From Porphyromonas macacae DSM 20710 = JCM 13914 (GTDB taxonomy: Bacteria; Bacteroidota; Bacteroidia; Bacteroidales; Porphyromonadaceae): 64,000 bases of DNA. The first letter of the stretch is position 1; every line of letters begins with the position of its first letter. Position numbers and translations under genes: made by a program. The stretch lies in NCBI RefSeq assembly GCF_000379945.1, contig NZ_KB904124.1, positions 548,976-612,975 of the forward strand, given 5' to 3'. Under the pieces are notes generated by a model. That model saw only the letters and a program-made list of their open reading frames with translations, did no database searches and was not told the origin of the DNA. Below are positions 1 through 64,000 of this stretch, piece by piece.

Positions 1-53
1 CGAACGTACTTGAGATGCTTCGCGAGTTTAACAAAATTCTCGGTGTAAAATAA
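1..53 (+). CDS. mutA: Methylmalonyl-CoA mutase small subunit, C-terminal end (partial)
   Basis: The window opens inside an open frame that reads [16 protein letters not shown] and stops at TAA 51-53. Only 16 codons are visible, so the identity rests on position: it lies 35 nt upstream of the mutase large subunit in the same orientation, which is the usual mutA-mutB order. The peptide is consistent with the helical C-terminus of the small subunit. The product would pair with MutB to interconvert succinyl-CoA and methylmalonyl-CoA. Confidence 0.7.
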
Positions 54-88
54 GTTTCCGTATTGATAATCAAAAGCAAGAGATTAAA

Positions 89-2236
89 ATGAGACCTAAT
101 TATAAAGATATAGATATCAAGTCCGCCGGCTTTGCCGATGTAGATGCGAGTCAATGGGCAAAAGAAAAACAAGTCGTTGCAAGCTGGAACACTCCGGAGC
201 AGATCAAGGTTAAACCCGTTTATACGGAAGCAGACCTTGAGGGTATGGAGCACTTGGATTATGTGTCCGGTCTGCCTCCTTTCCTTCGTGGTCCGTATAG
301 CGGTATGTACGCTATCAGACCATGGACCATCCGTCAGTATGCCGGTTTCTCTACGGCCGAAGAGTCTAATGCTTTCTACCGTAGAAACCTGGCTTCCGGC
401 CAGAAGGGGCTTTCCGTAGCTTTCGACCTGGCTACTCACCGGGGTTATGATGCCGATCACCCCCGTGTAGTGGGTGACGTCGGAAAGGCCGGCGTATCGA
501 TCTGTTCGTTGGAAGACATGAAAATTCTTTTCGATGGCATTCCTTTGAATAAGATGTCTGTTTCCATGACTATGAATGGAGCTGTTTTACCCATTATGGC
601 ATTCTATATCAATGCCGGTTTGGAGCAGGGAGCTAAATTGGAAGAAATGGCAGGTACTATTCAGAACGATATTTTGAAAGAATTCATGGTGCGTAACACC
701 TATATTTATCCGCCCGAATTCTCTATGCGTATTATCGCCGATATCTTCGAGTATACCTCTCAGAATATGCCTAAGTTCAACTCGATTTCCATCTCCGGCT
801 ATCACATGCAGGAGGCGGGTGCTACAGCCGATATCGAGATGGCTTATACGCTGTCCGACGGTTTGCAGTATCTGCGTGCCGGTATTGCTGCCGGTATCCC
901 TGTGGATAAATTTGCTCCGCGTCTTTCTTTCTTCTGGGCCATCGGTGTGAATCACTTTATGGAGATTGCCAAGATGCGTGCTGCACGTATGCTTTGGGCC
1001 AAGATCGTATCGAGTTTTAATCCCGAAAATCAAAAATCTTTGGCTTTGCGTACGCACAGCCAGACATCCGGTTGGTCATTGACTGAGCAAGACCCGTTCA
1101 ACAACGTCGGCCGTACCTGTATCGAAGCTATGGCCGCTGCTCTCGGACACACACAGTCTTTGCACACGAATGCTCTCGATGAGGCTATCGCATTGCCTAC
1201 CGACTTCTCCGCACGTATTGCCCGTAATACGCAGATCTATATTCAGGAAGAAACCATGATTTGTAAGGAAATCGACCCATGGGGCGGTTCTTATTATGTG
1301 GAATCTTTGACCAAGGAACTCGTGGATAAGGCATGGCACCTGATTCAGGAAGTAGAGAAAGTGGGTGGTATGGCTAAGGCTATTGAAACCGGTTTGCCCA
1401 AAATGAGAATCGAAGAGGCTGCAGCAAGAACTCAGGCCCGTATCGACTCTAACCAGCAGGTGATCATCGGGGTTAACAAGTATCGTTTGGAAAAAGAAGA
1501 TCCCATCGATATTCTTGAAATCGACAATACCTCTGTGCGTAATCAGCAGATCGAACGTCTGAGAGAGCTGCGCAAAGACCGTGATGAAGAAGCCGTACAG
1601 AAAGCATTGGCCGCTATTACAGAGTGTGTAAAAACAAAAAAAGGCAACTTGCTTGATCTGGCAGTTAAGGCCGCATCCTTGCGTGCCAGTCTGGGTGAAA
1701 TCTCAGATGCCTGCGAAAGTGTGGTAGGCCGTTATAATGCAGTAATCAGAACAATTTCAGGTGTGTATTCAGCAGAATCAGGACAAGACAAAGATTTCCT
1801 TCGTGCCAAAGAACTGGCAGAGGAATTTGCGAAGAAAGAGGGTCGTCAACCCCGTATCATGATTGCCAAGATGGGACAGGATGGTCACGACCGTGGAGCC
1901 AAGGTGGTTGCTACAGGTTATGCAGACTGCGGCTTTGACGTGGATATGGGACCGCTTTTCCAAACTCCCGAAGAGTCTGCCCGTCAGGCTGTCGAGAATG
2001 ACGTACATGTAATGGGTGTCAGTTCGTTGGCTGCCGGCCACAAAACTTTGATTCCTCAGGTAATCGAAGAGTTGAAGAAACTTGGCCGTCCCGATATTCT
2101 GGTTACCGCCGGAGGCGTAATTCCTGCGCAGGACTATGATTTCCTCTATGAAGCGGGCGTGGCCGCTATTTTCGGCCCCGGTACGCCGGTTGCTTATTCG
2201 GCATGTAAAGTTCTTGAAATCCTGTTGGATAAATAA
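89..2236 (+). CDS. mutB: Methylmalonyl-CoA mutase large subunit
   Basis: This 715-residue protein is the catalytic, adenosylcobalamin-dependent subunit that isomerises succinyl-CoA and (R)-methylmalonyl-CoA in the cytoplasm, a step of the succinate-propionate route used by anaerobic Bacteroidales. The N-terminal two thirds form the substrate TIM barrel (for example [20 protein letters not shown] near residue 70). The C-terminal B12 domain shows DGHDRG, with D598 and H600 as the base-off cobalamin ligand motif DxHxxG, followed by the S-L and GG segments of the Rossmann-like fold ([16 protein letters not shown]). The length is normal for the family. ATG 89 follows mutA by 35 nt, so the two are almost certainly co-transcribed. 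A strong hairpin terminator follows at 2261. Confidence 0.97.
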
Positions 2237-2260
2237 GAATCTAGAGATTGTGATCTAATG

Positions 2261-2299
2261 GCGGGAGGGTGTCGTTTTTCGATACTCTCCCGCTTTTTT
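2261..2299 (+). terminator. Rho-independent terminator after mutB
   Basis: GCGGGAGGGTGTC and GATACTCTCCCGC form a long GC-rich stem with a short loop and are followed by TTTTTTTA. It lies 25 nt after the mutB stop and closes the mutA-mutB transcript. Confidence 0.9.
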
Positions 2300-2511
2300 A
2301 TACAGCATTGTGCTGGGGTTTAGCACAACCATATATTAGAAATATGAACGGTTTTATCATCAATGTTATATTCGGAATCATTGTTGGCTTTCTCTTGGCC
2401 AAGAGTCCATCAAGATTGTTAAAAAATGTGACCTCTCTGCTTTTGATAGCTATATAATCGCTATGCTTTGTATTTAAGAATCTGTAAATTCGCAATATTT
2501 GTAAAATGTCT

Positions 2512-2541
2512 CCTTATTTTTCATAAAATTTCTTATCTTTG
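2512..2541 (+). promoter_or_regulatory. Putative Bacteroidota promoter of fimbrial locus A upstream genes
   Basis: TATCTTTG at 2534-2541 matches the Bacteroidota -7 consensus TAnnTTTG. The -33 region is only a T-rich run, so the upstream element is weak. It would give a leader of about 130 nt before the ATG at 2677. A related -7 box and related leader occur in front of the decayed copy of the same gene at 16753, which supports function. Confidence 0.5.
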
Positions 2542-2676
2542 TCAATAAATTTATACAAGATCTATGTTGATGCTATATAGATGAGAGCAAACGAATATAA
2601 GAAGTCGCAAGCCGGACTCTGTTAAATATAGGATATACGAGAGTAAACGATAATGTTTTAGATATTTTATAAGTCG

Positions 2677-3273
2677 ATGAAAAAAATTCTGATTATACTG
2701 GCAATTTTGCTACCGACGACAGTTTTTTCTCAGCGTTTGGCTTTGAAAAACAACTTGGCCTATGATGCCATATTAACCCCGAATATTTCGTTGGAAATGT
2801 CTCTTGGAAGAAAATGGACATTAGACACTCAAATTGGAGCCAATTTTTTCTTTTATACAAAAGATCCAGGTAGCTCTAATTACAAAAGCACCAAATGGAG
2901 CCATTGGCTTGTGCAACCTGAGTTGCGTTATTGGACTTGTGACGTTTTTAACGGTTGGTTCTTCGGATTGCACGCCCATGGAGGACAAATGAATGTAGGA
3001 GGTATAGACATCCCATTTATTTTGGATCATAAGAAAAGCGAAATGGAAAATCACCGGTATGAAGGATATTTCTATGGCGGTGGTATCAGTATTGGTTATC
3101 AGTGGGTCGTATCGGATCGATTCAATATAGAAGCCTCTATCGGTGGCGGTTATGCACGTATCCATTATGACAAGTATAAATGTACGACTTGTGGAGAAAA
3201 GCTAAATGATGGCAAAGCAAATTATTTGGGACCAACAAAAGCTACATTGTCATTGATATACTTCCTTAAATAA
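2677..3273 (+). CDS. DUF3575 family fimbria-associated outer-membrane protein
   Basis: A 198-residue protein with an N-terminal signal peptide (MKKILIILAILLPTTVFSQ) and alternating hydrophobic, aromatic-rich segments ending in a typical C-terminal strand (ATLSLIYFLK), as expected for a small outer-membrane beta barrel. The segments NNLAYDAILTPN and WSHWLVQPELRYWTCDVFNG are typical of the DUF3575 family, which in Bacteroidales often precedes Mfa/Fim fimbrial genes. No enzymatic motif is seen. It is followed at 116 nt by the DUF3868/OmpA-like gene, and the pair likely supports fimbrial assembly or anchoring; that role is inferred from context. A decayed paralogue with the same landmarks lies at 16901. 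Confidence 0.8.
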   Translation: MKKILIILAILLPTTVFSQRLALKNNLAYDAILTPNISLEMSLGRKWTLDTQIGANFFFYTKDPGSSNYKSTKWSHWLVQPELRYWTCDVFNGWFFGLHAHGGQMNVGGIDIPFILDHKKSEMENHRYEGYFYGGGISIGYQWVVSDRFNIEASIGGGYARIHYDKYKCTTCGEKLNDGKANYLGPTKATLSLIYFLK

Positions 3274-3388
3274 TCTCACTTAGCTGCAATATCGGTTATG
3301 ATTCATATATAAGTCTTCATATAGGGCCGATGAGAGCTTTCGATCAGAAAAATAGAGTTTCAAAACAGAATAATAAAAACTCAATATA

Positions 3389-4840
3389 ATGAAAGTTACA
3401 ATTTACAAGTCAATAGCATTTGCTGTGGTTTTAGCTATTAGTGTCTTTGCCGGACAAGCTCAGGAGCTACAGAACCAATATCAAGATATTAGAATGGAGC
3501 GTAGTGCTGATGGAAAGATGTTTAGTGTGCATATGTCCATAAAGCCCTCCAAAATGATTCGTTCTCAAGAAATAATGTATGTTTTCCCTTCTTTGGTGTC
3601 TAAAGACAGTGTTTACCGTACGGAATTGAAGCCTATAGCAATAGCGGGGAATAAGCGTTTTCGCGTATTGAAACGCCATAAAAGGCTTGGGAATGAATCG
3701 TCTCTGAATCGACTTCCTCAAGTAGAGCCTGTCAAAGTCTCTGATATACATAAAACCGGTGATATTATAATTAGTCAACATATACCTTTTGAACGTTGGA
3801 TGGCACAGAGTCATCTAAAAGTCCGTGAAGAAATTTTTGGTTGTGCCAATTGTCGAAAAGTTGAACTGTCTTCGACAGTTGATAAGGCAAACATTCCTTT
3901 GTTTTCTTCTCAAGATTATAAATACAGCTATATAGAGCCGGCTGCAGTTGCTGTCAAGCGTTATGAAGAATCTTTTGAAAGTAAAGTGAATTTTGTTGTT
4001 GCCAGATATGATTTGCAAACCAACTTTGAAAATAATGCTCATGAACTTAGTCGTTTAGATAACTTTGTCATTGAGGCATTAAAGATGAAAGGGACCACAT
4101 TGGATCAGGTTTTTGTGACGGGCTATGCTTCACCTGAGGGAGACTTTAATTCAAATCGTATACTCTCTGAGCGTCGTGCAAATACCTTGGCTGTATATGT
4201 CAAGAGTAAACACCCTGGCGTAAAGAAGGCTCCCGCTTTTCGCGTGAACAGTGAGGGGGAAGATTGGGCTGGTTTACGCAAAGCTGTTGTTGAATCTGAT
4301 ATAGACTATGCATCCGAGGTTGTAGCCATCATAGATAAATATAAAACAGATAAAGAGCGTGAAGCCGACATAAAAAAACTTGATAATGGTCGTGTTTATA
4401 TTCAATTGCTGAAAGATTTCTACCCTCCTTTACGCCGTACAACTTTCCGGATGGGTTATGCTGTGCGACCCTATACAATCGAAGAAATCCCTGAGATCTT
4501 CGATACAAAACCAGGGTTGTTAAGTCAGAATGAAATGTATCGTTTGGCAAAATTTAACCTTAGTAAAGGTAAAGATGTACTAGGTGTATATGAAGCTGCT
4601 TATAAACAATTTCCGTCGGATGTGATCGCCGCATTGAATTATGCCAATGCTTTGTTGCAATACAAACAAGATGCAGCCAAAGCTTTGAATGTGCTTCAAC
4701 CTCACATGGCAGACGTGCGTGCTCTATTGCCGATGGCAATCGCTTATCACATGCAGGGAGATGAAATCCAAGCAGAGAAGATTCTGAAAACTGCTGCTGA
4801 AAAAGGAGATAAAGACGCAAAAAGAATTCTAAAAATGTAA
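3389..4840 (+). CDS. DUF3868 / OmpA-like fimbria-associated protein with TPR tail
   Basis: This 483-residue exported protein has a signal peptide (cleavage likely after GQAQ, about residue 25), an N-terminal region of the DUF3868 type (about 30-170), and an OmpA-like segment (about 200-310) containing VFVTGYASPEG and SERRANTLAVYV, the usual peptidoglycan-binding helix-strand pattern. A helical repeat tail follows (about 385-483, NYANALLQYK, AIAYHMQGDEIQAEKIL), which is TPR-like. The DUF3575-DUF3868 pair upstream of Mfa1-type fimbrillins is a recurrent Bacteroidales arrangement, so a role in fitting the fimbrial system into the envelope is likely but inferred. Only the extreme 3' end of a second copy survives at 17195-17362. 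Confidence 0.8.
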   Translation: MKVTIYKSIAFAVVLAISVFAGQAQELQNQYQDIRMERSADGKMFSVHMSIKPSKMIRSQEIMYVFPSLVSKDSVYRTELKPIAIAGNKRFRVLKRHKRLGNESSLNRLPQVEPVKVSDIHKTGDIIISQHIPFERWMAQSHLKVREEIFGCANCRKVELSSTVDKANIPLFSSQDYKYSYIEPAAVAVKRYEESFESKVNFVVARYDLQTNFENNAHELSRLDNFVIEALKMKGTTLDQVFVTGYASPEGDFNSNRILSERRANTLAVYVKSKHPGVKKAPAFRVNSEGEDWAGLRKAVVESDIDYASEVVAIIDKYKTDKEREADIKKLDNGRVYIQLLKDFYPPLRRTTFRMGYAVRPYTIEEIPEIFDTKPGLLSQNEMYRLAKFNLSKGKDVLGVYEAAYKQFPSDVIAALNYANALLQYKQDAAKALNVLQPHMADVRALLPMAIAYHMQGDEIQAEKILKTAAEKGDKDAKRILKM

Positions 4841-4886
4841 AATAGTAGATATCGGAATTTTATTTGGGTGGAGATAACGGAAAAAC

Positions 4887-5165
4887 TGAACTGCACCTAA
4901 AAAAGTTGACAGTAAATTATTGAAAAGAACTCGGTATTGCACCGAGTTCTTTACTTTTAATCTCGATTTAATTCTGTCGTCGTTATAATACACGATATAA
5001 TCCTCTAATCCTTTCATAAAGGAGCTTTTTGAGATTCAAATCTTTCAGCACAAAGCAGTTGGGATTTCATAACCCCAAAGAAGTCTTTCACCATTGTATT
5101 CTCTAGCTTCTTCTCCTTTTGGGACATACTTTGTATGATTTTATGTTCTGCAGTCGATCTGAACC
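4887..5165 (-). mobile_element. IS3-family (IS150-type) insertion sequence remnant
   Basis: Read on the minus strand, this stretch encodes the C-terminal end of an IS3-type DDE transposase in two frames: IIQSMSQKEKKLENTM, then VKDFFGVMKSQLL and AERFESQ, a stop, and after a frame change LEDYIVYYNDDRIK and VQYR. These are the standard landmarks around the catalytic glutamate and the YYN-RI element. The outer edge at 4887-4911 has the form CTGCACCTAAAAAAGTTGACA, which looks like an IS3-family terminal repeat. The upstream two thirds of the element are missing. It sits between the DUF3868 gene and the major fimbrillin promoter. Confidence 0.8.
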
Positions 5166-5733
5166 TTCTCATGAATCTTGTTTTAATTTGTTTTTCAATT
5201 GTGTTTCAGAAGAAATAATTTCCATAAATATAAGACCTATTTATAAGTTCTATTTGTATTAAAAACTTAATATGTAATATGCTTGAAAGTACCTTTTTGA
5301 AATTTACGGTTTTGGGGTATTAGTGTTTTTTTGTTCGATATTTTACATAATGTTTTTATCAATTTAGTTGCATTTATTTACTTTTGGATCGAGAAAATTC
5401 AGGAAAAATGTTTTCTCTTTGTTTTTTTGTAATCAAATTATGTTAATCTTGTTGTTTGTATAAAAAAATGTATTACCTTTGTTTAAGTATTTTACAATTT
5501 TAGGTGTTTATTAGTAAGATTTGGGGCTTTTGCTGTTTTATTATTATAAAGAGAGCGTTTTAATTCTAAGTGAACTTAGAGATCTGTTGTTAAAATCTTT
5601 TAAATCGGTTATTGAACTCAACAAACAAATAGAATTTCTCTTGTAATTCTTATAAGATCTGATTTGTGGGAGAACGTAAATGAAGCAATAAATTCTATAG
5701 AGAATATAGTCAAGAACTTAAATTATTATTGAA
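5166..5733 (+). promoter_or_regulatory. Promoter and long leader of major fimbrillin A
   Basis: This gene-free, AT-rich stretch contains a near-perfect Bacteroidota promoter: TTG at 5452-5454, a 19-nt spacer, and TACCTTTG at 5474-5481. Transcription from it would leave a leader of about 245 nt before ATG 5734. No open frame or riboswitch is recognised in the leader. Sequence before 5450 shows no further feature beyond low complexity A/T runs. A separate strong promoter for the structural subunit fits its expected high expression. Confidence 0.65.
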
Positions 5734-7443
5734 ATGAAAATTATTAACAAATTCTTTTTACTCGGTGTAGGTGTGCTGCTTACTCTCGGGTTGGTTTCTT
5801 GTAACAATGAAAAGGAACCGAACGCTTCTCAAGAAAAGGAGGCAAAAACTTATATGGCCCTTTCGCTTAATATGCCCATGGGAAGTTTTCGCGCAGAGGA
5901 TGGACAGGACAAGAATGAGCCTGATTTTAACTATGTGGGTAAATGGGCAGGAAAAGATGTTATTGAAAAGGTAGCCATATATATGGTTCCAACAGATCAA
6001 TCCCTTGCAGTAGAGAAAACAGGGAATTTGACTTATGCAGATTATTATAATGATCCTACTCCTGCTCCTGGAGGACAAGGTAAGGTCGTGCTTACACCTA
6101 AGAAAGGGATAAAGGTGACTAATCTCGTGGATAAAGAAGTTCAAGTGTATGTATTGCTTAATGCTCCAGATAAAGCAATACAATTGCTGGAGAATGTTTC
6201 AGCTTCAGATTTTGCAGCTAAATATAAACAAGTATTAGAACTTTTAACGAAAGATGAGGCTTTAGGTACGGCCAATATAACTTTCGATAAAACAGCAGCT
6301 GGAAAGATTGCAAAGAAAAATGGTCAAAAAGATGAAACTATCATGATGACCTGCTTGAAACCTTCTGATAAAATTAAATTGGAGAAATATGTTGCAGAAC
6401 AAGATGCCTTAAGTGGAGTGAAAAATCAGGCGAAAGTTGAGGTTGAAAGGGCTGTTGCTCGGGTTATGGTTTCTATTAGTGCGGAAAACTATGAGATTAA
6501 AGATAAAAAGACCCAAGAAAAAATTGGCACATTGAGTGAAATTCGTTATGTGGTGGCTCAGGGAGAGCGTCAAGTTTTTATAAGTAAAAATGAGGGTAAT
6601 AACTCTAACACATGGAAAACACCTGGGAGCATGTTTGTTCCTGATGCTTCCACTTTTCATTCTAAACCTTCTAATGAATATTATGATTATACCGGTTTGT
6701 GGGAAGAATATAACGGGGATAAGAAAAAAATTAGTGGAACAAAGTTGGCTACAATTGATCAATATCAAAAAAAATTAGGAACCGTTACTGGAGAATTAGA
6801 AAAGAGTTTGGCCGGTAAATTTTTGTTGCCAAATACTCATAAGTTTGGAGCAAAAGGCGTTAGCGAATATAAGAAGGGTAATACAGCTTATATTTTGATT
6901 CGTGCTAAATTTACACCTGAAGTAACGATTTTTGCAGACCATGGAAAAACTTATTCTCAATCAAATGGTGGAGGAAAAGTGCCCAATTATAAACCAGGTG
7001 ATGATTTTTATGTGGGAACCAATGGTAAGTTCTATGTTGATATGAAATCTGTACGTGACCCTGAAGCCGGAGGTGTTTTAGGAATGAATGCTAATAGATA
7101 TGTGCATGGTAAAGTTCTCTATTTTGCCTGGTTGAATCCGGATAAAGCGAATGATAAAGAGTGGTTGAACTCTCCTGTTGTTCGTAACAATATATATCAT
7201 GTGCATATCAGCGGATTTAAATCTATCGGTGTAAACTGGAATCCGCTTGTACCTGATAAAGATCCTAACAATCCCGAAAATCCGAATAATCCGGACCCAA
7301 ATCCCAATAAACCGGGTGATGACCCCAAAGACAATCCTATTAAGCCGGAAGATCCGCTGTCTAATGATGACACTTATATGTCTGTGCAGGTTACGGTATT
7401 ACCGTGGTTAGTACACTCATATTCAATAGAACTTGGCTTCTAA
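5734..7443 (+). CDS. Mfa1-family major fimbrillin, locus A
   Basis: This 569-residue lipoprotein precursor has a type II signal (lipobox LVSC, Cys23), a short acidic spacer, the strand TYMALSLNMP, and an arginine at position 53 in SFRAED, placed like the trypsin-type (Arg-gingipain) processing site of P. gingivalis Mfa1 and FimA. NYVGKWAGKD then opens the Mfa1-type N-terminal domain. Near the C-terminus a Pro/Asn/Asp-rich linker (about residues 508-550) separates the body from the final strand VTVLPWLVHSYSIELGF. In type V pili, removal of the first strand allows a donor strand from the neighbouring subunit to insert, and the free C-terminal strand is a plausible donor here. It heads a five-gene set: major subunit, anchor and three accessory proteins. 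Assignment to Mfa1 rather than FimA is by sequence pattern. Confidence 0.88.
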   Translation: MKIINKFFLLGVGVLLTLGLVSCNNEKEPNASQEKEAKTYMALSLNMPMGSFRAEDGQDKNEPDFNYVGKWAGKDVIEKVAIYMVPTDQSLAVEKTGNLTYADYYNDPTPAPGGQGKVVLTPKKGIKVTNLVDKEVQVYVLLNAPDKAIQLLENVSASDFAAKYKQVLELLTKDEALGTANITFDKTAAGKIAKKNGQKDETIMMTCLKPSDKIKLEKYVAEQDALSGVKNQAKVEVERAVARVMVSISAENYEIKDKKTQEKIGTLSEIRYVVAQGERQVFISKNEGNNSNTWKTPGSMFVPDASTFHSKPSNEYYDYTGLWEEYNGDKKKISGTKLATIDQYQKKLGTVTGELEKSLAGKFLLPNTHKFGAKGVSEYKKGNTAYILIRAKFTPEVTIFADHGKTYSQSNGGGKVPNYKPGDDFYVGTNGKFYVDMKSVRDPEAGGVLGMNANRYVHGKVLYFAWLNPDKANDKEWLNSPVVRNNIYHVHISGFKSIGVNWNPLVPDKDPNNPENPNNPDPNPNKPGDDPKDNPIKPEDPLSNDDTYMSVQVTVLPWLVHSYSIELGF

Positions 7444-7457
7444 ATAAAAATTATTAT

Positions 7458-7503
7458 ATCAAACAGAGAGGGTGAGTGTTTACCTTCATGCTCTCTGTTT
7501 GAT
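7458..7503 (+). terminator. Stem-loop between major fimbrillin A and anchor gene
   Basis: ATCAAACAGAGAG and CTCTCTGTTTGAT form a 13-bp perfect stem 15 nt after the fimbrillin stop, followed by a modest T-rich tail (TTTCATTCTT). It probably acts as a partial terminator or mRNA stabiliser that lowers expression of the downstream genes relative to the pilin. Confidence 0.75.
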
Positions 7504-7524
7504 TTCATTCTTAAAATCACAACA

Positions 7525-8490
7525 ATGAATGTGAAAAAGAAAATACTCGTATTATTGTTTACATTGGGCGCTTTATTGTGGGGATGCGATTCCTTGGTTT
7601 ATGATGATTTGAAAGATTGTCCCCAAGGGGTTTATGTGAAGTTTTATACCAAGACGCCTTGTGCATCCGATCCTGCATTCATTGGAGACGTATCTCATTT
7701 GCATCTGTTTGCTTTTGACGATAAAGGTGTATTGGTTTCTGCCACATCGCACAAAAAGGTTTCCCTGACAAGCGATTATGAGGTGCTTGTTCCGGTAAAA
7801 AACGGATATTTTACAATTATTGGTTGGGCCGGGATTGATCAGCATTTTACAATGCCTGCATTTAAAGAAGGTGTAACCACCAAAAAAGATGTGGTTCTGA
7901 AAATGAATACCGTAAACAAAAAGGCCGGATCTTTAGGAGCATACAAACTGTGGCATGGAGAGAGTCCCGTCGTATTGCTGCGAGATCCGGAGAAATACGG
8001 TTCCGAATATGGCCGCACTTCGATAAATATGCAAGAGGTGACAAACCGCATTAATGTGGAGGTTGAGCTTCATGAATCGATACGTAAAAATGTCGATCCG
8101 AAAAATTTTTCCATTGAAATAAAATCTGCAAACGGAACGCTCAACATAGACCGGAGTATGCCGCTGAAGGGAGATGTGTTGACTTATCCGGGCATTGTCA
8201 GTTATACTGAGAATAGCGTTAAATCGCTGTATTCTCTTTTGGATTTGAAAACAGGGTATAACAGTACGATTACTATTAAAGATATAAAGAAGAATAAAGT
8301 TGTTTGGGAGGGAGATCTTATCGGAAGCATCCTCTTGAAGAATCCTAATGTCAATCTGAATTGCCAGCATGATTTTGATGTGAAATTTGTCATTAAGGAC
8401 AAATGTCTTGATTGTGCTACTTATGTGTGTTGGTCTATTCTGGTTAACAACTGGATTATTCACAGCTATGAAACGGAATTGGGTTTGTGA
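7525..8490 (+). CDS. Mfa2/FimB-family fimbrial anchor lipoprotein, locus A
   Basis: This 321-residue lipoprotein (lipobox LLWGC, Cys21) begins its mature part with DSLVYDDLKDCPQGVYVKFY, the hallmark start of the FimB/Mfa2 family. These proteins sit in the outer membrane at the base of the shaft, terminate polymerisation and control fimbrial length. HLHLFAFDDKGVL is the usual second-strand motif and TNRINVEVE lies in the C-terminal domain. The protein ends in ILVNNWIIHSYETELGL, very like the end of the major subunit. ATG 7525 is 81 nt after the pilin stop, beyond the stem-loop. The paralogue at 19100 has the same length and ends. Confidence 0.9.
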   Translation: MNVKKKILVLLFTLGALLWGCDSLVYDDLKDCPQGVYVKFYTKTPCASDPAFIGDVSHLHLFAFDDKGVLVSATSHKKVSLTSDYEVLVPVKNGYFTIIGWAGIDQHFTMPAFKEGVTTKKDVVLKMNTVNKKAGSLGAYKLWHGESPVVLLRDPEKYGSEYGRTSINMQEVTNRINVEVELHESIRKNVDPKNFSIEIKSANGTLNIDRSMPLKGDVLTYPGIVSYTENSVKSLYSLLDLKTGYNSTITIKDIKKNKVVWEGDLIGSILLKNPNVNLNCQHDFDVKFVIKDKCLDCATYVCWSILVNNWIIHSYETELGL

Positions 8491-8615
8491 TTTCTACATA
8501 AGCCGAATTTCTATCTCTTGTGTTTCACATAGGAGTTTAACGGTTTTTATTACACGATATTGACAGAGTTAAAAATCGGTCAAGGTGTAATGGGTAATAT
8601 ACTCATGAATATATT

Positions 8616-10175
8616 ATGATACTAATGAATTATAACTTTTTCGGCAAGCTTCTCAAATCTTTATTTGCCTTCTTTCTGATAGTATCTTTGTTTGCGTCGT
8701 GTAGTCGTGAGCAGGGAAAAGAGCCCGTGCCGGAGGAGCCTGCTGTGTTTATGACATTCCAAATAGGAGAGGGGGGTATGCGAGCTCAGCATGATCTGCC
8801 GGGAGATCCTTCTGTTAATCAGGATAATGAGGATTTTGAAGATCATGTGGAGCGATTGGCCGCATTGGTTTTTGATGCTGCCGGAAATAAAATTGCAGAG
8901 TATTTCGGTCATGAAACCCAATTTCGCTTAAAACTAAAACCGGGTAAACTCAATTTTTTCTTTTTAGCGAACTATTCTTCTGCTTTTAAAGCAGAATTAA
9001 AATCGAAAACGAAGCAAAGCGATGTGGAGGCTTTCATGCAAACTCTTCGAGTATATACCATGTATAAGAGTGGCGCCGGTGTTCGTTTCCCGATGGCGCG
9101 TATATATCTCAATCAAGATATTCCTAAAGGGGGTACCATGATGGATCCCATTCCTTTTATTCCCAGTTTGCCTTCTCCTAAACAACTTTCGCCGGTAAGT
9201 TTGTTTGGTAGTGATCATCCTGCAAAAAATAAAACCATTAATCTGGTTAGGGCTTGTGCAAAAGTTTCCATGACCTTGAAAGGAGAGGGTGTCAAGGATG
9301 TTAAGACTGTAAAGTATCATAATGCTGCAACTCAATTTTCTTTCATGCAACTGCCCGACAATTATTCAGTACCTACCGATAAAACATTAGATGTTGATTT
9401 GTCCGATTCCGGTACTGCAGCTAAGAGCGGGAAGGTATATATCCCGGAGCTTTTATTCAATTCCGGTAATAAACCTTCTTGGGATGGAACAAATGACCAA
9501 CCGAAAAATGGAGCGAACTATATCGAAATTACCACTAAAAGTGGTAGAACATATAAGATCCCTGTAATAAATAATGGTGATGGCAAACCTGATTATATGA
9601 AGTTTGCAAAGAGTAAAGATGCAGATCATCGGATTATTCGTAATCAGCATTATAAGTATGATATAACATTGGCTGCCGATACGAAAGAAATCATTGTAAA
9701 AGTTGAGGTGATGCCATGGACTTTAGTACAGTCGCAGATGGATTACACCCCTCCTTTTTTTGACAAGATTTCTATTCGTTATCATTACAAAGAAGGTGAA
9801 TATGCTTATATGAATAACGAAAAAACAACAGTTTTTTTATTTGGACAGCCCACCGCTATTTTACGAATAAGATTTAGAGAACCGAAAGGAGGGCTTTGGA
9901 ATGCTTCTATTACGAACGGACTGGATTTTGAATTGATAGCTCCTTCACAAGGCGATTCAGAAGTAAAGGAGGGGGAAAAAGGAGCTACAGGTGGGATTGT
10001 CGATGCGAATACTGTTTATGTGGCCTATCTACGTCCTCGAAAACCATTTACCGGGATGCCTCGATTTACAGAAATTTTAATAACGGTCAATGGCAAAGAA
10101 ATTCAGGTATGCCCCGGATATATCAATCAAGCCCCCGGACCTGGGAAGCGAATGCAGTTCAAACAGATTGAATAA
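8616..10175 (+). CDS. Accessory fimbrial lipoprotein (FimC/Mfa3 position), locus A
   Basis: This 519-residue lipoprotein (lipobox LFASC, Cys29 from the first ATG; ATG 8625 is an equally good start) shows FMTFQIGEGGMRA, a strand followed by an arginine in a processing-site context, then DFEDHVERLAALVFDAAGNKI, the usual fimbrillin-fold second strand. The C-terminal part contains IIRNQHYKYDITLAAD and VEVMPWTLV, then an extra beta domain ending in a PGPG turn. It is third in the order major subunit-anchor-C-D-E, as in P. gingivalis fimA-fimE, and its length is close to FimC. The product is probably a minor tip or adaptor subunit; which one cannot be settled from sequence alone. A paralogue lies at 20138. 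Confidence 0.75.
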   Translation: MILMNYNFFGKLLKSLFAFFLIVSLFASCSREQGKEPVPEEPAVFMTFQIGEGGMRAQHDLPGDPSVNQDNEDFEDHVERLAALVFDAAGNKIAEYFGHETQFRLKLKPGKLNFFFLANYSSAFKAELKSKTKQSDVEAFMQTLRVYTMYKSGAGVRFPMARIYLNQDIPKGGTMMDPIPFIPSLPSPKQLSPVSLFGSDHPAKNKTINLVRACAKVSMTLKGEGVKDVKTVKYHNAATQFSFMQLPDNYSVPTDKTLDVDLSDSGTAAKSGKVYIPELLFNSGNKPSWDGTNDQPKNGANYIEITTKSGRTYKIPVINNGDGKPDYMKFAKSKDADHRIIRNQHYKYDITLAADTKEIIVKVEVMPWTLVQSQMDYTPPFFDKISIRYHYKEGEYAYMNNEKTTVFLFGQPTAILRIRFREPKGGLWNASITNGLDFELIAPSQGDSEVKEGEKGATGGIVDANTVYVAYLRPRKPFTGMPRFTEILITVNGKEIQVCPGYINQAPGPGKRMQFKQIE

Positions 10176-10199
10176 TATTTATTTAAAAGCTCTTTAATT

Positions 10200-12551
10200 G
10201 TGAAACGAAATATCCTACATATAATTATTTCCCTGACTGTGATTTTTCTGTTGTCCGTTTCATGTGCGGATGATAAAAAAATGGAGCCGGGAAATAATGT
10301 TCTTCCGGAGGGCGCTAAGGCCATTGTATTTAAGATGAGTATTGTCCACAATCAGTCTAAAACGAGACTTGGTCATACGCGTGCAGTGAAAACTGAAGAA
10401 GGAAATAAATATAATGCGGCTTTGAATGAAAATAAGATTGACCATGTCGATTTGTTTTTTTTCAGGCAAGACAATTCTTTACACTCCATATCGGAAAATG
10501 TAAAGTATGAAAATCAGAAGTTAACCGTGGTGGTATCCGGGAATAAAATTGCTTCGTATGAAGGACAAACATTGAAAGCGATTGCTGTGGTTAATCGAGA
10601 GATTTCGGTATCCATAAATGATGTGACCAACCTTGATCAACTTAAAGCAAAAGTACAGGAAACAGTCAATCTGAATCCGAACCCGGCTTCACCTCAACCC
10701 TATTTCCTTATGGACGGAGAAGTATCGACCGGGGTAATTCAATGGGGTAATAGTCAGACATATGATGTGTCCCAGACATTAAAGCTCTATCGTGCTGCAT
10801 CGAAAATTCGTCTGCGTATTTCCGATGTAAATGTAACAAATAGAGAAGGTGGAGTTGATGTTCAGTATGAAATGGAGGGTATGCCATATTTCAAACTTGT
10901 TCATTATACAAGTAAAACCTCTCTGTTGAAAGGAAGTCCATATACTAAAGCTTTTCAGGATTGGGTTACCACGGATTACTCGGATGCTCGTTGGATCCGA
11001 TTTAATGATTTATCTAACACTGAAGATCCTAAGCATCCCAATGAATTCCTGACTACTCAATATCCTTTTTATTCTTACGAAAATGATTGGAGTACAGAGG
11101 AGAAATACAATGACGAAACCTATTTAATGGTTAAGATAAATCTGAAGAAGAAAGGAACATCCTCTGCTAAACCGTATTATTACCGTGTGCCTGTAAATTA
11201 TCGTTTTGAAACAGCACAGATGACTGAAGAGCAGAAGAAAGGATTAAGGAAACTTCAACGGAATTACTTGTATGATGTTTTGACTTCCATTCGTGTTTTG
11301 GGTAGCGAGGAAGAAGGTACGCCTGTCGATGTTCATGCAAACATTGCTGTAGAACCTTGGCGAGAATTTAATATAGATGGAGATATTAAAAATATCCACT
11401 TTTTGGTGGTTAAGGAATTGAATCCTTTGATGCCTAATATCTCGGAGCGTCAAGTTGAGTATGTTTCTGATCAGCCGATTAAAGTACGTATCCTGAAGAC
11501 TAAATATGTATCTTATAATTTCGAGGGAGATGAAATTCCCCATGAGAAGATAAATAATAATGATACGAATGCTTTTGATGGAGTGACGGTGACTGTTGAT
11601 GATTCTAATCCTCAAAAAACATTCTTGAACATCAAGCATCCTGTACCGGAAAATTTTGTACCGTATGAAATTTTTATCAAGGTAACTCAAGTATTACCTC
11701 CGGGGGAAACAAGTACTCCTTTATCTCAAGAGATTCATGTAGTTCAATATCCACCAAAATATGTAACCGGTCGCAAATCTGAAGGTTTCAAGATGGGTAG
11801 TAGTGAGTATGCCGATTTTCGTTATCATGATTATTTGGGATCCCTTGGAACGCATCCGGGTTCTGATGATCAAAAAACTCAAAAGAACAATGTTTTTTAT
11901 ACAATAACGACTGTTGTTAATGAAGGAGAGGAAAGAATCGGTGACCCGACAGATAGTGAAGGGAAAACTAAGAGAGATGCCATTTCTAATAAATTGATTT
12001 CACCTCAATTTATTATTGCTACACAACATGGAATGACTATTCCCATTCCTCAATATTCCGGAGGTACAGAATGGGATGGATGGAGTACTACTCGTTTTGG
12101 TAAAGGTTTCGGTCCTTTTTCTGATAAATTTCCTAAAGTAGATCCTTATTATAAACATAAAAAATTTGAGGAAAAACAAAAAACATATAAATCTTATACA
12201 CATGCTGGAGATCGGTGTGATCATTATTTTGAAGGTGAATATGGTATGGATGGCTACTATACAGAGCATTATTTGAATAAAGATAAACATGAGGATTCTC
12301 GTAAGATATATAAAACATTTAAGTATAAAGGTCGTTGGCGTATACCGACTACTGCAGAGTTAGAATATATTGATAAAATACAAGATAATGAGAAGAGTGC
12401 TGTGAAGAGCTTACTTTGGGGGAAAAAGTATTGGTCAGCACAGGAGAAAAAAGCATATAACTTTTATGACAATTATGTGATTAATATGAAAGACAAAGAC
12501 CGTGCTGCGGTACGTTGTGTCTTTGATATCTATAAATTTCCTGAAAAATAA
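10200..12551 (+). CDS. Large accessory fimbrial lipoprotein (FimD/tip position), locus A
   Basis: This 783-residue lipoprotein starts at GTG 10200 (lipobox LSVSC, Cys22), 24 nt after the preceding stop. Fimbrillin-like strands fill the N-terminal half (DHVDLFFFRQDNSL, LYRAASKIRLRIS, RNYLYDVLTSIRVLG, VEPW). The C-terminal 200 residues carry a distinct module: LISPQFIIATQHGM, a cysteine in DRCDHYFEGEYGMDGYY, then GRWRIPTTAELEYI, KSLLWGKKYWSA and AAVRCVFD. The WRIPT-AEL plus YWSA pattern resembles modules with a C-type-lectin/sulfatase-modifying-factor-like fold, so a ligand-binding tip adhesin is plausible; this is inference. The paralogue at 21780 keeps the same C-terminal module. Confidence 0.75.
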   Translation: MKRNILHIIISLTVIFLLSVSCADDKKMEPGNNVLPEGAKAIVFKMSIVHNQSKTRLGHTRAVKTEEGNKYNAALNENKIDHVDLFFFRQDNSLHSISENVKYENQKLTVVVSGNKIASYEGQTLKAIAVVNREISVSINDVTNLDQLKAKVQETVNLNPNPASPQPYFLMDGEVSTGVIQWGNSQTYDVSQTLKLYRAASKIRLRISDVNVTNREGGVDVQYEMEGMPYFKLVHYTSKTSLLKGSPYTKAFQDWVTTDYSDARWIRFNDLSNTEDPKHPNEFLTTQYPFYSYENDWSTEEKYNDETYLMVKINLKKKGTSSAKPYYYRVPVNYRFETAQMTEEQKKGLRKLQRNYLYDVLTSIRVLGSEEEGTPVDVHANIAVEPWREFNIDGDIKNIHFLVVKELNPLMPNISERQVEYVSDQPIKVRILKTKYVSYNFEGDEIPHEKINNNDTNAFDGVTVTVDDSNPQKTFLNIKHPVPENFVPYEIFIKVTQVLPPGETSTPLSQEIHVVQYPPKYVTGRKSEGFKMGSSEYADFRYHDYLGSLGTHPGSDDQKTQKNNVFYTITTVVNEGEERIGDPTDSEGKTKRDAISNKLISPQFIIATQHGMTIPIPQYSGGTEWDGWSTTRFGKGFGPFSDKFPKVDPYYKHKKFEEKQKTYKSYTHAGDRCDHYFEGEYGMDGYYTEHYLNKDKHEDSRKIYKTFKYKGRWRIPTTAELEYIDKIQDNEKSAVKSLLWGKKYWSAQEKKAYNFYDNYVINMKDKDRAAVRCVFDIYKFPEK

Positions 12552-12560
12552 AGCGGAGTG

Positions 12561-14282
12561 ATGATGAATTTTAATAAGATATTAGTCTTTATTGGAGGCT
12601 TGTTTTTATTGCTTCTGACGGCCTGTTCAAAGGATGTGCCTGACTTTTCGGATGGCTCGACTCCGGAAGGAACTCCCATTATGATTTCTTTTGGCGGGTA
12701 CGCAGACGGTATCAGCGAAACTTTGCTGAGAAACGATGATAGCGACCTTGCCGGAATCAAAGATTTACGTATGCTTGTTTTTGATGAAAACAGACATTTT
12801 CTCTATAGCCGTAAACCTGTATTGAGCGGGATTTTGGATGTGGATAATTTATCGGCAACCGATCATTTGCCAGATGGGAAGAAAGGAACTATCACTAAAA
12901 TGAGAAAATTTCAAGTCTCTCTTATTTCCAGCAACAAGAAGCGTTATATTCATTTTATTGCCAATTATGATTGGCGGAATTTTCCACAGGATTATCTATT
13001 GGAGGGTAAGGATGCCGGAGATATAATTGCCGGTTTGACAACAACTGGTTTTGTTTTCTGGCGTGAAATAGAATTCAATAACATAGGAGATTTGAAAAGT
13101 AAAGCGGTTAAATTACTGCGTAATCATGCTCGAATTTCTGTTGAGTTAAAATCCGGGGGGATTCAGAATTTTGAATATTTAGGCTACAGAGTATATAACG
13201 CTTATGATCGTGGTTCTGTAGCTCCTTTTATTTTCAATGAATCTTCATTGACTTATGAGTTCCCTCAAAATCCTGATCAGCCCACAATTCCGGCTGATGT
13301 GCAGATTAAAAATATTCCCTCAGACTTTTCCAAAGGCTTTTGCGATGTTTTCGAGCGTTTTAATTCCAATTATTCCAAAGAACAGAGTCCCCTTTTTGTT
13401 ATTGTTAAGGGAAGATTCAAAAATATGGAATCATATTATAAAATCGATTTGAAGAAAGTTTCTACAGATCCGAAAGGTGTAACGACACTGTATGATATTG
13501 TTCGTAACTGTCATTATCGCATCAAAATCAATGCGGTGAATAGTAGAGGCTACTCTTCTCCTGAAAAAGCCGCAAAGGAGCCGGCCGGTAATAACCTTTT
13601 TGCTTCTGTAAATTTGTCTGAATTTCCTGCTATATCCGATGGTACACATAAGTTGTCTGTATCTTCTCTTGGCGGTACTTTTGTCGGTATAAAACCTGGC
13701 TTCCCAAAAACATTTGAAGCTACGGTAGAGTATGATGGAGGAAATGACAAGATTAAAGTTTATCCGGATTGGAAACCTGATCGGTATATGGGTGAATGTA
13801 GATTCACAAAGACAGCGGCCAATACCGGAAAAATTACAGTTGAAATCAAGGAGACTCCCAATGACCGTGAACTTACTTATAGAGTCAATATCGTGGCAGA
13901 AGGAAGTGACATGTCGCGTCAAATGGTTTTCACTCTTCGTTTTCCTTATCAGTTTGAGGCAAAGTTGAATAGTAAGGGTGCCGATGCAAATAGTAAGGTT
14001 GTAATATCTTTCAAGGTCCCCCCAAGAATGCCTAAAACAGCTGTTCCTTTTGATGTTTATGTGGAGACAAAGGAGCTGACGCCGGATTTAAGTAGCAATA
14101 ACGGAATGTTGGTTGTGGTACGTGAAGGAAAATATTTTTATCGTTACACCGTCAAATCTGATGCAGAATTGGGTAAAACTATCAATTTGAATTTTTTACG
14201 AAATGAAAACCGGAAATCAGAAACAATTACTTTGTTTTCGGAATTGTACGAAATTCAAACTGTCTATCTTCCGGCTAATTGA
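12561..14282 (+). CDS. Accessory fimbrial lipoprotein (FimE position), locus A
   Basis: This 573-residue lipoprotein uses ATG 12561 or 12564; a GTG at 12558 is also in frame but lies in the probable ribosome-binding segment GCGGAGTG. The lipobox is LLTAC (Cys22 from the first ATG). The mature region has DLRMLVFDENRHFLYSR and KRYIHFIANYD, typical fimbrillin-fold strands, then VKLLRNHARISVEL and YDIVRNCHYRIKINAV, with a C-terminal immunoglobulin-like region. It is the last gene of locus A, 9 nt from the gene before, and is followed by a terminator at 14348. It may belong to the DUF4906-type accessory proteins. The locus B counterpart is about 230 residues longer. Confidence 0.75.
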   Translation: MMNFNKILVFIGGLFLLLLTACSKDVPDFSDGSTPEGTPIMISFGGYADGISETLLRNDDSDLAGIKDLRMLVFDENRHFLYSRKPVLSGILDVDNLSATDHLPDGKKGTITKMRKFQVSLISSNKKRYIHFIANYDWRNFPQDYLLEGKDAGDIIAGLTTTGFVFWREIEFNNIGDLKSKAVKLLRNHARISVELKSGGIQNFEYLGYRVYNAYDRGSVAPFIFNESSLTYEFPQNPDQPTIPADVQIKNIPSDFSKGFCDVFERFNSNYSKEQSPLFVIVKGRFKNMESYYKIDLKKVSTDPKGVTTLYDIVRNCHYRIKINAVNSRGYSSPEKAAKEPAGNNLFASVNLSEFPAISDGTHKLSVSSLGGTFVGIKPGFPKTFEATVEYDGGNDKIKVYPDWKPDRYMGECRFTKTAANTGKITVEIKETPNDRELTYRVNIVAEGSDMSRQMVFTLRFPYQFEAKLNSKGADANSKVVISFKVPPRMPKTAVPFDVYVETKELTPDLSSNNGMLVVVREGKYFYRYTVKSDAELGKTINLNFLRNENRKSETITLFSELYEIQTVYLPAN

Positions 14283-14347
14283 GCTTAAAACTTCTCCTGT
14301 CTATTCAGGACAAGGTGTCGAAAAACATTCTTTACAATTGGATGGAT

Positions 14348-14401
14348 ATACCTGTCAACCGGTTTTTGGATTGATGATCCGGTTGGCAGGTATTTTTATT
14401 T
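14348..14401 (+). terminator. Terminator of fimbrial locus A
   Basis: ATACCTGTCAACCGG and CCGGTTGGCAGGTAT make a 15-bp stem with one wobble and a 16-nt loop, followed by TTTTATTTT. It lies 65 nt after the last gene of locus A. Confidence 0.9.
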
Positions 14402-14559
14402 TGACGTGAATTTGATGTAAAGACCGTGTGTTGAAAGGATTGTAGTTTTCCTTTTGCGTAAACCGGTTCCTTTTTGGGGCGCGGTATTCTGCTTCACATT
14501 ACTTTCCTGTGCTTGTATCGAACTCCATATTAACATGTTCGGTATGTGCGCTAAGCACC

Positions 14560-14850
14560 CCAATACCTTTCCATATTTCTATGGCAGGTTTTCAAAAATG
14601 CTCTCCCCCGAACCGTATGTACATGTTTCCATGTATACAGTTCTCCATTAAAGAGTCATTCATATCTTTCCTATGTGAGCTTCAGGTGACAGTTCCGACG
14701 TAATTGCAATAGCTTTTTTATTCCGTGCAATCATCATTTTTCTAAAGAAACCTTTGCTATCCAAATCTTTTAATTTTCGGACATGGTGAATTCCCAGATT
14801 TTCTGTTTCTCCACATTTCTCACATATCTGTGCTTTTAACTTAATCTATT
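14560..14850 (-). mobile_element. Group II intron 3' remnant (maturase HNH end, domains V and VI)
   Basis: On the minus strand, codons from about 14846 down to the stop at 14660-14662 read ICEKCGETENLGIHHVRKLK, DLDSKG, then RKMMIARNKKAIAI and AHIGKI, matching the zinc/HNH C-terminus of group II intron reverse transcriptase-maturases; the second CxxC pair is lost. Downstream, the minus-strand complement of 14610-14643 is exactly 34 nt and folds like domain V: a GAACTG/CGGTTC basal helix, GAAA tetraloop and distal stem. The usual catalytic AGC triad reads AAC. A GAAA-capped hairpin with unpaired A residues at about 14562-14590 fits domain VI. The 5' part of the intron is absent, so the element is dead. 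Confidence 0.8.
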
Positions 14851-15285
14851 AATGTGAGTTCGATGTGAGCGATATAGCACTAACCTTTATAAGGTATTAA
14901 TTCTTACTTTTATCGGAATATTATAGCTAAATCAGAAGAAGAGAGCAAAGGCTCTTTCTCATTTGATTGAATATCTGAGCCATGTAAAAGGCCTGTGCAA
15001 AAGTGCGACTTGAAGTTGGAATGACCCAACTAAAAAACAAAATGCGCTAGAAAACAGAATGATATATGTTCTCCTTATATCGAACTCACGTTTTTAGACT
15101 TATTTCCGGATTATCGAATGATGGATTACCCTAATTTTTATAGGATAACAATGACTTTTATCTATTTGCAATTATTGCTATCCGCTAAACGTTTTGCTAT
15201 TTGGATAAATTAAAGGGCCGGCTTCGGGAAATGAAGTCAGCCCTAATTTCGTTACCTTGTTGTCGCAAAACCAAACATTGTAACG
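14851..15285. other. Non-coding junk between intron remnant and IS4-type element
   Basis: No gene is supported here. GTGAGTTCGAT at 14854-14864 is repeated inverted as ATCGAACTCAC at 15079-15089, which may mark another small decayed element. The left end of the following insertion sequence should lie in the last 100 nt, but no matching terminal repeat could be identified by eye. Confidence 0.5.
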
Positions 15286-16523
15286 ATGAATAAAGGTAAT
15301 CATTTTCTCGGACAGCCACTCTACAGCCAAGTTCTCTCGCTCCTCAATAAGTCCGCAGTACTTCAGTGTAGTCGCAGACATTCGGGAGAACGCTATGTTA
15401 AGAGCTTTGATGCGTGGACACACTTAGTAGTCGTGATGCTCTACGCCGTTATTCATCGCTTTGATTCCTTGCGAGAAATTACAGCTTCCCTGCAGACAGA
15501 TGCACGAAAACTCGGTCATCCGGGTATTTGTAATATCTCAGATCGTAGCACTCTGTCAGACGCCAATAAGAGACGCCCTCAAGCCATATTTGCGGACATC
15601 TATCGCGATATTTGTATGCCCGTTACAGCTCTCAGCTTTCGTCGGACAGGCGAGGAGATCATAAAGAGCCACAATGGATGAAACGCTTGCAAATTATTGA
15701 CTCTACGACTATCACGCTTTTCTCCAATCTCATCTTCAAGGATGCTAGTCGTAACCCCAAAAGAGGCAAGAAGAAAGGCGGGATAAAGGTACATACGGTG
15801 ATACACGCCAACGAGGGTGTCCCCTCTGATATTCGTTTCACTTCTGCAGCCACTCACGACTCCTTTATGCTTTGTCCCTGCAACTTAGCCCAAGGGGCAA
15901 TCTTTGCGATGGATCGTGCTTACATCGACTACGCCAAGTTTGAGCAGATGGCTCAGCGAGGGATTATCTATGTCACTAAGATGAAGACAGGGCTTAATTA
16001 TAAACTCCTTAAAGATGAGATGATTCAAACACCGGAAGAGCTGATGCAGGTGCGTATACAAGACATTGTGTTGACTAAAAAGGTCAAAGGAGGAGAGCCG
16101 ATTGAGCATTGAGCAAGGATTGTTACCTATCCGGATGTGAACAAGAAGAAGCTGATTAGTCTACTTACTAACGACTTAGACCTGGCCCCACGAGACATTA
16201 TTGAAATCTACCGCAAACGTTGGGCTATTGAACTCCTTTTCAAGCAAATCAAGCAGAATTTTCCGTTGAAGTACTTCTATGGGGAGAGTGCTAATGCTAT
16301 CCAAATTCAGATTTGGGTCACGCTCATTGCAAACCTGCTTTTGATGGTCATGAAGCGTCAGCTCAAAAGGTCTTGGAGTTTTTCGGGGCTGGCGAACTTA
16401 ATGCGTATTGTGCTGATGTATTATGTAGACTTTTACAGTTTGTTTGAACATCCCGAGAGCGATTGGGAGGCGATGTTTGAGCCAAAAGAAGCTCCGCCGG
16501 AACCAAATGCAATTGAGAATTAA
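15286..16523 (+). pseudogene. IS4-type (DUF4372) transposase, broken
   Basis: Three reading blocks together give a full DDE transposase of about 410 residues. Block 1 (15286 to about 15611) has the DUF4372-like N-terminus (YVKSFDAWTHLVVVMLYAV, SDRSTLSDANKRRP). A 1-2 nt indel near 15611-15616 shifts the frame. Block 2 (to 16109) holds the first two acidic residues (IIDSTTITLF, AMDRAYIDYAKF). A TGA at 16110-16112, probably from CGA, then interrupts it. Block 3 carries IYRKRWAIELLFKQIK, an exact fit to the IS4 signature Y-x2-R-x3-E-x6-K. The element cannot make an intact enzyme. It sits between the two fimbrial loci. Confidence 0.88.
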
Positions 16524-16760
16524 AAAATATTTGTAGATGATTACCACAAAAAATGTAATAAAAGTAAAAAGGCTATATACTGTGAGGTGGTGGCAAGTTG
16601 AAATATAAAAAGAGCAACCAGAAATATAAGTGTTAATCATATAAAATATTTTTATATGATATGTGGTTATATATAATGTTTATGTTATATTAAGCATATA
16701 ATAAGAAAAGAATATTTTTGGTGTTTTATTTTTTTATTTTTATTAAAAATGCTATCTTTG
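16524..16760 (+). promoter_or_regulatory. AT-rich region with putative promoter of fimbrial locus B
   Basis: After the transposase remnant there is a very AT-rich stretch with a palindrome at 16636-16660 (ATCATATAA and TTATATGAT arms) and a TATCTTTG -7 box at 16753-16760. The -33 element is only a T run. The box and the following leader resemble those before the intact DUF3575 gene at 2534. It is the only recognisable promoter upstream of the locus B pilin. Confidence 0.45.
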
Positions 16761-16900
16761 TAGAAGATTTATGTGAGGTCTTAATCTGGCACAGCTATAA
16801 CTATATAATAGTCAATTAAAAAAGAGATTGTAAGCTAGACTCTATATAGAATATTGAAATTAAGTTGAGAAAGTGCTAGGAGAGAAAAGATTATAAACAG

Positions 16901-17190
16901 ATGAAAAGAATGTTCATAGTTATAGAGGCAATATTGTTACCGGAAACTGTTTTTCGGCGTTTGGTTCTGAATAATAACTTGATTTATGATGCTATTTTGG
17001 TTCCCAATTTTTTTAGAGGTGTCTCTCAGTGAAAAATGGAATTCTAACACGCAAGTTGAGATGATTCCTTTTAGGAAAAAGATGTGAGCTATAGTGAATA
17101 CGAAATTGTCAAATGGAGTCATTGGTTTGTGAAACCGGAATTACGCTACTGGACTTGTGATATTTTTAATGGTCGATTCTTCGTATAAAA
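16901..17190 (+). pseudogene. Decayed DUF3575 gene of locus B
   Basis: ATG 16901 opens MKRMFIVIEAILLPETVF and NNNLIYDAILVPN, closely matching the intact protein at 2677 (MKKILIILAILLPTTVF, NNLAYDAILTPN), then hits a stop after about 43 codons. In another frame it continues KWNSNTQVEM and VKWSHWFVKPELRYWTCDIF, again colinear with the intact copy, and stops after NGRFFV. Frame changes and stops make it non-functional. Its 3' half has been deleted and joined directly to the tail of the next gene at about 17190. Confidence 0.88.
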
Positions 17191-17362
17191 AGGTGCAGCC
17201 AAAGTTTTTGTTCATACTATAAACCTTACACAAATGATATACGCGCCCTTTATCCAATAGTTATCGTTATCATATGCAAGGAGATAAAATAAGAGCAGAA
17301 GAAATGCCCAAAATAGTCTCTCAAAATGGGATATAGAAGCTCAAAAAGTCTTAAAAATGTAA
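17191..17362 (+). pseudogene. 3' remnant of DUF3868/OmpA-like gene of locus B
   Basis: From GCAGCCAAAG at 17195 the sequence aligns with the last 170 nt of the intact gene at 4673-4840, including the codons for YHMQGDE and the final AAAAATGTAA stop at 17360-17362. Internal stops are present. Compared with locus A, about 1.7 kb (the end of the DUF3575 gene and nearly all of the DUF3868 gene) is missing at the junction. Confidence 0.85.
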
Positions 17363-17414
17363 TTCGATATTAAGAGAAAAATAATCAGAAGTATTTAATT
17401 AAAAAACAAAACAG

Positions 17415-18980
17415 ATGAAATTAAACAGACTATTATTGGGAGGAGCAATAGCTTTAGGGCTGATGACTTCTTGCAGCAAAGAAACTCCAAACCAAAATGA
17501 ACAGGAAAAAGGAACAACTCATATGAGTGTTTCATTAAAAATGCCCGCAGACGCAACATCTGCATTTCGCTCTGAAAGTCAAGATCACAATGGCATAGGC
17601 TTTTGGGAAGGGAAAGATGCTAAATTAAAAGTAACTCTTTACATGGTTTCCGATGGAAATGGCCAGGTGGAAACCCAAGAATTAGATGCCGCAACTGCCG
17701 CAACAAGTACGCAGGATGGTAAATATAAATTCAAAGCTTTCAAAACTACTCCCGGCAATAAAACAATTTATGTCGTAATCAATAACGGTGGTGCTATTAA
17801 AACAGCTCTCGATTCTAAAATTTTCGATGCCACAGCTTTCAAAAAAGCTTATCAAGAGGCTTATATCTATGCAAAAGCCAATCAGAACAATGGTGGTATA
17901 GATAATGATTTTGCCAAAGTTGAAGGAGATAAAGACATAATTCTAATGAGTGGTAAACCTGTTACAAAAGCTATTGAAGATAAGGTGACAAAAGAACAAG
18001 CCGATAGCGGGTCAAAGAATCATGTTAATCTGATAGCGCGCCGCACCGTTGCTCGAGTGATAACAACTCAAGATGAAAATATCACAAATGCAATCAAAGA
18101 TCAGAATGGAACAAACATCGGTACTTTAGAGGATATTAAATGGACTGTAGCTCAATATGAGAAGACAACTTATCTTTCACCTCAACTTACAGATGGAGAA
18201 GATGCAACAGATGTAAAAAAAGTAAAGTCTCCTAATTACGATTATGTTCCCAATAAAGATTATAAAGAAAAAGCAAAAGAATATTATGCATACGACTTAC
18301 TGCCTTTCGATAAAATGCTTTCTGCTGAATCTTTTAAGCGTAATTCTTCTAATAATCCCGAAAACATCAAGAATATTGTAGCAAAAAATATGCAATTTAT
18401 TACTGAAACAACCCACAAATATGGAGAAACCAAAGGTAATAAAGATGCAACTGGATACCGCAAAGGTAATACGCCTTATGCCTTAATAGAAGGTGTTCTT
18501 AATCTTAAACAAGATGCAATGGCTAAGGATGAAAATTTTGTAAAAGGCCAGGATGTATACTTTGGGACAAGGGATCGTAAGTTTTACATGGATTTGGATA
18601 AAGCCCGTAAAGCCAATGGATCTCCGAAGAGCCCTGGAGAGAAAGAAAAAGATAATGTCATCACTTATAAAAATGGAAAAGTTTACTACATAGCATGGCT
18701 TAATCCGGACGACACAAACCATACAAAATGGACAAATTCACCGGTTTTGAGAAATAATATCTACCATATTAACATTAAGAGTTTCAAAATGATCGGTCAT
18801 TCAGGTAATCCGTTTGACCCAACACCCGAAGACCCCAAGAAGCCAACTCCTCCGGATCCTGATGATCCCAAGACACCGGATCCTGATGATCCTATTTTTG
18901 ACACGGAAACTTACATGTCTGCCGAAATTACAGTGCTGAATTGGGGGGTACACTCTTACGATATAGATTTTGATTATTAA
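17415..18980 (+). CDS. Mfa1-family major fimbrillin, locus B
   Basis: This 521-residue lipoprotein precursor (lipobox MTSC, Cys20) is colinear with the locus A pilin: THMSVSLKMP strand, arginine 52 in AFRSES as the likely processing site, GFWEGKDAKLKVTLYMV, NLIARRTVARVI, IKWTVAQYEKTTYLS, KVYYIAWLNPDDTNHTKWTN, SPVLRNNIYHINIKSFK. A Pro/Asp-rich linker (about residues 466-500) precedes the last strand, which ends in VLNWGVHSYDIDFDY. The two pilins differ throughout, so they are diverged paralogues and probably antigenically distinct. It follows the fused pseudogenes by 52 nt, with no promoter of the locus A type in that gap. Expression probably depends on the promoter near 16753 or on an unrecognised one. 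Confidence 0.87.
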   Translation: MKLNRLLLGGAIALGLMTSCSKETPNQNEQEKGTTHMSVSLKMPADATSAFRSESQDHNGIGFWEGKDAKLKVTLYMVSDGNGQVETQELDAATAATSTQDGKYKFKAFKTTPGNKTIYVVINNGGAIKTALDSKIFDATAFKKAYQEAYIYAKANQNNGGIDNDFAKVEGDKDIILMSGKPVTKAIEDKVTKEQADSGSKNHVNLIARRTVARVITTQDENITNAIKDQNGTNIGTLEDIKWTVAQYEKTTYLSPQLTDGEDATDVKKVKSPNYDYVPNKDYKEKAKEYYAYDLLPFDKMLSAESFKRNSSNNPENIKNIVAKNMQFITETTHKYGETKGNKDATGYRKGNTPYALIEGVLNLKQDAMAKDENFVKGQDVYFGTRDRKFYMDLDKARKANGSPKSPGEKEKDNVITYKNGKVYYIAWLNPDDTNHTKWTNSPVLRNNIYHINIKSFKMIGHSGNPFDPTPEDPKKPTPPDPDDPKTPDPDDPIFDTETYMSAEITVLNWGVHSYDIDFDY

Positions 18981-18998
18981 TAAAAACAAGAAAACAAA

Positions 18999-19050
18999 AA
19001 TAGCGCGGGACTTATGACTGACATAGGCCCCACGCTATTCAAATCTTTTT
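18999..19050 (+). terminator. Stem-loop between major fimbrillin B and anchor gene
   Basis: AATAGCGCGGG and CCCACGCTATT pair around a loop of about 19 nt, with a T-rich tail (AAATCTTTTTT). It occupies the same position as the unrelated-sequence hairpin at 7458 in locus A, suggesting partial termination after the pilin gene. Confidence 0.75.
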
Positions 19051-19099
19051 TATTGATTCTCTATCAATTACCATTTTAAAGTCTTAGTCCCAATCACTT

Positions 19100-20068
19100 A
19101 TGAAGATAATGAAATACTATAAACAACATTTGTATATTCTACTAATTTTATCCTGTACCTACTTGTTTGCTTCGTGTGACTCTTTGGTTTATGACGACTT
19201 GGAAAAATGCGATAGAGGTATATACATTAATGTTTATGAACAAACCGAATGCGCATCATCTCCTTCTTATCCATCGGAAATCAAGAAGTTGAATATATAT
19301 GCTTTTGATGCAAATGATGTGCTTGCAGCAGTAATACAGACGACTGATGTAAGCCTTTCGGCTGATCGACAATTTTACATCCCTTTGGAAAAAAGTGGAT
19401 CCTATTATGCCGTAGTATGGGGAAATGTGGACGATAAACTGTTCGAAACAATCCCCAATAAAATCGGATCTTCCACAAAAAAAGACCTGCTGCTTTATCT
19501 CCGTAAAAACAAAGGATTATCAGCACTAAATTTAAAAGGCCAGCATATTTATGTGGGCAGCACACCTACTGTACAAGTGGGAGAAATACAAAATCTTTTT
19601 GCTTATACAAAAGCTAATGTAAGAGAAATCACGAATCGAATCCGTGTAATGGTAGAAGGACTTATCGATCCGGAAGAGTATACAATAGAAGTTTCTTCTG
19701 CAAATACGCACTATACTTTTGACGGGCAAATATTTAAGGCCGAAGCAATGTTTTATCCGACTAAAGTAAATACTACAAAGGAAAAGAATCTGATAGCAGA
19801 TTTCAATGTACTCAAACTCGAATCTGGCAGAGCAAGTATATTGACAGTAAAAAAAATAAAGACAGGGGAAATTTTATTTCAGAATGACTTGGTTGGAGCC
19901 ATCTTGTTAAGTGAATTCAAGGATACCCCAAGCCTTAATCTGCGCTGCATTAACGACTTCGATGTATTGCTTAAATTCAAGCATTGCGATTGTCCCGATA
20001 ATACTTATGTGGGGCTAACATTGATTGTCAACAACTGGAGCATACATAGTTATGATATCTTTTTTTGA
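19100..20068 (+). CDS. Mfa2/FimB-family fimbrial anchor lipoprotein, locus B
   Basis: This 322-residue lipoprotein (lipobox FASC, Cys26) has a mature start DSLVYDDLEKCDRGIYINVY, as in the FimB/Mfa2 family, then KKLNIYAFDANDVL, VREITNRIRVMVEG and a C-terminal LIVNNWSIHSYDIFF. Length and layout match the locus A anchor (321 residues). The protein should sit in the outer membrane and hold the base of the locus B fimbria. It starts 119 nt after the pilin stop, beyond the stem-loop, and 69 nt before the next gene. Confidence 0.9.
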   Translation: MKIMKYYKQHLYILLILSCTYLFASCDSLVYDDLEKCDRGIYINVYEQTECASSPSYPSEIKKLNIYAFDANDVLAAVIQTTDVSLSADRQFYIPLEKSGSYYAVVWGNVDDKLFETIPNKIGSSTKKDLLLYLRKNKGLSALNLKGQHIYVGSTPTVQVGEIQNLFAYTKANVREITNRIRVMVEGLIDPEEYTIEVSSANTHYTFDGQIFKAEAMFYPTKVNTTKEKNLIADFNVLKLESGRASILTVKKIKTGEILFQNDLVGAILLSEFKDTPSLNLRCINDFDVLLKFKHCDCPDNTYVGLTLIVNNWSIHSYDIFF

Positions 20069-20137
20069 TCGATCGATCTAGCAAGAAGAGGCGAACTTTC
20101 CCAAAGTAAAAACATTACAAAATCTAACAAAAACGAC

Positions 20138-21709
20138 ATGAGCAGATTCTGTATACTTAGCTATATGGCTATACTATTGCTAAGCTTAGTGTCTTGTCAG
20201 CATAATAACCAAGAAAGTATTTCTGAACTTTCTTCGGGTGAAACTTATCTGAGCGTTGAACTGAAAGCCCAGACGGACAATAGTATCAACGAGGATATTA
20301 CTGATCTGGAGAATCATGTTCACAGTCTGGCAATGATTGTATTTCCGAAAGATGAAGAACAGTGCTCTGGATTTTATTTTGCAGAAAGAGCCGACTTTCA
20401 AACCGGAGGAAACAACACTTTATTTGTTCCCGCCACTAAAATAACCAAACCGGGCGAAAGCGACATTTATTTCATAGTCAATGCAAGAAAGGATGATATT
20501 ATCACTCATACCAGTTCTCGCGCAATGACGGAGGCTTACCTACACACTGCTTTACCATTTTCTTTAACAGACGGGGCAAAGAGCAATAAAGGTTTTCCCA
20601 TGGCAAGAGTCTATTATAATCAAAAAATAGAACCTGATTACACAAAGAGTAATCCTTTCATTTTCAGACCTAAAGTAAATAAAAATAAACCCCTGATACC
20701 CGTCAGTTCTTATGGGAAAGATATAAATAGTGGTGAGCAACAAGACAGAGTAAGCCTTGTACGTGCGAATGCCAAGATTACAATTTCCATTTCAGGAGAA
20801 GGTTTAGAAGAAATCAAAGAGATTGATGGTGTGCAACTGATAAATTACCCACTCTCTTATACATTAATAGAAGCCATTTCTGGCCGCTTTGATCCGAGTT
20901 CAGATAAAGCTATATTGATATCCGACAGGCCTGCCAGTTTTGTCCTTAAACCGAAGATAGAGAACGGTAAGAAAGTTGGGTATGAAACCCGGATGTATAT
21001 ACCCGAGCGTACTTTTACGGCAAATACAGTAGGTTGGAACAAAGATACCGACAAACCGCAAAATGGGGTTTTATATTTCCGTATCATAACGAAAGGCGGA
21101 CATGTTTTTCAAGCTCCCATTATAACGCACACGGCTACATCCGGGAATCTGCATAACTATCTGGATATAGCGAAGGGAAAGACGGCAATCAGGCCGGACT
21201 ATAGTGTGTATCGAAATCAACATTACCACTATAACATTAAAATTCCTGCTGGAGCAAAAGAATTAGAAGTGGACATGAACCTTAAACCATGGACACTTGT
21301 CAGCAGTCGTTTCGATTTTGGCAAGCCGGATTTCAGAATCTACATATCCAAAGAACAAGGTGAAGATGTTGATGTAGCTGATGGCCTGATAACTATAAGT
21401 AAAAAGGGAATTAAAGCTAAATTTACATTTACTCCTAAAGCGCCGATAGGGACTCTTTGGCGAGCTTCGATAACCAACGGTTTAGATTTCCGACTATCTT
21501 CTGATTACGAAAACAATATCACATACGGTATCATAGCTCCCGGCAGTTCACCGGTTAATCTCTATATTGAGCCCCTCAAAGATTTCTTGGGAGATTTACG
21601 ATACACAGAGTTTTACATTACAATCAACGGACAAGAAATCAACCTTTTAAATAATGAGAATTCTCCGGGACCTGGGAATCGTTGGCTGATCAAACAAACG
21701 GGTTTTTGA
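20138..21709 (+). CDS. Accessory fimbrial lipoprotein (FimC/Mfa3 position), locus B
   Basis: This 523-residue lipoprotein (lipobox LVSC, Cys20) is a paralogue of the 519-residue protein at 8616. Shared landmarks are TYLSVELKAQ/FMTFQIG strands, DLENHVHSLAMIVFPKDEE, KGFPMARVYYNQ, LVRANAKITISISGEG, YRNQHYHYNIKIPAGAKELE, LKPWTLV, LWRASITNGLDFRLS and a PGPGN turn near the end. It is probably a minor pilus subunit between shaft and tip; that role is inferred from position. The next lipoprotein gene begins 70 nt later. Confidence 0.75.
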   Translation: MSRFCILSYMAILLLSLVSCQHNNQESISELSSGETYLSVELKAQTDNSINEDITDLENHVHSLAMIVFPKDEEQCSGFYFAERADFQTGGNNTLFVPATKITKPGESDIYFIVNARKDDIITHTSSRAMTEAYLHTALPFSLTDGAKSNKGFPMARVYYNQKIEPDYTKSNPFIFRPKVNKNKPLIPVSSYGKDINSGEQQDRVSLVRANAKITISISGEGLEEIKEIDGVQLINYPLSYTLIEAISGRFDPSSDKAILISDRPASFVLKPKIENGKKVGYETRMYIPERTFTANTVGWNKDTDKPQNGVLYFRIITKGGHVFQAPIITHTATSGNLHNYLDIAKGKTAIRPDYSVYRNQHYHYNIKIPAGAKELEVDMNLKPWTLVSSRFDFGKPDFRIYISKEQGEDVDVADGLITISKKGIKAKFTFTPKAPIGTLWRASITNGLDFRLSSDYENNITYGIIAPGSSPVNLYIEPLKDFLGDLRYTEFYITINGQEINLLNNENSPGPGNRWLIKQTGF

Positions 21710-21779
21710 AAAATTATTGAGTTCGTTTTATCTCTTGGTATGGGGATTTAGAGCAAATTTAATCATACAACATATAAAG

Positions 21780-24488
21780 ATGAAGATTCTACAACGATAT
21801 ATAGCGTATATCTTTCTTTTAATAGCAGTAGTCATTGTGTCAGGATGCACAGCTAATGAAAAAGAACCTATTCGCCCCGATGACAACGAAGTTTTGCCTG
21901 CTGGATATAAGGCTATAGAGTTGCGTCTCAATATAGAACCCCAAAGAGCTAAAAAGCCTGAGCAAATGGGGAGACAGAGAATATATGCAACAAATTCGAC
22001 CGAGAAAGAGCAGAAGGTTCGTGCCTATGGTATAGAGCCGGGAGATCACGATAAAGATGTATATCCGGCCGATCTCAACGAAAATAAAATTGAGACATTG
22101 GATATATTCTTTTTTGAGAAATCCAATGGAAAACTGATCAAGCATATCACAGACAGGGATGGAGATGTTATTATACTGAATCATCAATATAAAGATGAGG
22201 ACAACGAGCGTTATACACAACGAGTTACAATAAAGGTGCCCAAACATGAACTTAGCCTTTACCTCAACAAACAACCTCATATTTATGTAATAGTTAATAA
22301 ACCGGATGATATTGCTTTCAGTGCTAACATTACAGAAACCGAAATTCTCGAATTAAAACATAAAAAGGATCTTTTAGAGGTGCTACAAACAGGGAAACCT
22401 CAACAAAACTTTGTTATGGAGGGGCATCGAACCGATCTTTCAGAACCGATTTCATGGTCTGACAATAAAAACAGACATCATATTAAAGAAATCGTTTTGT
22501 TAGAACGTTTGGCTGCTAAAATCCGTCTCCGTATCGGTAAAATAGAAATTCCTGAATATGAATTGCCAGATGAAAACTTCTACACGAACAAACCGGATTG
22601 GAGGCCAAATATAAGTTTGGTACGCTACCCGTATTCTACACGTTTAGTTAAAGGAAAAGAACCGTTATCTAGTTCGGAAATACAATGGTCTAAAATAAAA
22701 AGAGCTTTTACTCTTGTGAAAAAGAATTTCTCAAACTTGGTAGATGTAGTTAATCCTACAAAAAATCTGGTTTGGACTTCCCCTCTGCCTTTGTATACCT
22801 ACGAAAATGATTGGACAAAAAATAATGATGCGGATGAAACGTACATTTTACTTACTGTGCCTCTTCGTTTAAAAGGGAAAAATTGGCAAGGACAAGAAAA
22901 TGAAGGTTTCAGAAAATTTTATTATCGCATACCTGTTAATTATCGTATGCCGATACCCAACATGGATGAAACGGAAAAAGCCGGTATCGGTAAAATACAA
23001 AGAAACCATCTATACGATATTTACAGTGAAATTACGGTATTGGGGAATGAAGATGATAGCGATCCGATTGAAATACAAACAAATATTTCAATTCAACCAT
23101 GGAGATGTTTAGAGATAGATGCTTCCATTGATGCTGCGCGATACTTAATCGTACGAGAAAATCACCCTCTGATGCCTAATCAGGACAAAAGAAAAATAGA
23201 ATACGCAACTTCTCATTCAGTAGAGATTATTACAAATAAAGCCTGGTTCTCCTATTATGATGTGAAAGGTAAACTAATGATCGAATCATGGGAGCTTCAA
23301 TCAAATGGAAATTATAAGCATACTTATTATAATGAAAACGGGGATCAAGAAACAAAATACGAAAATAGTATACCCCAATTATCGATTAATTTGATCCAGG
23401 AAAATTCACTTAAATATATATCAATTGAACATCCGGTACCAACAAACTATGTTCCTTTTCATATTGAATTAACAGTAAAGCATAAAAAAGAGAACGGTGT
23501 TAGTGAAGAAAATCTTTTATCCGAATATGTCCACGTAGAACAGTTCCCGCCTATCTATGTGACTGGTAAGAAATCGGTGGGATTTGTTGGCGGCACATCT
23601 CAAGTAGATGGAATAATATATACTCCTGAAACCGCTCCGGATTTTCGTTTTCAAAATCCGATTGGAGCTATATCTAATAATGAGATTTCTAAAGGAGCAC
23701 AAACTCTTGATGTATTTAATCGCGTACGTATTTTAGTCCCGCACGATGGAATGAAAATAGGAGTTTCTATTGATTCGCAAGGGCATACGAAAAGAGATGA
23801 TTTATCAAATGAAATGATTTCTCCTGAGTTTATTATTGCTTCACAACATGGTATGTCTACATTTGTTAGACAGTATGATGAAAATCCATATGATAGGGGA
23901 ATTGTTGATAATGGAGATGAACAAAGAAGAGCCTTAAATGGTTCTAAACAAAATACACGTTTCGGCTCAGGATATGGGCCTATAAGTAACTTTTTTGACC
24001 ACAGGATGCCTTATTCCATATCTACACATATTCAAAATCCCACTCAAACCCATAGAACATACGCTACAGCAGAAGAGCGTTGCGAAAAATACTTCGAGGG
24101 AGAATATGGCGCAGATGGTTATTATTGGGAATTCTATAGAGATCGTAATCATCATAATCAATGGAACAAGCGTCATGTGTATAAAACATTTAAATATAAA
24201 GGTCATTGGCGAATTCCGACCAAAGAAGAATTGAAATTAATTTACCAAATACAAAGCTCAAAGATTAAAACAGTAAAAAGTTTACTCTGGGGATTGTACT
24301 ATTGGACAGCAAAAACAGGAGTTGCATTGGATTTTACAAATGGAGAATTAACTCAAAAATTTCCAGACTCGGCCGAATATGATTATCACAATTGGCCTGC
24401 ACATCCTTATGTACGCTGTGTTTTCGATACATGGAAACTAAAAGATAACAATGGAGTGAGCCATGAAGATGACTGGAATAACTCTTAG
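21780..24488 (+). CDS. Large accessory fimbrial lipoprotein (FimD/tip position), locus B
   Basis: ATG 21780 is chosen because it starts a clean lipoprotein signal (MKILQRYIAYIFLL, lipobox VSGC, Cys23); the frame is open from 21717 but the extra 21 residues would precede the signal. The 902-residue product is a paralogue of the protein at 10200, with about 120 more residues, mostly in the N-terminal and central beta domains. The C-terminal module is conserved: EMISPEFIIASQHGMS, RCEKYFEGEYGADGYYWEF, GHWRIPTKEELKLIYQIQ, VKSLLWGLYYWTA, YVRCVFDTW. It is a probable tip adhesin of the second fimbria; ligand unknown. Confidence 0.75.
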   Translation: MKILQRYIAYIFLLIAVVIVSGCTANEKEPIRPDDNEVLPAGYKAIELRLNIEPQRAKKPEQMGRQRIYATNSTEKEQKVRAYGIEPGDHDKDVYPADLNENKIETLDIFFFEKSNGKLIKHITDRDGDVIILNHQYKDEDNERYTQRVTIKVPKHELSLYLNKQPHIYVIVNKPDDIAFSANITETEILELKHKKDLLEVLQTGKPQQNFVMEGHRTDLSEPISWSDNKNRHHIKEIVLLERLAAKIRLRIGKIEIPEYELPDENFYTNKPDWRPNISLVRYPYSTRLVKGKEPLSSSEIQWSKIKRAFTLVKKNFSNLVDVVNPTKNLVWTSPLPLYTYENDWTKNNDADETYILLTVPLRLKGKNWQGQENEGFRKFYYRIPVNYRMPIPNMDETEKAGIGKIQRNHLYDIYSEITVLGNEDDSDPIEIQTNISIQPWRCLEIDASIDAARYLIVRENHPLMPNQDKRKIEYATSHSVEIITNKAWFSYYDVKGKLMIESWELQSNGNYKHTYYNENGDQETKYENSIPQLSINLIQENSLKYISIEHPVPTNYVPFHIELTVKHKKENGVSEENLLSEYVHVEQFPPIYVTGKKSVGFVGGTSQVDGIIYTPETAPDFRFQNPIGAISNNEISKGAQTLDVFNRVRILVPHDGMKIGVSIDSQGHTKRDDLSNEMISPEFIIASQHGMSTFVRQYDENPYDRGIVDNGDEQRRALNGSKQNTRFGSGYGPISNFFDHRMPYSISTHIQNPTQTHRTYATAEERCEKYFEGEYGADGYYWEFYRDRNHHNQWNKRHVYKTFKYKGHWRIPTKEELKLIYQIQSSKIKTVKSLLWGLYYWTAKTGVALDFTNGELTQKFPDSAEYDYHNWPAHPYVRCVFDTWKLKDNNGVSHEDDWNNS

Positions 24489-24535
24489 GATAAAAAGATG
24501 TTAGAAAATTAATGACAATATATTGAAGATTATTG

Positions 24536-26947
24536 ATGAATATGAAAATAGGATATAACTCTCGTTTTTTAACGTGCATCATACAACTGAGTTTAGCAGT
24601 TATGCTGCTTTTCTCTTCATGCACGGATGAAAAACATCCTGTTGAAGAATATGACAATTTGATGGATGGGACACCTATAAATGTGTCTTTAGGTACCACG
24701 ATACCGGGTGAAGATTTGTCCCAGATACGTCTTGGAGGAGAAGATTTAGGAGACGTACAAACGCTTAAAGTTTTTGTGTTTGACAAAAACCGACGCTTTC
24801 TCTACAGTCGTACAGCTGTTATTGAAGGTCAGGTAATGGAAATAAGCTCTTCAATTGATGAAAATAATATATTGCCGGATAAAAAGAAAGGCGGTATTAC
24901 ACATAAACGTACCATTAGTTTACAGTTGCTTAGTTCCAAAGAAAAGCGCTACATACATTTTTTTGCCAACCATGATTTTGACGAAAACAATTTTCCTCAA
25001 GACTTTGCACTTAAAGGAATATCCGACGGGGAATTAATTGCAGGTATGCACACCAATAAATTTGGAGAATACTGGAGTTTGATTGAATTAGAGGAAGGGA
25101 TTAGTCATAATTCACTAAACAAAAATATCATTGTCAAACTATTACGCAATTATGCCAAGGCAACAATCGAAGTAGACAGCAAAGTCAAAAACTTTGAACT
25201 TGAAACATTTTCTGTATATAATATTCCTGCAGAAGGAACAGTGGCACCGTTTATATCTCATTTAGAAAACGGAAAGTTAGTATACGATTTTCCATTCAAA
25301 CCTAATAAACCTACTTTACCTTCAAACTTAACATTACGAAATTCAGAAATGGTTTCTTTAAATAATACAATCTATTTTTTTGAAAACAGTAATGAAAAAG
25401 AACAACATCAAAAGACTTTTTTGATATTGAAAGGTAAATATAACAACGAAGCATCTACTTACTATAAGATTGATTTTGCTCATACAAGTGAAACAGGTAT
25501 AACCAATCTCTATAATATCATTCGTAATACACATTATCGATTTAAGATAAAATATGTAAATGCTAAAGGCCATCAAAAAATTACAGATGCTGTAGAAGCA
25601 CCTGCATCAAACAATATCTACGCCTCTGTGGAATTAGAAGAGTTTTCCTCGATAGCAAAAGGAAAACATAAAATGACTGTATCCAAGTTGGGGGGCACTT
25701 TTACCAAAAGCGATATATTCGAAACAACGATATTGTTTAGCGGAGGTATTAGCCATGTTCAATATTACCCCTCTTGGGATCAAGACAAAGATCCCTATAT
25801 GGGAAAGATGTCGAGGACGAAAGAATCTGGTAACAATGGGGTATTAAATGTCAACATTAAAGATATACCGAAAGATGGTAGTATTAAGAAATATCATATA
25901 GATGTTGTTGGCAAGGCTGATGATGGAACTATAATTACTCGAAAGATACAATTTGAACTTAGAAAACCATATCAATTTGATGCAAAAATCAAGAAAAAAG
26001 GAGATGGAACTTATGAACTATCTTTTGATGTACCTTCTTCTATAAAAACAAGTACACTGCCAATTGAAGTGAAAATTTCAACTGAAGGAGTTTTTACTCC
26101 AAGGAACTTAGATGATGTTAAAAAGATATTCTTAAGATTCGAAAAAGGGAAAACTTATTATATTTATAATATAACCTCAACTGAAGAGTTAGGCAAGCGG
26201 GCAACCATAGATTTCATTGCAAATAAAGTTTTAAATAATGCTAAAATAAAATTGCAGTCTAATCTTTATGAAGATGGTGAGGCTTCTATTGATGAAGGAG
26301 GAGCTACGGATACTGAAACATACTCGGGAACTCTTTTATATTACTACCTAAATAGATGGGAATACCTCAAAACAGATTCAGATATAGAAGTCTTATTAGA
26401 TGGTCAAAAAGTATCTTCCAATAAATTACAGCTACGGATTGTAGATAATTATGGCAAATATGAGTTGAAAATAAGGGAAGATGTAGACCCTTACTCAACA
26501 TTAGTTGTCAGATATAAGATTTCTAAAAAAGGAGATCCGGAGGCTTATCGCAAGGTGACATATACATATGAGATCAAAAGAACTGTCAAAAAGTGGATAG
26601 AAGAAGATTCTCAACAGACCCAATTAATCTGGAAAAAGTATGAATATAACGGTACTGCAACCTGGGTTGATCGAAATAAACCTGAGGGTGTTTACCCGAA
26701 AGGAGTATTTACCATTAACGATAAAACAATAAGTAATAATTGGGAAAAAGTCACAATAAAAGGCAAACAAATGAACGCTTTTACTTATATGGTGGAAGCA
26801 GCAGATTATTCAGGTTTAGAGTCTACGTTGTATCAGCTTGCATTTAAATTTAAACCAGAAGGAAGGAGAACAAGATCAAAAGAATTTTATTTGGACGAAA
26901 TTGAGAACATGAATATGCATGTTAGAATATCCTATAATGATCTTTAA
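24536..26947 (+). CDS. Accessory fimbrial lipoprotein (FimE position) with extra C-terminal domain, locus B
   Basis: The start is ATG 24536 (or 24542); the codon at 24533 is TTG. The 803-residue lipoprotein (lipobox LFSSC, Cys29) follows the locus A protein at 12561 over its first 570 residues: TPINVSLGTTIP, LKVFVFDKNRRFLYSRTAV, KRYIHFFANHDFDENNFPQD, LYNIIRNTHYRFKIKYVNAKG, SKLGGTFTKSD, YYIYNITSTEELGK. It then adds about 230 residues absent from locus A, rich in K, E, Y and W (for example VRYKISKKGDPEAYRKVTY, TVKKWIEEDSQQTQLIWKKY), probably further beta domains. It closes the locus and is followed by a perfect palindrome at 26958. Confidence 0.75.
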   Translation: MNMKIGYNSRFLTCIIQLSLAVMLLFSSCTDEKHPVEEYDNLMDGTPINVSLGTTIPGEDLSQIRLGGEDLGDVQTLKVFVFDKNRRFLYSRTAVIEGQVMEISSSIDENNILPDKKKGGITHKRTISLQLLSSKEKRYIHFFANHDFDENNFPQDFALKGISDGELIAGMHTNKFGEYWSLIELEEGISHNSLNKNIIVKLLRNYAKATIEVDSKVKNFELETFSVYNIPAEGTVAPFISHLENGKLVYDFPFKPNKPTLPSNLTLRNSEMVSLNNTIYFFENSNEKEQHQKTFLILKGKYNNEASTYYKIDFAHTSETGITNLYNIIRNTHYRFKIKYVNAKGHQKITDAVEAPASNNIYASVELEEFSSIAKGKHKMTVSKLGGTFTKSDIFETTILFSGGISHVQYYPSWDQDKDPYMGKMSRTKESGNNGVLNVNIKDIPKDGSIKKYHIDVVGKADDGTIITRKIQFELRKPYQFDAKIKKKGDGTYELSFDVPSSIKTSTLPIEVKISTEGVFTPRNLDDVKKIFLRFEKGKTYYIYNITSTEELGKRATIDFIANKVLNNAKIKLQSNLYEDGEASIDEGGATDTETYSGTLLYYYLNRWEYLKTDSDIEVLLDGQKVSSNKLQLRIVDNYGKYELKIREDVDPYSTLVVRYKISKKGDPEAYRKVTYTYEIKRTVKKWIEEDSQQTQLIWKKYEYNGTATWVDRNKPEGVYPKGVFTINDKTISNNWEKVTIKGKQMNAFTYMVEAADYSGLESTLYQLAFKFKPEGRRTRSKEFYLDEIENMNMHVRISYNDL

Positions 26948-26957
26948 ACCCTTTTGG

Positions 26958-27012
26958 GTGTGTCCTGAAAAAAGTTGGCACTCAAAGGAGGTCAACTTTT
27001 TTCAGGACACAC
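26958..27012. repeat. Long palindrome at end of locus B (terminator and/or IS3-end pair)
   Basis: GTGTGTCCTGAAAAAAGTTG on the left is matched inverted by CAACTTTTTTCAGGACACAC on the right, with about 15 nt between. It will fold into a stable hairpin between convergent genes and can terminate both. The core AAAAAAGTTGAC equals the inner part of the IS3-type end at 4898-4910, so it may be two abutting IS ends or a minimal MITE. Confidence 0.75.
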
Positions 27013-27046
27013 TAATTCTTATTATCCGATTTTCAAACAATGACTT

Positions 27047-28069
27047 TTATTTGGCATTTGCCTTTTCTTCTTCATTGTTGTACCATGCCAGATAAGACTG
27101 TGTATACTGTCTGCCGGATTCCAGAAGTGCTTTTTTCTTGGCTTCGGTAATAGCAAAATCGGTGGCATTTACACCCAGCGTGTCGATATAGATAGTACGC
27201 TGCCAGTCATCGCTATGCAAGTGTGCGTTGTCTTGAGCATCGATGAGGGTATTGAGCAACCCTGAAGTGAAGTCGAACAGGTTGTTTATGTCTCTTTTCG
27301 GCATTTCGGCATTATCTCTGAAAAGAGATATTTTTTCTTTGCTGTCCAAACGGAAACCCAATGTTTCCTGATTGTAAACATATTCCGATATTTTTCTGCG
27401 ATTTTTTGAGAAACTCCTGTTTATCTTCTTGTAATAGTCTGTTTCCACAAGATTTCTGGTTACATATTTTTTTCTGTCGAATACTTTGATCGGATAGTTA
27501 TCCAAGACTCCGCCATCTATATAAACATCTCCTCTGAAATTGCGTTTTGCAGCGAAGAAGAGGGGAATGGACATCGAAATACGTGCCGCATCGGCAATAC
27601 AGTAACGTGGCGTATGTTCGGCCGAAAAAATTTCGGAGAAACCGGTCGAGAGATTCGTGCCGATCAGAAAAATATCGAGAAAAGGATGATCTCCTTTCAT
27701 AGCAGCCAAGTCTGCAAATGTACATTCGCTGTTTCCGGTTTTCTCTTTAATCAGTTTCCCAATCCAATTTCTGAAAAAGTCACCCTTGTACCAGCCGAAC
27801 TCATGGAGCAGTCGCTGTGAGTCTTTAATTATACCCCAAGAATCGTCCATGAAATTTTTGAAGTTTAGCTCCCACATAATGTTTCTGATTTCATCCGGGG
27901 TATAACCCAAACCGACCAATACTGCAACGATGGCTCCGGCCGAGGTTCCGGCCACTCGTTTGATTTTTGGGTAAATTTTTTCCTCCTGCATCACTTCTAA
28001 AGCTCCCACATAAGCAATACCTTTTACCCCTCCTCCCTCGAATACTAAATTTTTAAAGAAATAAGCCAT
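27047..28069 (-). CDS. Patatin-like phospholipase
   Basis: This 340-residue protein has the three patatin landmarks: the oxyanion loop GGGVKG (residues 12-17), the nucleophile elbow GTSAG with Ser43, and the catalytic aspartate in DGGVLDNYP (Asp185). These form the Ser-Asp dyad that hydrolyses acyl ester bonds of phospholipids or other lipids. There is no signal peptide (MAYFFKNLVFEGG), so a cytoplasmic or membrane-associated location is likely. The C-terminal third (FDFTSGLLNTLIDAQDNAHL) is alpha-helical. It is convergent with fimbrial locus B and unrelated to it. Substrate and physiological role are not shown by the sequence. Confidence 0.92.
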   Translation of the reverse strand: MAYFFKNLVFEGGGVKGIAYVGALEVMQEEKIYPKIKRVAGTSAGAIVAVLVGLGYTPDEIRNIMWELNFKNFMDDSWGIIKDSQRLLHEFGWYKGDFFRNWIGKLIKEKTGNSECTFADLAAMKGDHPFLDIFLIGTNLSTGFSEIFSAEHTPRYCIADAARISMSIPLFFAAKRNFRGDVYIDGGVLDNYPIKVFDRKKYVTRNLVETDYYKKINRSFSKNRRKISEYVYNQETLGFRLDSKEKISLFRDNAEMPKRDINNLFDFTSGLLNTLIDAQDNAHLHSDDWQRTIYIDTLGVNATDFAITEAKKKALLESGRQYTQSYLAWYNNEEEKANAK

Positions 28070-28364
28070 ATGATATAAGTTTCAGGTAAACATTAGATTG
28101 ACAACCTCGTTTTCGTGTTTTAGATATGATGAGTTAACCATTCGATTAAAGACTGTTTGCTGATGCTAATATATACAAATAAGATCAGATATAACAGATC
28201 TCTTTTATTTACAGGACGTTTTTGATGTTACCTGCAAGAACCTCCGATAAATGTGACTATACAAAGGAAAAGCAGCCCACACAGTAAAAGTGGACTGCTT
28301 TATTAAAAGTAAATAAACTAATAAATTGAATTGAAGAATTATGGAGTATTAAATGGAAGTGTCT
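28070..28364. other. Intergenic region with hairpin terminator
   Basis: AGCAGCCCAC (28271-28280) and GTGGACTGCT (28290-28299) form a hairpin with T-rich minus-strand flank, placed about 65 nt beyond the stop of the minus-strand gene that ends at 28365; it is its likely terminator. The rest shows no gene. Confidence 0.6.
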
Positions 28365-28979
28365 TTAGAAACTGTAACCGAATGAAACATAGGGCAATAG
28401 GGGGTAGAAGAAAAATTTGCCGTCTATTTCTCCATAAATAGGAGAAATTCCCACCCTGAAGTTGAACCCGCCTTTGACCGGTTGTTTACGGTATCCGAAA
28501 GTAAGTGTGCCGAAGAGTTTAGAGCTCCTGCTTCCATCTTTTTTATTATTGGAATCCGAACTGTCCGGAGTAAAGAAAAGTTTATCATCCGAATTGAAAA
28601 CAAAGAGTGAGGCACCGGCACCCATTTCAAAATATTTCCCCCGTTTCCCCAGCAGGTAATTCAACCCAAGGGGTATTCCCAGAATGGAGTTGCCTCCTGC
28701 ACTGATAAAAGATAATCCTGCACGTGCACCCAGGCCGTTCATTTGTTTAAACAGACGCATATCGAAATTCAGACCGACATTACCGGAGGGACCGAAAAGT
28801 TCCACAAAAACCGTCTTAGGAATGTAGTTCGTTTCTTCTTTTGTAGCCATACGTTTTTCAGCATCGATCCTGACTACTTTAACGGTGTCTATACGTTGCC
28901 ATTCGGGCATGTCGTTTTGAGCAGAAGCTATAAAAGCAAAGCTTAAAATAAGAGAAAAAGTTAGGAAGAATGATTTCAT
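28365..28979 (-). CDS. Small exported beta-barrel-like protein of unknown function
   Basis: This 204-residue protein has a signal peptide (MKSFFLTFSLILSFAFIASA, cleavage before QND) and repeated short amphipathic strands with glycines and aromatics (GPSGNVGLNFDMRLF, GLGARAGLSFISAGG, LGIPLGLNYLLGKRGKYFEM), ending in LPYVSFGYSF, a terminal strand with C-terminal Phe as in outer-membrane barrels. No specific family is recognised beyond the outer-membrane-protein-like fold. It stands alone between the patatin gene and queA. Confidence 0.7.
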   Translation of the reverse strand: MKSFFLTFSLILSFAFIASAQNDMPEWQRIDTVKVVRIDAEKRMATKEETNYIPKTVFVELFGPSGNVGLNFDMRLFKQMNGLGARAGLSFISAGGNSILGIPLGLNYLLGKRGKYFEMGAGASLFVFNSDDKLFFTPDSSDSNNKKDGSRSSKLFGTLTFGYRKQPVKGGFNFRVGISPIYGEIDGKFFFYPLLPYVSFGYSF

Positions 28980-29255
28980 AATTTAACGATTAATTGTATA
29001 ATTAAAGAGTTTGTTTTTAGTAGTAAATGCCTTTATTCGATGAATACTGCATACACAGCAGAAAAATATTTCCATCAAAGAAAAAGTTTAAAGAAAAAAA
29101 TGTTGACAAATATAATAACATTAAAGTTAAAGTATCATAATTATTTCTCGTAGTCCAATCTTAATAAAAAAAGAAAAAGCGGTACCTTCGTAGCAAACGA
29201 ACAGATTGACACTCAATATCCATTGGAAGGGAATATCACACCTTCCGGACTTTTT

Positions 29256-30473
29256 ATGATCAAGACGACAGATATAGTAATGCAGGATTATGCTTACGAT
29301 CTCCCAGATGAACGTATAGCCAAATATCCTCTCCCCGAACGCGACAGTAGCAAACTCCTTTTATATAAGCATGGAAAAATAACGGAAACGGTTTTTCGCA
29401 ATCTTCCATCGCATCTTCCCCCGAAAACTCTTTTGGTAAGAAATAATACGCGTGTAATCAGAGCCCGGCTCTTTTTCCGAAAGCCGACCGGTGCGCGGAT
29501 TGAAATTTTTTGTCTGGATCCGATCCTCCCCGGTTCTTACGAAACAGCCCTTTCTGCGAGAAAAGAGTGCGTGTGGCACTGTATGCTGGGAAATGCAAAA
29601 CGATGGAGTGTAAACAGTGATCCTTTGGTTAAAGAAATTCCGACGGATAAAGGACCTCTTGCTTTGAGTGCGAAGCGAATTTGTGAAAATCAGGTGGCTT
29701 TCTCTTGGGATGACGATACTTTTACTTTCGGCGAGCTGCTGGAGTCGATGGGTATCTTACCCATCCCCCCCTATCTTAACCGAGATACGGAGCCGGCGGA
29801 TCTTAAAACATATCAAACGGTTTATGCCCGGCACAAAGGCTCTGTGGCAGCACCCACTGCCGGATTGCACTTTACCGAAGCCGTTTTTGCCGATTTGGCA
29901 AAAACGGATATCCCCATCGTGGATGTTACTCTGCATGTGGGAGCCGGCACATTCAAACCTGTTAAGAGCGAAACTATCGGCGGACACGAGATGCACCGCG
30001 AAATCATTATCGTAGATGATGAAACTCTCCGGTGCCTTAATCGATCCGGACGAACCGTTGTGGCGGTGGGTACGACCTCCGTACGCACGCTGGAGAGTTT
30101 GTACTGGTTGGCTGTACGTATATTGAATGATCCGGATATACAGCCGGAAGAGTTGATCGTTACACAGTGGGAAAGTTACGGTCGAGACGAAAGCTCCCTT
30201 CCTTCAAAGAAAGAAGCTTTTGCTGCTTTATTGGAATGGCTGGAAAACAACGAGCTTACTCAATTGATTTTTCCTACAGAAATTCTCATCGCACCCGGAT
30301 ATCGATTCAGAGTGGTGGAAGCCATAATTACCAATTTTCATCAACCCAACAGTACGTTGCTCTTACTGATCGGTGCATTTATCGGTGATGACTGGCAACG
30401 TGTATACCGGTATGCGTTGGAGCATGGTTTTCGCTTTTTGAGTTATGGCGACAGTTCTCTTTTGATTCCGTAG
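29256..30473 (+). CDS. queA: S-adenosylmethionine:tRNA ribosyltransferase-isomerase
   Basis: QueA transfers and isomerises the ribosyl part of S-adenosylmethionine onto 7-aminomethyl-7-deazaguanine at the tRNA wobble base, making epoxyqueuosine. The protein starts with the typical YDLPDERIAKYPLPERDSSK and RNNTRVIRARL, and contains GSVAAPTAGLHFTEAVFADL, LHVGAGTFKPV, MHRE and TNFHQPNSTLLLLIGAFIG. ATG 29256 gives 405 residues; ATG 29280 (MQDYAYDLP) is equally near to the family start. The frame extends up to a TTG at 29223, which is unlikely to be used. An isolated gene, normal length. Confidence 0.95.
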   Translation: MIKTTDIVMQDYAYDLPDERIAKYPLPERDSSKLLLYKHGKITETVFRNLPSHLPPKTLLVRNNTRVIRARLFFRKPTGARIEIFCLDPILPGSYETALSARKECVWHCMLGNAKRWSVNSDPLVKEIPTDKGPLALSAKRICENQVAFSWDDDTFTFGELLESMGILPIPPYLNRDTEPADLKTYQTVYARHKGSVAAPTAGLHFTEAVFADLAKTDIPIVDVTLHVGAGTFKPVKSETIGGHEMHREIIIVDDETLRCLNRSGRTVVAVGTTSVRTLESLYWLAVRILNDPDIQPEELIVTQWESYGRDESSLPSKKEAFAALLEWLENNELTQLIFPTEILIAPGYRFRVVEAIITNFHQPNSTLLLLIGAFIGDDWQRVYRYALEHGFRFLSYGDSSLLIP

Positions 30474-30620
30474 CTGATACCGGTTTCGTTACATTGATTT
30501 ATTTATTGGAAAGAAATCGTACTTGATTTATCGGGAAAAAGGGGTAATTTATCGGAACTTTTGTTTTATAATGCACTGAAATAAACTACCTTGTAGCAAA
30601 TTAATCAGTTTTACGATAAA

Positions 30621-32060
30621 ATGAATAATCTAATTAAGCATATAAGTGTGCTGTTGATGTTGGGGGGATTTTTTGTGAATTCTGCTTTTGCACAACAGAA
30701 TACTCAAAGAGCAGACGATACTCCTCTGAAATTGACACTGCACGATGCTCTTCAGATAGCACTCAGCGATAACCCGACCGTACGCGTGGCAGAACAGGAG
30801 GTAAAGAAAACAACGTATGCAAAAAATAAAGCATGGGCGGCTCTGTTTCCTAAAGTCGATTTGAATGGTAATTACAGTTATACCATCAAAAAACAAAAGA
30901 TGTATTTCGGTGGAATGAAATTTCCCGGTATGGGAGGAAGTCCCGGAGGTAATGGAGGTAATAATGACCAGAATTCTTCAGCCAACAATGCCATAGCAAT
31001 CGAGGTAGGCGTACGACACAGCATTCAAACGGGCATACAGGCCGGCATGCCTCTAATCGCCCCACAACTTTGGAGCAGTTTGAGCATCAATGCTGCCGAG
31101 GTGGAACTGGCAAAAGAAAAATCGCGCGGAAGTAAAGTGGATATGACAGCCGAAGTGCGCAAAGCATACTATACGGCTCTACTGGCCAATGAGGCTTATC
31201 GTGTATACAGGCAAAGCTATGATAATGCACAAGAAAATTACAGGCAAATCAAAGAAAAATATGAGCGAGGTTTGGTAGCTCAATACGATTTGCTGCGTAC
31301 GGAAGTACAAATGAAAAACATAGAACCGAACGTGGTGCAGGCCGAACTGAGTATCAAACTGGCTGAAAAACAGTTGAAGCTGCTCATGGATGTAGATTTG
31401 GAAAAACCGGTCGAATTGACCGATTCTTTGGCTGTATACAGTAGACAGATTTATCAGGACTATATGCAGCCGGTCGATACCCTGTTGGTAGAGAATTCGA
31501 CACTCAAGCAAATCGAGTTGCAGGGTAAGCAAATGGCTGCCGTGGTTCAAACCTCTAAAATGGCTTTCTTGCCGACACTTTCTTTGGGTTTTGTTTACAA
31601 TTATAATTATATGGGGGATGAACTGAAATTGAGCAATGACAAGCAGTGGTCTCCATACTCGATGGTTAATTTGACTCTTTCCATTCCTATTTTTAATGGC
31701 GGTGCACGCTTGAATGATGTAAAAATGCAGAAAGCAGGACAACGGCAATTAGAGTTAAACCGTCACTTGATTACCAGACAGATGAAGTTGGCCGTGCAAA
31801 ACCAGCATGACCAACTGACCAATGCCACCAAAAGATACATTGCAGCGAAGGAGGCTGTTGTTTCGGCCGAGAAAGGATATCAGATAGCAGAAATGCGTTA
31901 TAAAACCGGAGAAAGCACTTTAGTCGAACTTAACGATGCCGATCTGGCTCTTTTGCAGGCAAGGCTTAACTACAATCAGGCAATTTATGATTTTATGATG
32001 GCAAAGGCCGATTTGGATAAGCTTTCGGGTTATGTGGCAACAAGCGATAATGTGGAATAA
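30621..32060 (+). CDS. TolC-family outer-membrane efflux protein
   Basis: This 479-residue protein has a signal peptide (cleavage after NSAFA), a first helical repeat (LTLHDALQIALSDNPTVRVAEQEVKK), a Gly/Asn-rich insertion (residues about 100-125, GMGGSPGGNGGNNDQNSS), then the second OEP repeat with long coiled helices and MRYKTGESTLVELNDADLAL near the end, both classical TolC marks. It forms the outer-membrane and periplasmic channel for the adaptor and RND pump encoded immediately downstream. The gene order OEP-adaptor-RND-PG0541-like matches the P. gingivalis PG0538-PG0541 cluster. Confidence 0.92.
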   Translation: MNNLIKHISVLLMLGGFFVNSAFAQQNTQRADDTPLKLTLHDALQIALSDNPTVRVAEQEVKKTTYAKNKAWAALFPKVDLNGNYSYTIKKQKMYFGGMKFPGMGGSPGGNGGNNDQNSSANNAIAIEVGVRHSIQTGIQAGMPLIAPQLWSSLSINAAEVELAKEKSRGSKVDMTAEVRKAYYTALLANEAYRVYRQSYDNAQENYRQIKEKYERGLVAQYDLLRTEVQMKNIEPNVVQAELSIKLAEKQLKLLMDVDLEKPVELTDSLAVYSRQIYQDYMQPVDTLLVENSTLKQIELQGKQMAAVVQTSKMAFLPTLSLGFVYNYNYMGDELKLSNDKQWSPYSMVNLTLSIPIFNGGARLNDVKMQKAGQRQLELNRHLITRQMKLAVQNQHDQLTNATKRYIAAKEAVVSAEKGYQIAEMRYKTGESTLVELNDADLALLQARLNYNQAIYDFMMAKADLDKLSGYVATSDNVE

Positions 32061-32073
32061 AGTTTACAGATTT

Positions 32074-33111
32074 ATGATGAATATGTTAAAATACAGCACT
32101 GCAACCCTTGGAATGGCTGTTGTATTCGGCCTTGCCGGTTGTGTACAGACGAGCGAAAATACAGAGATTAAAAGAGCTGCTGCCACAGACAGCGTGACGC
32201 TTAAGGTGGATACCGTACATGTGGCACAAGGCCGAATCAGTGAAGAGGATGTGTTCAATGCCACTGTTCAGGCTAAAGTAAAGAATAATATATCCGCTCT
32301 TGCAGGAGGAAGGCTTAAACAGCTCTATGTAAAAGTAGGTGACCGCGTAACAGCGGGGCAGGTGATAGCCAAACTGGATGATTCGCAGCTTAATCAACTA
32401 TCCGTGCAAATGAAGAAAGCTAAAACGGACTTCGAAAGACTAAGCGAACTCTACAAGATAGGTGGCATAGCCCAGACACAGTGGGAAGGAGCGCGAGATG
32501 CCTACGATATAGCCGATACGCAATATCGGAATATGCTTCAGAATACCGTTCTGCGAAGCCCTGTTTCCGGTATTGTTACAGCTAAAAACTATGACGATGG
32601 CGATGTTACGTCACCTCAGCTTCCGATTGCCGTTGTAGAGCAAATCAATCCTGTTAAACTGGAAATCAATGTCAGCGAAAAGTATTTTTCGAAATTAAAG
32701 AAGAAGATGCCGGTAAAAGTGACTGTAGAAGCATTGGATAACCGTGAATTCGAGGGATATGTTTCTCTTATCCACCCCACCGTCGATCCCATGTCTCATA
32801 CGGTGACTGCCGAAATCGAAATATCGAATAGAGACGGCGTAATCAGACCGGGGATGTATGCCTATGCACAGATAAACTTCGGCTCATATGATGCTGTGCT
32901 GGCACCCGAGAGCGCGATCATGAAGCAAATTGGAGCGGGGCAGCGATATGTTTTTATCGTTGAAAACAATGCGCTCAAATATCGTGAGGTAGAGTTGGGT
33001 ATTCTGCAAGGCAATTTCTGTGAAATCAAAAAGGGACTGCAACCCGGAGACGTATTGGTCAGCGGTAATAAAGCAGGTCTTACGGATGGAATGAAAGTAC
33101 AGATCAAGTGA
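32074..33111 (+). CDS. RND efflux periplasmic adaptor lipoprotein
   Basis: This 345-residue membrane-fusion protein bridges the inner-membrane RND pump and the TolC channel. ATG 32074 is preferred because it gives a proper lipoprotein signal (lipobox GLAGC, about Cys22), whereas the frame's first ATG (32032) would overlap the upstream gene by 29 nt and push the signal inward. The lipoyl-type hairpin (ALAGGRLKQLYVKVGDRVTAGQVIAKLDD), the alpha-hairpin (about residues 105-145) and the mirrored lipoyl half (VLRSPVSGIVTAKNYDDGD) are clear, followed by beta-barrel and membrane-proximal domains (IRPGMYAYAQINFG). Confidence 0.93.
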   Translation: MMNMLKYSTATLGMAVVFGLAGCVQTSENTEIKRAAATDSVTLKVDTVHVAQGRISEEDVFNATVQAKVKNNISALAGGRLKQLYVKVGDRVTAGQVIAKLDDSQLNQLSVQMKKAKTDFERLSELYKIGGIAQTQWEGARDAYDIADTQYRNMLQNTVLRSPVSGIVTAKNYDDGDVTSPQLPIAVVEQINPVKLEINVSEKYFSKLKKKMPVKVTVEALDNREFEGYVSLIHPTVDPMSHTVTAEIEISNRDGVIRPGMYAYAQINFGSYDAVLAPESAIMKQIGAGQRYVFIVENNALKYREVELGILQGNFCEIKKGLQPGDVLVSGNKAGLTDGMKVQIK

Positions 33112-33161
33112 TACACCGTGATTTTTAGAGATTCAAATATAACGTCAAGAAACGAAGAGCA

Positions 33162-36100
33162 ATGAGTATATACGAATCGGCTGTAAAAAAACCGGTAACC
33201 ACTATTCTGATTTTTATCGGAATTATGGTGTTCGGTATTTTTTCGCTAACCAGACTGAACATAGACCTGATGCCCAAGATAGAGACATCGAACGTGATGA
33301 TCTTTACCGGATACACAGGGGCAAGTGCCGAGGATATAGAGAACAATGTGACGAAACCGCTGGAGAATGCTTTGAACGGTATCAGCAACTTGAAACACAT
33401 AACTTCCAAAAGTCAGGACAACTTGTCTTTTATTACTCTGGAGTTCAACGCCGGCACCGATATTGCAGAAGCCACCAATGATATTCGTGATAAATTGGAT
33501 GCTTTTAGCTCGGTATTGCCCGATGGGGTAGGTAAACCAATGATTTTCAAGTTCGGAACAGGAGATATTCCTGTGGTTATTCTGGCGGCAGAAGCCACCG
33601 AAAGTGCCCCGGCTTTGCGTAAAATACTTGAAAATAATGTATCCAACCGTATCGAACGTATCGAAGGGGTGGGTACGGTTATGGTGGCCGGTACCATAGA
33701 GCGTGAGATTCACATCTATTGCGATCCGTACAGGCTCCAGTCGTACAATCTTACTTTGTCTCAGATTTCTCAGGCCATCGGAGCTGAAAACAGAAATATT
33801 TCCACCGGCCAATTGGATTTGGGCAATTCGACCAACTCCTTACGTATAAAAGGAGAGTTTTCCGACCCCGAAGAATTGGAAGAAATTGTCGTAGCCAATT
33901 ACAAAGGAAAGAATGTATATCTGAGAGATGTGGCACGTATAGAAGATTCTGAACCCGAATATGTACAACGGATTTCTACGAACGGAAACAAGAGTTCGAT
34001 TATTCTGGTGCGTAAACAGTCTGATGCCAATACTGTAAAAATATCCAACCAGATAAGAAAGATATTGCCGGAAATCGCTGCAACACTCCCGGCAGACGTG
34101 AAACTGTCTTATGCTTTGGATACTTCCGATTTTATTGTCGGTACTATAAACAGTTTGTTCAAAACTATTATAATCACCTTCGTTGTGGTTATGCTGGTCG
34201 TACTCTTTTTCCTCGGCAGATGGAGGGCTACTTTTATTATCGTGCTCACGATTCCGATATCGCTTATCGGTTCGTTCATTTATCTGATGGGCACGGGTAA
34301 TACGCTGAACATTATCTCACTCAGCTCTCTTTCTATAGCTATCGGTATGGTGGTGGATGATGCTATCGTAGTATTGGAGAACATTACCAAACACATGGAG
34401 CGGGGTAGTCATCCTAAACAGGCTGCTATCCATGCTACCAACGAGGTGGGTATCTCGGTTATTGCTTCTACTCTGACCATGTTGGCGGTATTCCTGCCTT
34501 TAACCATGATAGGCGGTTTCACCGGCATTCTTTTCAATCAGTTAGGTTGGATTGTCAGTATCGTAATGATTGTATCGACCGTTTCCGCTCTTTCTCTTAC
34601 TCCGGTGCTTTGCTCGCAGATGCTTAAACGAAAACCTAAACAGACCAGGTTTCATGAAACTGTTTTCGGACTCATCAGACGAGGTCTCCACAAATTGGAT
34701 AATGCCTATACCAGACTTTTGTCCAAAGCTGTCCATCATCGAACCGCCACTGTGCTGATAACGATTGTAATCTTCGTCCTCACTCTTATGCTGGCACCAT
34801 TGATGAAAACCGAATTCCTGCCCGAATCGGATACTTCAAATTTGCAGGCTAACGTGGAGTTGCCGGTCGGCACATCTGCGAAAGAATCTGCCCGTATCGG
34901 TAATGAGATTTATAACCGTTGGAAAAAGGAAATACCGGAGTTGGACGTGTGTACCATGTCTACCGGACAGGCCGATGAAGATAATGCCACGTCGGCCATA
35001 AACGAAAACGGCAGCAATATCATTATCTACTTTGTAAACCTGAAAAAAGCCTCGCAAAGAACACGCAAGTCTGGCGTGATAGCAGAACAGATCAGACAGA
35101 TCATTGCAGATTTTCCCGAAGTGGTAAGCTATAAGGTACAAGAAAATCAGGGAGGAGGAAGTAACAAGAGTGCTGTCGAAATAGACATTTTCGGTTACGA
35201 TTTTGAGAAAACCGATGCTGTGGCGCGCAACGTGGCCGAGCTCGTCCGGAAGTCGAAAGCCTGCGCCGAGGCCAATATCAGCCGTAAGGATTATAAACCG
35301 GAATTCAGGATTGTTTTCGACCGCAAGAAACTGGCGGATCAGGGGATGAATATATCTATGGCGGCCTCTTATGTTCATGGAGGTATTCAGGGTACCGTTT
35401 CTACTTATTTCAGGGAAGACGGGGAGGAATATAAAGTGCGTGTTCATTTGGATCCGAAATACCGGAGCGATCTGAACGGTATTCGCAATATCGTTTTATT
35501 CAGTCCCGGCGGTACGCAACTAAGACTGGGCGATGTTGCCAAAATAGAGGAAGAAAGTACTCCGCCTACCATCGAACGTAAAGACAGGCAGCGCGTGGTA
35601 ACGATTCGTTTGACTCAGGCTCCTAAAACAGCTTTGAGCGAATTGGTGAAAGCGTCCAAGCAGGCAATAAGAGCGGTGGAAATACCCGAAGGTATCTCTT
35701 ATGACATTGGAGGAACGTACGAAGATCAGCAAAACTCTTTCCGGGATTTGTTTACCCTCATGGGGCTCATTACGATGCTTGTGTTCATTGTTATGGCTGC
35801 GCAGTTTGAAAGCCTTCTGGACCCGTTTGTCATCATGTTCTCCATCCCGTTTGCCGTCAGCGGTGTGATTATCGGCTTGTTCATTACGCAAATACCCTTC
35901 AGTGTTATGGGTTTGATCGGTCTTATCATGTTGGTGGGTATCGTGGTGAAGAACGGTATTGTACTTATAGACTATACTCGCCTTTGCCGTGAGCGGGGTA
36001 TGGGTATACTCGAGAGTGTCATATCTGCCGGCCGAAGCCGCCTGAGACCCGTTCTCATGACCACGCTCACCACCGTACTCGGTATGGTACCTTTGGCTAT

Positions 36101-36284
36101 CGGTATCGGAGAAGGATCGGAAATGTGGCAACCTATGGGGGTTACGGTGGCTTTCGGTTTGACTGTATCCACACTTATTACACTTGTTCTCATTCCCACG
36201 ATTTATGTTATTTTCTCCGGAATAGAACAAAAAAGACAGAGGAGAAGGTACCGCAGGAGACGTATGGTTAAAATAAGAAATTAA
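33162..36284 (+). CDS. RND efflux pump permease (AcrB/HAE1-type)
   Basis: This 1040-residue inner-membrane antiporter has 12 predicted membrane helices and two large periplasmic loops. The proton-relay acidic pair is present in TM4 (GMVVDDAIVVLENI), and the N-terminal MSIYESAVKKPVTTILIFIG start is typical. The second half repeats the fold (MGLIGLIMLVGIVVKNGIVLIDY). It exports toxic small molecules by proton-motive force with its adaptor and TolC partner. It begins 50 nt after the adaptor stop and is followed at 4 nt by the PII-like gene, so all four genes are one operon. Substrates cannot be read from the sequence. Confidence 0.95.
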   Translation: MSIYESAVKKPVTTILIFIGIMVFGIFSLTRLNIDLMPKIETSNVMIFTGYTGASAEDIENNVTKPLENALNGISNLKHITSKSQDNLSFITLEFNAGTDIAEATNDIRDKLDAFSSVLPDGVGKPMIFKFGTGDIPVVILAAEATESAPALRKILENNVSNRIERIEGVGTVMVAGTIEREIHIYCDPYRLQSYNLTLSQISQAIGAENRNISTGQLDLGNSTNSLRIKGEFSDPEELEEIVVANYKGKNVYLRDVARIEDSEPEYVQRISTNGNKSSIILVRKQSDANTVKISNQIRKILPEIAATLPADVKLSYALDTSDFIVGTINSLFKTIIITFVVVMLVVLFFLGRWRATFIIVLTIPISLIGSFIYLMGTGNTLNIISLSSLSIAIGMVVDDAIVVLENITKHMERGSHPKQAAIHATNEVGISVIASTLTMLAVFLPLTMIGGFTGILFNQLGWIVSIVMIVSTVSALSLTPVLCSQMLKRKPKQTRFHETVFGLIRRGLHKLDNAYTRLLSKAVHHRTATVLITIVIFVLTLMLAPLMKTEFLPESDTSNLQANVELPVGTSAKESARIGNEIYNRWKKEIPELDVCTMSTGQADEDNATSAINENGSNIIIYFVNLKKASQRTRKSGVIAEQIRQIIADFPEVVSYKVQENQGGGSNKSAVEIDIFGYDFEKTDAVARNVAELVRKSKACAEANISRKDYKPEFRIVFDRKKLADQGMNISMAASYVHGGIQGTVSTYFREDGEEYKVRVHLDPKYRSDLNGIRNIVLFSPGGTQLRLGDVAKIEEESTPPTIERKDRQRVVTIRLTQAPKTALSELVKASKQAIRAVEIPEGISYDIGGTYEDQQNSFRDLFTLMGLITMLVFIVMAAQFESLLDPFVIMFSIPFAVSGVIIGLFITQIPFSVMGLIGLIMLVGIVVKNGIVLIDYTRLCRERGMGILESVISAGRSRLRPVLMTTLTTVLGMVPLAIGIGEGSEMWQPMGVTVAFGLTVSTLITLVLIPTIYVIFSGIEQKRQRRRYRRRRMVKIRN

Positions 36285-36288
36285 CGGT

Positions 36289-36594
36289 ATGGAAGAATTG
36301 AAATTTGTATTCATAACTTATAATCAGGCTTATCATCCTTTTATCCTGCGTTGTTTAAGCCGTAATAACTTGAAAGGATATACCAGCTGGGATGGTGTGC
36401 AGGGTAGAGGCACTTATGGCGGAGAGCCTCATTTGGGTAACCATGCCTGGCCTACAATGAATCAGGCCATGGTGGTTGTCTGCCCGGCCGGTTCTGTGGA
36501 TGATCTTTTGGTGGATTTGCATAAGCTGGATGAGGATTCCCCCGAACAGGGTCTCAGAGCCTTTGTGCTGAATGTAGAAAAGACTCTTAAATAA
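36289..36594 (+). CDS. PG0541-family transporter-associated protein (PII-like)
   Basis: This 101-residue soluble protein begins 4 nt after the RND pump stop, so it is translationally linked. Beta-alpha-beta spacing (ELKFVFITYNQAYHPFILRC, AMVVVCPAGSVDDLLVDL, LRAFVLNVEKTL) suggests the ferredoxin-like PII/DUF3240-type fold. A loop GVQGRGTYGGEPHLG could bind a ligand, as PII-type T-loops do. Such small proteins follow RND operons in Bacteroidota; in P. gingivalis the equivalent is PG0541. Role as a sensor or modulator of the pump is inferred. Confidence 0.8.
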   Translation: MEELKFVFITYNQAYHPFILRCLSRNNLKGYTSWDGVQGRGTYGGEPHLGNHAWPTMNQAMVVVCPAGSVDDLLVDLHKLDEDSPEQGLRAFVLNVEKTLK

Positions 36595-36622
36595 TAATTT
36601 CCCTTTTTAGGTCATGTATACC

Positions 36623-36657
36623 CCGTAATCTCGAACGATTACGGAGCATATATTTTT
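36623..36657 (+). terminator. Terminator of the RND efflux operon
   Basis: CCGTAATC (36623-36630) and GATTACGG (36637-36644) form a perfect 8-bp stem with a 6-nt loop, followed by a T-rich tail (TATATTTTT). Confidence 0.7.
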
Positions 36658-36849
36658 ATGGTTTTTACCGGAAAACCGTCTGATTGTCTTCGTTAAATCC
36701 GCATTTTGCATCTGTTAACCTTTCCGGTGATTCTGTGGAGCTATTCTGGTAGATATGCTTTTCCTCTCCTACAAGAATGTTTGGTGAAACTCAGAAACTA
36801 TTGGTATTCTTTGAGGAGATGAGAGGCAAAAAATACTCATTCTACGGGA

Positions 36850-36880
36850 TTGTGAACACTGTTCAGCCTCTATACCTTTG
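36850..36880 (+). promoter_or_regulatory. Promoter of the TetR-MMPL region
   Basis: TTG at 36850-36852, a 20-nt spacer and TACCTTTG at 36873-36880 match the Bacteroidota consensus closely. The leader to ATG 36914 would be about 27 nt. Sequence from 36658 to 36849 shows nothing else recognisable. Confidence 0.75.
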
Positions 36881-36913
36881 CTATGAACGATTTCATTTTT
36901 CGTTTATGGAAAA

Positions 36914-37533
36914 ATGGAAAAAACTTTAATTAACATCAAGACCCGGCAGCGAATTCTTTTGGCTGCACGTGAAGAATTTATTGCATATGGATTTCGGGAT
37001 GCTTCTCTGCGAACTATAGCTAAAGAGGCCGGTATTACCGTGAGTAACATCTATAACTATTTCAATAATAAAGATGAATTGTTTCGGGCTGTACTGTCTC
37101 CGTTGTTAGAAGCTTTCGAACTTATGCTGAAGCAGCATAACAGTGAGGAGAACATGGAGAAATACATGAATACGCCCCAGCGTTTTCAGGATGCCACTGT
37201 AAAAGAGTTTTTGAAACTCACGCATAATTTCGCACCGAGCTCAAACTGCTGTTTTTTCATGCAGGAGGGTCTTCTTTGGAACATTACAAAGAAAATATTA
37301 CCCGGCAACAATTTGATATAAGCCTGGCATATCTTCGATCCTTCAAAGAGAAATATCCTCAGGCCAATGAAAATATTTCACCTTTTTTTATTCGAATCTG
37401 TTGTACCTGGTGGGTTATTATTTTCTCAGAGATTGTAGCAGACGATACGCTTTCGGAAGAAGAACTTGAGCAAGGACTCAGGGATTATATTGTTTTCGGA
37501 ACGGCCGGATGGAAAGAGCTGATGCACATATAG
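36914..37533 (+). pseudogene. TetR/AcrR-family regulator with a frameshift
   Basis: The first reading block (from ATG 36914) encodes a standard TetR DNA-binding domain: RQRILLAAREEFIAYGFRDA, SLRTIAKEAGITVSNIYNYF, NNKDELFRAVL. At about 37226-37228 a single base appears to be missing. The frame then continues elsewhere as FRTELKLLFFHAGGSSLEHY, KENI, through to GTAGWKELMHI and the stop at 37531-37533. Rejoined, the protein would be about 206 residues, a normal TetR length. Taken literally the product is a 135-residue truncation without the full ligand domain. It precedes the MMPL exporter by 48 nt and probably repressed that operon. A sequencing error is possible. Confidence 0.85.
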
Positions 37534-37581
37534 TAGAGAGTATTCAATAACAATAAAAGGCTGTACAAAATCAGTTATACT

Positions 37582-39987
37582 ATGAAAATAGAACGTATTA
37601 ATAAATGGTTTTACCTCCGTGGTAAATGGATTATCGACAAACGATGGCTTGTATTAGGTCTCTTTGTGATATTACTGGCAATAGGATTCAATGGCCTGAG
37701 CTACTTGAATATTAAATCGTCCTGGGAAGATTACTTCTTGGAAGACGATCCTATGATTATAAAAACCGAAGAGTTCAAATCGATTTTCGGGAATGACAAC
37801 TATGCCGCTGTTCTGACAACATGTGACAATATATTCACCAAAGAAAATCTGGAACTGATACGTCGTCTTTCCAATGAAATGCTCGACAGTATATCGTATG
37901 CCGATAAAATTACTTCTCTCACGGACCTTGAGTTTATGGTCGGCAACGAAGATGGGATGACCATCGAGCAGATTGTTCCGGATGAAATACCGGCAGATGA
38001 TGAAGGGCTTGCGGAAATACGCCGAAAGACTTTCCTGAAACCGTACATCGCAAACCGTTTGGTATCGCAGGATGGTAGACAAACCTGGATTTTGCTCAAG
38101 TTGCGTCCTTTCCCTGCAGATTCGGTATGGAACAGAGAAAAGGGAGCCGTATCGCCCGATATGATTACGGGTAAAGAATTAGAGAAGATTATCCTGAAAC
38201 CGGAATATGCCTCGCTGACACCCAGAGGTACGGGTATGCCTTATCTGGCACAGCAAAAAATGTCGTGGATCGATAAAGAGATGCCGCGCGTTATGGGACT
38301 TGCTATCCTTATGGCTCTTATCGTATTGGCTTTCGCAACCCGATCTGTGAGAGGTGTTGTGGTACCGGTCATTACGGCCGGGGCATCCATTATAATGGCC
38401 TACGGCATTGCAGGATATTTGCGGCTCGGTATCGACAGCGGCATGATGATGATACCGATCCTTTTGGCTTTTGCCATTGCAGTGGCATATAATATTCATA
38501 TCCACTCTTATTTCCGAAGGCGAATGACAAAGCATGGTAAGCGTAAGCAAGCAGCCATGGAAACCATCAAAGAAACCGGTTGGCCGGTGCTGTTCAGTGC
38601 ACTGACAACTTTTGCAGCCTTGCTTTCATTTCTTACAATACCCGTTGTTCCGATGCACTTTATCGGGATAGCAACCTCCACAAGCGTGCTGTTTTCTTTC
38701 CTTATTGCCATTACGGTGATGCCTACCGTGCTAAGTTTTGGAAAAGACCGGGCACGCAACACTCCGGCAGAGCGAAAAACAAAGCATTGGCTGGATCGAA
38801 ATTTGGAACTGTTCGGTATATCTATTCTGAATCGTGAGAAAACGGTTTGGACTGTGTTTATTCTCTTCTCTGTATTTATGCTCTACGAATTCACAAAAAT
38901 TGAAACCGCTTTTGATGTAGAAAGAACAATGGGCAGAAGAGTAGAGTATGTAAAAAAACTCCTTGAGGTCAGCGAAAGCGAGTTAGGCTCTCTCTATTCT
39001 TACGACATCATGATAGATATGCCTGAGAATGATGCTGCTAAAACGCCGGCAGCTCTCCGGGCCCTCGATTCGATAACCAAAGAAGTGGAAAGCTATCCTC
39101 TTACCAAACGTACAACCTCCATTCTGAATATCCTTAAAGATCTTAATCAGACATTGCATGATGGAGATGAAGCCTGGTATCGAATTCCGGATGACGGGGA
39201 CGAAATCGCTCAGCAATTGCTTCTCTATGAAAATGCAGGAGGAAGCGAAGCGGAAAACTGGATCGACTACGACTATAAACGTTTGCGCCTGAAAGTGGAA
39301 ATACGTACTTATAATTCGGGAGAGGCCGAGAGGGAGATGCAAAGCATTACGGCCTTTGCCCGGAAACTATTCCCGAATGCACAGGTAACGCCGGTGGGCA
39401 ACATCCCGCAGTTTACCACAATGATGCAGTATATCGTGCGTGGCCAGATTTCCTCTTTCCTGATTTCCCTTCTTATAATCGGCATACTGATGATGATTGT
39501 ATTCGGCAGTTTCCGTGTCGGGCTTATCGGCCTTATTCCGAATATCATGCCTGCTATCGTTGTGGGCGGGCTGATGGGATTGTTGGATTATCCGTTGGAT
39601 ATGATGACCGCTACCATCATGCCTATGATTTTGGGTTTGGCTGTGGACGATACGATTCATTTTTTCAATCACGGCCATCTGGAGTTCGACCGGCAACGCA
39701 GTTACAAAGGGGCTATTCTGAAATCTTTCCGTATTGTAGGTACCCCTATTTTGCTCACCAGTCTGATTATATCGGCAAACTTTTCGGCTTACATGATATC
39801 CGAAAGCAATTCTTTCATTCATATGGGTATCCTGTCTGTGGCAGGTATGTTCTCTGCTCTTCTGGCGGACTTGTGCATCACTCCTCTTCTTTTCCGTCGT
39901 TTTAGGATTTTTGGTAAAGAAGAGGAAAAGACAATTGTTCAGGAAAAAACACAAGAACAACTATCTAAAATAATACAACAATCATGA
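37582..39987 (+). CDS. MMPL/RND-superfamily exporter
   Basis: This 801-residue inner-membrane protein has two repeats of one helix, a periplasmic loop and five helices, as in MMPL/HpnN-type transporters with sterol-sensing-like domains. Visible marks are LDYPLDMMTATIMPMILGLAVDDTIHFFNH in the second half (acidic pair in a membrane helix), and AFAIAVAYNIHIHSYFRRR in the first. Such proteins move lipids or hydrophobic compounds to the periplasm. The downstream LolA-like and porin-like genes are its recurrent partners. It overlaps the next gene by 4 nt (ATGA), showing translational coupling. Confidence 0.9.
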   Translation: MKIERINKWFYLRGKWIIDKRWLVLGLFVILLAIGFNGLSYLNIKSSWEDYFLEDDPMIIKTEEFKSIFGNDNYAAVLTTCDNIFTKENLELIRRLSNEMLDSISYADKITSLTDLEFMVGNEDGMTIEQIVPDEIPADDEGLAEIRRKTFLKPYIANRLVSQDGRQTWILLKLRPFPADSVWNREKGAVSPDMITGKELEKIILKPEYASLTPRGTGMPYLAQQKMSWIDKEMPRVMGLAILMALIVLAFATRSVRGVVVPVITAGASIIMAYGIAGYLRLGIDSGMMMIPILLAFAIAVAYNIHIHSYFRRRMTKHGKRKQAAMETIKETGWPVLFSALTTFAALLSFLTIPVVPMHFIGIATSTSVLFSFLIAITVMPTVLSFGKDRARNTPAERKTKHWLDRNLELFGISILNREKTVWTVFILFSVFMLYEFTKIETAFDVERTMGRRVEYVKKLLEVSESELGSLYSYDIMIDMPENDAAKTPAALRALDSITKEVESYPLTKRTTSILNILKDLNQTLHDGDEAWYRIPDDGDEIAQQLLLYENAGGSEAENWIDYDYKRLRLKVEIRTYNSGEAEREMQSITAFARKLFPNAQVTPVGNIPQFTTMMQYIVRGQISSFLISLLIIGILMMIVFGSFRVGLIGLIPNIMPAIVVGGLMGLLDYPLDMMTATIMPMILGLAVDDTIHFFNHGHLEFDRQRSYKGAILKSFRIVGTPILLTSLIISANFSAYMISESNSFIHMGILSVAGMFSALLADLCITPLLFRRFRIFGKEEEKTIVQEKTQEQLSKIIQQS

Positions 39988-40391
39988 AACAGATCGAACA
40001 AATCAAATTAGCTTTCTTATGGTTTTTGATTGCCGTAGGATTTATTTTCCACTCTTTGTTTGCTTTGGACGGTATATTCTTCGGAGCAGATATCCGATTG
40101 CCCGGTACAGACGGTTCGGAGCCTGCAATGTTCACCCTTGCACATATTTTCTTGGAAATAATGTCGTTGATAATGGTGCTGTTAACACTGTTCATCGACA
40201 ATAAGGGCTTTGTATGGTTCAATCGTATATGGGCATCCCTGATATGTTTGATGAATGTTTTTCATCTTGCAGCCACATTCGGCGAAGAACCTTTCAGTTT
40301 GGCACAGATCATACTGTTGTCTTTCATTCTGTCTGCAAGTATCGTGCTTGTAGTACGCCTTTGGAGGCTGTTCAAGAATGAAGAAATATAA
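39984..40391 (+). CDS. Small four-helix membrane protein of unknown function
   Basis: A 135-residue protein with four predicted membrane helices (about residues 8-28, 48-70, 78-98, 105-127) and a charged C-terminus (RLWRLFKNEEI). It starts inside the stop codon of the MMPL exporter gene, so it is co-translated and probably an accessory part of that system. No known family is recognised. Confidence 0.8.
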   Translation: MKQIEQIKLAFLWFLIAVGFIFHSLFALDGIFFGADIRLPGTDGSEPAMFTLAHIFLEIMSLIMVLLTLFIDNKGFVWFNRIWASLICLMNVFHLAATFGEEPFSLAQIILLSFILSASIVLVVRLWRLFKNEEI

Positions 40392-40448
40392 ATAAGCGTA
40401 CAGGTTTGAACAACTTGTGTTTAAGAATATGCGTAAACCCGCGGACTC

Positions 40449-40619
40449 ATGGGCCGTTCGTTTGTTTCTTCGAGGTATGGATGTTGGGTCGACTTTCCGG
40501 ATATGGCCATTTATTCAGGGCAAGAACTGAAAGCCATGATGAAAAGAGCCGGACAGACCGAAGTGAAGATAGCCGAACACCCCAACGACAAGTGGGTTGC
40601 CGTGAACGGTACTAAATAA
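40449..40619 (+). pseudogene. Possible SAM-methyltransferase C-terminal fragment
   Basis: A short frame (56 codons) reads DMAIYSGQELKAMMKRAG, TEVKIAEHPNDKWVAVNGTK and stops at 40617-40619. The pattern (ELKAMMKRAG-TEVKI-HP-KW-V-G-K) resembles the last strand and helix of class I SAM-dependent methyltransferases. The rest of the gene is missing, so this is likely a remnant in the gap between the small membrane protein and the LolA-like gene. It may be untranslated. Confidence 0.45.
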
Positions 40620-40643
40620 AAAGGACAATAAAAAAAATTGAAC

Positions 40644-41429
40644 ATGAAACGAGTTTTAATAATCGCAGTAATAATGATATCGGCATTGATTACGGATGCT
40701 TCTGCACAAACGGCACGCGAAATAGCCCAAAAAGTAAAAGATCGCCCCGATGGCGATACCCGACAATCGGAGATGACAATGAAACTTATCAACAAACGGG
40801 GCAGCGTACGCGAGCGAAAACTTATGTCCTACTCCATAGATGTGGGGAAAGGCAAGAAAGACCGCAAAACAATCATGTTTTTTCTCTATCCGGGCGATGT
40901 GAAAGGTACCGGTTTTCTCACTTGGGATTATGACCGGATCGGTAAAGACGACGATCGGTGGCTGTATCTTCCTGCTATGAAGAAAACCCGGCGCATCAGT
41001 GGAGCCTCTGCCAAGAAAGACTATTTCATGGGGACCGATTTTACTTATGACGATATGGGCACCCGTAATGTAGATGAAGATACCCATGAATTGCTTGGGG
41101 AAGAAGTGCTGGACGGCCACAAATGCTGGAAACTGGAATATACGACCAAAGATAACCGGGACGTCTATTCAAAGAAAAGGGCTTGGATCAGGCAGGACTG
41201 TCTGATCCCCATCAAAGTGGAATACTACGATAAAATGGGTAAACTGCACCGTAAACTGGAATTATCCGATATCAGCAAAAAGGATGGTTTTTGGATTGCA
41301 CAAAAGATGCATATGATAAATGTGCAGACGGAGCACCAGACCATTTTGGAAATCAGAAATCCCCAATTCAATAAACCGCTCGAAGAATCGAAATTCAGTG
41401 TTACCTCTTTGGAGAAGGGTTCTTTGTAG
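40644..41429 (+). CDS. LolA-like outer-membrane lipoprotein-sorting family protein
   Basis: ATG 40644 gives 261 residues with a signal peptide (cleavage after TDASA, before [10 protein letters not shown]); the upstream in-frame codon is TTG. The mature protein is a LolA/LolB-like half barrel of the periplasmic 'outer membrane lipoprotein-sorting' group: [83 protein letters not shown]. This group is distinct from true LolA and repeatedly accompanies MMPL exporters, where it is thought to carry a hydrophobic substrate across the periplasm. Here it follows the exporter and precedes a porin-like barrel. Confidence 0.88.
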
Positions 41430-41455
41430 CAATAATATCCACAATACGTTAAACG

Positions 41456-42691
41456 ATGAAGAACTTTTTGTTAACGCTAATTATCATATTCCTGTTTTCT
41501 TTGCGGATTTTCGCACAGGAAGAGAAGGGTTTGCCGTTCGAAGTCAAAGGGTTTGTGGATACCTATCATGCCGTACGGAGCAGCTCTCCATACGATTTGA
41601 TGAGCTCGCGCACCCGTGTGAGAGGGGAATTGGAAAAACATTTCGGAAACTCCCGGCTGATCGTTTCGTTTAATGCCACGTACAATGCTCTACTGAAAGA
41701 TGAAACCGGATTCCGTCTGCGTGAGGCTTTTTTTGAACATCGCGAGAGGAATTGGGCTTTGCAGGCAGGACGGCAGCTGATTATCTGGGGAGCCGCAGAC
41801 GGAGTACGTATAACGGACTTGGTTTCTCCTTTGGATATGACGGAGTTTTTAGCACAGGACTACGACGACATCCGTATGCCGGTGAATGCTCTGCGTTTTT
41901 CTCTCTTTAATGAAACATTGCGATTTGAAACTGTTTTGATACCCGTATTCGAGGGGTATAAACTGCCTTATCGGTCAGACAATCCCTGGAGTTTTTTGTC
42001 TTCGATGCCCAGTCTTAATGTTGTTTGGGATGACAAAACCGGAACACCGGCTTTTGAGTTTGCCAATATCGAGTACGGAGGACGGCTCAATGTTACATTG
42101 CCGGGGATAGATTTCTCGCTTGCAGCTCTGCATACATGGAATAAGATGCCGGTTTTGGAGCAGGTTTCCCCTTCTCCCAAAGAGTTGCACATTACTCCCC
42201 GATACTACCGTATGGGCTTTTTGGGTGGAGACTTGTCTGTTCCCTTCGGGCAATTTGTGATGCGGGGCGAAGCTGCATTTAACATCGATAAGCATTTCTC
42301 TTACAGTCGTCCCGCTTCGCAACGTGGGTTCAATACTTTCAACTGGCTGTTGGGTATAGACTGGTATGCTCCTCATGATTGGATGCTTTCGGCACAGTTC
42401 TCCTCTGAAAATATTTTCGGCTATAAAGATTTTATCAAACAGGCTGATAACAGTTCGCTTCTGACCCTTAATATTTCAAAGAAACTGTTTAACAATATCC
42501 TTCAATTATCCGATTTCACTTATTGGGATTTGACTGACCGCGGTTGGTTCAGCCGTTTTTCGGTAGACTATGCTTTGAGTGACCAGATTCACCTCATGGC
42601 GGGGTATGACTGGTTCGGAGGAGAAGAAGGTATTTTCGGCACATACAAGAATAATTCGGAATTTTGGTTCAAAGCGAAATACAGCTTTTAA
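41456..42691 (+). CDS. Porin-like outer-membrane protein (DUF1302-like) of the MMPL system
   Basis: This 411-residue protein has a signal peptide (cleavage after LRIFA, before QEEKG) and many amphipathic strands, ending in FWFKAKYSF, a C-terminal barrel strand with terminal Phe. The segment LQAGRQLIIWGAADGVRITD, LVSPLDMTEFLAQDYDDIRMP resembles DUF1302-type proteins, which occur with MMPL exporters and LolA-like proteins. It starts 26 nt after the LolA-like gene. Together the three would form an inner membrane to outer membrane route for a hydrophobic substrate; the substrate is unknown. Confidence 0.78.
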   Translation: MKNFLLTLIIIFLFSLRIFAQEEKGLPFEVKGFVDTYHAVRSSSPYDLMSSRTRVRGELEKHFGNSRLIVSFNATYNALLKDETGFRLREAFFEHRERNWALQAGRQLIIWGAADGVRITDLVSPLDMTEFLAQDYDDIRMPVNALRFSLFNETLRFETVLIPVFEGYKLPYRSDNPWSFLSSMPSLNVVWDDKTGTPAFEFANIEYGGRLNVTLPGIDFSLAALHTWNKMPVLEQVSPSPKELHITPRYYRMGFLGGDLSVPFGQFVMRGEAAFNIDKHFSYSRPASQRGFNTFNWLLGIDWYAPHDWMLSAQFSSENIFGYKDFIKQADNSSLLTLNISKKLFNNILQLSDFTYWDLTDRGWFSRFSVDYALSDQIHLMAGYDWFGGEEGIFGTYKNNSEFWFKAKYSF

Positions 42692-42712
42692 CCTTAAATA
42701 ACACAATATGTA

Positions 42713-44458
42713 ATGTTTAGAAAAATACGTTCATATATGGGCAGCCGGGCTGTACTCCTGCCCATTTCGTTAATACTTTCAGGGCTCAACGGACTTATTT
42801 CTTTAGCCCCTTTTATATTCATCTGGTTCATTGTGCGCACATTGCTTTTGAATCATCGAGTAGTAGCCGGTACGCGTGTATATGCATACGCCTGGTGGGC
42901 TTTTGGTTTTGCCGTGTTTGGCATAGTGCTCTATTTCTGTTCGCTGATGTTTTCACATTTTGCAGCATTCAGAGTGGAGGTTAATATGCGGCGTGAGGCC
43001 ATGCGTAGAGTGGTAAAAATGCCTTTGGGATACTTCAATGAAAATCTTAGCGGCAAGATGCGTAAGGTGATCGATGAAGATTCTTCGCAGACACATACCT
43101 TTTTGGCTCATCTTTTACCGGATATCATCGGCAGTTTTATGGCTCCCGTCGGTGTGATTATTCTGATTTTTCTTTTAGACTGGCGATTAGGAGCTGTTTG
43201 TTTGATTCCGATTCTTTTTGCTTTCACCACGATGTTTATTATGATGAATCCGAAGCACAACGACTTTCAACATCTTTTTTTGGATGCCCAGGAAAAAATG
43301 AGCAGCGAGGCTGTGGAATATGTGCGCGGCATACCGGTTGTAAAAGTGTTTCAGCAAACGGTATTTTCTTTCAAGCGTTTTTATGACAGTATTATTTCCT
43401 ACAAAGAGTTGGTTACAAAGTATACTTTAAGTTGGCAAAAACCGATGTCTTTTTATACAATGATCATCAATAGTTTTGCTTTCTTTCTGATTCCTGTGGG
43501 TATTATTCTTATCGGGCTGTCCGGTAATGCAATGAGTATCATAACGGATTTGTTTTTGTACATACTTATCACACCCATTTTTTCCTCCAACATCATGAAG
43601 ATCATGTATCTGAGTCAAAATCTTTTCATGGCTGACGAGGCTATAAACCGTTTGGAAAAACTGACTTCGGAGCAACCTCTTGAGGAGCCTGAAAAGGGAC
43701 AGATACCCGAGGAGCACGATGTGACATTCGATAATGTATCATTTCGTTATGCGGGAGCCGAACAAAATGCCATCGACAACATCAGCTTCAAAATTCCGCA
43801 AGGGCAAACATACGCCATGGTCGGAGCCTCCGGTGGAGGGAAAACGACTATCGCCCGTCTCATACCGCGTTTTTGGGATACTACTGCCGGCAGAGTTTCT
43901 ATCGGGGGGATAGATGTCCGGGATATAGCCAAAGAAGAATTGATGAAACAAATCTCATTTGTTTTTCAAAACACAAAACTTTTCAAAACCACGCTCAGGA
44001 AGAATATTACCTATGGAGCGCCCGACGCTCTGCAAGCAGATATAGACCGGGCTGTCGATCTGTCGCAAAGCCGGGAGATAATAAACCGTCTCCCCGAAGG
44101 ATTGGAAACGAAGATCGGAGCGGAGGGAACTTATGTGTCAGGCGGAGAGCAACAACGCATAGTCTTGGCGCGTGCCATACTCAAGAATGCTCCCATCGTG
44201 GTACTCGACGAGGCTACGGCTTTTGCCGATCCGGAGAATGAACAGTTGATACAAAAAGCTTTTCAGGAGCTTATGAAAGGCAAAACCGTATTGATGATAG
44301 CTCACCGGCTAACGAGCATACAGCATGTAGATCGAATACTGGTTGTGGAAAAAGGGAAAATAGTCGAACAGGGTACTCATTCGGAACTTCTGTCACAAAA
44401 AGGCTTGTACAGTACTATGTGGGAAGAATATAAACGCTCTGTGGCTTGGACAATATAG
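42713..44458 (+). CDS. ABC exporter half-transporter (permease-ATPase), first subunit
   Basis: This 581-residue protein has an N-terminal six-helix exporter domain (to about residue 320) and a C-terminal ATPase: Walker A GASGGGKTT, Q-loop in FVFQNTKLF, signature VSGGEQQRI, Walker B IVVLDEATAF and H-loop AHRL. The catalytic glutamate follows Walker B (DEAT). It begins 21 nt after the porin-like gene and 22 nt before the second half-transporter, so the two likely form a heterodimer. The genes may share an operon with the MMPL system. Substrate not evident. Confidence 0.93.
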   Translation: MFRKIRSYMGSRAVLLPISLILSGLNGLISLAPFIFIWFIVRTLLLNHRVVAGTRVYAYAWWAFGFAVFGIVLYFCSLMFSHFAAFRVEVNMRREAMRRVVKMPLGYFNENLSGKMRKVIDEDSSQTHTFLAHLLPDIIGSFMAPVGVIILIFLLDWRLGAVCLIPILFAFTTMFIMMNPKHNDFQHLFLDAQEKMSSEAVEYVRGIPVVKVFQQTVFSFKRFYDSIISYKELVTKYTLSWQKPMSFYTMIINSFAFFLIPVGIILIGLSGNAMSIITDLFLYILITPIFSSNIMKIMYLSQNLFMADEAINRLEKLTSEQPLEEPEKGQIPEEHDVTFDNVSFRYAGAEQNAIDNISFKIPQGQTYAMVGASGGGKTTIARLIPRFWDTTAGRVSIGGIDVRDIAKEELMKQISFVFQNTKLFKTTLRKNITYGAPDALQADIDRAVDLSQSREIINRLPEGLETKIGAEGTYVSGGEQQRIVLARAILKNAPIVVLDEATAFADPENEQLIQKAFQELMKGKTVLMIAHRLTSIQHVDRILVVEKGKIVEQGTHSELLSQKGLYSTMWEEYKRSVAWTI

Positions 44459-44480
44459 AAAACTTTAATCGATAGCAACA

Positions 44481-46193
44481 ATGATACGATACTTTCAAAA
44501 CCGGTTTGCTTTATCGCGTCAAGGAGCGCAGGCCCTTGTCGCAGGCATCTTTTGGACTACTCTGCTGAATCTTGCCTTGATCTTGCCGGCTATATTCACA
44601 TTTATTTTTCTGGATGATTATTTACAAAAGTCCGTTTCGCACAATATCTGGTTTTACGTAATAATAGCTTTGGCTTTCATGGCCGTGATCTATGTTATTG
44701 CCATGTTGCAATACACGAGCACTTATACCAGGATATATACAGAGAGTGCCAACCGTCGTATCTCTTTGGCGGAGAAACTGCGTAAACTGCCTCTGGCTTT
44801 CTTTGGAGAGAAGAACCTTTCGGATCTGACATCCACTATGATGGAAGACAGCACGAACCTCGAAAAACTTTTTTCGCACACTGTTCCGCAACTGTTTGCA
44901 TCCGTTCTCAGTATAATGTTATTTGCTCTGGGGCTTTTCTTTTATAACTGGCAACTTTCTCTGGCTCTCTTTTGGGTCGTACCCGTTGCTACGCTGGTTC
45001 TTGTGGTTTCAAAGAAAACGATGGACGGGGCTTTTGCAAAGAACTATCTTATTAAAAGACAGGTTACAGAGCAGATACAGGAGGGGATAGAAGAAATACA
45101 GGAGATTAAGTCGTACAATGGAGAAAAAGAATATTTGTCTCGCTTTGATGAGAGCATAAAGGTTTATGAAAAAGACCTTATAAGAGGAGAATTGCTCTGC
45201 GGTTCTTTCCTGAACACGTCTTATATCATTCTTAAATTAGGGCTCGCTACCGTTATTCTTGCGGGTGCTTATCTCTTGGGCAACGGAAAGATAGACCTTT
45301 TTGTTTACCTGGTATTTCTGTTGATAGGCTCCGGTATCTATAATCCGATAACTGAAGTTTTCAATAATCTGGCCATACTTCAATTTCTGGATGTTCGTAT
45401 CGGCCGGATAAAGGAAATGGAATCCATGCCTGCGCAGCAGGGAGCAACGGAATGTACTCCGGCCAATTACGATATTACATTTGAATCCGTGGATTTTTCT
45501 TATCAGGGGGACAAGCAAGTATTACGCAATGTTTCTTTTACTGCAAGACAGGGTGAAGTTACGGCTCTTGTGGGGCCTTCGGGTGGAGGAAAGAGTACTG
45601 CGGCCAAATTGGCTGCCCGTTTTTGGGATGTAAACAAGGGAAGAGTGCTGCTGGGCGGAGTCGATATTTCTACTGTCGATCCTGAAACGCTTTTATATAA
45701 TTATGCCATCGTGTTTCAGGATGTGATGCTTTTCAATGCAAGTGTAGCGGATAACATACGTATCGGAAAGAAAGATGCAAGCGATGAGGAAATAAGACGT
45801 GTAGCCCGGCTGGCACAGTGCGATGAGTTTATCCGGGAACTTCCTGATGGCTATGAAACATTGATCGGAGAAAACGGAGAGACCCTTTCGGGAGGAGAGC
45901 GCCAACGTATCTCCATAGCACGTGCTCTGCTCAAGGATGCGCCGATCGTACTTTTGGATGAAGCTACGGCGAGTCTTGATGTAGAAAATGAAACAAAAAT
46001 ACAGGCGGGAATTTCCGAACTTATAAAAAATAAAACAGTGCTTATCATCGCTCACCGTATGCGTACCGTGGCCAATGCTCATAAGATTGTGATGCTGAAA
46101 GAAGGTGAAGTAGTCGAATGCGGCACTCCTGACGACTTGAGACAGCAGAACGGAGAATTTGCCCGGATGGTGAAAGCGCAGCAGGCCGATTGA
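44481..46193 (+). CDS. ABC exporter half-transporter (permease-ATPase), second subunit
   Basis: This 570-residue partner has the same layout: membrane domain (with FFGEKNLSDLTSTMMEDSTN in the first coupling region), Walker A GPSGGGKST, signature LSGGERQRIS, Walker B IVLLDEATAS and AHRM. Both nucleotide sites of the pair look complete, so neither subunit is an obvious degenerate half. The tail (LRQQNGEFARMVKAQQAD) is normal. No gene follows; the palindrome at 46272 is the likely terminator. Confidence 0.93.
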   Translation: MIRYFQNRFALSRQGAQALVAGIFWTTLLNLALILPAIFTFIFLDDYLQKSVSHNIWFYVIIALAFMAVIYVIAMLQYTSTYTRIYTESANRRISLAEKLRKLPLAFFGEKNLSDLTSTMMEDSTNLEKLFSHTVPQLFASVLSIMLFALGLFFYNWQLSLALFWVVPVATLVLVVSKKTMDGAFAKNYLIKRQVTEQIQEGIEEIQEIKSYNGEKEYLSRFDESIKVYEKDLIRGELLCGSFLNTSYIILKLGLATVILAGAYLLGNGKIDLFVYLVFLLIGSGIYNPITEVFNNLAILQFLDVRIGRIKEMESMPAQQGATECTPANYDITFESVDFSYQGDKQVLRNVSFTARQGEVTALVGPSGGGKSTAAKLAARFWDVNKGRVLLGGVDISTVDPETLLYNYAIVFQDVMLFNASVADNIRIGKKDASDEEIRRVARLAQCDEFIRELPDGYETLIGENGETLSGGERQRISIARALLKDAPIVLLDEATASLDVENETKIQAGISELIKNKTVLIIAHRMRTVANAHKIVMLKEGEVVECGTPDDLRQQNGEFARMVKAQQAD

Positions 46194-46271
46194 TTTGAAT
46201 GCGTAAAATTGAAAAAACAGATTTCGGGTATTTGCTCGGATAATCTGCTCTTTTGCGTGATTACAGGAACT

Positions 46272-46316
46272 TAAACGGGGTTGTGCCAAAAATGAATTTT
46301 GACACAGCCCCGTTTA
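46272..46316. repeat. Dispersed palindrome, copy 1 (bidirectional terminator)
   Basis: TAAACGGGGTTGTGCCAAAA and its inverse TTTTGACACAGCCCCGTTTA frame a 5-nt loop. It stands between the convergent ABC and aminotransferase genes and can terminate both. Its reverse complement is nearly identical to copy 2 at 55484, also 45 nt long. Confidence 0.85.
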
Positions 46317-46392
46317 GAATATCGTTATCCGGCGGTAACCACCCAATAACATAAATTAATCTTTGTTTTCTTAATACATAAGGAACGTCCGC

Positions 46393-47709
46393 TTAAGATT
46401 GCATGTGTTCGTTGAGGAGCTTTGCACGCTGCTCCAAATCCGGCAGCTGCTCATCAGGAATTAAAGATACGCAAACGCGCATCACTCCTTTTTGTTCGCT
46501 CCCCGTAGTATCCAGTGTTATGGCGCACATACCGTATTGAAGGAGCAATTCCAACAGACGGTTACTGTCTAAATTCTTATAACCGATTGTGAAGTAGAAA
46601 CCATCTGCAATAGGTTCGTCGCCATCTTTGTCATAGACGATGTGAAAGCCGTTACCGGTAAACATTTTCTTGATTTTATTCGCTTTCTCACCATAAATCT
46701 TAGTAGCCTCGACGAAATTGTACTTTCCATCATTGGTAGCTTTAAGCAGTGCCGCCAGTCCCCACTGTGCGGAGTGTGTGGCACCGGAAGAAAGGGCATA
46801 TAAAGCAGAAGAAACGATGGCTTCACCAAAACGTTTTCTGCCAAAGGTGACCTCAAGATCGGGAAACTCCCGTTCGTGCAACTTGGATGAGATTACAAGC
46901 ATACCGATACGCTGTCCGGCATAGCTGAAAGCTTTCGAGCTGGAAATGAGCAGAATGTAATTATCGGTATACTTGGCCACCGTAGGCACGAAAGGCGGCA
47001 CACCGGGTTGAGAGTAATCATGGCGGAAGTCCATGCCGAAATAGGCCAGGTCTTCGATGACGACCACATCGTATTTCGTTGCCAGCTCCCCGATGATACG
47101 CAGTTCTTCATCCGTAAAGCACTGCCATGTGGGATTGTTGGGGTTGGAATAGATGATGGATTGGAATTGCCCCGTTTTCAGGTAACTTTCCAACTTATCG
47201 CGCAATTTCTCTCCGCGGTAATGAAAAACATCAAAAGTCTCGAACGGCTGCTGCAGGATGCGTGCCTGCAATTTATTCATATTGAAGCCGGGGTCGATAA
47301 ACAGCGTTCCTTTACTGCGGTCTTTGTGACAGCGGTTAGCGACCAGAAACGAAGTAAAAGTCCCTTGCATCGACCCCACCGTAGGCACGCAATTACGAGG
47401 AGTAACATCCACGTCCAGAAACAGTTTTACGAAACGTGCTATCTCGGCTTTCAATTCGGGCAGACCATCCAAATTGGGGTAAACAGCACTTACGCCCCGT
47501 TCCATGGCTTCCCGCTCGGCATCTATAGCCACACGCGGAGAAGGCAATCCCGGCACGCCCATTTCCATACGCACATAGCGAACGCCCGTTTTTGCTTGCA
47601 GTACATTGACCAATGCCACCAAATCGCGAATGGAAGCAGTGGCCAAATCTTTGATATTGAGTTCTTCCTGAGCTTGTTTGATTATCTCTTTTGATATTGG
47701 GAAATTCAT
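46393..47709 (-). CDS. Class I/II PLP-dependent aminotransferase
   Basis: This 438-residue enzyme belongs to the aspartate-aminotransferase fold. Landmarks are YPNLDGLPELKAEIARFV, the NPNNPT loop, the PLP-phenol aspartate in VVIEDLAYFG, the Schiff-base lysine in SSSKAFSYAGQRIG, and the C-terminal MRVCVSL arginine that binds the substrate carboxylate. Its place directly downstream of the acyl-CoA synthetase and iorBA implies that it converts amino acids, probably aromatic ones, to 2-oxoacids for fermentation. That substrate choice is inferred from context. It starts 20 nt after the preceding stop. Confidence 0.9.
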   Translation of the reverse strand: MNFPISKEIIKQAQEELNIKDLATASIRDLVALVNVLQAKTGVRYVRMEMGVPGLPSPRVAIDAEREAMERGVSAVYPNLDGLPELKAEIARFVKLFLDVDVTPRNCVPTVGSMQGTFTSFLVANRCHKDRSKGTLFIDPGFNMNKLQARILQQPFETFDVFHYRGEKLRDKLESYLKTGQFQSIIYSNPNNPTWQCFTDEELRIIGELATKYDVVVIEDLAYFGMDFRHDYSQPGVPPFVPTVAKYTDNYILLISSSKAFSYAGQRIGMLVISSKLHEREFPDLEVTFGRKRFGEAIVSSALYALSSGATHSAQWGLAALLKATNDGKYNFVEATKIYGEKANKIKKMFTGNGFHIVYDKDGDEPIADGFYFTIGYKNLDSNRLLELLLQYGMCAITLDTTGSEQKGVMRVCVSLIPDEQLPDLEQRAKLLNEHMQS

Positions 47710-47729
47710 TTTTACACTCTTTTTCTGTT

Positions 47730-49772
47730 CTACAATTTTATAACCACATCCACAGCGGCCAAATGTTTTCCATGTCCCATAAGCGGATTCAAATCCATTT
47801 CTTCTATCTCGGGCACGGCACTGAGCAAACCGGATACCTTACAGATGGCATCGGCGAAAACCTCTTCATCGATACCTTCCTTGCCGCGCACTCCCTGAAT
47901 CATTTTATAGGATTTCAGAGAACGTATCATACGCAGCGCTTCACTTTTGTGAACGGGAGCCAAAGCATATTGAATATCTTTGAGTACCTCCACGAAGATA
48001 CCTCCCAATCCACAGGTTATCAGATGCCCGAAACCGGGTTCCTTTTTCACTCCGATGAAAACTTCCAGGCCGTACTCCATTTGGCAGAGTTCCACTCCCT
48101 CTGCACATTCTATGGCATTCAGCTTCTTAAAGTTAGTACGTACCGCTTCCATCGTGGTAACATTCAAAATAACACCGCCGACTTCCGATTTGTGTGCAGG
48201 GCCTACAACTTTCATTACCAGCGGAAAACCCAATTCTTCTGCAGCCTTGACGGCATGTTCCTCTGTATTCACAATACGGTTCATCGGGCGTTTGATACCT
48301 GTCAGATCCAATAACTTCATTCCTTGTTCGGTCGGCACCAGTCCCTTATGTCCTTGAAGCAATTCTTTTACTGCTGCCTCGTTGGGCAAAACAGGATCAG
48401 GTTCTGCGTCAGGAGCGATAAAGCCGGTTTCTTTGAGCAAAGCATGTCCCAGCACTGCCTCATCTTCGAAAAAGACGCCGCCTTCATCCACGAAAACGTC
48501 CATTTCGGCCTTTGCATTGATAATAGAGGGCAAAACGGTATATATCGGCTTTTTACATTTTTTCTGTTGCTCTCGTATGACGGCATAAGCATCTGCATTG
48601 GAGAAAAGGCCGGGACTTCCGAAAATAACCACCATACCGTCGATGTTATCCAGCTTGTCGCAGAATGTGATGCACTTGTCCAACTGCTCGGCCGTTCCGG
48701 TGGACAAAATATCCACGGGGTTAGATACCGAAGAGCCTTCAAACAGCTCCGGCAGCAGCGGCGCCATCACATCATCCGGCAAGTGAGGTACATCCATTCC
48801 GCCGTTTGAGAGTACGTCCGTGAGCATCACAGCCGGTCCGCCGGCATGCGTAATGATGCCGATGCGCTTGCCTTTCAATGGTGCATGCTGCAATACGGCA
48901 CCCACAGCAGTCAATTCTCCGCGACTGTTGCAACGAATGATGCCTGCTTTACGGAAGAGAGCATCCACGGCCATGTCCGAATTGAGCATAGCCCCGGTAT
49001 GCGAAGCGGCAGCACGCCCGCCGGCATCCGATGTACCCGACTTCACGGCTGCGATACGACAGCCTTTTTCAATCAGTTCACGGGCGTTCTTCAAGAATTT
49101 CAATGGTTTCTTGATACTTTCTATATACATCAGCACTGTCCGTGGCGAACGTTCCGTGCCGTATGTTTCATTAACATATTCCAGCACGTCTTCCACACAG
49201 GTGTGTGCCGCATTACCCACAGAGTACACAGCGGAGAAAGGCAAACCCTTGCTGAGTGCCGATTCCATGATAAACACACAAGTGGCGCCGGAGCTTGAGA
49301 TCAACGTAGCACCATCCCATTGCAGCTTGGGAATAGGGGTCGTAAATACCGATTGATGCAAAGGGTTCATTACACCGATACAGTTCGGCCCGATAAGCGT
49401 GGCTCCATGTTTGTCGGCCATACTTGCCAGTTCCTGCTCCAAACGTTTCCCCTCTGCTCCCATTTCTGAAAAGCCGGCAGATAAAATAATAACGGCTTTC
49501 GTTCCTTTTTCCTCCAAAAGCACTTTTACATTCGGCACGCACATTGTAGCCGGTATGGCCAGAATAGCCAGATCGGTCTGAGGAAGATCGGAAACATCTT
49601 TATAAGCTTTAATCCCCTGTATCGTTTCTTTTTTAGGGTTCACGGCATAGATATCGCCCTTGAATGTGCCGTTTTTTACATTATAAAGTGCTTTTCCTCC
49701 GGGTTTTTCGATATTGTCCGATGCACCGACTATCACAATGCTTTTCGGATCGACAAGTTGAGGTGTAATCAT
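47730..49772 (-). CDS. ADP-forming acyl-CoA (acetate-CoA) ligase, fused alpha-beta
   Basis: This 680-residue enzyme converts acyl-CoA, ADP and phosphate to the free acid, CoA and ATP, giving substrate-level phosphorylation. The N-terminal CoA-binding and ligase domains (SIVIVGASDNIEKPGG, GPNCIGVMNP, SSSGATCVF) include the phosphohistidine segment SHTGAML. The C-terminal ATP-grasp domain (PLVMKVVGPAHKSEVGGVIL, EMDLNPLMG) is on the same chain, as in many bacteria. The partner genes suggest an aryl-acyl-CoA substrate such as phenylacetyl-CoA; sequence alone does not prove this. A strong hairpin lies 33 nt before its start. Confidence 0.92.
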   Translation of the reverse strand: MITPQLVDPKSIVIVGASDNIEKPGGKALYNVKNGTFKGDIYAVNPKKETIQGIKAYKDVSDLPQTDLAILAIPATMCVPNVKVLLEEKGTKAVIILSAGFSEMGAEGKRLEQELASMADKHGATLIGPNCIGVMNPLHQSVFTTPIPKLQWDGATLISSSGATCVFIMESALSKGLPFSAVYSVGNAAHTCVEDVLEYVNETYGTERSPRTVLMYIESIKKPLKFLKNARELIEKGCRIAAVKSGTSDAGGRAAASHTGAMLNSDMAVDALFRKAGIIRCNSRGELTAVGAVLQHAPLKGKRIGIITHAGGPAVMLTDVLSNGGMDVPHLPDDVMAPLLPELFEGSSVSNPVDILSTGTAEQLDKCITFCDKLDNIDGMVVIFGSPGLFSNADAYAVIREQQKKCKKPIYTVLPSIINAKAEMDVFVDEGGVFFEDEAVLGHALLKETGFIAPDAEPDPVLPNEAAVKELLQGHKGLVPTEQGMKLLDLTGIKRPMNRIVNTEEHAVKAAEELGFPLVMKVVGPAHKSEVGGVILNVTTMEAVRTNFKKLNAIECAEGVELCQMEYGLEVFIGVKKEPGFGHLITCGLGGIFVEVLKDIQYALAPVHKSEALRMIRSLKSYKMIQGVRGKEGIDEEVFADAICKVSGLLSAVPEIEEMDLNPLMGHGKHLAAVDVVIKL

Positions 49773-49804
49773 AGAATTATTATTAAAGTATTTTTTGTTG
49801 TATC

Positions 49805-49846
49805 GAAAAACCGTCCTTTGTTTCTTTCGATTTTCAAAGGACGGTT
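49805..49846 (-). terminator. Minus-strand hairpin between iorB and the acyl-CoA ligase
   Basis: AACCGTCCTTTG (49809-49820) and CAAAGGACGGTT (49835-49846) are perfect inverse repeats of 12 nt. On the minus strand the stem is followed by TTTTTCGATA, so it can terminate transcripts coming from iorAB before the ligase gene. Confidence 0.8.
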
Positions 49847-49872
49847 CTAATTATCTAAACCGGACAGATCCG

Positions 49873-50466
49873 TTACTTTTTCTCGGCATAGCGTATTGCG
49901 AAGTCACGACCCGCTCTAATGGCTTTCAGATTCATATCCACCACATCCTGCCCCTTGCTGCGGAAAATGGCCTCCGTACCTTTCTCGATATAATCGAAGG
50001 GAATGTCGATAAAAGGAGAAGCCGCTCCGAGCATCACAAAGTTAGAGGCGCGGGCATTACCCACTTCTTCTTTTGCTATGGCATCCGCATCGATGAGTAC
50101 ATGGTGCGGCAGGGATTTGATTTTGGCCATCAGTTCTTCTACCTCCGGATAATTGGGTATATTGATAAAAGGAGCCGAGTTGGTTACCACATAACCGTTC
50201 GGTTTGAGGTAAGGCAAGTAGCGCAAAGCCTCCATAGGCTCTACCGAAAGAATAATATCTGCGCTGCCCAATGCAATCAGATCCGAGTAAATAGGGCTGT
50301 CGGATATTCTCAAATAGGATTGAACGTCGCCGCCGCGCTGGCTCATGCCGTGCGTCTCGGCCTGCTTGAGATACAAATTATTCGTAAGAGCAGCAGAACC
50401 CAAAGCTGCGGCTATAGATAAAATTCCCTGTCCGCCGACACCGGCTAAAACCATATCTGTTTTCAT
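49873..50466 (-). CDS. iorB: Indolepyruvate (arylpyruvate) oxidoreductase, beta subunit
   Basis: This 197-residue protein is the gamma-domain subunit of the 2-oxoacid:acceptor oxidoreductase family: DMVLAGVGGQGILSIAAALG, AETHGMSQRGGDVQSYLRIS and the typical ALGSADIILSVEPMEALRYL. With IorA it oxidatively decarboxylates aromatic 2-oxoacids to aryl-acetyl-CoA. It begins 23 nt after iorA and has no Fe-S cysteine motif. Confidence 0.95.
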   Translation of the reverse strand: MKTDMVLAGVGGQGILSIAAALGSAALTNNLYLKQAETHGMSQRGGDVQSYLRISDSPIYSDLIALGSADIILSVEPMEALRYLPYLKPNGYVVTNSAPFINIPNYPEVEELMAKIKSLPHHVLIDADAIAKEEVGNARASNFVMLGAASPFIDIPFDYIEKGTEAIFRSKGQDVVDMNLKAIRAGRDFAIRYAEKK

Positions 50467-50489
50467 CTTCTTAATCTCCTCTTTATATG

Positions 50490-52100
50490 TTATTTTTTAG
50501 CCTTAGCCGCTTTGGCTTTCTTCGCATCACGTAAATGTTTCTGTATGCAGATCCGTTTCGGTATGATCACGGAAACGCCCTTATATTCGATCTCCTCACG
50601 AATAATCTTACGCAGCTCTTCCTGATTTCTCGGAACAGGCAACAAACATTTCACATGTTCGGACTCTACGCCTAATCCTTTACAAATCTGTTCCACCTTG
50701 TTAAGTGCGGAAGACTCTTGTCCGCCGGTCATGGAAATGGACTCGTTGTCCGAAACGATAACCGTAATGTTGGATTTTTCATTGACAGCATCTAATAGTC
50801 CTGTCATACCCGAGTGGGTAAAAGTAGAGTCGCCGATGACGGCAACCGCAGGGAAGAGACCTCCGTCCGAAGCTCCTTTGGCCATGGTAATGGAAGCTCC
50901 CATATCCACACAGGTGTTGATGGCTTCGTAGGGTGGCAGAGCACCCAAAGTATAGCAGCCGATATCTGCGAATACACGGCCGTCGGGGTACTCTTTCATT
51001 ACCGCATTCAGAGCGTCGTAAACATCCCGATGGCTACACCCCACACACAGGGCCGGCGGTCTGCCGGCAACCAGTTCGGGAACGGGCAAGCCTTGTGTTG
51101 TAGGCAGGTCGAAAGCCTTTGCCACATGGTCGGGGTTCAACTCGCCGTCACGGGGCAAAGTGCCGTCCAGACGCCCTTTGATACGCTCCAGACCGGGAAA
51201 TCCTTTCAACTCTTCTTCCACAACGGGATAGCCTTCCTCCAGCACGACTATCTCCTTACATTCGTCCAAAAGGCGTGACATCTGTTTGCGTGGAATGGGA
51301 TATTGGGTCATTTTGAGAACGGGGTAGGGCACCCGGCTCTTGAAAGCCTCCATGAGGTAGTTGTATGCAATACCACAGGCCACGATACCTTTGCTTTTGT
51401 CTTTTCCGTCAAAATATTCTGTAAACGGATTTTCTTCTGCTTTGGCAACAAATTCTTTTTGTTTGTCCAAAAGCACTTTATAGCGTTTCTTGGCAATGAC
51501 CGGCAGGAGCACATACTGACGCTTGTCTTCCGGCAGTGTCAGTTTATTTTCTGCCCGGACTTCTCCTGCAGGCTGTACTCCGGCACGTGAGTGTGCCAAC
51601 CGGGTGGTTATACGCAAAAGTACGGGAGTTCCCAGTTTTTCAGACAGTTCAAATCCTCTTTTTGTCAACTCGTAGGCTTCCTGTTGATTGGATGGCTCCA
51701 ATACCGGCACCATGGCGAACTTGCCATAGACGCGTGAGTCCTGTTCATTCTGCGAAGAGTGCATAGAGGGGTCGTCTGCGGCAACGATCACCAGGCCGCC
51801 GTTGGCTCCGGTGATGGACGCATTCATGAAGCAATCTGCAGCCACATTCATACCTACGTGTTTCATACAAACCAAAGCACGTTTCCCGGCATAAGACATC
51901 CCCAGCGCACTTTCCATGGCGGTCTTTTCATTGGCAGACCATTCGCGATGGATATTGCGTTCCTTGGCAATTTTGGAATTCTGGATATATTCGGTAATCT
52001 CTGTAGACGGAGTTCCCGGATAAGCATATACGCCCGAAATGCCGGCATCGATGGCGCCGAGGGCAATAGCTTCCACACCTAACAATAATTGTTTTTGCAT
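50490..52100 (-). CDS. iorA: Indolepyruvate (arylpyruvate) oxidoreductase, alpha subunit
   Basis: This 536-residue thiamine-diphosphate enzyme starts with LLLGVEAIALGAIDAGISGV, YAYPGTPSTEITEYI, contains LCVGCSHRDVYDALN, and the TPP-binding region IGDSTFTHSGMTGLLDAVNE through VSDNESISMTGGQ. It catalyses CoA-dependent oxidation of arylpyruvates. It ends in a Lys/Ala-rich tail (KKAKAAKAKK) and lacks the C-terminal two-cluster ferredoxin domain found in archaeal IorA; no CxxCxxC motif is seen here or in IorB. Electrons must therefore pass to a separate carrier. It is the first gene of the minus-strand cluster. Confidence 0.95.
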   Translation of the reverse strand: MQKQLLLGVEAIALGAIDAGISGVYAYPGTPSTEITEYIQNSKIAKERNIHREWSANEKTAMESALGMSYAGKRALVCMKHVGMNVAADCFMNASITGANGGLVIVAADDPSMHSSQNEQDSRVYGKFAMVPVLEPSNQQEAYELTKRGFELSEKLGTPVLLRITTRLAHSRAGVQPAGEVRAENKLTLPEDKRQYVLLPVIAKKRYKVLLDKQKEFVAKAEENPFTEYFDGKDKSKGIVACGIAYNYLMEAFKSRVPYPVLKMTQYPIPRKQMSRLLDECKEIVVLEEGYPVVEEELKGFPGLERIKGRLDGTLPRDGELNPDHVAKAFDLPTTQGLPVPELVAGRPPALCVGCSHRDVYDALNAVMKEYPDGRVFADIGCYTLGALPPYEAINTCVDMGASITMAKGASDGGLFPAVAVIGDSTFTHSGMTGLLDAVNEKSNITVIVSDNESISMTGGQESSALNKVEQICKGLGVESEHVKCLLPVPRNQEELRKIIREEIEYKGVSVIIPKRICIQKHLRDAKKAKAAKAKK

Positions 52101-52361
52101 GATAGTTTATCTATTTATTGATAACATTTTTATAAGGCTATACCAAGCAAATATATACAATTTACTTTGTATTTCAATGATAACATCGAGTAAGAAATAC
52201 GTTGTGTATATCCCATGAAAATATTCTATTGCACACCTTATTATATAGGCTTCATATCATGTTTCGTGAAACCGGTATGACAGTCGATATAAAAAGACGA
52301 CCTAATGCCATACAATAGATAAAACATACAGCTTGAGCGGTAAAAGTGACGTGTACTGAAA

Positions 52362-52469
52362 AAATCTCTGCCTGATGGTGGAAAATTCTTCAGGCAAAGA
52401 AAAAAAATCCAAGTTAACTTCGTTGAAAATCCGTAGCGCTAAGAATTTTCAGCCATCAGGCAGAGATTT
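52362..52469. repeat. Long imperfect inverted repeat (MITE-like)
   Basis: Two 29-nt arms, 52362-52390 and 52441-52469, are inverse complements with only two adjacent mismatches (core ATCTCTGCCTGATGG). They surround a 50-nt spacer containing AAGTTAACTT. The structure lies in the 500-bp gap between the divergent iorA and udk genes and encodes nothing evident. The gap also holds a probable udk promoter: TTG 52544, TATTTTTG 52568-52575. Confidence 0.8.
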
Positions 52470-52600
52470 CTTATCCGGCAGATAAGGAGCCCGATGGCTT
52501 CAGGTGAAAAAGGCTGTCACCATTGTTTTAAGAACTGTGAGATTTGCAGTTATGCCATAATATTCGGTATTTTTGCTATAAACTTCACTACCACTAACGT

Positions 52601-53221
52601 ATGCAAACAACGATAATAGGCGTAGCCGGTGGCTCTGCATCCGGCAAGTCCACCCTGGTAACCAAACTCAAACAAACCTTTATTGAAGAGCAGGTCGTTA
52701 CACTCTGTCATGACTATTACTACAAGGCACATGATAATTTACCGCTGGAAGAGCGGGCCAAGCTCAACTACGACCATCCAGATGCTTTCGATACGGATAT
52801 GATGATACGGGACATACGCCTGCTCAAAGAAGGGAAAAGCATCGAACGTCCGGTCTATTCCTTTACCGAACATAACCGCATGAAGCAGACCGTAACAGTA
52901 CATCCGGCCAAAGTAATCATACTGGACGGTATACTCATACTGGAAAATAAAGAATTGCGTGAGCTGATGGATATGAAAATATTTGTGGATACGGACCCTG
53001 ACGTTCGCTTGGGCAGGCGTCTGTTACGGGATGTGCAGGAAAGAGGCAGAAGCATCGACTCTGTGATGACACAGTACTTCGGTACCGTAAAACCGATGCA
53101 CGATGAGTTTGTGGAGCCTTCCAAACGCTATGCGAACCTGATTATACCCGAGGGCGGTTTCAACAATGTAGCTCTGACTCTTCTGATTAAGAACATTCGC
53201 TCTCTGATAGAAGACGAATAG
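52601..53221 (+). CDS. udk: Uridine kinase
   Basis: This 206-residue cytosolic enzyme phosphorylates uridine and cytidine in pyrimidine salvage. It has the P-loop GGSASGKST (residues 10-18), the substrate segment CHDYYYKAHDNLPLEERAKL, NYDHPDAFD, and the lid region RRLLRDVQERGRSIDSVMTQ, all standard for Udk. Normal length, ending before a bidirectional terminator at 53248. Confidence 0.96.
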   Translation: MQTTIIGVAGGSASGKSTLVTKLKQTFIEEQVVTLCHDYYYKAHDNLPLEERAKLNYDHPDAFDTDMMIRDIRLLKEGKSIERPVYSFTEHNRMKQTVTVHPAKVIILDGILILENKELRELMDMKIFVDTDPDVRLGRRLLRDVQERGRSIDSVMTQYFGTVKPMHDEFVEPSKRYANLIIPEGGFNNVALTLLIKNIRSLIEDE

Positions 53222-53247
53222 GTTGGAAAGAAGCCGATGGCAATAAT

Positions 53248-53278
53248 AAAAACCGAGGGAGAATCTCCTTCGGTTTTT
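53248..53278. terminator. Bidirectional terminator between udk and the YccA gene
   Basis: AAAAACCGAGGGAG and CTCCTTCGGTTTTT form a stem flanked by A and T runs, serving both convergent genes. Confidence 0.85.
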
Positions 53279-53300
53279 ATTTGCCGTATTGCGTTGATTG

Positions 53301-54005
53301 CTAATTTTTGTTTCCGAATATACGGAGGATGTAAAGAAACAGGTTGATAAAATCCAGATAGAGAGACAAAGCGCCGAGCAGAGCGACTTTTTTCGTCGTG
53401 TCATTCACTTCATCGGCCGTGGACAGCATTCGTTTAATTTTTTGCACATCCCAGGCTGTAAGGCCGGTAAAGATAAGTACGCCGGCATAAGTGGTAATCC
53501 AATAAATAGCGCTGCTCTTCAGGAAAATATTCACGATGGTGGCAATAATCAGGCCGATCAGTGCCATAAACAGAATACTGCCCATCTTTGACAAATCGCG
53601 GCGCGTGGTATACCCCCACAAAGCCATTGCCCCGAATGTTCCTGCCGTGACAAAGAAAGCAAGAGAAATAGATGCCCGAGTATAAATTAGAAATATCGAA
53701 CTGAGCATCACGCCGTTTAATATCGAATAGATAATAAACATCAGCGTAGCTGCCGTGAACGAGATTTTATTGATGGCGGCAGAAAGGGCTATGACCATAA
53801 TCAGCTCTGCAATCACCAGCCCCCACATGAGCATGGGGGTTTGCATGAGTGTAAACATAAAACTGCTGTTGTATACCAACATAGACGTAAGCCCGGTGAT
53901 GCCCAATGCTATCGTCATCCACAAAAATACCTTGGAGAGCAATTTGCTCATCACAGAACCGGCTACATAAGCACCCGTCTGCGTAACACGATTATTAAAA
54001 TCCAT
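53301..54005 (-). CDS. Bax inhibitor-1/YccA family membrane protein
   Basis: This 234-residue protein has seven predicted membrane helices and the BI-1/YccA marks: FLWMTIALGITGLTSMLVYN, GTFGAMALWGYTTRRDLSKM, GLTAWDVQKIKRM and a C-terminal LYLDFINLFLYILRIFG. Family members act as membrane-embedded pH-sensitive calcium leak channels or modulate FtsH. An isolated gene; its role here is not shown. Confidence 0.93.
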   Translation of the reverse strand: MDFNNRVTQTGAYVAGSVMSKLLSKVFLWMTIALGITGLTSMLVYNSSFMFTLMQTPMLMWGLVIAELIMVIALSAAINKISFTAATLMFIIYSILNGVMLSSIFLIYTRASISLAFFVTAGTFGAMALWGYTTRRDLSKMGSILFMALIGLIIATIVNIFLKSSAIYWITTYAGVLIFTGLTAWDVQKIKRMLSTADEVNDTTKKVALLGALSLYLDFINLFLYILRIFGNKN

Positions 54006-54111
54006 TTATAATTTTTTACTTGTTTAACTTGTTTCTTATTTTCTAAGCCTGTAAAATTCGATATAAAATCTTGAAATTCAAATTTTCGGCATAATATTAG
54101 TAAAAAAAGGC

Positions 54112-54119
54112 TACCTTTG
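54112..54119 (+). promoter_or_regulatory. -7 box of the Crp/Fnr gene
   Basis: TACCTTTG matches the Bacteroidota -7 consensus and lies 60 nt before ATG 54180. A clear TTG at the expected -33 distance is not seen. Confidence 0.45.
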
Positions 54120-54179
54120 CAAAGGTTTTTATGCTGTTGAACATATTAATCCCATTTTCTGCCATTTTTTGTTGATAAT

Positions 54180-54920
54180 ATGGTTAAAACATCTGCTGAA
54201 AAAAGAATCTTACTAACGGCTCGAAATCTTCCAAAAGCGAAAGCTCCGGCTGAGAGATTGAAAGCGATCTGGCCGTTACTGCTCGATGCAGATGAACGTC
54301 GCTTGTTGATAGACAGCGTAGAGTCCATAGAATGCAGACGGGGAACCAGACTCTTTCAGGAGGGAGATACGATAACTTCTCTTCTTTATCTCAACAGGGG
54401 CAAGGTAAAAATGTTCAGGCGGGGTATAGGCGGACGCTTGTATATAACCCGGATGATCAAGCCGGGGCAATTCTTCGGTATAAGACCTTATTTCGCCCAT
54501 CAATCCGCTCAAACGACAGCGGAGGTTTTTGAAAATGCTGAAATTCTGAAAGTGCCGGTAGATGTAATAGATCGTCTGCTGGAAAAAAATACCGCCGTGG
54601 CCAGATACTTTTTAACTGCTTTGGCTACAGAATTGGGGTTGGCGGAAGACAGAACGATAAGTCTGACACAAAAACATGTCAGAGGCCGACTGGCAGAGAC
54701 CCTGCTCTTTCTGATGCAGAACTACGGGCTGGAGAATGACGGAGCTACTCTGGATATATACCTCAGTCGTGAAGATTTGGCCGCTTTGAGCAATATGACT
54801 ACAAGCAATGCCATACGTACCCTTTCGCTTTTTGCTTCGGAACGTATCATTGCCTTGGACGGCAGAATCATTAAGATTATCGATCCGGATGGGTTGGAAA
54901 AAATAAGTAAACACGGATAA
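54180..54920 (+). CDS. Crp/Fnr-family transcriptional regulator
   Basis: This 246-residue protein has a cyclic-nucleotide-type beta-roll (about residues 35-140, CRRGTRLFQEGDTITSLLYL, GQFFGIRPYF), a dimer helix, and a C-terminal helix-turn-helix (YLSREDLAALSNMTTSNAIR, TLSLFASERII). No cysteine cluster for an Fe-S centre is present, so it is not a classic Fnr oxygen sensor; its effector is unknown. It stands alone between the YccA gene (divergent) and ssrA, with a terminator at 54954-54989. Confidence 0.9.
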   Translation: MVKTSAEKRILLTARNLPKAKAPAERLKAIWPLLLDADERRLLIDSVESIECRRGTRLFQEGDTITSLLYLNRGKVKMFRRGIGGRLYITRMIKPGQFFGIRPYFAHQSAQTTAEVFENAEILKVPVDVIDRLLEKNTAVARYFLTALATELGLAEDRTISLTQKHVRGRLAETLLFLMQNYGLENDGATLDIYLSREDLAALSNMTTSNAIRTLSLFASERIIALDGRIIKIIDPDGLEKISKHG

Positions 54921-54953
54921 TACACTGATTGAACTATATAGGAGAAAGACGAG

Positions 54954-54989
54954 AAAGGGTTATGGGCACAGGCCGGTAGCCCTTTTTTA
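54954..54989 (+). terminator. Terminator of the Crp/Fnr gene
   Basis: AAAGGGTTA and TAGCCCTTT pair (one wobble) around a GC-rich loop, followed by TTTT. It lies 34 nt after the stop. Confidence 0.7.
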
Positions 54990-55021
54990 TGTGCTCTTAC
55001 CTGCAGAAAGCTATGTTTGTT

Positions 55022-55052
55022 TTGTATGACAATAAACTTATCGTTACCTTTA
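55022..55052 (+). promoter_or_regulatory. ssrA promoter
   Basis: TTG at 55022-55024, a 20-nt spacer and TACCTTTA at 55045-55052 fit the Bacteroidota promoter. The mature tmRNA 5' end is 24 nt further on, leaving a short leader to be removed by RNase P. Confidence 0.7.
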
Positions 55053-55075
55053 CGATCTAAAATAGAGACAAAACC

Positions 55076-55480
55076 GGGGCTGACTGGCTTTGACAGCGTG
55101 CCGAGGTGATTTGTAAGCATGTAGTGCATCGGTAATTGGCACTTAAATCTCAGTTATCGAACTTTTTAGTTGGCGAAAATAATTACGCTCTCGCTGCGTA
55201 ACCGAAGTATAGTAGGTTAATCGCTTTATTGCTGCACAGGTGTGGCAACGAGACATCATCCGAGAAGCTCCCGACCCGTAGCGTCTCGACCCGGTGGTGT
55301 AACGGAAATTCGGGTATCGCTCTGCTCAGCCTTCGGAGCCGGGTTAAATGAAAGAAGGATAAGGATATGGGAAGGTAGTTTCGGCCCAACCCGAATCTCG
55401 AAAATCAAAGCGAAAATAAACATGTAGAAAGCAGGTTGTTTCCGCGTTTGGACGAGGGTTCAATTCCCTCCAGCTCCACC
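55076..55480 (+). ncRNA. ssrA: tmRNA (transfer-messenger RNA)
   Basis: The RNA begins GGGGCTGACTGGCTTTGACA and ends in a T-arm GGTTCAATTCC plus CAGCTCC-A-CC, so 5' GGGGCTG pairs with 3' CAGCTCC to make the 7-bp acceptor stem. The CCA tail is only encoded as CC, so it must be completed enzymatically. The tag frame at 55172-55201 reads GENNYALAA-stop, a Bacteroidales-type degradation tag. tmRNA with SmpB rescues stalled ribosomes. The gene's 3' end is a repeat boundary of the element 55488-57369, yet the insertion leaves the RNA intact. Confidence 0.97.
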
Positions 55481-55487
55481 GATTAAA
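55464..55487 (+). repeat. attL-like direct repeat (ssrA 3' end)
   Basis: TTCCCTCCAGCTCCACCGAT followed by TAAA, 24 nt covering the T-arm, acceptor strand and first 7 nt downstream of ssrA. The identical 24 nt recur at 57346-57369. Confidence 0.9.
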
Positions 55488-55528
55488 CGGGGCTGTGTCA
55501 AAATTGGATTTTGGCACAGCCCCGTTTA
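55484..55528. repeat. Dispersed palindrome, copy 2
   Basis: TAAACGGGGCTGTGTCAAAA and TTTTGGCACAGCCCCGTTTA with a 5-nt loop; nearly the reverse complement of copy 1 at 46272. It overlaps the last 4 nt of the attL-like repeat and can now act as the ssrA terminator. TTTGCGCATGATGA follows at 55555, as it does after copy 3. Confidence 0.85.
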
Positions 55529-55907
55529 CGTGTGTCAGTCTTTGTGCCCTGTACTTTGCGCATGATGACACTTTCTTTTCCTTTGATTGTTTTGTCAAAA
55601 AGCTTCGAGAAATCATCTACAGTGCAAAAATTCAATTATATTTACTTTTATAAAGCAGTGTTTTATGAATGTATATCTTATTGGTTCCCAAATATTACAA
55701 ATATTACAAGATATAAATAATTCGCTGCTTTTTCAGTTATAACACACACGATATTAATCATGTTAACGGTTGACCGGGTGGTAAATTATTGACACCTTCT
55801 TACGTCGAACTGACGTGAAAATGGAAAAGGACAGGTATTATTTAACTATATGACTCTTCTTTCTTTCCGGATAGAAAAGAAGGAGAATCTTAAAAACAAC
55901 ATGAACC
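55529..55907. other. Non-coding left part of the ssrA element
   Basis: No gene is supported. The stretch is AT-rich, has the 14-mer TTTGCGCATGATGA at 55555-55568 shared with 58546-58559, and presumably contains the promoter of the following lipoprotein gene, but no convincing consensus promoter was found. Confidence 0.5.
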
Positions 55908-57245
55908 ATGAATAAGGCAATTATTTTAGGATTATCTCTCATCTTGATGATGCTCTCCTCTTGTGTAGAGCCCAAACCCGGTATTCTTGAGGTATCACCA
56001 AACAAACTTTCCTTTGGTGGCACGGAGGAGAGTCTATCCGTTACCGTTAAGTGTTCCTCGAATGATTGGACATGGGAGAGCGATTTCCCTAAGTGGATCT
56101 CTATTCAAAGAAAGGATGATGGGGCAGTAACAATAACGGCTCGGCCTAACCCGGAAAGTCATGTGAGAGAGGGGCGAATTACCTTTATCTGCGAAGACCT
56201 CAAGAGTATTGTCAGCATAGAGCAAGCCCCCAAGCCTGTAGAGTATTACATTCAAGTCGTCGATCAATTGGAGCTGGATGATGTCCATGCTCCTGTAACT
56301 ATCGAGGTTAAGACCAATGCTCCTGCCTGGGAGATAGTAAGCAAGCCTCAATGGCTGGAGGTTTCCCAAAAAGATCAACAACTAATCATAACAGCCGGTC
56401 CGAATACCGGATCCAACCGTAGAGAAGGACTCGTTACACTGGAAGCAGAGGGCAAGCAGGCCCTCTTAAAGGTTACTCAAGCAGAGAAGGCTTACGTAAG
56501 CATAAGCAAAGAATTATCGATATTTCACTATCTGGGAGGAGTGCAGACGATCTCTTTCAAGAGTAATCGCAAAGATATTGTGATAGATTACTCTGACTTC
56601 TCTGCTCATTTCACTTCAGAAGTTATTGGTGACAATCAGCTTAGGATTTCAGCTCCAAGAAACATTCAAAATAAGGAGATCAATAGGTCTATCTCCTTTA
56701 TCTACAAGGGGCGCACTCTACTCGATATTAAGGTCAATCAAGAGAAAAGCAACATCGAAGCAGATCAGAGAGCCTACTTGGTGGAGTTCTTTAAAATGAC
56801 GAATGGAGAAAACTGGGTCAATAACACCAATTGGCTTTCTGACCGACCTCTATCCGAATGGTATGGCATCCGGATGGGAGATGAGGGCTATGGGGTCTAC
56901 AGTATTATTTTGAAAGACAATAATCTCTCAGGTCGTATTCCTAAGGGGTTTGGTATACTCGTCAGTGCCAACCTCATCAAGCTCCAAGGCAACGCTTTAG
57001 AGGGTGAGCTCCCCGGTGAATTGACCAACTTAAAAGAGGTTGTCATTTTAGACCTCTCCAATAATAATTTTACGGGGAGTATCCCTGCCGGGCTTTGCGG
57101 AGATTTCCCTAAAAGAATATCGCTTGATCTGAGGGGAAACAGGCTAAGCGGAACGGTACCGACTTGTTTTATTGAAAACGTCAATAAATATAAGTTCTGC
57201 CCTCAACAAGAAGGTTATAAATTCGACAATTATCATTGCAACTGA
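55908..57245 (+). CDS. BACON-domain and leucine-rich-repeat surface lipoprotein
   Basis: This 445-residue protein has a lipoprotein signal (lipobox LSSC, Cys19). Two BACON-type beta domains follow: about 25-105 (LEVSPNKLSFGGTEESLSVT, WISIQRKDDGAVTITARPN, FICEDLKSIVSIEQA) and about 110-190 (WLEVSQKDQQLIITAGPNTG, LLKVTQAE). A third beta region spans about 195-280. The C-terminus is a plant/slime-mould-like LRR block with a cap (VEFFKMTNGENWVNNTNWLS, LSEWYGI) and repeats NNLSGRIPKGF, NALEGELPGEL, NNFTGSIPAGL, NRLSGTVPT. BACON domains are linked to carbohydrate or mucin contact and LRRs to protein binding, so a surface adhesin-like role is plausible. It is the only cargo of the ssrA element. Confidence 0.88.
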   Translation: MNKAIILGLSLILMMLSSCVEPKPGILEVSPNKLSFGGTEESLSVTVKCSSNDWTWESDFPKWISIQRKDDGAVTITARPNPESHVREGRITFICEDLKSIVSIEQAPKPVEYYIQVVDQLELDDVHAPVTIEVKTNAPAWEIVSKPQWLEVSQKDQQLIITAGPNTGSNRREGLVTLEAEGKQALLKVTQAEKAYVSISKELSIFHYLGGVQTISFKSNRKDIVIDYSDFSAHFTSEVIGDNQLRISAPRNIQNKEINRSISFIYKGRTLLDIKVNQEKSNIEADQRAYLVEFFKMTNGENWVNNTNWLSDRPLSEWYGIRMGDEGYGVYSIILKDNNLSGRIPKGFGILVSANLIKLQGNALEGELPGELTNLKEVVILDLSNNNFTGSIPAGLCGDFPKRISLDLRGNRLSGTVPTCFIENVNKYKFCPQQEGYKFDNYHCN

Positions 57246-57345
57246 ATACACTTCGTATTGGATTTGAAATAAACTCTTTAGATTGTGGAGGAGGAATATT
57301 GAGGTCTGAAACCAAGCAGCAATATTTTCAGATAGATCTTTAGAT

Positions 57346-57369
57346 TTCCCTCCAGCTCCACCGATTAAA
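57346..57369 (+). repeat. attR-like direct repeat
   Basis: An exact 24-nt copy of the ssrA 3' end and flank (TTCCCTCCAGCTCCACCGAT plus TAAA), with no tmRNA body before it. Confidence 0.9.
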
Positions 57370-57408
57370 GGCGCAAACCGCTATCATGACGGTTTGCGCC
57401 CTTTTTCG
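57370..57408 (+). terminator. Terminator, probably the original ssrA terminator
   Basis: GGCGCAAACCG and CGGTTTGCGCC form an 11-bp perfect stem with an 8-nt loop, followed by CTTTTTC. It lies immediately after the attR-like repeat, just where the ssrA terminator would be without the insertion. It may also serve the opposite gene ending at 57444. Confidence 0.85.
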
Positions 57409-57443
57409 ATTACCGGATAAGTAGTTTTAATACTAAGACAAGA

Positions 57444-58376
57444 TTACTTGGAAGTCGGAGGCCATTGTATTTTCCAACGTTTTACATATTCTTTCATCGG
57501 TATCATACCGACCTCTGCTCTCCAATCATCCACTTTTAAGGTATCAACCAAAGGAGCGACATAGTGTATCCCGTTTTTATCGGATAGAATTTGAGTACCG
57601 TATTTTTGCGGACGCCCCTCTCTTACGTTTATCCGGTCTTCGAGCATTGCATATTGTGAAGTTGGGATGTCTCCCCGTTTGACAGCATCCCGAATTAAAG
57701 GCAAATACTTCTTCTGCATCTTCAAATCGGCATGCTGGATAATAAGCCACTGGGCCATAACAGCTTTGCCGACTTTTTCTTTGCCAATCCATCCTTTTTG
57801 ATTCCAGATTTTAATCAATTCCAATCTGTTGATGCTATCCGTTCGAATCATTTCATCTATTAAATCAGACACAGCCAGAGAGTCTTCAGGTGTTTTTTTC
57901 AATTCGGAAAGATACCGAAGCCTGACATTCTGATCCGCTTTCAAAATTGCTTTCAATTTGGTTTTCAGCGGTTGATCCAGATCCCATTCCTCCTTTTTCT
58001 GGCGATTTTTCATGCTGTCTATCAAAACAGGCCATCGAGGATCGGTGTGAATTGAAACTAAATCTTTATCCTCTCCGATATCTTCGTTATACCAATCAGT
58101 CTCGATATTCAATCGAAGATATAGATAATGGAATGCTTGTTCTTTCTCTCCACACAAAGCGGCTACACAAGCGGCATTGTAAAGATGATAAGGTTTTATT
58201 TCTTGATCCGCTGCAAAAGCTTTTTCAAAAAACCGAAAGGATTCTTTGTACTCACCTCGTTGATACAGCGAATCGGCCTGTCGGATAAACAGATTGTACA
58301 TGCTACCTTTATTTTGCGCATGAATATTCACAAACCACAGACAGCAACACATTAAAATAAAATTTCTTTTTCTCAT
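57444..58376 (-). CDS. Exported TPR and DUF6624-like protein
   Basis: ATG at 58376 is preferred because it directly starts a signal peptide (MRKRNFILMCCCLWFVNIHA); the frame is open 19 codons further. The 310-residue product has a TPR-like pair of helices (FIRQADSLYQRGEYKESFRF, YHLYNAACVAALCGEKEQAF), an all-helical linker, then a C-terminal region typical of DUF6624: GWIGKEKVGKAVMAQWLIIQ, HADLKMQKKYLPLI, YAMLEDRINVREGRPQKYGT. Function unknown; probably periplasmic. Downstream of it is the ssrA region terminator. Confidence 0.75.
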   Translation of the reverse strand: MRKRNFILMCCCLWFVNIHAQNKGSMYNLFIRQADSLYQRGEYKESFRFFEKAFAADQEIKPYHLYNAACVAALCGEKEQAFHYLYLRLNIETDWYNEDIGEDKDLVSIHTDPRWPVLIDSMKNRQKKEEWDLDQPLKTKLKAILKADQNVRLRYLSELKKTPEDSLAVSDLIDEMIRTDSINRLELIKIWNQKGWIGKEKVGKAVMAQWLIIQHADLKMQKKYLPLIRDAVKRGDIPTSQYAMLEDRINVREGRPQKYGTQILSDKNGIHYVAPLVDTLKVDDWRAEVGMIPMKEYVKRWKIQWPPTSK

Positions 58377-58401
58377 GCTTTGTTTGTTATGAGGTAAAAG
58401 T

Positions 58402-58442
58402 AAGGGGGCTGTGTTAAAAATCATTTTTGGCACAGCCCCCTT
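58402..58442. repeat. Dispersed palindrome, copy 3
   Basis: AAGGGGGCTGTGTTAAAAAT and ATTTTTGGCACAGCCCCCTT form a near-perfect palindrome related to copies 1 and 2. TTTGCGCATGATGA follows at 58546-58559. The palindrome lies 26 nt upstream of the start of the TPR/DUF6624 gene and downstream of the M56 protease gene, for which it may be a terminator. Confidence 0.8.
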
Positions 58443-58589
58443 TCAGGTGCATCGGAATATGTAAAGTACAAGGCGCTGAGGCTGAGAATCAAGGGAGCGT
58501 ACCGAAGTACGTGAACAAAGCCCAATGTTACAAGCAATGCAGTAATTTGCGCATGATGATACACCGTCTTGATTTTTGAACTTTTTGCT

Positions 58590-59957
58590 TTATTGTAGTT
58601 TGAAATTAATAGGTAATCTAAATTCTACCCGCACCGGTTTTCCGTCTGCATCCTTACCGGGTTCCCATTTGGGCATTGACTTTACTACACGGATGGCTTC
58701 GGTGTTCAACTCTTTTTCGGCTTGTTTAATGGTTTCGGGAGAAACTTTTTGGGTTGTTTTATCGGTTTTCAAATCTTTCTCTTCCAGTCTCCGATAATTA
58801 CCTTTTAATACTTGTATATCAGACAGAGAACCATCTTTTTCTACAATAAAACTCAAAAAGATTTTTCCTTCCACTCTGTTATCTATAGCTATTTTCGGGT
58901 ATCGAATATTTTGAGCCAGAAATTGGTACAAAGCATTGTTTCCGGCGGGAAATGAAGGTCTGACTTTACAATAGTTGAAAACCTGTTTTGTGCTGTCTTG
59001 TCGGATAACCGGAGCAGGCTTATCCGATTCTGTTCTGAGAGAGGGAGAAGATACTCCGGCTTTGAGCAAATTACTGCCTGCAAGCAACAGAAAAAGAGGT
59101 AAAACAGCTGTAAAATAACGCAGAATGGAAAGTTTAAGCGAAGATTTTTTTTCTGTATTCATCATCATAATTCGTTTTTTAAGATTATTACTTTGATAGT
59201 TGCAGCACAAATACCCGGCCGTGGCATCCATACTTACACTTAATAATTCATATTGATACTTTTTGCGATCTGCACCATTACAGAGAACAGACCGGTCTGC
59301 AAGGAACTCGTGGTTATTCCGCATATTTCTCAACAGCAGATGGGCAAACGGATTCCACCACTGCAAAAGCATCACGGGCAGGCAGAGCAGCAGATCCAGA
59401 CTGTGCAAGCTTTTTATGTGAGCGGTTTCATGAACCAGCACATTCTTAAAAATCGGTTTATCCGTCATATCGAGAGGCAGATAAATCCGTCTCAAGAAAC
59501 TGAACGGGGTATTACCCTCCGGCATGATATAATATGCTACTGTGCCGTTCGGATCTTTTACTACGGTGGAGTCTTTAACCGTATTGTAAAGACGAAAGAG
59601 TTTTATCGAGGTTACGCATAAACAATAAACAGAACCGGTCAGCCATATATAGAAAAGAATGTCGGTCACAGAAAAAGTCGTAAGCTTTGCTGCGGACGAA
59701 ACTCCATTCGCCGGATGCTGTACAAAAACGAGTTCATCCAATAAGAAGCCGGGTATCTTCAAAACTTCCGCAACCGATATCCGATCAGGGAGCAGTAGAC
59801 CCGCAAGCGGCAACAGTGCACACCCCATGTATGCCAACAGATAGAAACCACGGTGCCAGCTATACATCGTATTCCGTTGAAGCAAATATCGGTCTATCAG
59901 ATAAAACAGCATCAGGCCTGTGCCACTGGCAATAAGGTATGTTATAAATGCTTTCAT
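58590..59957 (-). CDS. BlaR1/MecR1-type M56 metallopeptidase with TonB C-terminal domain
   Basis: ATG at 59957 gives 455 residues starting MKAFITYLIASGTGLMLFYL; the frame is open 30 codons further but without a plausible signal. Several membrane helices precede the M56 zinc site HETAH (His176, Glu177, His180), followed by a helix pair and LLQWWNPFAHLLLRNMRNNH, standard for the family. After a further membrane helix the periplasmic end is a TonB C-terminal-like domain (IRYPKIAIDNRVEGKIFLSF, VEKDGSLSDIQVLKG). The protease senses an envelope signal and destroys or inactivates the BlaI repressor encoded 40 nt upstream. No beta-lactam-binding domain is present, so the signal need not be an antibiotic. 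Confidence 0.92.
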   Translation of the reverse strand: MKAFITYLIASGTGLMLFYLIDRYLLQRNTMYSWHRGFYLLAYMGCALLPLAGLLLPDRISVAEVLKIPGFLLDELVFVQHPANGVSSAAKLTTFSVTDILFYIWLTGSVYCLCVTSIKLFRLYNTVKDSTVVKDPNGTVAYYIMPEGNTPFSFLRRIYLPLDMTDKPIFKNVLVHETAHIKSLHSLDLLLCLPVMLLQWWNPFAHLLLRNMRNNHEFLADRSVLCNGADRKKYQYELLSVSMDATAGYLCCNYQSNNLKKRIMMMNTEKKSSLKLSILRYFTAVLPLFLLLAGSNLLKAGVSSPSLRTESDKPAPVIRQDSTKQVFNYCKVRPSFPAGNNALYQFLAQNIRYPKIAIDNRVEGKIFLSFIVEKDGSLSDIQVLKGNYRRLEEKDLKTDKTTQKVSPETIKQAEKELNTEAIRVVKSMPKWEPGKDADGKPVRVEFRLPINFKLQ

Positions 59958-59997
59958 TGGTTCTTCTCTTTTTATTCTTGAGCGGTCTAACCGATAT

Positions 59998-60372
59998 TTA
60001 CTTGGAGTTGCCTTGTTCGATAAGTTGAATGATTTCGCGCAGGTCATCTGCCGTTATCTTGCTTTCTTCGGCAAAACTCTGAACCAGACTTTTATAATCG
60101 CCGGTAAAAAACTGATTGACCATACGATTTACAGAGTGTTTTGAATAGTCCTCTTCGGGTATGGCCACGCGATAAATATATCCACGTCCTTTTCCCACCT
60201 TTCGGATGAATTCTTTTTTCTCCAGATTGTGCATGATGCTGGCTACGGTGGTATAAGGTATCTCAGGGTCGGGCAGATGAGGTATGATCATACGTACCTC
60301 TGCTTCTCCCATACTCCACATAATCTGCATCACTTCTTCTTCACGCGGGGTTAATCTTATGTTCTTACGCAT
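59998..60372 (-). CDS. blaI: BlaI/MecI-family repressor
   Basis: This 124-residue winged-helix protein (LTPREEEVMQIMWSMGEAEV, YTTVASIMHNLEKKEFIRKV, GRGYIYRVAIPEEDYSKHSV) has the normal family length and a C-terminal dimerisation and protease-sensitive region. It represses its own operon with the M56 protease gene that follows. Two matching dyads in its promoter region (60457-60471 and 60489-60503) are the likely operators. Confidence 0.94.
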   Translation of the reverse strand: MRKNIRLTPREEEVMQIMWSMGEAEVRMIIPHLPDPEIPYTTVASIMHNLEKKEFIRKVGKGRGYIYRVAIPEEDYSKHSVNRMVNQFFTGDYKSLVQSFAEESKITADDLREIIQLIEQGNSK

Positions 60373-60450
60373 TGTTTCTACTGTATTAAAAGAAGACTTT
60401 CGGGTCTTTCTCTGTTCTCATTTCGAGACAGATATGACAATCCTTCACCA

Positions 60451-60503
60451 CAAAACTACGAAACTTTCGTAAACAAACAATAGAATTCTACGATTTTTTC
60501 GTA
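60451..60503 (-). promoter_or_regulatory. blaI promoter with two BlaI-type operator dyads
   Basis: Read on the minus strand, TTG (60480-60478), a 19-nt spacer and TAGTTTTG (60458-60451) form a good promoter. The spacer contains the dyad TACGAAACTTTCGTA (60457-60471), and a second dyad TACGATTTTTTCGTA lies at 60489-60503 just upstream of the TTG. Dyad centres are 32 nt apart, three helical turns, so dimers could bind on the same face and block RNA polymerase. Confidence 0.8.
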
Positions 60504-60595
60504 AATATTTTTCAGGTTGTATTTCCTCTGTTAAAAACAGTTCTTAAATTTCTCGTGTATTCTGAAATAGTTGATAATTGAGAAAGTTGAAAATC

Positions 60596-60763
60596 CTAAA
60601 TCTTTTCCGAAGCTTTTAGCTTTTCAATGATACCTTGTTCCCTTTCCTCTTGGGGCAGTTCTTGCGTCTTTTCGAGATGGGTTTTCAGTTCTTTTTTCTG
60701 TTTTCCCGTTAATTCGTCATCAATAGTTGAAATGGACAAATTCACTGCAAAATTTCGGAGCAT
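60596..60763 (-). CDS. Small charged helical protein, possibly a gene remnant
   Basis: A 55-codon frame from ATG 60763 reads LRNFAVNLSISTIDDELTGK, then QKKELKTHLEKTQELPQEE and REQGIIEKLKASEKI before TAG. The sequence is highly helical and charged, resembling the C-terminal tail of a larger protein. No family is recognised and no promoter was found. It may be a leftover rather than an expressed gene. Confidence 0.35.
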   Translation of the reverse strand: MLRNFAVNLSISTIDDELTGKQKKELKTHLEKTQELPQEEREQGIIEKLKASEKI

Positions 60764-60878
60764 ACAAAAGCCATCAAAAGCAGAAAATATTCAATCTACT
60801 TATTTTTTTCTACCATCCAACAGTCATAATAGGGAGATTAAAAGCGTATATTTGCGTATTATATGATAGGTTGATGAT

Positions 60879-61199
60879 ATGGTAAAGAACACAATCGGGA
60901 CAAATCTACTCCGAAAGTTAGAGCAGAAGATGCAGATTGTGGGAGAGCAAATCAAGTTAGCCCGACTGCGTCGTAATCTTAGTGTGGCACAGATTGTTGA
61001 GCGTGCCGCTTGCTCCCCTTTGACTGTCTCACGTATAGAGAAAGGGTCTCCTACTGTGTCTATCGGGATTTACTTGTGGATACTCTATGCCTTTCAACTT
61101 GAGGATGACATCCTCCACCTCGCTAAAGCCGATGAACCGGGGCGTCGTCTCCAGGACCTTTCTCTCATCAATCGCCGTCGTGCCTCCAGGAAAAGTTGA
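60879..61199 (+). CDS. XRE-family helix-turn-helix regulator (HipB-like)
   Basis: This 106-residue protein has an XRE helix-turn-helix at about residues 20-75 (VGEQIKLARLRRNLSVAQIV, ERAACSPLTVSRIEKGSPTV) and a basic C-terminal tail (RRRASRKS), as in regulators that accompany HipA-type toxins. Upstream, TATATTTG at 60847-60854 is a good -7 box. The next gene starts 3 nt after its stop and encodes a ppGpp-hydrolase-type HD protein instead of HipA. The pair may be an antitoxin-effector or a self-regulated nucleotide-hydrolase unit. Confidence 0.85.
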   Translation: MVKNTIGTNLLRKLEQKMQIVGEQIKLARLRRNLSVAQIVERAACSPLTVSRIEKGSPTVSIGIYLWILYAFQLEDDILHLAKADEPGRRLQDLSLINRRRASRKS

Positions 61200-61202
61200 T
61201 CT

Positions 61203-61679
61203 ATGGATAATAACATTTGGATAAAATCATCAGCAACGCTAGCTAAACGTTTGCATAAAGGTCAAGTAGATAAGGCTGGGATAGATTATTTTGAGGGACA
61301 TCTTTGTATGGTTGCCTCTATGGGAAAAACATGGCAAGAGCAAGTGGTGGGCTATCTTCATGATACCAGTGAAGATACTCCTAATACAGTCGAAGAGGTT
61401 CTTTCTTTACTTGAAGAGGAGGCTCAACAGAGATTAAGTAAAGAAGATCGGTTAGAGTTGTCGACCGCATTACACTTACTCAATCATCACAGCTTTCTCA
61501 ATAGAGAAGCATATATTCGAGCGATTGGACAGAATCCTTTGGCGCGAGCAGTTAAACTCAATGACATACGACACAATATGGATCTTTCTCGTTTGTCATC
61601 CCCTTCATCAAAAGACTTTATCAGAAGAGAAAGATATGAGTGTGAATACAATTATCTATCCTTAATCTCCTCTCATTAG
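61203..61679 (+). CDS. Solo (p)ppGpp-hydrolase-type HD-domain protein
   Basis: This 158-residue protein is essentially one HD domain of the RelA/SpoT hydrolase type. The pattern ATLAKRLHKGQVDKAGIDYF, EGHLCMVA (His33), GYLHDTSEDTPNT (His53-Asp54, Glu57-Asp58) and VKLNDIRHNMD (Asp121, Asn125) matches the Mn-binding and catalytic positions of such hydrolases. There is no synthetase, TGS or ACT domain, so it is a small alarmone hydrolase-like enzyme. Coupling to the XRE gene (3-nt gap) suggests a regulated stress or toxin-antitoxin-like role. Substrate is inferred from the motifs. Confidence 0.85.
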   Translation: MDNNIWIKSSATLAKRLHKGQVDKAGIDYFEGHLCMVASMGKTWQEQVVGYLHDTSEDTPNTVEEVLSLLEEEAQQRLSKEDRLELSTALHLLNHHSFLNREAYIRAIGQNPLARAVKLNDIRHNMDLSRLSSPSSKDFIRRERYECEYNYLSLISSH

Positions 61680-61727
61680 AACTTTTCTTTGTCGTTGAAA
61701 GGTTGTGTCAGACTTTTAGATTCAAAA

Positions 61728-61747
61728 GTATCCCCGAAAAGGGGTAC
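61728..61747. repeat. GTACCCC-type palindrome upstream of fic
   Basis: GTATCCCCGAAAAGGGGTAC is an imperfect hairpin (one bulged T) between the HD gene and the Fic gene. It resembles the GTACCC-GAAAA-GGGTAC hairpins after the Fic gene. A TATATTTG -7 box at 61765-61772 follows. Confidence 0.6.
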
Positions 61748-61834
61748 AATAGATTTCTATTCCTTATATTTGCCACTGATAAGGTATATAATACTTTTTC
61801 AGAAGAATTCGAATGCCAAATCATAAGTAAGTAA

Positions 61835-62995
61835 ATGGATATGGGCAAAAGTTATAACATACCTACATTGCCTCTCGCCTTTGATGTAGAGAGCAAAGAG
61901 ATATTACGACAGGTGAACAAGGCCAATCGAGCTTTGGCGGAATTAAAGGGGATAGCAGCAACAATTCCTAACGAAGCGATACTGATTAGCACCTTGACCC
62001 TTCAAGAGGCAAAGGATAGTTCCGAAATAGAGAATATCGTCACAACGCAAGATGATCTCTACAAAGCTGATATAAATATAGAGAAGCAACTTATAACAGC
62101 GGCTACCAAAGAGGTCCTTAGGTATCGAGAGGCTTTACAGCGAGGATTTGAATTGGTTAGAAAAGATGCTCTATTAACCAACAGCAGAATAAAGGATATT
62201 CAAATGCACCTTGAGGGAAATAGAGCAGGTTTTCGTTCACAAGCAGGGACAATGCTAAAGAATGGTCAGGGAGAAACCGTTTACACTCCACCTCAAAATA
62301 TAGATGATATAGAGAAGTATATGGCAAACCTTGAGGCTTTTATCAATAATCCTGAGATGTGCGAAGTCGATCCTCTAATCAAGATGGCGATTATACATCA
62401 TCAGTTTGAGAGTATACACCCCTTCTATGATGGTAATGGACGAACGGGGCGTATTATCAACGTGCTCTATTTGGTGATAAATGACTTGCTTGACTTGCCA
62501 ATTCTCTACTTAAGCAGGTATATTACTCAAAATAAATCGCAGTATTACTCCTTGATCCAGGCTATTAGGGATAAAGGCGAAGATAACTCGTTGGAGTGGG
62601 AAGAATGGATCCTTTTCATTCTTAAAGGAGTCGAACAAACGGCTCGCGACACCATTCGATTGGTGCAGGGTATCTCTAAACTAATGCAGGAGTATAAGCA
62701 GATTCTGCGTCCTCTATTTGGCAAGAACTATAAACACGAGTTGCTCAACAATCTATTTTATCATCCTTATACTAAAATCGAGTTTATGCAGAGGGACTTG
62801 ATGGTTCAGCGTAAAACGGCTACTAAGTATTTGAATATGATGGTCGAAGAGAGAGTTTTAATTGTTGTAAAGATTGGAAGAGAAAATTATTACATTAATC
62901 ATGCTCTTATGGACTTGTTTCTTAATCAGGGTTCTGCATTACCACGACAAGATGAAACGATAGAATCGGTGACAGATAATCAATCACCTTTGTGA
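61835..62995 (+). CDS. Class II Fic-domain protein (AMP-transferase)
   Basis: This 386-residue protein has an N-terminal Fic_N-like region with the inhibitory helix motif SSEIEN (Ser62, Glu66, Asn67; [S/T]xxxE[G/N]), a central Fic core with HPFYDGNGRTGR (His195 catalytic) and the target-binding flap region, and a C-terminal winged-helix-like part (about 300-370, KIEFMQRDLMVQRKTATKYL). Such proteins transfer AMP from ATP to hydroxyl groups of target proteins and are restrained by their own inhibitory helix. No separate antitoxin gene is adjacent, consistent with intramolecular inhibition. It lies among other toxin-antitoxin-like genes. Confidence 0.93.
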   Translation: MDMGKSYNIPTLPLAFDVESKEILRQVNKANRALAELKGIAATIPNEAILISTLTLQEAKDSSEIENIVTTQDDLYKADINIEKQLITAATKEVLRYREALQRGFELVRKDALLTNSRIKDIQMHLEGNRAGFRSQAGTMLKNGQGETVYTPPQNIDDIEKYMANLEAFINNPEMCEVDPLIKMAIIHHQFESIHPFYDGNGRTGRIINVLYLVINDLLDLPILYLSRYITQNKSQYYSLIQAIRDKGEDNSLEWEEWILFILKGVEQTARDTIRLVQGISKLMQEYKQILRPLFGKNYKHELLNNLFYHPYTKIEFMQRDLMVQRKTATKYLNMMVEERVLIVVKIGRENYYINHALMDLFLNQGSALPRQDETIESVTDNQSPL

Positions 62996-62996
62996 T

Positions 62997-63111
62997 GTGT
63001 ACCCGAAAAAGGCTTTTGAGTATATATTTTCGGAATATGTACCCAAAAGAGGCAAAATGGGTACATATCCTTGGAACATGTACCCGAAAACGGTATTTTG
63101 GGTACATGTTC
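62997..63111. repeat. Cluster of three GTACCC hairpins after fic
   Basis: TGTACCC(G/A)AAAA occurs at 62999, 63039 and 63079. The third unit is a perfect hairpin with 12-nt arms (GAACATGTACCC 63074-63085, GGGTACATGTTC 63100-63111). The second has arms ATATGTACCCA (63035-63045) and TGGGTACATAT (63058-63068). The first is degenerate (TGTACCCGAAAA, TTTTGAGTATA). They lie between fic and a truncated HTH gene. Confidence 0.8.
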
Positions 63112-63145
63112 AGAATGTGGTACTTCTTCAAGTAATTGATATAAT

Positions 63146-63310
63146 ATGGTAGCAAAGACAGTCATAGCGCAGTATGTGAAAGAGATGCGCAAGAAATATA
63201 AACTGACACAGGTAGACCTCTCTGAAAAAGCTGGAGTGGGTCTACGCTTCGTTCGTGAACTGGAGCAAGGCAAGAGCACTCTTCGCCTCGATAAGGTCAA
63301 TAGGTCGTAG
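63146..63310 (+). pseudogene. Truncated HipB-like antitoxin gene
   Basis: ATG 63146 encodes 54 residues with a clear XRE helix-turn-helix: VKEMRKKYKLTQVDLSEKAG, VGLRFVRELEQGKSTLRLDK, VNRS-stop. HipB-type antitoxins continue beyond the LDKVN segment for about 15 more residues that form the dimer-stabilising beta strand. The C-terminus is therefore lost, and no HipA gene follows in the visible sequence. It could still bind DNA but is best read as a remnant. Confidence 0.75.
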
Positions 63311-63326
63311 ATAATTACAGTGAGAT

Positions 63327-64000
63327 ATGACAGACACATTAAAAGAATCACAAGTTACAGAGACATCTGATAAACTTCGGGTATATAGTCAACTCATTGA
63401 AGATGTTAGAATTGGACAAGTAGATGTTTCTGAGCTAGATAGTATAATTGACACAGTTGAAAGATGGCTCTTGGAAGGTCAACTTAACACTTTCAACAAA
63501 CTTATTTCCTATTATGTGTTGGGACATGCTTATTGTACGAAGAAATGCCAGCAGTATGCTCCTTCTGAAGCGATGTACAATAATCACCTGGTAATGAAAG
63601 AGATCTATTATTATCGGATGACTCTTTTCGTTGTTGATGAAATTATGCAAAAAAAAATGCACAGTCTTTTCTTAACAGCTCTCCATTGTGCGTATCAGGC
63701 TTATGTTCATATTGGGAATATATACGATCATATCGGTCGTCATCAGGATGCTTTGCACTCATATTATCTTGCAGGAAAACGAATTCCTGATGACCACATG
63801 TGGAAAATTAATATTGGATTTTCATTCGGAAATATGTATGGTTACTACGATATTAAAACTCAACCCTTTGTAATAGAAAGAGCTAAAGAATTTTTGAACC
63901 CCTTTCTATATAAACCAGAGATAAGGTGTTCGACTTTAGAGGTGTACAAAAGATTGGAACTATTAAAAACGCCTTTTAAAGCCATTGACGAGAATTATGT
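63327..64000 (+). CDS. Helical repeat protein, 5' part (runs off the window)
   Basis: An uninterrupted frame from ATG 63327 to the window edge gives at least 224 residues. The start is acidic and helical (SQLIEDVRIGQVDVSELDSI), followed by TPR-like pairs (LISYYVLGHAYCTKKCQQYA, LHCAYQAYVHIGNIYDHIGR, HQDALHSYYLAGKRI, FGNMYGYYDI). The pattern resembles the N-terminal TPR region of LA2681-type HEPN proteins, which are defence-linked, but the diagnostic C-terminal domain is outside the window, so this is only a suggestion. It follows the HipB-like remnant by 16 nt. Confidence 0.65.
   Translation, partial: MTDTLKESQVTETSDKLRVYSQLIEDVRIGQVDVSELDSIIDTVERWLLEGQLNTFNKLISYYVLGHAYCTKKCQQYAPSEAMYNNHLVMKEIYYYRMTLFVVDEIMQKKMHSLFLTALHCAYQAYVHIGNIYDHIGRHQDALHSYYLAGKRIPDDHMWKINIGFSFGNMYGYYDIKTQPFVIERAKEFLNPFLYKPEIRCSTLEVYKRLELLKTPFKAIDENY

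Follow-up and report, generated by a model that had tools for sequence, protein, structure and literature searches.

A probable residue of a decayed island at the 3′ end of ssrA in Porphyromonas macacae

Introduction

Islands at ssrA with repeats of the 3′ end of the gene are already well documented (PMC3146451, PMC12595487). Those of Dehalococcoides lie downstream of ssrA and are bounded by the gene and a 20-bp direct repeat of its 3′ end (PMC3146451), and the Pseudomonas islands I23, I44 and I55 sit directly behind the tmRNA gene with 14-bp direct repeats (PMC12595487). The term CIME (cis-mobilizable element) denotes a decayed ICE or IME that has retained attL and attR (PMC5704250). Amongst insertion sequences, terminator hairpins are the reported target of IS1272, a member of the IS1182 family (PMC4923244). 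For Porphyromonas, the titles and abstract openings of the part of the open-licence literature covered here contain no ssrA island.

Here, we describe a 1.88-kb segment behind ssrA of Porphyromonas macacae DSM 20710 = JCM 13914 that is bracketed by two copies of the ssrA 3′ end. All positions without a contig or locus name refer to the window, i.e. the whole stretch of 64,000 nucleotides that was analysed, which sits in contig C1 of the draft genome (G000; 2.21 Mb, 31 contigs).

Results

The tmRNA gene ssrA occupies 55076–55480 on the plus strand, as given by a tmRNA gene call and by an Rfam match of 135.2 bits ending at 55481, and is intact, with the tag GENNYALAA. Its last 17 nt and the 7 nt that follow make up the proximal, attL-like copy of a 24-bp repeat (55464–55487, plus strand), which by sequence starts within the T-loop of the tRNA-like domain and ends 7 nt beyond the gene. 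The distal, attR-like copy (57346–57369, plus strand) is exact over 24 bp and in direct orientation, at a spacing of 1882 bp. No other exact repeat in the window reaches 16 bp at a spacing of 100–5000 bp, and the longest repeats in 20 Markov-resampled control windows were 13–16 bp. Across the draft genome the 22-bp core of the repeat has exactly two copies, with no third at up to 3 mismatches, and as the site is without another copy in the assembly no resident element there uses it. The locus therefore shows what is expected of an island in a tRNA or tmRNA gene, namely an intact target gene on the near side and, at the opposite border, a directly repeated copy of its 3′ end. Both the exact 24-bp copy flanking 1.88 kb and the survival of the tmRNA, as put forward in the original prediction, are thus confirmed.

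Between the repeats there is one long ORF (55908–57245, plus strand), an intact gene for a predicted 445-aa lipoprotein with an SSC lipobox-like start (judged by eye), which bears out the single lipoprotein gene described previously. The Pfam search within the segment covered this ORF and returned BACON, BACON_2 and LRR_1 (leucine-rich repeat) matches. The nearest relative of the protein in the genus, from G022, is 34% identical over residues 7–444, and a relative in the same genome is split over two frames on contig C28 (L083, 7933–9323), with weaker matches elsewhere. The composition of the gene is ordinary (GC 43.8% against a mean of 42.1%, sd 4.4, for 37 ORFs). No tRNA or tmRNA gene is present in the 17–18 kb around a relative in G022 or around another in this genome, and ARAGORN found no tmRNA at nine loci of cargo relatives in named genomes. 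One of these loci, on an Alistipes MAG contig, has a tRNA-Pro gene (L277, 4684–4759) that precedes its LRR match to the cargo protein by ~240 bp. Approximately 100 bp with no recognised feature separate the lipoprotein gene from the distal repeat.

A six-frame search of the genome with PF00589 gave seven matches, none of them in the segment, where it also detected no integrase remnant, and PF07508 had no match anywhere in the genome. These searches agree with the recombinase-free segment originally described and, with no integrase gene inside its borders, it is classed as a residue and not as a complete island. A genome search for a tyrosine recombinase using the 24-bp site had been proposed; of the seven tyrosine recombinase matches none is in the segment, and no further copy of the site was found. 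One tyrosine recombinase gene (G000:C27:21647-22141, L259) lies downstream of a tRNA-Phe gene (L259, 8074–8147) and marks a candidate second island.

The 21-bp site had no match in viral contigs, in which a relative of the cargo protein was likewise absent, the cargo gave two short LRR matches only against phage records, and a plasmid collection held no match to the segment, these being collections that may omit records of this or very near genomes. The viral contigs were also scanned with 16 bp of the ssrA 3′ end as a pattern, which was set aside since its matches were too widespread. Neither phage-derived genes nor a helper phage, the marks of a phage satellite, were found, and the suggestion that the segment is a satellite element is unsupported, there being no third copy of the site, no viral or plasmid relative and nothing beyond the short LRR matches in phage.

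The stretch at 55574–55816 (minus strand) is an ISPg3-like relic of the IS982 family, recognised by alignment to IS ends of G041, G024 and G022 and made up of a broken transposase start and the upstream end. It is 68–73% identical to IS ends in G041, G024, G019 and G022. Of the IS, the outer terminal repeat TCGAACTGACGT survives unaltered at 55805–55816, whilst the transposase frame is disrupted and truncated and the remainder is absent. Assignment to the family is based on the similarity of the transposase start and the terminal repeat, and a G041 copy of the transposase scores best as NCBIfam IS982 (1.5e-84). The sequence TCGAACTGACGT is given as the right TIR of ISPg3 in PMC4596501, which, in contrast to this score, places ISPg3 in IS5.

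A palindrome with 21-nt arms and a 3-nt loop (55484–55528) starts 4 nt behind the tmRNA. Its arms (55484–55504 and 55508–55528) are 95% complementary, and 55484–55540 has a folding energy of −33.5 kcal/mol (z −7.5), although a simple terminator scan missed it because no T run lies behind it. In the tail that follows (55529–55573), positions 55535–55570 match the flank of another genomic hairpin copy (C13:47557-47592). The palindrome belongs to a multicopy family: a 16-nt piece of the arm matches the genome 119 times when up to 2 mismatches are allowed (59 forward, 60 reverse), a count that includes IS tips and in which a single hairpin may appear twice, and the hairpin repeat was also matched in seven other genus genomes (G001, G004, G009, G010, G019, G023 and G024). 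From the list of arm matches 20 sites were picked, not at random, of which 19 were recognised as hairpins by pattern (the exception being L088), with genes approximated as ORFs of at least 70 aa. A gene 3′ end was found on at least one side in all 19; seven hairpins lay between two 3′ ends, nine between a 5′ and a 3′ end, three had no ORF on one side and none was between two 5′ ends. Family hairpins are also found behind the genes for tRNA-His (L087: hairpin 2588–2637, tRNA 2643–2718, minus strand) and tRNA-Gly (L104). Two further members occur in the window (46269–46315 and 58402–58443), one of them flanked by the converging 3′ ends of an ABC transporter gene (plus strand) and a gene on the minus strand, the other separating two minus-strand genes.

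All 11 contig ends examined (L108–L118) enter one of two IS ends, over 130–284 bp, that begin with the arm of the palindrome. Peptides from these contig ends matched the IS1182 transposase model at 2.2e-6 (C-terminal end) and 0.013 (N-terminal end), which is below the curated cut-off, as expected of fragments. At L118 the IS tip adjoins sequence resembling the flanks of other hairpin copies, as if an IS had inserted in a hairpin. Since the palindrome is multicopy, lies beside gene 3′ ends and is shared with IS1182-family tips, it appears to be a terminator-like genomic repeat and not the mark of an island. Given its stability and the position of its family at gene 3′ ends, transcription of ssrA most likely now stops at the palindrome, as judged from its sequence. 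Hence, of the previous view that the tmRNA may end at a palindrome introduced with the element, the role as probable present terminator stands, whilst the palindrome is not particular to the element.

Directly 3′ of the distal repeat lies the GC-rich hairpin with a T tail that had been reported there (57370–57406, plus strand), with an 11-bp stem (57370–57380 and 57390–57400) and a T run at 57402–57406. The region 57363–57410 has a folding energy of −23.6 kcal/mol (z −6.1), and the simple terminator scan missed this hairpin because its loop of 9 exceeds the limit of 8. It is probably the original ssrA terminator. The sequence behind ssrA has a strong hairpin beginning no more than about 16 nt from the gene in about 15 of 23 relatives, with folds judged by eye, or in 16 once the weaker stem of G008 is counted. 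An ssrA running directly into the distal hairpin would match the layout of most relatives, which fits an old terminator, and the proposal that this hairpin occupies the place of the native terminator fits an island residue. It is the position alone that is common, the terminator sequences behind ssrA being mostly unrelated amongst the 23 relatives. When compared with these terminators, the distal hairpin rose above mononucleotide shuffles for G022 (0/300) and G004 (p 0.013) only, in 23 tests with uncorrected p-values, and a comparison of one hairpin with another can beat such shuffles because they preserve base composition only.

Amongst 25 other genus genomes, one per species, 23 contain an ssrA above the Rfam cut-off (G007 gave no match and G012 weak ones only). 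The ssrA 3′ end was not found again downstream in any of the 22 relatives with 5.2–10.9 kb of downstream sequence, nor in the 561 bp available for G019. The test covered exact copies of at least 12 bp, or copies with up to 5 mismatches, in 17 relatives and exact copies of at least 10 bp only in six more, where the longest found was 11 bp. One ssrA copy per genome was compared; for G015, the match at L056 was left out. Contig C15 of that genome has two tmRNA matches above the cut-off (L038 and L056, 126.2 and 87 bits), a second ssrA being unusual. In the window itself, Rfam also matched a group II intron (14544–14645, minus strand) at 40.6 bits, against a cut-off of 40 bits.

Against the other 25 genomes of the genus, the segment as a whole gave only partial matches, which were limited to the hairpin and the IS relic, and the gene part has no DNA counterpart there (for many genomes, among the best 12 candidates). 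The picture that would have spoken against an insertion, with all relatives carrying the gene and both repeats, does not hold across species, given the repeat in 0 of 22. Twelve window proteins encoded around ssrA had no match at 1e-8 in the ssrA regions of 17 relatives, so there is no synteny to show that what now lies downstream of the segment was formerly adjacent to the gene. The downstream DUF6624 gene has only weak or distant matches, in three of the 25 other genomes of the genus.

Discussion

We consider the segment to be, with a probability of roughly 0.7, a decayed ssrA island that has lost its integrase and keeps putative attL and attR sites, i.e. a CIME-like residue. An island would have integrated at the ssrA 3′ end by site-specific recombination, its own att copy restoring the end of the gene and the original 3′ end, with the terminator hairpin, being pushed 1.88 kb downstream. 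During subsequent decay a copy of an IS982-family element would have entered and then been truncated, and the integrase and other genes would have been lost, leaving attL, the hairpin repeat, the IS fragment, one lipoprotein gene and attR. Integration followed by decay is favoured because the ssrA 3′ end is duplicated with the gene left whole, because the repeat is absent in other species and because the presumed empty site, ssrA without the segment, would have a layout typical of the genus; the IS relic between the repeats agrees with decay. So read, the segment is a genomic relic of a common sort, of the type that mobile islands usually leave. Of the two halves of the original prediction, the one that sees a minimal island residue is better supported, since it accords with the repeat, the lack of a recombinase and the location of the distal hairpin. 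Against an island stand the ordinary composition of the cargo, the cargo relatives with no tRNA or tmRNA gene nearby, the unconserved terminator sequences and the lack of an integrase remnant, together with the absence of both hairpins from the terminator scan list and a downstream side with no former adjacency to ssrA shown.

In one alternative history, the palindrome is the native ssrA terminator, the distal 24-bp copy and the GC hairpin arrived with incoming or rearranged downstream DNA, and the lipoprotein gene has been beside ssrA for longer than the distal repeat. Such a role would suit a family with a gene 3′ end beside 19 of 19 recognised hairpins (20 chosen sites) and with members behind tRNA-His and tRNA-Gly, and a similar hairpin indeed follows ssrA in G023, where the palindrome scores above shuffles (0/300) and no repeat occurs in 8.9 kb downstream. 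However, similarity behind ssrA in the other 22 species is confined to weak, uncorrected values in G003 (p 0.02) and G022 (p 0.05), the gene part is without a DNA counterpart in 25 further genus genomes (for many, among the best 12 candidates), and the exact copying of 24 bp at the ssrA 3′ end is left unexplained, making a native palindrome an unlikely explanation. The intact cargo gene and the identity of the repeats over 24 bp could also be read as signs of a small non-autonomous element that is still moved in trans by the recombinase of another element, its own palindrome keeping ssrA terminated, in a genome with seven tyrosine recombinase matches. Yet a third copy of the site is lacking at up to 3 mismatches, neither site nor cargo was matched in viral contigs, plasmids gave no match and phages two short LRR matches, and a second copy of the element was unseen in the genus (for many genomes, among the best 12 candidates), so that continued movement in trans is distinctly improbable.

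Somewhat less credible again is a minimal 1.9-kb mobile cassette, in which one surface-protein gene between att sites, equipped with its own hairpin terminator and harmless to the host, would be moved by passing integrases. The repeat could, lastly, be the product of an IS-driven or illegitimate rearrangement with no part for an integrase, in a genome that is rich in IS tips and hairpin repeats and has an IS982-family relic between the two copies; some IS1182-family elements do target terminator hairpins (PMC4923244). But IS1272, of the same family, is reported to cause no target duplication (PMC4923244), no IS end is seen at the distal repeat, and the repeat falls on the ssrA 3′ end, a usual position of an att site (PMC3146451, PMC12595487). 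We regard this origin as the least probable of those considered.

With a decayed island, ssrA would count as a probable site of island integration in one Porphyromonas species, and the segment illustrates how an IS-rich genome can erode an island to a single surface-protein gene. A multicopy hairpin family that is shared with IS tips stands behind the tmRNA and some tRNA genes, and a displaced terminator may therefore be replaced harmlessly. At ssrA only the hairpin is present, with no IS1182 transposase seen in the segment, although IS tips in this genome with the same arm as the ssrA palindrome are of the IS1182 family, that of IS1272 (PMC4923244).

The borders resemble those of the Dehalococcoides islands in being repeats of the ssrA 3′ end, of 20 bp there and 24 bp here, but in sixteen Dehalococcoides islands serine recombinases form part of an integration module next to attL (PMC3146451), and the segment has no such module. 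Like I23, I44 and I55 of Pseudomonas it sits directly behind the tmRNA gene with short direct repeats; the gene content of those islands is different, comprising intY, alpA and candidate phage defence genes as against one lipoprotein gene and no integrase here, and transfer has been shown for I55 (PMC12595487). With CIMEs (PMC5704250) it shares att-like repeats around a cargo gene and the lack of any integration or transfer gene found, as judged from searches with PF00589 and PF07508 and from the Pfam matches of the one long ORF. It differs from them in its size of only 1.88 kb, in its position at ssrA and in having no tandem partner element in view, and no related complete element (ICE or IME) was found for it. 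The segment is thus best described as CIME-like, with a putative origin from an ICE or IME and putative mobilization by analogy with such elements.
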